From Pseudomonadota bacterium (GTDB lineage Bacteria > Desulfobacterota > Anaeroferrophillalia > Anaeroferrophillales > Tharpellaceae): 32,437 bases of DNA. Every line of letters begins with the position of its first letter. Position 1 is the stretch's first letter. The notes beneath the pieces were generated by a model that worked only from the letters and a program-made list of their open reading frames with translations, had not been told where the DNA came from and ran no database searches. A program made the translations under genes and the position numbers. Positions 1 through 32,437 of this stretch are shown here, piece after piece. Where the stretch lies: positions 1 to 32,437 of the forward strand of contig DAOWHJ010000016.1 in the NCBI GenBank assembly GCA_030641485.1, written 5' to 3'.

Positions 1-49
1 AGCATTGCTGCCAGTAAAGTTGTGCCTGAACGTGGAAAACTGTTTTATC

Positions 50-780
50 TTACTCTTTTTCATTGTTGAGCCATAGATTTGCCAGCCAAGAATGAGCTTT
101 GCGAATCTCAAGGCCATCGGGAAAGGTTTTTTCACGAGTAAGCTCCTTTACAATTTGCACCTTGCGCGAGTTAGGGAAATAGGTGGCAAATCTGGAAAAA
201 TTACGACTCGGTTTATCATCACCCCATTTCACTTCAAGCAGTAGTTCCGAATGTTTTTCACCAGTTACCTGGAAATCAATTTCAAAGCCTTCCTTTGTCC
301 GAATGTAGTACAAGTTGTATGATTCGCCGTAGAGATCATTCAAACGGTGGATCTCTTTGAGGAGCGCGCAAGCGGTAAGGTTTTCCAGTTTGAGAAGCGC
401 GATCTCCTTTAGATCTAGAGGATGAAGGCGATACTGAAAAAAACGGCCGGCTAGAGAGTCGCCGACCTTGCGATAGGTGTCAAGTTTGGCGCTGCCGGTT
501 ACAAGAATGGATGGGGGGCTTTTTCGGTATCGTAAACCCCTTTAAGCCATGATTTCCATCGTGTCATTTTATGAAGTTCATCGAAAATGACAAGGGGCTT
601 TGTTCTATCCCATGATTTTTCCTGTAGGGCAAGCCGATGCTCGGCACTGTCATAATTGAAGTAGTCGAACGATGGGGTAATCATTTTCGCCAGAGTCGTT
701 TTACCACTTTGGCGGGGACCGGTTAAAAGCACGATCTTTTTATGCAAATCTGTTCTAATAAATTCGGAATGAAGGTCTAT
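50..780 (-). pseudogene. Decayed AAA ATPase of the DUF4143 type (AAA_14 + DUF4143)
   Basis: ORF 499..747 carries a Walker A (LLTGPRQSGKTTLA) and Walker B-like VIFDELHK; ORF 50..343 carries the DUF4143 C-terminal pattern (LYYIRTKEGFEIDFQV...LLLEVKWGD). Reading through the C-run near 513-518 in another frame restores PPSILVTGSAKLDTYRKVGDSLAGRFFQYRLHPLDLKEI, contiguous with the C-terminal ORF. About 150-200 aa of expected middle region is missing. Confidence 0.8.
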
Positions 781-926
781 ATGGTCGCTCTTTTTTGGGT
801 GGGGGCTCTTCGTAATGTTCCTTAAATTGGCGGCGGCAGGATTAATCTTGATGGACTTATATTGGGTTGAATCGAGAGCCTGGAGCTATGCTGGTAGCAA
901 TTGCATTTTTTGATCTCATAGCTTCT

Positions 927-1469
927 CTAAAGCCATAGCTTGCTGAAGTCAAAATTAAAAGAACACTTATCCAATGCAAATGTAACTGTTTCCTCTCTTG
1001 CGTCACAAATCTTAATATATTTTCCTTCCTTCAGTTTATATACTTTCGCTATATCATCGTCGGGATTGACTATGATATAGTAGTCTACAGCTTCACTTTC
1101 ATAGATGTTGAATTTAATAGTAGTGTCTTTTTTTGCTGTTGAAGGAGATAATATCTCAAATATTATTTTTGGAGATTTGCTAATAAAAGCGTCATTATGT
1201 GGTTTGTGACAGATTACCATATTGTCCGGTTGGACGACTGTAGAATCTCCAATTCGCCAATCGACGGGTAGAAGGGCGTGACATCTCTCACAACTTTTTA
1301 ATTTATCCTGGAGTTGCCATGCAATATTATTACTGATTTTCTGATGTTTAATTGATGGTGCGGGGCTCATGGCATATGGTACACCATGAATCAATTCCCA
1401 GCTGCCTTCCCAAAGTTTGTACTCGTCATAGACGTAACAAGGAAGATCATCCCATCGTAAAGTATTCAT
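927..1469 (-). CDS. Uma2 family (DUF820) putative endonuclease-like protein
   Basis: Uma2-like pattern MSPAPSIKHQKISNNI...LPVDWRIGDSTVVQPDNMVICH...PKIIFEILSPSTAKKDTTIKFNIYESEAVDYYIIVNPDD. Track ORF runs to 1577, but an ATG at 1469 follows an AGGAGAG Shine-Dalgarno. Confidence 0.8.
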   Translation of the reverse strand: MNTLRWDDLPCYVYDEYKLWEGSWELIHGVPYAMSPAPSIKHQKISNNIAWQLQDKLKSCERCHALLPVDWRIGDSTVVQPDNMVICHKPHNDAFISKSPKIIFEILSPSTAKKDTTIKFNIYESEAVDYYIIVNPDDDIAKVYKLKEGKYIKICDAREETVTFALDKCSFNFDFSKLWL

Positions 1470-1768
1470 AATAAAACTCTCCTGATCTTTTATTGAAAGC
1501 ATTTCGGGGATTACACCGAGCAGGGTTTCGCTGGACCATAGAATTATAGCTGTCAGTGTACACAAATCCTGATCCATTTTTGGGAAATCAGGTCATGCCC
1601 TCTTAATGTTATAGTTGTATGTACTACTCAGAGCAGTTACATTTAAGCTTGCTATTGTCGGCTGCATTCAGGTATCTATTTTTATTAATGAGATGTTAAT
1701 ACAATGCATCTTTGTGGGAAAGAAGTCAATTGTTTTATAGATGATTTGAGGATCATTTTGAGGGTTTT

Positions 1769-3319
1769 GTGATGGCTTGGCCTGAGTTTGTTTTTATCTT
1801 TGTAATGCCGGGCGCTAATGAGTTGTCAGCCTTAGATCGGGGGCTTTTTGTCTCCTTGGTCGAAGATCGGCGCTGGGCTGAGGCGGTCAAGTTTTACGAG
1901 GATCTTCGGCAAAAAGACCCCGATTGTTTGCCGGTGACTAACGCTTTGGCTAAAGTGGCCTATGAGAATCGAGATTTTACGGCAGCTTTTGGGTTGCTGG
2001 GTTCTCTGGTTAAAAAAAATCCCGGGAGCCCGATTTGGTTGAATAATCTTGGTGTAGTTGCGGCTGGGCGTGGTGATTTGGTGGTTGCCCGTGGATTACT
2101 GCAACAGGCCGAAATGGTTTCCGGGAGCAAAAGTGAGATTCTCTATAATCTTGGGTGTCTAGCAGTAAATGAAAACAACAAGGAGTCCGCCCTAAAAATT
2201 TTCAGTCAGATAATTGTAGTTGAACCGGGTCATATCCGGGCTCTATTTGCATTGAGTCGTATCGCAAAAGAGTTGGGGCGAGTGGATGAGGCCATAACTT
2301 ATTGCAGCAAATTAGTTGAACAGGCTCCAAATGAGGCCGAATTTCGTCAGAATCTGGGTATTGTGTTACTTAAGAAGGGTGATTGGGAAGAGGGATTTGA
2401 GTTATACGAGGCCCGTTGGCAGGCTAACCGTCTGGGGCAATTTGCCTCGGATTTTTTATGGCAGGGAGAAGACTTAAGCGGAAAGACTATTCTGGTCTGG
2501 TCAGAGCAGGGTTTGGGGGATACCATTAACTTTGTTCGTTATTTGCCGCAGTTGAATGAGTTGGCTGGATCGGTGGTTCTGGTAGTTCAGGAAGTGTTGG
2601 TTGAGTTGTTGCGCTCAAGTTTTCCCAAGATTAAGATAATGGGCCTATGTGAGCGGGACCGGGTGGTTCATGATGTTCAGGTGCCACTGCTTAATCTTCC
2701 GCGTTTCTTTCAGGCTCAGCCTGATGTTGTTGCGCCTGTCAATCCCTACCTTAGGGTGAGTGAAGAGTTTCAGAAAAAGTGGTGTTTGCGTTTAGTCACC
2801 GACAGAACACGTTCGAATAAGGTCACCTGCTTACAGGTTGGTGTGGTTTGGGCCGGGAATCCCCATCATGCCAATGATATTAATCGTTCAATCTCGTTAA
2901 AACTGTTCAGTCGTATTTTTGCCCTTAAAGGTGTCAGCTTTTACAGTTTACAGAAGGAGCAGGTTGCCGTCGATGTGCAGCTTATTGCAACGTTCACAGG
3001 TGCAGGGGAGAGTTGTCGGGAATTTATTGATTTGTCCGGCGAGCTTAATGATTTTCAGGATACGGCAGCAATATTGCAAAATCTTGATCTTCTGATCTCG
3101 TGCGATACCTCAGTCGCACATTTAGCAGGTGCTTTGTCTTGTCCGACTTGGTTGTTGCTCCCTTTTGATGCTGACTGGCGCTGGTTGCTAGATCGTGATG
3201 ATTCACCCTGGTATCCGAGTATGAGGCTTTTCCGCCAGCCTGACCCGGGGTCCTGGGGGCCGGTTATCAATGAAGTCTGTTGTTGCTTGCAGGGTATGCT
3301 TGAAAGTCGTGTGAATTAA
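1769..3319 (+). CDS. Tetratricopeptide-repeat protein with C-terminal GT9-like glycosyltransferase domain
   Basis: 516 aa; N-terminal TPR pattern (PIWLNNLGVVAAGRGDL, EAEFRQNLGIVLLKKGDWEEGFELYEARW) then WSEQGLGDTINFVRYLPQL and DLLISCDTSVAHLAGALSCPTWLLLPFDADWRW. Start could be GTG 1769 or a nearby ATG. Confidence 0.85.
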   Translation: MMAWPEFVFIFVMPGANELSALDRGLFVSLVEDRRWAEAVKFYEDLRQKDPDCLPVTNALAKVAYENRDFTAAFGLLGSLVKKNPGSPIWLNNLGVVAAGRGDLVVARGLLQQAEMVSGSKSEILYNLGCLAVNENNKESALKIFSQIIVVEPGHIRALFALSRIAKELGRVDEAITYCSKLVEQAPNEAEFRQNLGIVLLKKGDWEEGFELYEARWQANRLGQFASDFLWQGEDLSGKTILVWSEQGLGDTINFVRYLPQLNELAGSVVLVVQEVLVELLRSSFPKIKIMGLCERDRVVHDVQVPLLNLPRFFQAQPDVVAPVNPYLRVSEEFQKKWCLRLVTDRTRSNKVTCLQVGVVWAGNPHHANDINRSISLKLFSRIFALKGVSFYSLQKEQVAVDVQLIATFTGAGESCREFIDLSGELNDFQDTAAILQNLDLLISCDTSVAHLAGALSCPTWLLLPFDADWRWLLDRDDSPWYPSMRLFRQPDPGSWGPVINEVCCCLQGMLESRVN

Positions 3320-3429
3320 ACTGCTTACGAATAGCTTGCTTGGAAGAATTGTAAGCTGAGTAGCATTACAATTATTTCAGTTTGAACTTTTGATGCACTC
3401 GTAGAAGTATCGGACTTTTTACGACGCCA

Positions 3430-3705
3430 TCAACTTTTCTTTGTGGGCATAAACATAACCTTCAGGCCAAAGGGGCGAGCGATTTTGTTCAGGGTCTCAA
3501 GGGTCGGGTTTCCACGATCTTTTTCAATATCCATAAGGACGCGAGGATAAATTTTAAGTATCTTTTCGGCATAATCCTTTTGTGTCAAACCTACGATTTT
3601 ACGCATCCATAAAGTTGCTTGACCAATTGTCAAACGGCCCTGAATAATCTCTTCATAGAGCTTCTCCTTCTCTTTCCGTACCTCTTCTGGTGGCAATTTC
3701 CTCAT
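3430..3705 (-). CDS. XRE-family HTH protein, HipB-like putative antitoxin
   Basis: 91 aa with HTH pattern MRKIVGLTQKDYAEKILKIYPRVLMDIEKDRGNPTLETLNKIARPFGL; 14 bp downstream of the hipA-like gene. Confidence 0.8.
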   Translation of the reverse strand: MRKLPPEEVRKEKEKLYEEIIQGRLTIGQATLWMRKIVGLTQKDYAEKILKIYPRVLMDIEKDRGNPTLETLNKIARPFGLKVMFMPTKKS

Positions 3706-3719
3706 TCTATAAGCACCTT

Positions 3720-4997
3720 TTATCGACTTGCATCAAATAAATCTTCGCAAATTTCCTGAATCCGGCCAACAACCCTTTCTATCAAAAAGTCGTCGACTCC
3801 ACATTGATGCATAGTTTCCGGCATTTTGGCCAGGCGAAGTGCACATTTTTTCAGGGCTACCATGATTTTTTCAGGTTCGGTGACGTAGGGAGAGAGAGCC
3901 TCGGCAATTTTCCCCCACGACGGCCGCCCGATCACAGTTTCCAGTGCACCATCCCATCTTGTGGCCCGGGCAATTCCTTCGGGATCAAGAAACATTGGAG
4001 CAAAATCATAAAGAGGGGATAGCTCAATTTTTCCGTTTGGGTATTTTACTAAAGCTGTATTACGACCATGATTATCAGTATTTCGCAGTGCTACATTTAG
4101 TATGTCCCGCATTAGATATTCTAAAATTTCTTCATCAGGAAGAGTACAATATTTGGCTATTGCCTGGCAAAATGAGAGGTGTGAACCGTATCTTCCAAAT
4201 GAGCTCGAAGCCGTAGCTGAGGCCAAGGTTTCCAAGCCATATCTTGCAACTTGTCCCGTTTTGACAGAGCGGTCAAAACGAGAGATAAAAAGACTGTTGT
4301 CAATAAATTCTAGAGGTTCTCCGGTTCTTAGTCCAAAACTTCTGGCAACTTCATAGTAAGGAGCTTCGTTTTTTAGAATCAAGCGATCCGGGTTGGTTGT
4401 TCCTCTGGGGAATTTTATCAACCAGAACTTTTTTATCTTGCTATCTGGTAAGGCCCCATCAGCATGCCATTTCCCCTGGCAATCCTGATTTATGAGAAAC
4501 TTTGGCGCTTCACCTTGAACATCAGTGGCTCCAGCAACAAGAGCACCATTTCTTTCGGCATATTCAATGAAATCTTCGTGCCGATTGACAACATCACTCT
4601 TTGCAAAGCCAGGATGATCAACTGGAGAGCGTTCACTCGCTTCTTGAATACGTAGATTTCCAGGCGGATTGCCAGCTCCCTTGAGTAAAAGATGCCAATC
4701 AGCACTCTCGTTATCAAGCAAGCCCAGGCGCTTAACCCAGACCCTGCGTCCGGCCCCAGAAGGAAGTAAGTCAAGTAGAAAGGCTGGCCATGTTGATTCT
4801 CTATAGAGCTCAAAATTTACCGGATACCTAGACCCGACCTGACAATAAGGTCGGTCAATATAGCTAACCGCATAATCAATGTCGTAATCAAAACGACCGC
4901 TACCAGCAACGCCTAAATTTAATTGACCCTCATCCGGCTCAAAAAAACCAGCTTTTTGCCAATCTCCATCAAGAAAAATTTCGATCGTACATTTCAT
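3720..4997 (-). CDS. HipA-family Ser/Thr kinase, putative type II toxin
   Basis: 425 aa; FWLIKFPRG, LFISRFDR, catalytic-loop-like LRNTDNHGRN and metal-binding-like LSPLYDFAPM typical of HipA kinases. Confidence 0.87.
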   Translation of the reverse strand: MKCTIEIFLDGDWQKAGFFEPDEGQLNLGVAGSGRFDYDIDYAVSYIDRPYCQVGSRYPVNFELYRESTWPAFLLDLLPSGAGRRVWVKRLGLLDNESADWHLLLKGAGNPPGNLRIQEASERSPVDHPGFAKSDVVNRHEDFIEYAERNGALVAGATDVQGEAPKFLINQDCQGKWHADGALPDSKIKKFWLIKFPRGTTNPDRLILKNEAPYYEVARSFGLRTGEPLEFIDNSLFISRFDRSVKTGQVARYGLETLASATASSSFGRYGSHLSFCQAIAKYCTLPDEEILEYLMRDILNVALRNTDNHGRNTALVKYPNGKIELSPLYDFAPMFLDPEGIARATRWDGALETVIGRPSWGKIAEALSPYVTEPEKIMVALKKCALRLAKMPETMHQCGVDDFLIERVVGRIQEICEDLFDASR

Positions 4998-5224
4998 TGG
5001 ATCACATTATTTTTTGGCAACAACTGAGAAAGCATAAACTTCAGATTATAATATTGCTATTAAAGTAACATATATTTTATCATTAAACAACTTATTAGGC
5101 TATTATGATAGCATAGTTTCCCTTTAGAGGCCAAAAATGTGTGATTTTTGAATTGATAAATTATATTTATGGTTTTGAAATTTGACGACTGAGGTGTTGG
5201 GACAGTGGTAGGGGGGGCATGTAG

Positions 5225-5265
5225 AAAAAGAGTGGCCCGGAATGTTCTTCCGGGTCACTCTTTTT
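5225..5265 (-). terminator. Rho-independent terminator downstream of folD (potentially bidirectional)
   Basis: AAAAAGAGTGGCCCGGAA-TGTTC-TTCCGGGTCACTCTTTTT stem-loop; 18-bp arms with one G/A (G-U) difference, T-runs on both sides. Confidence 0.85.
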
Positions 5266-5292
5266 GGAATTACAGTAATAAATTCTTAAACT

Positions 5293-6150
5293 TTACGGAT
5301 TCAACTGCTCACAGGCGATGATTGTCTGTTTACACAAAACCGCAGTCGTAACCGAACCGACACCAGCCGGGACCGGAGTAATCTTTCCAACAACCGGTTC
5401 ACACTCGGCAAAATCAACGTCACCACAGTATTTTCCGGGGCGGTCGGGATCTTCATTGATGCCGACATCAATTACAATCTGGCCAGCTTTAACAAAGTCA
5501 GCTTTAACCATTTTAGCGCGGCCGACAGCAGCGATCAGGATGTCAGCTTCCTGGCAGACCTGGTTCAAGTTTTCGGTGCGGGAGTGGCAGAGGGTTACTG
5601 TGCCGTGCTCGCGTAAGAGTAGCATCGCCACCGGTTTGCCGACAACCAGTGAGCGGCCTAAAACCACGCAACGTTTGCCCTTAATTGGAATGTCGTAGAA
5701 GTGTAACATATCCATACACGCAGTTGGTGTGCATGGCGGAAAGCCGGAGAGATCGTCAGCGAAAACCTTAGCTGCACCACCTAAAGTCATGCAATCCACA
5801 TCTTTTTCGACCGGGATCAGGGCCCGAATTTTACGATCATCGAGGTGTTTCGGTAGCGGCGCAAACATCAGGATGCCGTGAATAGAGTCGTTGGCGCCGA
5901 CTTCTGTGACGGCTTTTTCAAAATCAGCCTGATTGATGTCTTCGGGGTATTCAAATACTTCATAAGTCATACCGACAACATCGCAGGTCTTTTTTGCTCC
6001 ACCTTCGTAAAAAAGATCGTCGGGACGCGCGCCAACCCTGATAATTCCGAGTTTGGGCATGATATCACGAGCTTTCAAAGCCTCTACTTTTTTGGTCAAC
6101 TCTGCTTTCATCGCGTCGGCAACCGGTTTGCCTTTCAAAATTTCAGCCAT
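5293..6150 (-). CDS. folD: FolD-family methylenetetrahydrofolate dehydrogenase (cyclohydrolase residues atypical)
   Basis: [82 protein letters not shown]. Track start is 6165; internal ATG at 6150 has a GGAG Shine-Dalgarno. Confidence 0.92.
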
Positions 6151-6347
6151 TATAAATTTCTCCATTTAGTGGTAAAGATTGTAAATCTTAACGTACTACA
6201 GTTTCAAACTGTCGGGGTTGGGGTTGTTTCTTGATGAAGGCGTCTCAGGATGCTTGTTCTTATTGAGATTTCTCAGCAGACTTTGTCAAGATGCGACCCC
6301 ATTTATGAGGGCGAAGCAAAGTTCGCCGCTATCATAATGTGATTTTT

Positions 6348-6977
<630 letters not shown>

Positions 6978-7055
6978 GGGTTTTCCTCCTGGAGTTAAAG
7001 TTATTTTTGAGTTTCAATTATGCTCTGAAACTGTCGATTGTATTTTGCCGATCGT

Positions 7056-7097
7056 AAAAAACAGGCACCGCTTACAATGGATGCCTCTGTTTGTCAA
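7056..7097 (-). terminator. Possible terminator downstream of the AOR gene
   Basis: Minus strand reads GACAAACAGAGGCATCC...GGTGCCTGTTTTTTAC: imperfect stem followed by a T-run. Confidence 0.5.
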
Positions 7098-7122
7098 GTG
7101 AAATTAGTTGCGAAGCTAGCTT

Positions 7123-8883
7123 TCACCTTGCAGGGGTGCCCTTTTTATCCCAACCGCGTAGTTTATAGTAATCCTGCAACATAAATTGAAGTTCATCAGT
7201 TGTAATTGTTTTTTGCGAATCCTCAAGGCTGCGGTGGAGCTGTGGCGGCAAACAATCACGGTCGGGACTCATTCCTTCACGCAGGTTAAAGCGGCGGACC
7301 AGGTTGGCAATTCGACTGGCGACATCTTGGAGCGAGGATTTGCTAATAGTTTCTCCGGTAACCATCTGTAAGAGTTCGGTCAGGGTCTCCCAGGGGTAGA
7401 GATCGCGGTAGAAGCGACAGAGAATCAGGGTGTCAAAGATAGTTAAGCGATCTTCAAAATCGATGAAAAGTTCGGCTTTATCTGTGGTTTGCTCAGGTTT
7501 AATCATGCCGCTCAACTCGGGTTTGTAAAAGGTTGAACGCAAATGACAGGCACCGCGATCAGAGGTGGCGTAAGCTAAACCCATGCCTTTTAAGACCCGC
7601 GGGTCGTAACCGGCGGGCTCCATCCCCTTGACATGTACGGCCAGATCTTCAAGGCCAAAGGTTTTGGCGGCAGGTTCGATCCCTTCAGCTAAGATTGCAC
7701 CCAGACCTTGTTTCGTCGCAATCTCAGAGAGTAGAGTCGCAATTTTATCAACCTCGCCATAATCTAGTTGAAAATCAATTTTACCACGGCGTGAGGCCTC
7801 AATCGTAAAGGCACAAAGATTTCCCGCTGTGATTGTGTCCATTCCAAGTTGGTCGCAGATGTTGTTCAGGTAGGCAATCTCCTCGATTGAGTCAATCTCA
7901 CAAAGCCCGCCGAAGGCGTAGATAGTTTCATACTCTGGCCCTTCAATCTTTAACCCCTTATGGCGTCCTTGGCTAATTGTGGTCAGGCGGCCACAGGCCA
8001 TGAAACATTTAAGGCAGGAGTGCGGTGTAACGTCACAATCTTTGTGCAATGTTTCGGCGTCGATCTTGGGCCATTGGCTGTAGCTGCCTTTAGTCCAGTA
8101 ACGGGTTGGGAAAGCTCCGGCTTCATTCATGATCTTAACCATCATCGGAGTGCCCAATTTCTTGTAGGCCAAAACCCCAGGGTTCTCACGGTTATTACGG
8201 GCAAAATCTTTAGACCAGTTACTAAGTTTTTCAGGTTCTGCTACAGGTCGTTGACGGTCTCCGTGAAAAAATATCCCTTTAAGTTTTTTTGATCCCATAA
8301 CTGCACCCATACCGGTACGTCCGGCTGAGCGCCAGTAATCATTTTCGATCACTGCAAAACGAACAAGCTTTTCACCGGCCGGTCCGATAACTAAAGACCC
8401 GGATTTTCGATAGGAAGACGTGACAAAGCGTTGGTTTAGGGCATCTTCACTTTTGTAGGTGTCAAGTCCCCATAGATCATCGGCTGTGTGAAATTCGGCA
8501 CCATCAGGAGAGATTTTTAAAACTAGAGGTGATCTACTGGCGCCACTGACCATTATAGCATCAAAGCCAGCAGCATCAATCGCTTCCGGCACTTTGCCAC
8601 CGGAGTAGGATTCGGCATAGATACCGGTCTGCGGGGATTTGCTGAAAACTCCGTAGCGACTACCGCCCCAGATCCGGCTTTTTGTAAAGGGTCCGGTGGC
8701 AAAAATCAGACAGTTTTCCGGTTCCAGAGGGTCGACTCCAGGGGGATTGTTTTCATGAAGTAACCAGGAAGCCAAGCCTTTACCTCCCAGATATTTGCGA
8801 TAAATATCCGGATCCGGCCGCTCAATTTGAAAACTCTGATTGCTTAAATTGACTTTGAGAATGCGTCCATAGTAACCATTCAT
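7123..8883 (-). CDS. Aldehyde:ferredoxin oxidoreductase family (tungstopterin) protein
   Basis: 586 aa; N-terminus MNGYYGRILKVNLSNQSF...YLGGKGLASWLL, IFATGPFT, GRTGMGAVMGSKKLKGIFF, Cys motif HSCLKCFMACGR, later LILCRF. Confidence 0.92.
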   Translation of the reverse strand: MNGYYGRILKVNLSNQSFQIERPDPDIYRKYLGGKGLASWLLHENNPPGVDPLEPENCLIFATGPFTKSRIWGGSRYGVFSKSPQTGIYAESYSGGKVPEAIDAAGFDAIMVSGASRSPLVLKISPDGAEFHTADDLWGLDTYKSEDALNQRFVTSSYRKSGSLVIGPAGEKLVRFAVIENDYWRSAGRTGMGAVMGSKKLKGIFFHGDRQRPVAEPEKLSNWSKDFARNNRENPGVLAYKKLGTPMMVKIMNEAGAFPTRYWTKGSYSQWPKIDAETLHKDCDVTPHSCLKCFMACGRLTTISQGRHKGLKIEGPEYETIYAFGGLCEIDSIEEIAYLNNICDQLGMDTITAGNLCAFTIEASRRGKIDFQLDYGEVDKIATLLSEIATKQGLGAILAEGIEPAAKTFGLEDLAVHVKGMEPAGYDPRVLKGMGLAYATSDRGACHLRSTFYKPELSGMIKPEQTTDKAELFIDFEDRLTIFDTLILCRFYRDLYPWETLTELLQMVTGETISKSSLQDVASRIANLVRRFNLREGMSPDRDCLPPQLHRSLEDSQKTITTDELQFMLQDYYKLRGWDKKGTPAR

Positions 8884-8903
8884 ATCGATTTTTCCTTAAA
8901 TCC

Positions 8904-9902
8904 CTAACGCATGGCAAATAGGGCATAGAGGCTAAAAAAATAGACGCCAACGACTAAAAGGGAGTCGACGGGCCAGCGGCCGGCGAGTTTTCTTTGTGAA
9001 CCGTAAATTCCTGAGAAGAGATAGAGGCCGCTCATTAAGAGACCAATAGCTGCGATCAGACTCTGGCTTTTCGAGGCCACGGCAAAAATTGATGAGCGGA
9101 AAAAAACTAAGTCGGCTAAGGCCAAAATTGCTACATTAAACAGGTTGCTACCGAAAATATTCCCGGCCGCCATCGCAAAACTGCCGATTTTGACGGCGCT
9201 GAAGGTGACGACAATCTCGGGTAGTGAGGTTGCAATTGCGAGCAGACTGTTACCGACAAAGGTAGTGCCCCAGTCGGTAATCTCGGCGATATGTTCAGCG
9301 CAGGTGGCCAAGGCTATGGATGCAGCGACAATCACCCCGGCGTTGATCAAGAGAGCCCGTTTCAGGGTTTGCGGGACAACTTGGTGGCTCGGGGATTTGC
9401 CTGAATTGGTGCTGCAATCGACTTCTTGAGTGGTTTGAAATTTGTGGAGTTTCTGGAGGCCGATTATGTAGGCTATAGCAATAAAAATCGAGAAAAGGTC
9501 AAGGTGAAAAATGTGCCAGAAACCCTGGCTCGCAAGCCCCATTACTGCGAGGCTGATGATTATCAGTGAGAGGTAGGCGGTGAGTTGGTTTTCGCTGTTG
9601 AGGCGGTGCCGCTCCTGTTGGGCTCGCCGGGTAATGACCAAGTCGAGCAGGGCCAGAATTGCCAGGTTCGCGGCGTTGCTGCCGAATATATTGCCTAAAG
9701 CTAAGTTCGGAGCATTAACGAAGAGGGTTGCGCTGAGGGTGCTGACCAGCTCCGGTAGTGAAGTGACAAAACCTAAAAGGATAACCCCAATAAACCCCCG
9801 ACTCATCCCGGTTACCTCGGCCAATTCATCTCCGGCTTTGGTCAATTTATGTCCTGAGATAAGAACTGCAAGTGCCGCTAATAAGAAAATAATCCAGATC
9901 AT
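8904..9902 (-). CDS. Calcium/sodium antiporter (YrbG/CaCA family)
   Basis: Two duplicated alpha-repeat motifs: GFVTSLPELVSTLSATL...GNIFGSNAANLAILALLDL and AIATSLPEIVVTFSAVK...GNIFGSNLFNVAILALADL. Confidence 0.92.
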   Translation of the reverse strand: MIWIIFLLAALAVLISGHKLTKAGDELAEVTGMSRGFIGVILLGFVTSLPELVSTLSATLFVNAPNLALGNIFGSNAANLAILALLDLVITRRAQQERHRLNSENQLTAYLSLIIISLAVMGLASQGFWHIFHLDLFSIFIAIAYIIGLQKLHKFQTTQEVDCSTNSGKSPSHQVVPQTLKRALLINAGVIVAASIALATCAEHIAEITDWGTTFVGNSLLAIATSLPEIVVTFSAVKIGSFAMAAGNIFGSNLFNVAILALADLVFFRSSIFAVASKSQSLIAAIGLLMSGLYLFSGIYGSQRKLAGRWPVDSLLVVGVYFFSLYALFAMR

Positions 9903-9987
9903 AAGGGTTGTTTTAGCCTGTTCAGTGGGTGGTTGAAAATTGGGCGATTATATAATGCCCAGCCTTGAACCACCAGTTTGTAAGGTT

Positions 9988-10030
9988 AAAAAAAGCCCGG
10001 TAACTGCTTTGGGCAACTACCGGGCTTTTT
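9988..10030 (-). terminator. Rho-independent terminator downstream of rpsA
   Basis: AAAAAGCCCGGTA ... TACCGGGCTTTTT perfect 13-bp stem with flanking A- and T-runs. Confidence 0.88.
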
Positions 10031-10079
10031 AAGAAACAATTAAGCTTAGTTTTGAGGGTGCAACGTGGCGGCGGCGAAG

Positions 10080-12041
10080 TTATTCGCTGGCGCTCTCCTC
10101 TTCCTCACTAGCACTGTTCTCTTCACTGGCCACTGCTTCCGGGGCATCATCTTCCGGGGCATCATCGGCAACAGTTTCGGTGGCTGTGTCAGCAGCAACG
10201 CTTTCCTCAGCTTCCGTACTGTCTCCACTGTCATCTTTCTGACCGTCAGTCGCTTGTTGCAGTAGTTCACCAAAAGAGACCTTGCCCTTCTGGAAGCTAT
10301 CGGTGATGTACTCACCGCTCTCCATCTTCTCTTTCTCTTCAGTAAAGGCTTTGATGCTTAAGCCAATCTTACGGTCGTCATTGTTGATATTTAAGACCTT
10401 GGCAGTTACCTGGTCGCCAACCTTGAGGATGTCTTCGGTTTTCTTATCTTTGTCAGAGGTGATCTCCGAGATATGGACCAAACCTTCAACACCATCTTCA
10501 AGTTCAACAAATGCGCCAAAGTCGGTGATGTTGGTTACGGTTCCGGTTACCTGGTCGTTAACCAGCAGTTTGCCGCTGATATTCTTCCAAGGGTCCTCGT
10601 TGAGTTGTTTGATGCCGAGAGAGAAACGTTGGTTAGCGGTATCAAGGTTCAAGACCACCGCTTGAATAGTTTCGCCCTTTTTGTAGATTTCGCCCGGATG
10701 TTTGAGGCGCTTACTCCAAGAGATGTCAGAGATATGGACCAAGCCATCAATATCATTTTCGATACCGACAAAGAGACCAAAATCGGTGATGTTTTTGATC
10801 TCACCCTCAATTTTGGTGCCAACCGGGTACTTGTCAATCAAGTTATCCCAAGGATTGGGCTCTACCTGTTTCATGCCGAGAGAGATGCGGCGTTTTTCCG
10901 GGTCGATACTTAAGACCACAGCATCAATGCTGTCGCCAACATTGACAATCTGGGTCGGATGTTTGATCTTCTTGGTCCAAGACATTTCAGAAACGTGAAC
11001 CAGGCTCTCGATTCCCTCTTCAATTTCAACAAAGGCACCGTAATCTTTTATGCTGATGACTTTACCCGCGACCTTGGTACCTACCGGATAATTGGTATCG
11101 GCATTAGTCCAAGGATCCTCTTTCAGTTGTTTAATGCCCAGAGAAACCCTTTGGCGTTCAGCATCGTACTTGATGATTTTTACATCAATGGTTTCGCCAA
11201 CATTAATGCGCTCGCTTGGGTGGTTGACTCGACCCCAAGAAATGTCAGTAATATGGAGAAGTCCGTCCAGTCCACCAAGGTCGATGAAGGCACCATAATC
11301 GGTGATATTTTTAACAACGCCCTCGATTGTTGCACCTTCCTGAAGCTTATCGAGAAGCTGATCTTTCATCTTCTCACGGACCTCTTCGAGAACTACTCGG
11401 CGCGAGATAACAACATTGTTGCGTTTCTGGTTATGTTTAAGAATCCGGAATTCATAGCGCTCGCCAATGAGTTTGTCGAGGTTGCGAACCGGTTTAAGGT
11501 CAATCTGGGAGCCCGGCAGAAATGCGGCAACTCCGATATCGACCGAGAGACCACCCTTAACCTTGCTTGTGACCACCCCTTCGATAGTTTCGTCTTCATC
11601 GGCAATCCTTTTAATCTCTTCCCAAACCTTCATTCTTTCGGCTTTGGTGCGAGAGAGCTGGATGTTGCCGTGATCATCCTCGTAGCGTTCGAGGAATACA
11701 TCAACTACATCACCTTCGGCAATAGTGCACTCGCCATTGGCATCACGGAACTGATTGAGTGGGATATGTCCTTCTGATTTATAGCCGATATCAACAACTA
11801 CGTCGTTGTCACTAACTAAAACCACGGTTCCGCTAACCAGGCTACCGACCTTGATCTCTTTGCCTTGTACGCTCTCTTCGAACATGGCGGCAAAGTCATC
11901 ATCGCCGAAATCCTCTTCATTTTCATCGAAACCATCTGCGTCAGAATCGTCGTTCATCCGCTCAATACCTTCGCCCATTAACGCCGCCATTGACGGGTCT
12001 TCCTGTTCTGTGTTGTTGTTGGTGATGTTGTCTTCTGTCAT
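10080..12041 (-). CDS. rpsA: 30S ribosomal protein S1
   Basis: 653 aa with successive S1 domains (e.g. GATIEGVVKNITDYGAFIDLGGLDGLLHITDISWGRVNHPSERINVGETIDVKIIKYD; GTKIEGEIKNITDFGLFVGIENDIDGLVHISDISWS), plus acidic N- and C-terminal extensions. Confidence 0.95.
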   Translation of the reverse strand: MTEDNITNNNTEQEDPSMAALMGEGIERMNDDSDADGFDENEEDFGDDDFAAMFEESVQGKEIKVGSLVSGTVVLVSDNDVVVDIGYKSEGHIPLNQFRDANGECTIAEGDVVDVFLERYEDDHGNIQLSRTKAERMKVWEEIKRIADEDETIEGVVTSKVKGGLSVDIGVAAFLPGSQIDLKPVRNLDKLIGERYEFRILKHNQKRNNVVISRRVVLEEVREKMKDQLLDKLQEGATIEGVVKNITDYGAFIDLGGLDGLLHITDISWGRVNHPSERINVGETIDVKIIKYDAERQRVSLGIKQLKEDPWTNADTNYPVGTKVAGKVISIKDYGAFVEIEEGIESLVHVSEMSWTKKIKHPTQIVNVGDSIDAVVLSIDPEKRRISLGMKQVEPNPWDNLIDKYPVGTKIEGEIKNITDFGLFVGIENDIDGLVHISDISWSKRLKHPGEIYKKGETIQAVVLNLDTANQRFSLGIKQLNEDPWKNISGKLLVNDQVTGTVTNITDFGAFVELEDGVEGLVHISEITSDKDKKTEDILKVGDQVTAKVLNINNDDRKIGLSIKAFTEEKEKMESGEYITDSFQKGKVSFGELLQQATDGQKDDSGDSTEAEESVAADTATETVADDAPEDDAPEAVASEENSASEEEESASE

Positions 12042-12264
12042 TGCTTTAAAATTTAACCCCCTGTTAAAGGTTGTCGGTCAAAATTGGCGCATATTTTCAA
12101 GTGCGCCTGACCATAACGATGAGTTGGGAGCCGGGGAATGCGGCATTTCCTCAACCCAAGTCTTTTGTGCATTATTGCACTATAACCTGCAAACTCTGCA
12201 AGTTCATATACGAGTCGCGCCATGTACCATAGGTCTTGGGTAATTGCAATTAAAATTCTTGTCG

Positions 12265-12294
12265 TTGACTTTTATTGACTAAAGTGCGTATAGA
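12265..12294 (+). promoter_or_regulatory. Candidate sigma70-like promoter
   Basis: TTGACT - 18 bp - TATAGA, upstream of the TPR lipoprotein gene. Confidence 0.4.
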
Positions 12295-12367
12295 ATACAG
12301 GTTAGCTAGCACGATTATATAATTTTGCGCGTTGATTTTGTGATAACCTTGATGAATTCTTGTGAAA

Positions 12368-12387
12368 ATATCGAAATATTTCGATAT
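12368..12387. promoter_or_regulatory. 20-bp perfect palindrome, candidate operator
   Basis: ATATCGAAATATTTCGATAT equals its own reverse complement; 58 bp upstream of the ATG at 12446. Confidence 0.55.
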
Positions 12388-12445
12388 ACCCCACTATTAA
12401 AGAAACATTCATCCATCTTATATTAAATGAAAAGGAGAGGGTTCT

Positions 12446-14650
12446 ATGCTTCGTCTGGCGAAACTATCTTTGGTTTTGGGCGCAATTGGATTGCTGTTGT
12501 CACTTTTTGCCTGTGGCGGCGGTCCGGAAGAGAAGCGGGATAAATTCTTCAAGAAGGGGACTGTTCTCTATGAGCAGGGGGATTATGTCAAAGCCGGCCT
12601 GGAGTTCAAAAATGCACTTCAGGTTGATCCGAAATTTGCTCAAGGCTACTACTATCTGGGAATGTGTTCATTTCAGCAGAAAGAGTTTAAAAAGGCTTAT
12701 GGAGCCTTTAATAAGGCTTTAGAGCTTGATCCCACTTTAGTTTTAGCGCAGGTGATGCACGGGCGCTTGCTGATGATGGGTGGTGAGAGTGAAAAAGCCC
12801 TGGCGGAAGCCGATAAAATATTGGCTGTAGATGCTCTAAATCAGGGTGCGAGCTTGTTGCGGGGGGCCAGCTTGGCGGCTTTGGGTCAGGAAGAAGAAGC
12901 TGTTTTAGTGTTGGAAAAACTGCTTGTTGATGGAAATAAAGAGGCTGACCTTTTTATCCTGTTGGCGAACCTGCGTCTCAACTCTAAGGATATTTCTGGA
13001 GCCCAGGGCTATCTTGAGCAGTTACTTGAAAATGATAGTGAGCATAGGGCCGGACGCCTGCTCCTCGCAGCGGTTCTGGAACGGCAGAAAAAGCTTGATG
13101 AGGCCGAAGTTCAGCTTAACTTGTTAATTTCACAACAGGAGCCTGACAAGCAAGCTGAAGCCAAACTTCTACTGGTCAAGTTTTATATTCGCAATGAGCG
13201 TTTCGCCGCCGCCGAGAAGGAGCTTGTGGCGATGGCTCAGGCTCAACCCGAGGAAGAGCGTTTTCGGGTACTTCTGATTCGTTTTTATGCGGAACAGAAA
13301 AATGAGGAAAAATCACTTGCGGTTTTGGAGCAAGGGCTTAAAGATCTGCCTGAATCCTTGGTCCTGACCGAGATGATGGCCAAGTATCTTATGAGTAAGG
13401 AGAAGGTTGACGACGCTAAAGTGCTGCTTGCTGGCTACTCTGAGCGGTTGAAGACCGGACCTCAGTTTTTGCGGGCCCAGTTATTGTTAGCGCAGATTGC
13501 GGTGCAGCAGCAGCAGTATGATGAGGCTTTAGTGTTGGTTGATGTTGTTCTGGCTGAAAATAACAGTGATTTGAGTGCTCGGATCTTGAAAGGTGATCTC
13601 CTCTTGCAGCGGAGTGATTTTGATGGTGCGATTGCGGAGTATCGGGCCACACTTAAGGACGTGCCGCAAAATGTGCCGGTTATGTTTAGTCTGGCCAAGG
13701 CTCATCTCGGCAACCAGGAGTCAAGTCTTGGCCGAGAACTGCTCCAGAAAGCTTTCGATCTTGATGCGCGTATCGCCCCAATGGCGATCCTGCTTTCCCG
13801 GGTCTATCAGCAGGAGGGCCGGTTTGCTAACGCTTTGGAGACGGCTGAAAAAGGTCTGCAGCAGAACCCGAATAACCCCGAATTATTAGAGCTGACGACC
13901 AGATTAATGGTGCGCCGTGGTCGTTCTGCCGATGCCCTTGAACTTGTGCGGCAATACCTGGCTAAATCTCCTGATGATTCGCGCCTTAACGTGTTGTTAG
14001 CCCAAATTCAGGTTTCGATGCGGGATTTTCCTCCGGCTCGTGAACGTTTGTTGAAAGAGCTCGCTGTTGATGCTGATAATCGGGCCGCACTTTTTACTCT
14101 GGTACGTTTGGAACTTCTCAAAGGTTCACCCCAGGAGGCTCTGGCTCGGGGGCGCGAGCTTCGCGACAAAGATCCTGAAAATCTGATTTATGCCCTGCTG
14201 TTGGCTAATCTCTACGAACAGACCGGTGGTTTTGCTGAGGCGGCTAAAATTTACGAGGAGGTCTTGGGCAAAAAGCCAAATTCATTGGTCGCGGCCAACA
14301 ATTTGGCTTACTACTATGCAGAACATCAACCAACGGCTGAGAATATCACCCGGGCTCAGGAACTTTTAGAGCCCTACCTTGAGAAGTTTAAGGATGAGCC
14401 GGTTTTAATGGATACCGCAGCTTGGGTCTACTATCGGGCCGGTGAAAATGAGAAGGCCCTAAGTCTGTTGAGTGGGGTGGCTGAGAAGATCAAAGAGGTT
14501 CCAGAGGCACTTTATCATCTGGGGATGATTAACAAAGCGGCCGGTAATCTGGATGCGGCAATTGGTTATCTTCAAGCATCCCTTGATGGCAATGAGTTTG
14601 CCGCCAAAAAGGCAGCTGTGGCTGCTCTTAAGGAGTTACAGTCTCAGTAG
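12446..14650 (+). CDS. TPR-repeat lipoprotein, PEP-CTERM-system PrsT-like
   Basis: Signal peptide with lipobox-like LLSLFAC; many TPR units across 734 aa (e.g. KFAQGYYYLGMCSFQQKEFKKAYGAFNKALELDPT; SLVAANNLAYYYAEHQPT). AAGGAGAG Shine-Dalgarno before the ATG. Confidence 0.8.
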   Translation: MLRLAKLSLVLGAIGLLLSLFACGGGPEEKRDKFFKKGTVLYEQGDYVKAGLEFKNALQVDPKFAQGYYYLGMCSFQQKEFKKAYGAFNKALELDPTLVLAQVMHGRLLMMGGESEKALAEADKILAVDALNQGASLLRGASLAALGQEEEAVLVLEKLLVDGNKEADLFILLANLRLNSKDISGAQGYLEQLLENDSEHRAGRLLLAAVLERQKKLDEAEVQLNLLISQQEPDKQAEAKLLLVKFYIRNERFAAAEKELVAMAQAQPEEERFRVLLIRFYAEQKNEEKSLAVLEQGLKDLPESLVLTEMMAKYLMSKEKVDDAKVLLAGYSERLKTGPQFLRAQLLLAQIAVQQQQYDEALVLVDVVLAENNSDLSARILKGDLLLQRSDFDGAIAEYRATLKDVPQNVPVMFSLAKAHLGNQESSLGRELLQKAFDLDARIAPMAILLSRVYQQEGRFANALETAEKGLQQNPNNPELLELTTRLMVRRGRSADALELVRQYLAKSPDDSRLNVLLAQIQVSMRDFPPARERLLKELAVDADNRAALFTLVRLELLKGSPQEALARGRELRDKDPENLIYALLLANLYEQTGGFAEAAKIYEEVLGKKPNSLVAANNLAYYYAEHQPTAENITRAQELLEPYLEKFKDEPVLMDTAAWVYYRAGENEKALSLLSGVAEKIKEVPEALYHLGMINKAAGNLDAAIGYLQASLDGNEFAAKKAAVAALKELQSQ

Positions 14651-14703
14651 CTTTTTACTTAGTCATCTCGTGACTCTTTACGAAGGCATCAAATATTTCA
14701 TCA

Positions 14704-14756
14704 AGCCACAGAGCCCGTCTGATTTGTGTACTATCGGTAGGCTCTGTGGCTTTTTA
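14704..14756 (+). terminator. Rho-independent terminator downstream of the TPR lipoprotein gene
   Basis: AGCCACAGAGCC ... GGCTCTGTGGCTTTTT, perfect 12-bp stem, T-run. Confidence 0.82.
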
Positions 14757-14809
14757 TGTTCATCTCTTTCCTTTTTGTCCTCACCTGTCCACTGAAACTA
14801 CTTACGTTT

Positions 14810-17476
14810 TCACTCTGATTGCAGACTCCGGCCTATTATTTCTCCAAGGTCTTTCGAGATTTTTGAGTTTTTGCTTAACCTTTGCAGCTCTTTTCGCATC
14901 TCTAAGTTGTAAGGTGATGCGAAGCGTTGCCAGCGGCTTAGATGGTTGGCCAAACGGGCGGCAAGTTGGGGGTTGGTTTGATCCAGAGTGGTAATTTCAC
15001 GGCCGAGAAGCCGATAGCCGGAGCCATCGCTCTGGTGAAAAGCTGATTGGTTGGCCAGGGCAAAAGTTGTCAGTAGAGCTCGAACTCGGTTGGGGTTGGT
15101 GCGCATGAAAGTTGGGTGTTGAAGCAGCTTTTCGACTCGACTACAGGTGTCAGGGTGTTGGACCAGCGCCTGTAAAGCAAACCAGCGGTCCAGCAGCAGC
15201 GGGGTTGTTGCACTCTTGCGGTAGAAGTCGTTAAGCTCTGGCAGTTCTTCTAAAGGAGTCATCTCGAGCAGGCCGGAGAGCGCCGCGAGACGATTAGTTA
15301 GATTGTCGGTGGCTTTATATTGCTGTTGGCAAAGGCTAATGGCGGGGCCATCCGGGCCTAAGGCGGTCAGGTAATCCAAAGCGATATTTTGCAGTCGTCG
15401 CTGGGCCATGTCTTCGGGTCGCGGTCGATAAGGGCCTGAAATTTGCGATTTTAGGTAGAGATTTTCGAGCTCATTTCGCCACTCTTGTGCCAGAGCTGCT
15501 TTTAAGTTTTTTCGTGCTCTAAATATCTTTTGGGGGTCAATCTCTGCGAGTTGTTCGCCAATATAAATTTCCCCCGGCAGGGTCAGAAGCTCAGCCACAC
15601 CATCGGCGGCATCTGCTGGCCACGTTTTAGAGATGATAACGCCGAAGGTTTTGGAGAAGAGGGATTGTACTTTAGTTGGCGAGGCTTCGGGTTTGTCGAT
15701 GAGGTCGATAATTTCAATTAAGGCTAGTTTTTGGCCCGCTTCCCAGCGGCTGAAAGCGTCGTCATCGCCGACCGCGAGAGCAGCGAGATCATCTTTTTGG
15801 TAGTTACACTTTAATTTGACAGGTGCTGAGAACCCGCGCAGCAGGGAGAGGGTTGGTTGCTCGGTTATCCCCTGAAAACGAAAAATTTCAGTCCTTTTTT
15901 TGATCTCAAGAACGCGACTACCATCTAGAGTGGGGCCAGTTTTAGCGGTATTCTTCAGTTTTAAATCGAGTTTCCTGCCCTTTTTATCGAGTAGGGCAAT
16001 TGTCAAGGGCAGGTGCAGGGGGAGTTTTTGTTGCTTATCTGAAGTTGTTGGGTAACCTTGGCTGATGTTTAAGATAAACTCATTGGTTGCCGACTGCCAT
16101 TTCTGCTCAGCGACCAATTCAGGGGTGCCTGATTGATCGTACCAGCGCTTAAACTGTTCAAGGTCAAAATTATTGGCATCGCTCATTGCAGCAAGTAGGT
16201 CTTCAATGGTTACCGCTTCCCCGTCATGGCGGGTAAAATAGAGCTCCATCCCCTCTTTGAAACCTTTGCTCCCGAGCAAAACCCACAACATACGAATGAT
16301 TTCAGCACCCTTCTCGTAGATTGTAGTCGTGTAGAAGTTGTTGATTTCAACATATTCTTTAGGTTGGACCGGATGGGAGAGTGGCCCCGCATCTTCAGGG
16401 AATTGAAAATTTCGCAGGCGTCGGACATTGCGAATTCGGCCACCGCCTCCGGGATAGGCGTAGGCTCCATACTGCTGATCGCGAAAAACGGTTAAGCCCT
16501 CTTTCAGGCTTAATTGAAACCAGTCGCGACAGGTTATCCGGTTACCGGTCCAGTTGTGTAAATATTCGTGGGCGATGACCCCCTCGATCGCTTCGTAGTC
16601 ACTGTCACTGGCACTGTCGGGTTGAGCGAGAACATATTTTGAGTTGAAGATATTAAGTCCCTTGTTCTCCATCGCCCCGAAATTAAAGTCATCAACAGCA
16701 ACTATCTGGTAGAGGTTGAGATCATATTCACGGCCATACTCGACTTCGTCCCAACGCATCGCTTTTTTCAGGGCATTGATGGCGTGGCCACACTTTTTTT
16801 GGTTCTGCTCTTCAATGTGAAAATGGATCGCAATTTCGCGGCCGGAGGCGGTGGTGAAGCTATCTTTCAAGGTTACCAACTGGCCCGCAACCAAGGCAAA
16901 GAGGTAAGCCGGTTTTTTGAATGGGTCTTCCCAAACCGCAAAGTGACGGTTGTTAGAGAGCGAGCCCTGTTCAACCAGATTACCATTGCTTAATAGGGTC
17001 GGGAATCTGCTCTGATCAGCTTCAATCCGGGTTCTAAAGCTGGTCAGCACATCTGGTCGATCAAGAAAATAGGTGATGCAACTGAAGCCGTGGGGTTCGC
17101 ACTGGCTGCAAAATATTGCCCCTGAGGCATAAAGACCTTCGAGGCTGGTGTTTTTGCTCGGATCAATTCCGGTGACAATTTCCAAAACAAATTCTTGAGG
17201 CAGTCCATTGATGGTCAAAGACCCGGTCTTAACCTCATATTGGTCGGGGCTGAGAATCTTGTCGTCTAGGGTAACTTTAATGAGTTTCAATTGTCGCCCA
17301 TCAAGCCGCAACGGCGGTACTGAGGTTGCTTTTAGGGCGCGCCGTACTCGCATTTTATTGGTAACAATTGTTTGTTCCTTTTGGAGGTCAAAATTAAGTT
17401 CGACCGACTCAATTGAAAATAGCGGAGCTCGATAGTCTTTAAGATATATGGTTTTTGCAGCTGAATTGGTTGTCAT
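14810..17476 (-). CDS. pepN: Aminopeptidase N (M1 family)
   Basis: GAMENKGLNIFN exopeptidase motif and HEYLHNWTGNRITCRDWFQLSLKEGLTVFRDQ zinc-binding motif; 888 aa. Confidence 0.96.
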   Translation of the reverse strand: MTTNSAAKTIYLKDYRAPLFSIESVELNFDLQKEQTIVTNKMRVRRALKATSVPPLRLDGRQLKLIKVTLDDKILSPDQYEVKTGSLTINGLPQEFVLEIVTGIDPSKNTSLEGLYASGAIFCSQCEPHGFSCITYFLDRPDVLTSFRTRIEADQSRFPTLLSNGNLVEQGSLSNNRHFAVWEDPFKKPAYLFALVAGQLVTLKDSFTTASGREIAIHFHIEEQNQKKCGHAINALKKAMRWDEVEYGREYDLNLYQIVAVDDFNFGAMENKGLNIFNSKYVLAQPDSASDSDYEAIEGVIAHEYLHNWTGNRITCRDWFQLSLKEGLTVFRDQQYGAYAYPGGGGRIRNVRRLRNFQFPEDAGPLSHPVQPKEYVEINNFYTTTIYEKGAEIIRMLWVLLGSKGFKEGMELYFTRHDGEAVTIEDLLAAMSDANNFDLEQFKRWYDQSGTPELVAEQKWQSATNEFILNISQGYPTTSDKQQKLPLHLPLTIALLDKKGRKLDLKLKNTAKTGPTLDGSRVLEIKKRTEIFRFQGITEQPTLSLLRGFSAPVKLKCNYQKDDLAALAVGDDDAFSRWEAGQKLALIEIIDLIDKPEASPTKVQSLFSKTFGVIISKTWPADAADGVAELLTLPGEIYIGEQLAEIDPQKIFRARKNLKAALAQEWRNELENLYLKSQISGPYRPRPEDMAQRRLQNIALDYLTALGPDGPAISLCQQQYKATDNLTNRLAALSGLLEMTPLEELPELNDFYRKSATTPLLLDRWFALQALVQHPDTCSRVEKLLQHPTFMRTNPNRVRALLTTFALANQSAFHQSDGSGYRLLGREITTLDQTNPQLAARLANHLSRWQRFASPYNLEMRKELQRLSKNSKISKDLGEIIGRSLQSE

Positions 17477-17561
17477 ATTTTATGCTAGTCCATTAAAATT
17501 GATGTTTACGGAAAACAGGGCAAGCCTGCTCTCTACTCTACCCGATTTACCGATTTACGTG

Positions 17562-18335
17562 CTAACGGGCAGGTGTTTCCCTGTAAAAGATCCAGTAAAG
17601 TGCAATTAATGTATCGAGTTCGTTGTCGGTTTTGAGTTGTTTTTGTAATGTTATATCGTCAAGTCTTAAAAACTGATTAGTCGCCAGTTCAATCGCTAAA
17701 AGGGAGGGAACTAACGTGGAACTTTGTGCTTGTGCCACTTTGGCCTGGTGGAAGCGTTCATTTAGCATGGTATTGCTAGGGTCAGCTTGGAAGGCGTGTT
17801 CCAGATTCTCAACTGTGTACTCATGGCCGCAATAGATTTGTGTTGTTTTCGGCAGGGTTTTAAGACGTTGCAGGTTTTTCAGCATCTCAGTTGCGGTACC
17901 CTCAAAAAATTTGCCGCAACCGGCATTAAAGAGGGTGTCGCCGGTGAAAAGGGACTCTTCAATCTGAAAGGCAACATGGCCCCGTGTATGGCAGGGGAGA
18001 TGCAGGACCTTGATTGAGGCTGTGCCAAAATCTATAAGATCACCTTCGCTGAGCTTAAGGTCGCAAGCATCCTTAAGGCGACCGGCATCGGCTTGATGGA
18101 TAGCAACTTTAGCCTGCGGATAGAGTTGCTTGAGCTCTTTTACGCCGCCGCTATGGTCATAGTGGTGATGGGTTAAGAGGATATGGGAGAGGGGCATATT
18201 TTTGGATTTAAGAGCATCGATTACGGGTCCGGCACTGCCGGGATCGATGATTGCAGCTTGATTATTTGAGTTGTCAATCAGTAGGAAGGTGTAATTATCT
18301 TGAAGGATCCTGAGGGGTTGGATTTCGATAGTCAT
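17562..18335 (-). CDS. gloB: Hydroxyacylglutathione hydrolase (glyoxalase II, MBL fold)
   Basis: THHHYDHSGG, LHLPCHTRGHVAF, LFTGDTLFNAGCGKFFEGTATEML, IYCGHEYTVENLEHA. Confidence 0.93.
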   Translation of the reverse strand: MTIEIQPLRILQDNYTFLLIDNSNNQAAIIDPGSAGPVIDALKSKNMPLSHILLTHHHYDHSGGVKELKQLYPQAKVAIHQADAGRLKDACDLKLSEGDLIDFGTASIKVLHLPCHTRGHVAFQIEESLFTGDTLFNAGCGKFFEGTATEMLKNLQRLKTLPKTTQIYCGHEYTVENLEHAFQADPSNTMLNERFHQAKVAQAQSSTLVPSLLAIELATNQFLRLDDITLQKQLKTDNELDTLIALYWIFYRETPAR

Positions 18336-18362
18336 AATGTACTTAACTCCTGTTGCTGGTAT

Positions 18363-20936
18363 TTAAAAAAATGATTGGGGGTCGATGTCCAGACGCCATT
18401 TCAGGGTGTTGGCAGTTGGTAGCATCGGGCGCCATTGACGGATGAAATTATGGAGTTCCGAGCGGTTTTGCGACTTTAGAAGCAGGCTCCAGCGGTAGTT
18501 GTTTTGAATCTTGACGATGGCCGAGGGGACCGGTCCTAAAAGGGCGATTGCAGGCAGGCTGAAATCGGGCTCATCAAGGTCCTGATTACTTAGATCGTCG
18601 AGGTTGCTTAACGTTGGGGCTGGTTGTTGGCCTAAAATCTGTTGACCGAGTGTTTTTGCCTGGTTCAAAAAATTGCGCACCAGCTCTTGGTTGGGACCGC
18701 TGGCACGGAGATTGGCCAGGTAAGAGAAGGGCGGGAACCTAAGTTCCTGTCGGTTTTGAATCTCCTCTTCATAAAAGGCTTCGTAGTCGTGGGCGGTGGC
18801 GGTCAAAACACTGTAGTGGTCAGGTTGCAGGGTTTGGACAATGACCTCTCCCGATGAACCCCCACGACCGCGCCCGGCCCGGCCCGCAACCTGGGCCAAG
18901 AGTTGAAAGGTTCTTTCAGGGGCGGTAAATTCCGGCATCTCCAAAGAGAGGTCGGCAAAAATTACGCCGACCAGATCGACCCCGGGGAAGTTATGGCCTT
19001 TAGCCAGCATCTGGGTGCCGAGCAGAACCTGGGCTTTGCCGGCGCGAAATTCTTCAATAATTCGACCAAGTTCACCTTTGCGCCGGGTTGCATCGCGATC
19101 GAGGCGCAGCACTTTGACTTCGGGGAAGTGTTTGCTTAAGCCCTCTTCAAGCTTTTGAATGCCGATGCCTAGAGGGAACAGGCGTTTGCCGCTGCATTTG
19201 GGACAAGTAGAAATTATGGGCTGCTGGCCGCCGCAATAGTGACAAACCAGCAGAGCTAAATTTTTATGGAAGGTCAAGTGGACCGAGCAGAGTTTACAGT
19301 CGGGCATATAGCCGCAATTTAAGCAGTAGAGAGTGCGGGAAAAACCGCGCTTATTAAGGAAGAGGATTACCTGGCGGTTGTTTGTAAAAACTGCCGCCAT
19401 TCGTTCCAGGAGTCGCGGGCTGAAACCATCCCAGGCAAACATGTTTTTTTGGGTTTTGGCAAGGTCGACAATCTCAACTTGCGGCATCGGTTTCTGATCA
19501 AGGCGCTCGGGTAGATGCAGAAGTTTGTAGCGTCCGTTTTGGGCACCATTGTAGCTGATCAGAGAGGGGGTCGCTGAGCCTAAGACGACACTACAGTTAG
19601 TCATCTGGCCTCGGAGCAGGGCCAGGTCACGGCCATTGTAGGCAAAGCCGGACTCCTGTTTGTAGGAGGGTTCATGCTCTTCGTCAACAATAATAATTCC
19701 TGGGTTTTTAAGTGGTGCAAATACTGCTGAACGGGCGCCAACGACAATTTTGGCTTTGCCAGAGGCAATCTGTCGCCACTGATCGTAGCGTTCACCACCG
19801 CTTAAACCACTGTGCAAAACCGCAACTAAAGAGCCGAATTCATGGACCAGGCGATCAACTAGCTCAATCGTTAAAGCGATCTCCGGAACCAGGTATATGG
19901 CCCCAGCACCCCGGTTGATAACTTCAGAAATGAGCTTGATGTAGATCTCGGTCTTGCCACTGCCGGTGACCCCGTGGAGGAGATAGGGCGAAAACTTATT
20001 CTGATCCAGATCCGGTTGAATCTGAGCAAAGATCTTATCTTGGCCCGGGGTTAAAACTACCTTCTCTTTCACGGTTGCCAGTGGAGCCTTATCATCATCG
20101 GTTAACGAGCGTAATTTGGGGATTTTAGCGACTTTAAGCCAGCCATTTTCTTGCCAGCGTTTGATTAAGGCGGCGCCACCAGTGAAGGTGCCAGTAAAAC
20201 GGCGCCGACTGAAAAAACCGCCGGCTTTGATAAACTCAATCAGCAGTTCTCGTTTATCCTTGGCAATTCGTGAGTTGTCGACCGCAGTAATGATTGCATC
20301 CTTATTTACGATTTCACAGATCAATTCAGTCTGCTCTTTAACCTGGGGTAAGAGCAGGCGTTCTTCACTTTTGATCGAGCCCGCTTTTTCCCAACGGGCT
20401 AGTCGGGATTTGAGGCGACTTAGAGGAATTGATTCGGCTATTTTAGTCGCGATTTCCGCTAGGGCTAGTGAACCCTCATTCGCTGTCAGCAGGTCAAGAA
20501 GTTCTGCCAAGAGAGGTGATTTGCTGCGAGTTACCGGGGGTGAGGCGTTTTCATTAAGACTGATAACTCTAAGTTGACGATACTGAAGACCACTCGGCAG
20601 CAGGGAAAAGAGGGCTTCACCCAACGGGACCTGATAGTAGTGGGCTGAACGCTGATAAAATTTAAGTTGTTCGGGGTTGAAGAGGGGGGCAGTATCAACC
20701 ACGGCCTTTAGCTTTTGTAAAATTACTCCATTTTTAAGATTCGGGGCCTCTTGGGTGATGGCTACGAGGTATCCGCTGGTCAATCGATTGCGAAAAGGTG
20801 CGAGAACCCTTTTTCCGATTGCAAGCTCACTGCTCAAGGCCGAGTCGTCAACCAGATAAGTGAAAATCGTATCCAGGGGTAGATTAAAAACTACTTGAGC
20901 ATAGAGAGGGGGTGAAAATGCAGGAGATGAAGACAT
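18363..20936 (-). CDS. priA: Primosomal protein N' (replication restart helicase PriA)
   Basis: Walker A LLHGVTGSGKTEIY, IIVDEEHEPSYKQ, zinc-binding cysteines (LYCLNCGYMPDCKLCSVHLTFH...LVCHYCGGQQPIISTCPKCSG), QVAGRAGRG. Confidence 0.97.
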   Translation of the reverse strand: MSSSPAFSPPLYAQVVFNLPLDTIFTYLVDDSALSSELAIGKRVLAPFRNRLTSGYLVAITQEAPNLKNGVILQKLKAVVDTAPLFNPEQLKFYQRSAHYYQVPLGEALFSLLPSGLQYRQLRVISLNENASPPVTRSKSPLLAELLDLLTANEGSLALAEIATKIAESIPLSRLKSRLARWEKAGSIKSEERLLLPQVKEQTELICEIVNKDAIITAVDNSRIAKDKRELLIEFIKAGGFFSRRRFTGTFTGGAALIKRWQENGWLKVAKIPKLRSLTDDDKAPLATVKEKVVLTPGQDKIFAQIQPDLDQNKFSPYLLHGVTGSGKTEIYIKLISEVINRGAGAIYLVPEIALTIELVDRLVHEFGSLVAVLHSGLSGGERYDQWRQIASGKAKIVVGARSAVFAPLKNPGIIIVDEEHEPSYKQESGFAYNGRDLALLRGQMTNCSVVLGSATPSLISYNGAQNGRYKLLHLPERLDQKPMPQVEIVDLAKTQKNMFAWDGFSPRLLERMAAVFTNNRQVILFLNKRGFSRTLYCLNCGYMPDCKLCSVHLTFHKNLALLVCHYCGGQQPIISTCPKCSGKRLFPLGIGIQKLEEGLSKHFPEVKVLRLDRDATRRKGELGRIIEEFRAGKAQVLLGTQMLAKGHNFPGVDLVGVIFADLSLEMPEFTAPERTFQLLAQVAGRAGRGRGGSSGEVIVQTLQPDHYSVLTATAHDYEAFYEEEIQNRQELRFPPFSYLANLRASGPNQELVRNFLNQAKTLGQQILGQQPAPTLSNLDDLSNQDLDEPDFSLPAIALLGPVPSAIVKIQNNYRWSLLLKSQNRSELHNFIRQWRPMLPTANTLKWRLDIDPQSFF

Positions 20937-20938
20937 GA

Positions 20939-23509
20939 TTAACGCTTAATCAATTCGACAATGGTGATTGCCGCCCTGCCAGCGGTATTGTCGGGGTGGG
21001 AAAAGCTGCTGACGTAGGGGAGTTCTTTTAAGGCCTCATGCAGGCCCTGGCGCAGGCGGCCGGTACCGTGACCGTGGATTAATTCGATGCGCTCCTGGCC
21101 GCCGACCACGGCTTGGTCGATAAATGGAATTAGCAGATTGATGGCTTCTTCAACTCGCTTGCCGACCAGATTAAGGACTAGGGTCGCACCTGAAAATGTC
21201 GGCCTACTCTTTGTGCCGGAGTGTTGGTTCTGCGCGAAGCGTTCCTGGTTGGCTTCATTAAGCCCAATAACGTTTCTGATCTTGACGGTGGCGTTGCCGG
21301 AATTTACGGCCTGCTCTTTACGGGTTTGTGGCAGGTGGCGATTGATCTTGTTCCGGTCGAGTTTGACCCGCAAATTGCCGTCAAGTAAAACCGTAAAACG
21401 CTTGCCGGTTTTCTCGATTGTGATAACGGTTGCCGTTTTGGTTTGGCCGGCCACCATCAGCCGGTCACCTTCTCTGATCTTGGCAAAATCAATCTTTGCC
21501 AGTTCAGATTGGCGTGCTGGTATAAGTTTTGAAACTTCAGCGTAGGCTTCGTTGAAGCTGCCACGTAATTTGCCAACCTTGATTTCTGGCAACTCTTCAG
21601 TTAATGCATTCTCGACAATTTGCTGCCGGACACCATCCAGCATAACTTTGCTGGTTTCAAGTTCATCAAGGCGGATTTTGAATTTCTGTCGCGCCTTTTT
21701 AACCAGTTTGCCAATCTCCTCTCGGGCGCTCTCTTTGACCTTCTCTTTTTCAGTTTCAAGCTCTAGAGTCAGGCGGGAGGCGCGCTCTTTTTCGATTCGG
21801 GCCTGTTGTTTTAGCTTAAGTAACTCAGTTTCATGGTTGGCGCTATTTGCTAAACGTCTCTCAAGCTGAGTTGCAAGGTTGGTAGTTCGGACCTCACTCT
21901 CATCCAGAAGTGAGCGGGCCTGTTCGATAAGCTCTTCGGTAAAACCGAGATTGTGGGCAATCATCAGGGCGTTACTGAGGCCGGGAACCCCATATTGCAG
22001 GTGGTAGAGAGGGCTGAAGGTTTTGGGGTCAAAAGCCACAGCGACACTGCAGACACCTTCGGTTTCGTAGGCGTATGATTTGACATCGTTATAGTGGGTT
22101 GTGACCATGAAAGTTATTTGTCGTCTTTTCAACTCCATCAAGACGGCCTGAGCCAGAGCCGCACCCTCTTTGGGGTCGGTGCCGACCCCCAACTCGTCCA
22201 AGAGAACCAGCGAACGCGAATCTGCAATCTCAAGTATTGCTTTAACCGCCAGCAGGTGGCCGGAAAACGTACTTAAAGATGCGGCCAGATTTTGTTCATC
22301 GCCGATGGTGGCTAAGACCTTACCGAAAAGTGGTACTCGGCTCTCTTTGGCAACTGGCAGTAACAAGCCACATCGCGCCATCAAGGCGATCAGGCCGGAA
22401 GTCTTTAGACTCACAGTTTTACCGCCGGTGTTGGCGCCAGAGATTATCAGGCCGTAGCGGGTCGCCGGAAACTCAATGTCGATTGCTATAACTTCAGATG
22501 GTTTAGCGGATGCCGCCAGCAACGGGTGGCGGGCTTTTTTTAGGGAAAATCCGTTTTCCTCCCAAGACTCAAGTAAAATTGGGGCACAGGCATTGATTTG
22601 CTGGGCAAATCGGGCTTTAGCCTGCAATTTATCAAGGGCGAAAACTTTAATCAAGGTCGAGTTGATTGAGGCTGTCGCCTCCCGCAGGCGATCAGCAATC
22701 ATCTTCAGAATTGCAATCTCCTCTTGTTTCTCTTCCTGGAGGAGCAAGGCTAAACCATTGTTGAGGGAGACACTGTTTAGAGGCTCGACAAAGAAGGTCT
22801 GTTTGGAACGGGAATGGTCATGAATAATGCCATCGATAGCCCCGCGAAAGTTGGTTCTTAAGGGGAGAACATAGCGTTGGTTGCGGATGGTGATCAAATT
22901 CTCCTGAATATAGGGTTCAAACTCAGGGCTGCTTAAAACGGCATTCAGATTGGTGTGAATCTGGCGTCGGGATGAGCCGATGCGACGACGAATATCTTTA
23001 AGCTCAAGGCTGGCGTTGTCACGAATATCCTCTTCATTGTTGATACAGCTTTCAATGAGTTTTAAGAGTGGTGTGAATGATTCGATTTCAGAAAAGGTTG
23101 GGGCGAGTGGTCGATATAGGGTTTCAGATTCTTCCGCGACCCGGTTGCGGTAGTCGCGAAGATTGCCTAAGGCGGCAAAGGTTCCGGCTATAAACAGCAG
23201 CTCACGCGGAGCCAGCCAGCTTTCAGGAAAGTGAACCTCTTCTAAAAAAGGTTCCAGGTCTTCAATGCCAGACAGCGGAACCGTGCCGGTTTCGGCAATT
23301 AAATCCTTGAAAGCTGCGGTCAAATTTAACTCTACACTCAACTGGGCCCAGGTTTTACTGGTTTCGACAGTGGTCGGTTTAAGGGCTAAAAGCTGGGCCT
23401 TTGCCGGGGCGGTGGCGGCCTGGTTAGCGACCAGGGCCAGAACTTTGTCAAGCTCGAGAATTCGGGCCGCGAGCTCCTCCGGGGTTAAAAGTGCAGGTTT
23501 TTCGTTCAT
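20939..23509 (-). CDS. mutS2: MutS2 family protein with C-terminal Smr domain
   Basis: GLIISGANTGGKTVSLKTSGLIALMARCGLLLP, LVLLDELGVGTDPKEGAALAQAVL, C-terminal LVGKRVEEAINLLIPFIDQAVVGGQERIELIHGHGTGRLRQGLHEAL. Confidence 0.96.
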   Translation of the reverse strand: MNEKPALLTPEELAARILELDKVLALVANQAATAPAKAQLLALKPTTVETSKTWAQLSVELNLTAAFKDLIAETGTVPLSGIEDLEPFLEEVHFPESWLAPRELLFIAGTFAALGNLRDYRNRVAEESETLYRPLAPTFSEIESFTPLLKLIESCINNEEDIRDNASLELKDIRRRIGSSRRQIHTNLNAVLSSPEFEPYIQENLITIRNQRYVLPLRTNFRGAIDGIIHDHSRSKQTFFVEPLNSVSLNNGLALLLQEEKQEEIAILKMIADRLREATASINSTLIKVFALDKLQAKARFAQQINACAPILLESWEENGFSLKKARHPLLAASAKPSEVIAIDIEFPATRYGLIISGANTGGKTVSLKTSGLIALMARCGLLLPVAKESRVPLFGKVLATIGDEQNLAASLSTFSGHLLAVKAILEIADSRSLVLLDELGVGTDPKEGAALAQAVLMELKRRQITFMVTTHYNDVKSYAYETEGVCSVAVAFDPKTFSPLYHLQYGVPGLSNALMIAHNLGFTEELIEQARSLLDESEVRTTNLATQLERRLANSANHETELLKLKQQARIEKERASRLTLELETEKEKVKESAREEIGKLVKKARQKFKIRLDELETSKVMLDGVRQQIVENALTEELPEIKVGKLRGSFNEAYAEVSKLIPARQSELAKIDFAKIREGDRLMVAGQTKTATVITIEKTGKRFTVLLDGNLRVKLDRNKINRHLPQTRKEQAVNSGNATVKIRNVIGLNEANQERFAQNQHSGTKSRPTFSGATLVLNLVGKRVEEAINLLIPFIDQAVVGGQERIELIHGHGTGRLRQGLHEALKELPYVSSFSHPDNTAGRAAITIVELIKR

Positions 23510-23517
23510 CGATAGAA

Positions 23518-23961
23518 TTATCCCAAAAGCCTAGCAACCATCTGATTGACGGCCTTGCCATCGGCGCGACCAGCAACCTTTGGCATTACGACCTTCATCA
23601 CTTTTCCCATATCTTTTTTGCTTTCAGCTTGAGCTTCTGTGATCGCCTCTTTGACCAGCTGCTCGAGTTCAGCCTCGGGCAGAGCTGCGGGCAGGTACCC
23701 CTCAAGAACTGCGATCTCCTCACGCTCTTTGGCGGCAAGCTCGGGACGGTCACCTTTAGTGAATTGTTCGGCCGAATCGTTGCGTTGTTTCACCATGCGC
23801 GTAATGACCTGGAGAATATCTTCATCTTTAAGCTCACATTGATTTTCGATGCGGCGATTCTTGATTTCGGCGGTCAGCATGCGTAAAACCCCCAAGCGAA
23901 GTTTTTCCTTTTTGCGCATAGCATCTTTGACGGCGGTCGTAATCTCTTCTTGTAAACTCAT
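23518..23961 (-). CDS. GatB/YqeY domain-containing protein
   Basis: YqeY-like: AMRKKEKLRLGVLRMLTAEIKNRRIE...YLPAALPEAELEQLVKEAI...GKVMKVVMPKVAGRADGKAVNQMV. Confidence 0.93.
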   Translation of the reverse strand: MSLQEEITTAVKDAMRKKEKLRLGVLRMLTAEIKNRRIENQCELKDEDILQVITRMVKQRNDSAEQFTKGDRPELAAKEREEIAVLEGYLPAALPEAELEQLVKEAITEAQAESKKDMGKVMKVVMPKVAGRADGKAVNQMVARLLG

Positions 23962-24163
23962 AAGTTTATAGCTCCTTACAAATTGAGGGCACTTTTGATA
24001 TTTTAATTGAGTAACTTACATACACAACAACAATCGAAAAGACAAGCCCGCTTGTCGGGGGATCGGCAAATTACACATTGGGCTTGACTCTGTTGACGGC
24101 ATCTAGTAGGCTGATTTTTCCGTTTTCAAATAACATTTTCCAACCCTAAAGAGACTAAAATAG

Positions 24164-24928
24164 ATGGCTGAAAAAGAGCATACCCTGGCAGTTTTTATTG
24201 ATTTTGAGAACTTGGCCTTAGGGTTTAAAGGGCGCAAGAATAATGAGAGGTTTGAGATCTCAACCATATTGGCACGACTAGTTGAAAAGGGTAAGGTGAT
24301 TGCCAAAAAAGCTTATGCTGACTGGTCGAGTTACGCCAAGTTTAAGGAGGAGTTGCATGGGGAAGCGATCGAGTTGATTGAGATCCCTCGGCGTCGGATG
24401 ACTGGTAAAAATTCGGCCGATATTCGTCTCTGCGTTGACGCGATGGATATGTCTTATGCCAAGGATCATATCGATACCTTTGTTATTGTCTCCGGTGATA
24501 GCGACTTTTCACCTCTGGTTTCAAAATTGAAGGAGAACGGCAAGCAGGTGATTGGTATCGGTATGCGCGATAGCACCTCAGATCTCTTGAGTAATAACTG
24601 TGATGAGTTTCTCTTTTATGAAGATCTTGAACAGGCAGCCCAGACGACCCCGCCGGAGCTTGGCGGTGATATCTCAGAAGAGAAACGTGAAGCCTTCAAG
24701 CTGCTTTTCGATTCGATTACGGCTTTGATGCGTGAGAATAAAGAGGTACTCTGGTCGTCAATGATAAAACAGACGATGCAGCGTAAACGGCCCTCATTTA
24801 ATGAGTCAACTGCCGGCTACCGCTCTTTTAGCGAGATGCTGCTGGACGGTGCCAAACGTAATTATCTGCAGGTCAGTAAAGACAAAAAAAGCGGCACCCT
24901 GGTGGTTGATGGTTTCGGTAGTAAGTAG
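24164..24928 (+). CDS. NYN domain (DUF88/LabA-like) putative RNase with C-terminal OST-HTH/LOTUS-like domain
   Basis: [64 protein letters not shown]-terminal [41 protein letters not shown]. Confidence 0.88.
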
Positions 24929-24942
24929 AGAGGTTGGTCTCC

Positions 24943-25509
24943 ATGCTTTTGATGATCGATAACTACGACTCATTTACCTACAATATTGTTCAGTATTTCG
25001 GAATTCTGGGTGAAGAGGTGGTGGTTAAACGCAACGATGAGATTGATCTTTCCGGGATTGAAGCGCTCAAACCGGAACGGCTGGTTATCTCCCCGGGCCC
25101 CTGTACCCCGACTGAGGCCGGAATTTCAGTCGCCGCGATTAAGGCTTTTGCCGGAAAACTGCCGATCTTAGGAGTCTGTCTTGGGCATCAGAGTATTGGC
25201 GCGGCATTTGGGGCGACCATTGTTCGGGCCGAGCGGATCATGCACGGTAAAACCTCAGAGGTTGAACACGACGAGCGCGATCTTTTTAAAGATATTGCCA
25301 ATCCCTTCACTGCGACCCGCTACCACTCCCTGGTAATTGATCCCGCAACCATGCCGGCTGAACTTGAAGTTACCGCCCGGGCTTGTGATGATCAGGAGAT
25401 TATGGGGGTTCGTCATAAAGAGTATCCGATCTGGGGTATTCAATTTCATCCTGAATCTATCCTCACCGAAGCCGGCATGCCAATTCTGAAAAACTTTCTG
25501 AGTTTATAA
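24943..25509 (+). CDS. Anthranilate/aminodeoxychorismate synthase component II (glutamine amidotransferase)
   Basis: [78 protein letters not shown] at 24943 preferred over the track's TTG. Confidence 0.93.
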
Positions 25510-25609
25510 GTTAGGGTATCTTACTATCCATGTAGGGTTAGTTTCCCCTGGGGATATATCCGGGTATCCTTCACATTTTGGCAGTTTGAAACTAAAGCCG
25601 AGCACTCCC

Positions 25610-26536
25610 ATGGGCAACATAATTACGACAATTATCCCAATTTTTATGCTGATTATGTTGGGGGCCGGAGCACGAAAATTCGGTTTTATGAAGACCGATT
25701 TTATCGCCGCTGCCAACCGCCTGGTTTTTTTTCTGGCGATCCCCGCCCTGGTCTTTCGGGCCCTGACTAAAGCTTCATTACGTTCCGAATTCGATCTCTG
25801 GTCGGTAATTATGATGAATATTGCCGTCCTGCTGGTGGTGATGCTTGCGGTTTTTTGCAACCGCTGGCAGAAAACACCGAATACCCCTCTGCAAGGAACC
25901 TTTGCCCAATCGACTATTCATGGTAACCTGGGCTATATCGGGTTGGCGGTGGCCTTTTACTACCTTGATGAGAGTGGTTTTGCACGGGCCAGTATGCTGG
26001 TGGGTTTCTTGATGATTCTCCAGAATCTTTTGGGGGTGGTGCTCCTGCACTACTACTGCTGTGAGAATAACGTATCTCGTCGGGCGCGCGACTTTCTCCT
26101 GCCGGTCTTATTTAATCCAGTTATTCTCGCGGCTCTGTCCGGGATTATTTTTAATCTCAGCGGTCTGCCGATGCCCCAGATTTTTGATCGCTTTTTGTTG
26201 ATTTTAAGCGGTCTGGCCTTGCCGATGGGTCTCTTGCTGATCGGTGCCTCAATCTCTTTTGCCCTGCTTAAGCAGTGGCTGCCGCAGGCAGCCTTGGTCG
26301 CTTTTTTTAAGTTACTTTTGTTGCCAGCACTGGGTTGGTTACTTTTTCGTTTGGTCGGAGTTGAGTCGCAAACCTTTACCCCGGCTCTAATCCTGCTCGC
26401 CGCGCCAACCGCCACCCTGACCTATGTTATGGCCAGAGAGATGGGCGGTCATGTCGACCTGGCGGTGGCGTCGATCTCCTTAACTACAATTCTTTCAGCA
26501 TTTAGTTACGCCTTTTGGCTGGGTCTGTTAAATTGA
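25610..26536 (+). CDS. AEC family transporter
   Basis: Multi-TM permease; AEC-like FGFMKTDFIAAANRLVFFLAIPALVFRAL, QSTIHGNLGYIGLAVAFYYL, LLAAPTATLTYVMAREMGGHVDLAVASISLTTILS. Confidence 0.85.
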   Translation: MGNIITTIIPIFMLIMLGAGARKFGFMKTDFIAAANRLVFFLAIPALVFRALTKASLRSEFDLWSVIMMNIAVLLVVMLAVFCNRWQKTPNTPLQGTFAQSTIHGNLGYIGLAVAFYYLDESGFARASMLVGFLMILQNLLGVVLLHYYCCENNVSRRARDFLLPVLFNPVILAALSGIIFNLSGLPMPQIFDRFLLILSGLALPMGLLLIGASISFALLKQWLPQAALVAFFKLLLLPALGWLLFRLVGVESQTFTPALILLAAPTATLTYVMAREMGGHVDLAVASISLTTILSAFSYAFWLGLLN

Positions 26537-26767
26537 CAAAATTCAGGGTTGCATGAACTGTAAAGAGTGGGAAGCAGAGGGCCATGAAAAATATGTTAAC
26601 TATACCGGGATCATACTGATCAGAGCCGGGAGCCAGCCGAGTCAGCAGGCCCGTACAGTACATTAGTAGCAAACTCCATCCAGCCCAATAGATTCAGACA
26701 GTAATAGTCGGGTAACATTCAGCTTGCCAAGCTGGAGGGGCAACTGAAAGTACAGGAGGACTGAGTT

Positions 26768-27205
26768 ATGCGAGCCGGTGATATGGTTATCAGCGCGACC
26801 GAGGGCGAGATTAAAGAGATTTTCACCAAGACCCAAACGATTGCCATTGTCGGGCTCTCTCCTAAGCCTGAAAAAGATAGCAACAAAGTTGCAGAATACT
26901 TGCAGATGGCTGGCTATAGAATTATCCCGATCTATCCGCAGGCCGAGGTAATCTTGGGCGAGAAGGTCTATCGCAACCTTGATGAGATTGACGAAGTAAT
27001 AGATCTGGTTAATATCTTTCGTAAAACAGAATTTATTGCAACGATTGTTGATAAGGTTCTCGCTCGCGATGATGTTAAATGTGTTTGGACCCAACTTAAT
27101 CTGGTCGACAACCTGGCGGCGAAAAAAGTTTTATCTTCCGGGCGCTGTGTGGTTCAGGATCTTTGTACCAAAATTGAACATCAGAGACTATTCCCTGCCA
27201 GCTGA
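26768..27205 (+). CDS. CoA-binding domain protein (YccU-like)
   Basis: QTIAIVGLSPKPEKDSNKVAEYLQMAGYRIIPIYPQAEVILGEKVYRNLDEI...VWTQLNLVDNLAAKKVLSSGRCVVQDLCTKIEHQRL; AGGAGG Shine-Dalgarno upstream. Confidence 0.87.
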   Translation: MRAGDMVISATEGEIKEIFTKTQTIAIVGLSPKPEKDSNKVAEYLQMAGYRIIPIYPQAEVILGEKVYRNLDEIDEVIDLVNIFRKTEFIATIVDKVLARDDVKCVWTQLNLVDNLAAKKVLSSGRCVVQDLCTKIEHQRLFPAS

Positions 27206-27277
27206 ATTGTTACAAAGTACGATTAATTAATGAGATTCTCAAGCTCTATAACCTATAATGAAGTGAGGAAAGTAGAT

Positions 27278-28054
27278 ATGGATTATCAGGAAATTTTATT
27301 TACCACTAAAGGCCCGGTTGGTTACCTTACCCTCAATAATGCGGGTAAAATCAATGCTCTTTCGGTGCAGATGATTAAAGAGATCATTGATTTGTTGAAT
27401 GGAGTCAGCAATGATGACTCACTCAAGGTGATCGTTATAAAGGCTGCCGGTAAGCATTTTTGTGCTGGTCACTATCTGGCTGAAATGGTTGATGCCGGGG
27501 TTAAAGAGTATAAACATATTTTTGATCAGTGCACCAAAATGATGATGTTGATTCATGAAATCCCCCAGATTGTTATCGCTCAGGTTCAGGGGATTGCGAC
27601 CGCCGCAGGCTGTCAGCTGGCGGCTTGGTGTGATTTGGTCGTGGCTGAAGAGGGGGCTCGATTCTCAACCCCTGGGGTCAAAATAGGCCTTTTTTGCACA
27701 ACCCCGATGGTTGCGATTACTCGGGCCATTGGTCGCAAGGCAGCAATGGAAATGTTGATTACCGGCCGTGAATTTTTTGCTGCAGAGGCGAAAGAGTTAG
27801 GTCTAATCAACCAGGTTGTTGCTCTTGAAAAACTCGATCAAACAACGACAGAAATTGCCGAACAGATTGCTCAAGCCAGTGGTTTTGCTCTGGCTGTGGG
27901 TAAGCAAGGGTTCTACGCGCAGGCTGATATGAGCGATGCCCAGGCTTTTCACTATGCCAAACACACAATTGTTATGAATAATCTCTCAGAGGATGCTCAG
28001 AATGGGATTAAGGCTTTCTTGGGGAAGCAGAAGCCGGAGTGGAAAAACCGCTAG
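27278..28054 (+). CDS. Enoyl-CoA hydratase/isomerase family protein
   Basis: VGYLTLNNAGKINALSVQMIKEI, AAGKHFCAGHYLAEM, QGIATAAGCQLAAWCDLVVAEEGARFSTPGVKIGLFCTTP, GREFFAAEAKELGLINQVV. ATG 27278 with GAGGAA Shine-Dalgarno preferred over track start. Confidence 0.9.
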   Translation: MDYQEILFTTKGPVGYLTLNNAGKINALSVQMIKEIIDLLNGVSNDDSLKVIVIKAAGKHFCAGHYLAEMVDAGVKEYKHIFDQCTKMMMLIHEIPQIVIAQVQGIATAAGCQLAAWCDLVVAEEGARFSTPGVKIGLFCTTPMVAITRAIGRKAAMEMLITGREFFAAEAKELGLINQVVALEKLDQTTTEIAEQIAQASGFALAVGKQGFYAQADMSDAQAFHYAKHTIVMNNLSEDAQNGIKAFLGKQKPEWKNR

Positions 28055-28433
28055 AAGGCTGCCCCAGATACAGTCTGACTTGACAGAAGAAGGGCGAAAA
28101 AATTAAAGATTTTCAGAGAACGTGGTTAAAGGCAGCTCGATAAGTGCTATGGTTTGTGGTTAAGAATGATGTTACGTATATTTACGATGAAGTTTAAGTT
28201 CGATGTCTGGTAAAAGAGGATTACGAAGGCATCTGGATGTATATTATGATGGGTGACTTAGAAACAGCTTCATGCTCCTGAGTCTGAAGCTGAACAGGTT
28301 ACAAAGACAATAAAACCTCTTTTAGAAGTGGACTTAACCGCAAACTATGTGCTAATACGGTATCTTAGATATAGCGCCATATAATATAAAGCAAAATAAC
28401 CTTAGATGTAAATAAGATCCAAGGAGCCATGAT

Positions 28434-28958
28434 ATGAGTGAAAAGATAGAGACTGCGGAAAATATTGAAACAGTTGAAAGTGTGGAGAATCCTGACATCA
28501 CGGGAAAAGCCGGCAAAACAGTCCGGAATTATATGTGGTTCTCTATGGGCGCAGGGTTGATTCCGATCCCTTTTTTGGATCTTGCAGCCATCAGCGGACT
28601 CCAGCTAAAGATGATAGCGGATCTGTGCAAACAATACGAGACGCCATTTAAAGAGCAAAACGGTAAAGCAGTTATTGCGGCATTGCTCGGTTTTATTGTG
28701 CCGGAGTCCCTCTCCCGAGGGATTATGGGTTCCCTCTTAAAGGCGATACCAATTATCGGACCAATAACCGGCGGCCTCTCTATGTCACTATTTACCGGCG
28801 CGAGCACTTATGCCATTGGTAACCTCTTCATTCGCCATTTTGAGACGGGCGGCACCCTGCTTAATATGGATCCCCAAAAAATGCGCGAGCATTTTAAAGA
28901 AGATTTTGAAAGTGGCAAAAAAGTTGCCGAAGAGATTGGCGCTAAGTTAAAATCATAG
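28434..28958 (+). CDS. DUF697-like small membrane-associated protein
   Basis: SMGAGLIPIPFLDLAAISGLQLKMIADLCKQY...GFIVPESLSRGIMGSLLKAIPIIGPITGGLSMSLFTGASTYAIGNLFIRHFETGG; AAGGAG Shine-Dalgarno. Confidence 0.75.
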   Translation: MSEKIETAENIETVESVENPDITGKAGKTVRNYMWFSMGAGLIPIPFLDLAAISGLQLKMIADLCKQYETPFKEQNGKAVIAALLGFIVPESLSRGIMGSLLKAIPIIGPITGGLSMSLFTGASTYAIGNLFIRHFETGGTLLNMDPQKMREHFKEDFESGKKVAEEIGAKLKS

Positions 28959-28976
28959 TAACTACTCAGCCAATCC

Positions 28977-29039
28977 GTAAATTCAGGGGACACAATCCCG
29001 ATTTCCTCCGGAGAATCAGGTTATGTCCCCAGAATTTAC
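28977..29039. repeat. 63-bp imperfect palindromic element (REP/MITE-like)
   Basis: GTAAATTCAGGGGACA ... TGTCCCCAGAATTTAC, 16-bp arms with one mismatch, internal CTCCGGAG palindrome. Confidence 0.75.
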
Positions 29040-29073
29040 TGAATTCATTAATAACTGGTGTTTTTCTGCCTAC

Positions 29074-29104
29074 GCTGCTTAGCAGTCCCAGACTGCTAAG
29101 CAGC
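29074..29104. repeat. Perfect 13-bp inverted repeat (stem-loop)
   Basis: GCTGCTTAGCAGT-CCCAG-ACTGCTAAGCAGC. Confidence 0.75.
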
Positions 29105-29115
29105 CGCATATCTAG

Positions 29116-29220
29116 AAGTAACTTTTAATAATTAGCCACAGATCCACACAGACTCACACTGACAGAGGACTTTTGTCTGAAGTTGTCTGTGTGAGTTTGT
29201 GGCTTAAAAAATTGTTACTT
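29116..29220. repeat. About 105-bp imperfect inverted repeat
   Basis: Left arm AAGTAAC...AGCCACA...CACACAGAC; right arm GTCTGTGTG...TGTGGCT...GTTACTT, in matching order. Confidence 0.7.
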
Positions 29221-29266
29221 AGAAGTTACCAAGTTTTAACCATTTGCTGTTGCGTGGGGTATATTC

Positions 29267-29437
29267 GTGGAACTGTTTCTTCTCTACCTGATTTTGGCTA
29301 TTCTTAATGGATATATCGGCAGAAACCGTCTTATCGGTTTCTGGGGATTTTTTTTCATCTCAATGTTGCTAACCCCAATATTAACTTTGCTGTTCTTGAT
29401 ATTTTCTACCCCGCGTAATCCGGAGAAGGTAGCTTGA
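29267..29437 (+). CDS. Small hydrophobic membrane protein (56 aa), not in supplied ORF track
   Basis: GTG start: VELFLLYLILAILNGYIGRNRLIGFWGFFFISMLLTPILTLLFLIFSTPRNPEKVA*. Two predicted TM stretches; TGA overlaps the TTG start of the next gene (TTGA). Confidence 0.72.
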   Translation: MELFLLYLILAILNGYIGRNRLIGFWGFFFISMLLTPILTLLFLIFSTPRNPEKVA

Positions 29438-31113
29438 ACGATTTTCTGACACGCATTCCTCTAGTTGCATTTGTGCAACACTATTGCAAATTCCTTAATC
29501 GAAAATTTTTCCTGCTCAACCTGCTTTCAGGTCTGTCAAGCACCGCAATAGTTGCTCTGGTCAACAATACTGCGGCCAAAAAGAATGTCTCATCATTCGA
29601 CCTCTCCACTTTTCTAATCTTTGCCATTACCCTTGTCTGCTACATAGTGGCGACTAAAACCCTGATGAATATCACATTTGAGGTGACTGAAGACGCGGTT
29701 GACTCGGTACGTAAATCACTTTTTAGAAAATTACGCCTCTGTGACCTCGAATTTTTCGAGCAGAGAAATCGTGACACTATCTACGATCAGATAATGAAGT
29801 CAACGGCAACAATTGCTCAGACCGGTGCCTTCATTCTCGCTACCGGCCCGGAGCTGATCTTGATTGTCATGTTCTATATTTACATCTTTTTTCTCTCCAT
29901 AACCGCTTTCTTGATCGCCATCACCATGTTGATGGCGGCCTCCTTTTTCTTTATAAAAAAGACCAATGAGGTCGAAAAGTGTTTTCTCGAAGCGGCCAAC
30001 CATGACCAGCAGGTCAGCGGTTTTTTAAGTGGCCTCCTTTTCGGTTTTAAAGAGTGCCTGCTAAACAGCCGCCGAGATACGGATCTGGCCTCGGAGTTTT
30101 CCGCAAGTTCAACCGACCTTGCCGACAGCCGTATCTTGGCCGGGAAAAACTTCTCAAATATATACGCCTTTGTGCAAATGTTTTTCTATGTTTTGCTGGC
30201 GATTATTGTTTTTTTGATGCCGGTTTTAGGTTGGCATAATACGAATGACCAGATGATGACATTCAAACTGGTCTCAGCTATCTTCTTTGTCTTCATCCCA
30301 ACCGCAAATGTGGTCAGGATGATCAACTATAATACTCAGGTGAGTGTTGCGATTAAAGGAGTTAGAGAACTCGGAAATCTTATCGATGAGCGACTGCAGA
30401 AAAATAGCATTCAAGTTGATAGCACCAAAGATGAAATTTATAGCCCACCAGATTTTGCTTCGCTTGAACTTAAGGATATAGAGTACTCATACTATGATGC
30501 CGATCGCATGGCGACCTTCTCGGTCGGCCCGGTATCTTTTAAGCTGGACCAGGGTGATGTGGTCTTCATCTGCGGTCGTAACGGGAGCGGGAAAACTACC
30601 TTTCTGAAACTTCTGACCGGTTTGTACAAACCCCAAAAAGGGGAGATCAAGCAAAACCAAAGAACGGTTCCTTTCAATCACAATCAAATCTACCGAGAAA
30701 GTTTCGCCGCAGTTTTTTCAGATTTTCATCTCTTTCAAAAACTGCATGGTCTGCATGAAACCGACCCCGACAAAACCGCTGAACTCTTGACTCTCTTCCA
30801 ATTAGATTACAAAACCAAACGCACTGGAGATAGGTTCAGCAACCTTGATCTCTCCACCGGACAGAGAAAACGTCTGGCCCTGATTATCGCCTTGATGGAA
30901 GATAAGCCAATCTACATCTTTGACGAATGGGCCGCAGATCAAGATCCCCATTTTCGTGAATATTTCTATCTGGAACTGCTGCCACGCCTAAAACGAGAAG
31001 GCAAAACGGTTGTCGCAGTAACCCATGATGACCGATTTTTCGATAGTTGTGACCGCATACTCTGGTTTCAGGATGATGGCATAGTTGAAACCGAACCTAA
31101 TATTGAGCCGTAA
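29434..31113 (+). CDS. Cyclic-peptide-export-type ABC transporter, fused permease/ATPase (PvdE/SyrD/YojI-like)
   Basis: N-terminal multi-TM region; Walker A GRNGSGKTT; ESFAAVFSDFHLFQKL; signature LSTGQRKRLALIIALMEDKPIYIFDEWAADQDPHFREYFYLELLPRLKREGKTVVAVTHDDRFF. GGAGAAGG Shine-Dalgarno before TTG start. Confidence 0.9.
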   Translation: MNDFLTRIPLVAFVQHYCKFLNRKFFLLNLLSGLSSTAIVALVNNTAAKKNVSSFDLSTFLIFAITLVCYIVATKTLMNITFEVTEDAVDSVRKSLFRKLRLCDLEFFEQRNRDTIYDQIMKSTATIAQTGAFILATGPELILIVMFYIYIFFLSITAFLIAITMLMAASFFFIKKTNEVEKCFLEAANHDQQVSGFLSGLLFGFKECLLNSRRDTDLASEFSASSTDLADSRILAGKNFSNIYAFVQMFFYVLLAIIVFLMPVLGWHNTNDQMMTFKLVSAIFFVFIPTANVVRMINYNTQVSVAIKGVRELGNLIDERLQKNSIQVDSTKDEIYSPPDFASLELKDIEYSYYDADRMATFSVGPVSFKLDQGDVVFICGRNGSGKTTFLKLLTGLYKPQKGEIKQNQRTVPFNHNQIYRESFAAVFSDFHLFQKLHGLHETDPDKTAELLTLFQLDYKTKRTGDRFSNLDLSTGQRKRLALIIALMEDKPIYIFDEWAADQDPHFREYFYLELLPRLKREGKTVVAVTHDDRFFDSCDRILWFQDDGIVETEPNIEP

Positions 31114-31134
31114 AAAACAGTAGGTCAATAAATT

Positions 31135-31989
31135 ATGACGGATAAAGATAAACCGAAAAAACGGACCCGGCGCCGTACTGTAGACGACAACATCGTTTAC
31201 AAGGTACTGGGTTGTTTACTTATAGCAATGCTCCTGGTCGTAACTGTAAAGTACTCGATTATTACCATCCCCGCCGGACAATCAGGCGTATTATGGCAAC
31301 GCTTTTTCAAAGGTACCCGCCTCGACAGATTCTATGACGAAGGGCTCCATCTCATCTTTCCCTGGGATAAAATGCACATCTACAACTGCCGCCTCCAGAC
31401 CGTGAAAGAGAAAATCACGGCCTTAACAACCAAGGGACTGGCCATCGACATAGAGATCGCGATCTATTTCAGACTAGACAAAGATTATCTGCCCCAACTT
31501 CATAAAAATATCGGCCCTAACTATACAGAGATAATCGTCAGACCGATGACAACCGCCATTATTCGCAGTATCACCGGTCAGTTAACGGCCGAGGAGGTCT
31601 TCTCTTCGCAGAAGGAGTTTACCAACCGGCTTAATTTAGTTGCCAACATCGATTTTGCAGAAAATTTTATGACTCTTGAAAATGTTTACCTGGTGCAAAT
31701 TTCACTGCCTCCGGCCATTACTGAGGCTATCGAAAATAAACTTGTGGAAAAAGAGCGCATTGCCCGCATGACTTTTGCCGTGGAATCTGAAAAACAAGAG
31801 AAGATACGCAAAGAGGTCGAATCAACAGGGATTGCCATCTACAACCAGACGGTTGTAAAATCGCTATCGCCAGACATTCTAACCTGGCACGGAATTGAAG
31901 CAACCCGGAAAATGGCCTTGTCGGAAAACACAAAAACCATAATTGTTGGCAGCGGCAAAGAAGGGTTACCTATAATTTTGAACGAGTAG
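31135..31989 (+). CDS. SPFH/prohibitin (Band 7) family membrane protein
   Basis: Basic N-terminus and one TM helix, then IPAGQSGVLWQRFFKGTRLDRFYDEGLHLIFPWDKMHIYNCRLQTVKEKITALTTKGLAIDIEIAIYFRLDKDYLPQLHKNIGPNY...VRPMTTAIIRSITGQLTAEEVFSSQKEF. Confidence 0.9.
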   Translation: MTDKDKPKKRTRRRTVDDNIVYKVLGCLLIAMLLVVTVKYSIITIPAGQSGVLWQRFFKGTRLDRFYDEGLHLIFPWDKMHIYNCRLQTVKEKITALTTKGLAIDIEIAIYFRLDKDYLPQLHKNIGPNYTEIIVRPMTTAIIRSITGQLTAEEVFSSQKEFTNRLNLVANIDFAENFMTLENVYLVQISLPPAITEAIENKLVEKERIARMTFAVESEKQEKIRKEVESTGIAIYNQTVVKSLSPDILTWHGIEATRKMALSENTKTIIVGSGKEGLPIILNE

Positions 31990-32134
31990 ATGAAAACCGC
32001 CAATTTCCTCGATTGCGGCGTTAGGCTCAAATTTTAATCCTCAGAATACTTAAGTGTATGCTTGCGGTTAAAACCATCTCCTGCCTTGCACTCAAGAAAA
32101 TTGTCAGGTTTTCGGTCAGGTACTGGATGAGTTC

Positions 32135-32437
32135 GTGAAAAAATTTCTTCTAAAAATCGTCATTTTAGTCGTAGTTGCTATATTGGCAGCTTTTTTTCAC
32201 TACCGCCACTATGCTCTGGACGGAATGAAAAAGAGACGGCACAATTACCTGCTCAAGCCACAAAACAGCTCCGAGGTTCATGTCGGCGTAATATGGCCAC
32301 TAAAGCAGGAGTACCCAGGCTACCTTAAGGGTCTCAAGATGGCTTTGGCAGAGTTGCAAGAGAGCCAGGCCTTGCCCCATTTCAAAGTCCACTTTGCCCA
32401 TGAAGACGGTTCAAAGTCTGCAGCTTGGTCTTTTGCC
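32135..32437 (+). CDS. Membrane-anchored type-1 periplasmic-binding-protein-like protein, truncated by window end
   Basis: Open GTG frame to the window edge: VKKFLLKIVILVVVAILAAFFHYRHYALDGMKKRR...SSEVHVGVIWPLKQEYPGYLKGLKMALAELQESQALPHFKVHFAHEDGSKSAAWSFA. VGVIWP...GLKMALAEL...V..A.EDG resembles Leu/Ile/Val-binding-type receptors. Confidence 0.65.
   Translation, partial: MKKFLLKIVILVVVAILAAFFHYRHYALDGMKKRRHNYLLKPQNSSEVHVGVIWPLKQEYPGYLKGLKMALAELQESQALPHFKVHFAHEDGSKSAAWSFA

Follow-up and report, generated by a model that had tools for sequence, protein, structure and literature searches.

The window, the whole stretch of 32,437 nucleotides of DNA analysed here, breaks off within an unusual group of membrane-protein genes, and raises the question of whether these genes form a functional unit and, if so, what that unit handles. 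Four same-strand genes, the first two overlapping by TTGA and the others separated by gaps of 21 and 145 bp, had been described in the first-pass annotation, and this layout is confirmed: the overlap lies at 29434-29437, the SPFH gene starts 21 bp past the ABC gene, and the binding-protein gene starts 145 bp past the SPFH gene. The operon-like character of the unit is also supported. All four genes are real, but the set as first drawn was incomplete, as a DUF697 gene upstream also belongs to it. The features are as follows.

28434-28958, plus strand: DUF697 (PF05128) membrane-associated protein, 174 aa (Pfam DUF697, 31.2 bits, cut-off 27.7)
29267-29437, plus strand: small membrane protein, 56 aa, GTG start (recurs in cassette loci)
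29434-31113, plus strand: ABC exporter, 559 aa, TTG start (TIGR01194, 313.6 bits, cut-off 286.2)
31135-31989, plus strand: prohibitin-like SPFH protein, 284 aa (Band_7, 83.3 bits, cut-off 23.6)
31992-32124, no strand: dispersed repeat, about 132 bp (the assembly has several more long copies)
32135-32437, plus strand: start of an anchored type-1 binding protein, GTG start, first 101 aa (80% identity to the C21 protein)

The last gene has no stop codon before 32437, where the contig (G000:C148) ends and cuts it off. Membership of DUF697, the repeat in the last gap, and a non-ribosomal peptide synthetase (NRPS) downstream in close homologues are all additions to the earlier picture. Elsewhere in the window (3720-4997, minus strand), a HipA-C kinase-like protein is encoded, a possible toxin of a HipBA-type pair.

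The ABC protein carries permease and ATPase in a single chain, with five hydrophobic segments in its N-terminal 300 aa by a simple scan, and the motifs GRNGSGKTT and LSTGQ...IYIFDEWAADQDP can be read in its sequence. Its whole-protein score exceeds the curated cut-off of TIGR01194 (cyc_pep_trnsptr), in agreement with its earlier assignment to the PvdE/SyrD/YojI subfamily. A C39 peptidase domain, as expected of NHLP/C39 bacteriocin exporters, is absent by Pfam. The protein may export a cyclic or modified peptide, to which the adjacency of NRPS genes in homologous loci points indirectly.

The nearest solved relatives of the SPFH protein are the human prohibitins, with a profile E value of 3e-29 for PHB2, against 6e-6 for HflC and 5e-4 for stomatin; the fold search concurs (E 6e-14). 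The protein has a single N-terminal transmembrane helix, and by the positive-inside rule 30 of the 35 members of the cassette group are oriented with the N-terminus in, which puts the SPFH domain, by prediction, in the periplasm. The single-helix, N-in layout is shared with the prohibitin PHB1/PHB2 and HflK/HflC cages, the best solved SPFH relatives by both sequence and fold. Unlike those cages, the cassette proteins are tied to NRPS and exporter genes and form their own clade among the SPFH proteins compared, and no FtsH or m-AAA protease gene was recognised in the gene sets examined. As the predicted model is of modest quality (pLDDT 63), formation of a dome rests on homology. A scaffolding role is plausible. 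In a survey of prokaryotic SPFH operons, nonribosomal synthesis and ABC transporters are not mentioned (PMC2636767).

DUF697 is strongly conserved and occupies the same position in L052, L055 and L054; its predicted model (pLDDT 58) gives no usable fold. The 56-aa protein matches no Pfam or NCBIfam family and is marked by the motif G.IGRNR.IGFWG.FF.S..LTP, with 75% identity in L053/L055 and 55% in L052. That its reading frame is spurious is ruled out by its recurrence in 28 of 35 cassette loci.

The binding protein has one N-terminal hydrophobic segment and belongs to the LivJ-like fold family. The 101-aa piece in the window matches no Pfam family by itself, and it is 80% identical over 101 aa to a full-length homologue of 399 aa on contig C21, which is an ANF_receptor/Peripla_BP_6 protein. 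The fold family and several ligand positions are shared with the amino-acid binding proteins LivJ/LivK, from which the cassette protein differs in its N-terminal membrane anchor. The usual ligand positions (Ser/Thr, Thr, Glu/Asp) are kept in close members of the group, not in all. No LivHMGF or other Liv-type importer genes were noticed in the gene maps, where the family-library search covered some of the neighbouring genes. In one genome (G224), a binding protein at L094 is fused to a second solute-binding domain (SBP_bac_5) and lies between the SPFH protein and another binding protein; the exporters, a 56-aa-type protein and condensation domains of this genome are on a different contig (L190, L191).

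Most of the 145-bp gap ahead of the binding-protein gene, about 132 bp, is taken up by the dispersed repeat, which is missing from the C21 copy of the locus. The repeat is imperfectly palindromic, with ends like TAGTGC..GACCGAAAACC and apparently TA at the ends, and about five near-full-length copies plus several shorter ones are found elsewhere in the assembly. It looks like a MITE, and widens the SPFH/binding-protein spacing in the window copy only.

It had been noted that no NRPS is visible in the window and that the substrate is therefore unknown. This is put down to where the contig ends: an NRPS lies immediately downstream in homologous loci and near most other members of the group. The cargo is thus most likely a non-ribosomal peptide or a hybrid. 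The SPFH gene was found in four records in one scan of species-representative genomes. The order ABC, SPFH, binding protein, NRPS is seen in L051, L052 (Deltaproteobacteria bacterium SURF_34) and L053 (S015_14, of the genus of the window), and both L052 and L053 also have DUF697 and the 56-aa gene upstream; the L051 contig begins within the ABC gene. Three other assemblies with the close homologue (S015_14, a same-genus MAG; SURF_34; DeMMO2_4) have an NRPS or NRPS-PKS gene directly after that for the binding protein. Condensation and adenylation domains, which together define an NRPS cluster, are present in the homologous loci C21, L052 and L055; the window stops earlier. The same-genus NRPS is a 4512-aa hybrid with the order carrier, C, C, A, carrier, KS, an unassigned stretch, KR, DH, carrier, C, A, AT.

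Within the assembly of the window itself, the 3563-bp contig C21 (L009) includes the final part of a close copy of the SPFH gene, a whole binding-protein gene and, 92 bp past the latter, an NRPS ORF with condensation and adenylation domains. Its DNA is 84-90% identical to that of the window, and C21 is therefore a second genomic copy, or a variant from a related strain, rather than the literal continuation of the contig. Joining C148 and C21 into one locus was ruled out on this level of identity in the overlap and on the missing repeat. Another contig, C60 (L058), overlaps the end of C21 by 345 bp at 97.4% identity and continues an NRPS. There is an in-frame TAA within the adenylation domain of this NRPS (553-555 of the reverse complement) and no thioesterase in the part of it that was read, so this NRPS copy may be degraded or mis-assembled. 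A second, NRPS-PKS-like cluster of the assembly, on G000:C116 (L059, L060), has two large ABC proteins and, by eye, HlyD-like and TolC-like proteins. It is without an SPFH, DUF697, binding-protein or 56-aa gene; the organism thus has NRPS genes that do without the set.

The association with NRPS genes is also seen at genome scale. In each of G095, G307, G400 and G012, the condensation domains all fall into a single cluster that contains the cassette or is close to it, and in G095, a complete genome, six out of six are within about 25 kb of the cassette. In L054 (Rhodospirillaceae), DUF697, ABC and SPFH genes adjoin, and all seven condensation-domain matches of the genome are found within about 10-28 kb.

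In the phylum of the window, the family search took in the three best candidates of each genome. The high-scoring SPFH group is found in 11 of 396 genomes and, by an independent search, the TIGR01194 exporter in 10 of 346, and all ten exporter genomes carry a cassette-type SPFH protein. Conversely, ten of the 11 cassette-SPFH genomes have the exporter, the exception (G026) being a 79%-complete assembly in which the SPFH gene lies on a 3.9-kb contig. The hypergeometric probability of this co-occurrence is about 2e-18, a value that ignores shared descent and overstates the surprise because the genomes are related (five families).

In Pseudomonadota, a strong SPFH match is present in 17 of 399 genomes, surrounded by DUF697 and the binding protein and variously by NRPS, cyclic-peptide ABC, thioesterase II (TE II) and PPTase genes. 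Three of these loci (L144, L145, L147) have the SPFH/DUF697/binding-protein/56-aa set beside a C39-peptidase ABC protein, which replaces the cyclic-peptide exporter; a second ABC protein is found in two of them, and the condensation domain is absent from two of the three genomes. The cargo is therefore not always an NRPS product, and at these three loci it may be a ribosomal peptide. In L144, thrombospondin-3 repeats and an OmpA domain form part of the same fusion protein as the binding domain. Among the 20 genomes inspected in a Bacteroidota sample, the best of 89, genomes of 2.1-2.8 Mb carry SPFH, binding-protein, DUF697 and 56-aa genes divergent from an NRPS, with a PPTase in some. Several genomes of this size have the SPFH protein, binding protein, DUF697 and NRPS with no cyclic-peptide exporter adjoining, and thus the exporter is not obligatory.

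The SPFH score alone defines the group in the phylum of the window and fails to do so in the Bacteroidota sample. As high-scoring SPFH proteins without the set exist in that sample, the group was defined by a tree. In the maximum-likelihood tree of 57 SPFH proteins, the 35 cassette members fall on one side of a branch with strong support (99/96); the 22 controls are on the other, eight of which (L177-L184) were examined within 1.5 kb. In the 35 cassette loci (602 kb), DUF697 is found in 31, the 56-aa protein in 28, the type-1 binding protein in 22, the cyclic-peptide ABC protein in 17, an NRPS in 21, and TE II and PPTase in nine each. Condensation domains just beyond the fetched stretch in L054 and L136 are additional to the 21. 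Every one of the 35 has at least one of DUF697, the 56-aa protein, the binding protein or the exporter; L056, a 3.9-kb contig, is counted on the 56-aa protein alone. At the thresholds used, 14 related SPFH loci from outside the clade (223 kb of flank) have none of DUF697, the 56-aa protein, the binding protein or the cyclic-peptide ABC protein (0/14 each), nor NRPS, TE II or PPTase (0/14 each). Because the SPFH profile was seeded from cassette members, it influenced which loci were examined, but not which neighbours were found in them. The joint occurrence of ABC, SPFH and binding-protein genes in distant genomes, fixed in advance as the test of the first proposal, is thus borne out in at least three phyla, by the clade and by the comparison of 35 with 14 loci. 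A defence system was ruled out, PADLOC giving generic ATPase matches only.

By sequence comparison, the predicted DUF697, 56-aa, cyclic-peptide ABC, SPFH and anchored binding proteins form a gene set, and the copy in the window very probably represents the membrane portion of a gene cluster for a non-ribosomal peptide, with the NRPS downstream. What the set does can be proposed as follows. The ABC exporter would flip the NRPS product from cytoplasm to periplasm, the role assumed for PvdE with acyl-ferribactin. On the periplasmic face, surrounding the exporter or next to it, the SPFH protein would assemble into a dome of the prohibitin/HflKC kind, and the tethered binding protein would receive or hold the peptide in the periplasm. 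DUF697 and the 56-aa protein would fix this platform to the inner membrane, and they may also link the cytoplasmic NRPS with it. Together the parts would create a local hand-over compartment in which the product is concentrated and kept away from the membrane before it moves on to maturation or outer-membrane export. We give about even chances to the whole explanation, in which the membrane part of an NRPS cluster works as such an export and hand-over platform.

A role in self-protection would divide the parts differently: the SPFH protein and DUF697 would stabilise the inner membrane and the binding protein would soak up periplasmic product, with export a separate matter. The set is kept alongside various exporters, and some genomes have it but no cyclic-peptide exporter; this is consistent with such a role, as are the links of SPFH proteins to envelope-stress handling in published work. 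However, the exporter adjoins in 17 of the 35 loci, and in the phylum of the window exporter and SPFH protein occur or are missing as a pair, a closer tie than protection would call for; we consider this reading fairly unlikely. The set may serve export, self-protection or both. If instead the SPFH protein and DUF697 served mainly to gather NRPS megaenzymes at the membrane, in the manner of a siderosome, with the binding protein secondary, the proximity of DUF697 (31/35 loci) and NRPS (21/35) would be explained, and pyoverdine NRPSs are thought to occupy membrane-associated complexes (PMC6206403). The SPFH domain, though, is predicted on the periplasmic side in most members, away from the NRPS, making a cytoplasmic scaffold decidedly unlikely.

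The first-pass annotation had coupled sensing of a small molecule or peptide to export. In its fuller form, the binding protein would detect an external peptide or amino acid and signal through the SPFH protein and DUF697 to the exporter or NRPS. Type-1 binding folds do include sensors, and ligand-type residues are kept in close members, but no kinase, cyclase, regulator or other signalling domain recurs in the sets examined and no signalling link from these parts is known, so that coupling is not upheld and sense-and-respond is very unlikely; the results fit capture or chaperoning by the binding protein as well as sensing. That an NRPS exporter merely has housekeeping SPFH and transporter genes as neighbours, unrelated to it in function, is extremely improbable: each of SPFH, DUF697 and type-1 binding proteins is a common family, but they co-occur in at least three phyla with differing gene orders, with one SPFH clade, and in none of the 14 controls. 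Chance adjacency was itself ruled out by the exporter/SPFH co-occurrence in the phylum, the tree clade and the locus counts.

The export platform resembles several known systems in part. The PvdE/SyrD/YojI exporters of the pyoverdine and syringomycin NRPS clusters are of the same ABC subfamily by the curated cut-off and also lie beside NRPS genes. We know of no dedicated SPFH protein, DUF697, 56-aa protein or anchored type-1 binding protein in clusters of this type. The paraslipin associated with the balhimycin exporter Tba is presumably encoded outside the balhimycin cluster. By proximity labelling, this protein is close to Tba (PMC11960670), so that here too an SPFH protein is physically near an NRPS-product exporter, although the SPFH type is different and the host is an actinomycete. 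The barnesin (brn) NRPS-PKS cluster of Sulfurospirillum barnesii has a three-gene cyclic-peptide transporter, brnB, brnC and brnD (PMC13096860); both it and the same-genus G012 cluster (with KS, KR and DH) are NRPS-PKS, but the module order differs. A full-text search of open-licence literature found no described set combining SPFH or DUF697 with NRPS, an absence that is not proof, and no experiment on any of the proteins came to light. The module of SPFH, DUF697, 56-aa and anchored binding proteins looks both undescribed and widespread.

Precedents for the proposed working are the ferribactin exporter PvdE and membrane 'siderosomes' (PMC6206403). The arrangement of NRPS megaenzymes with their exporters and the membrane is a question still standing even for pyoverdine, and the widespread gene set, in which peptide exporters are connected with one prohibitin-like clade, offers a concrete candidate organiser that can be deleted. 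Tentatively, and at somewhat less than even chances, a dedicated prohibitin-like clade may, with DUF697, the very small membrane protein and the tethered binding protein, make up a compartment in the periplasm from which peptide natural products are exported in several phyla, a genetically encoded, purpose-built form of 'siderosome' membrane organisation. The 56-aa/DUF697/SPFH/binding-protein set can also serve as a genome-mining marker that flags NRPS clusters in fragmented metagenome bins, as illustrated by the window, whose contig stops just before the NRPS. In addition, DUF697 proteins and one group of bacterial prohibitins gain a likely context.
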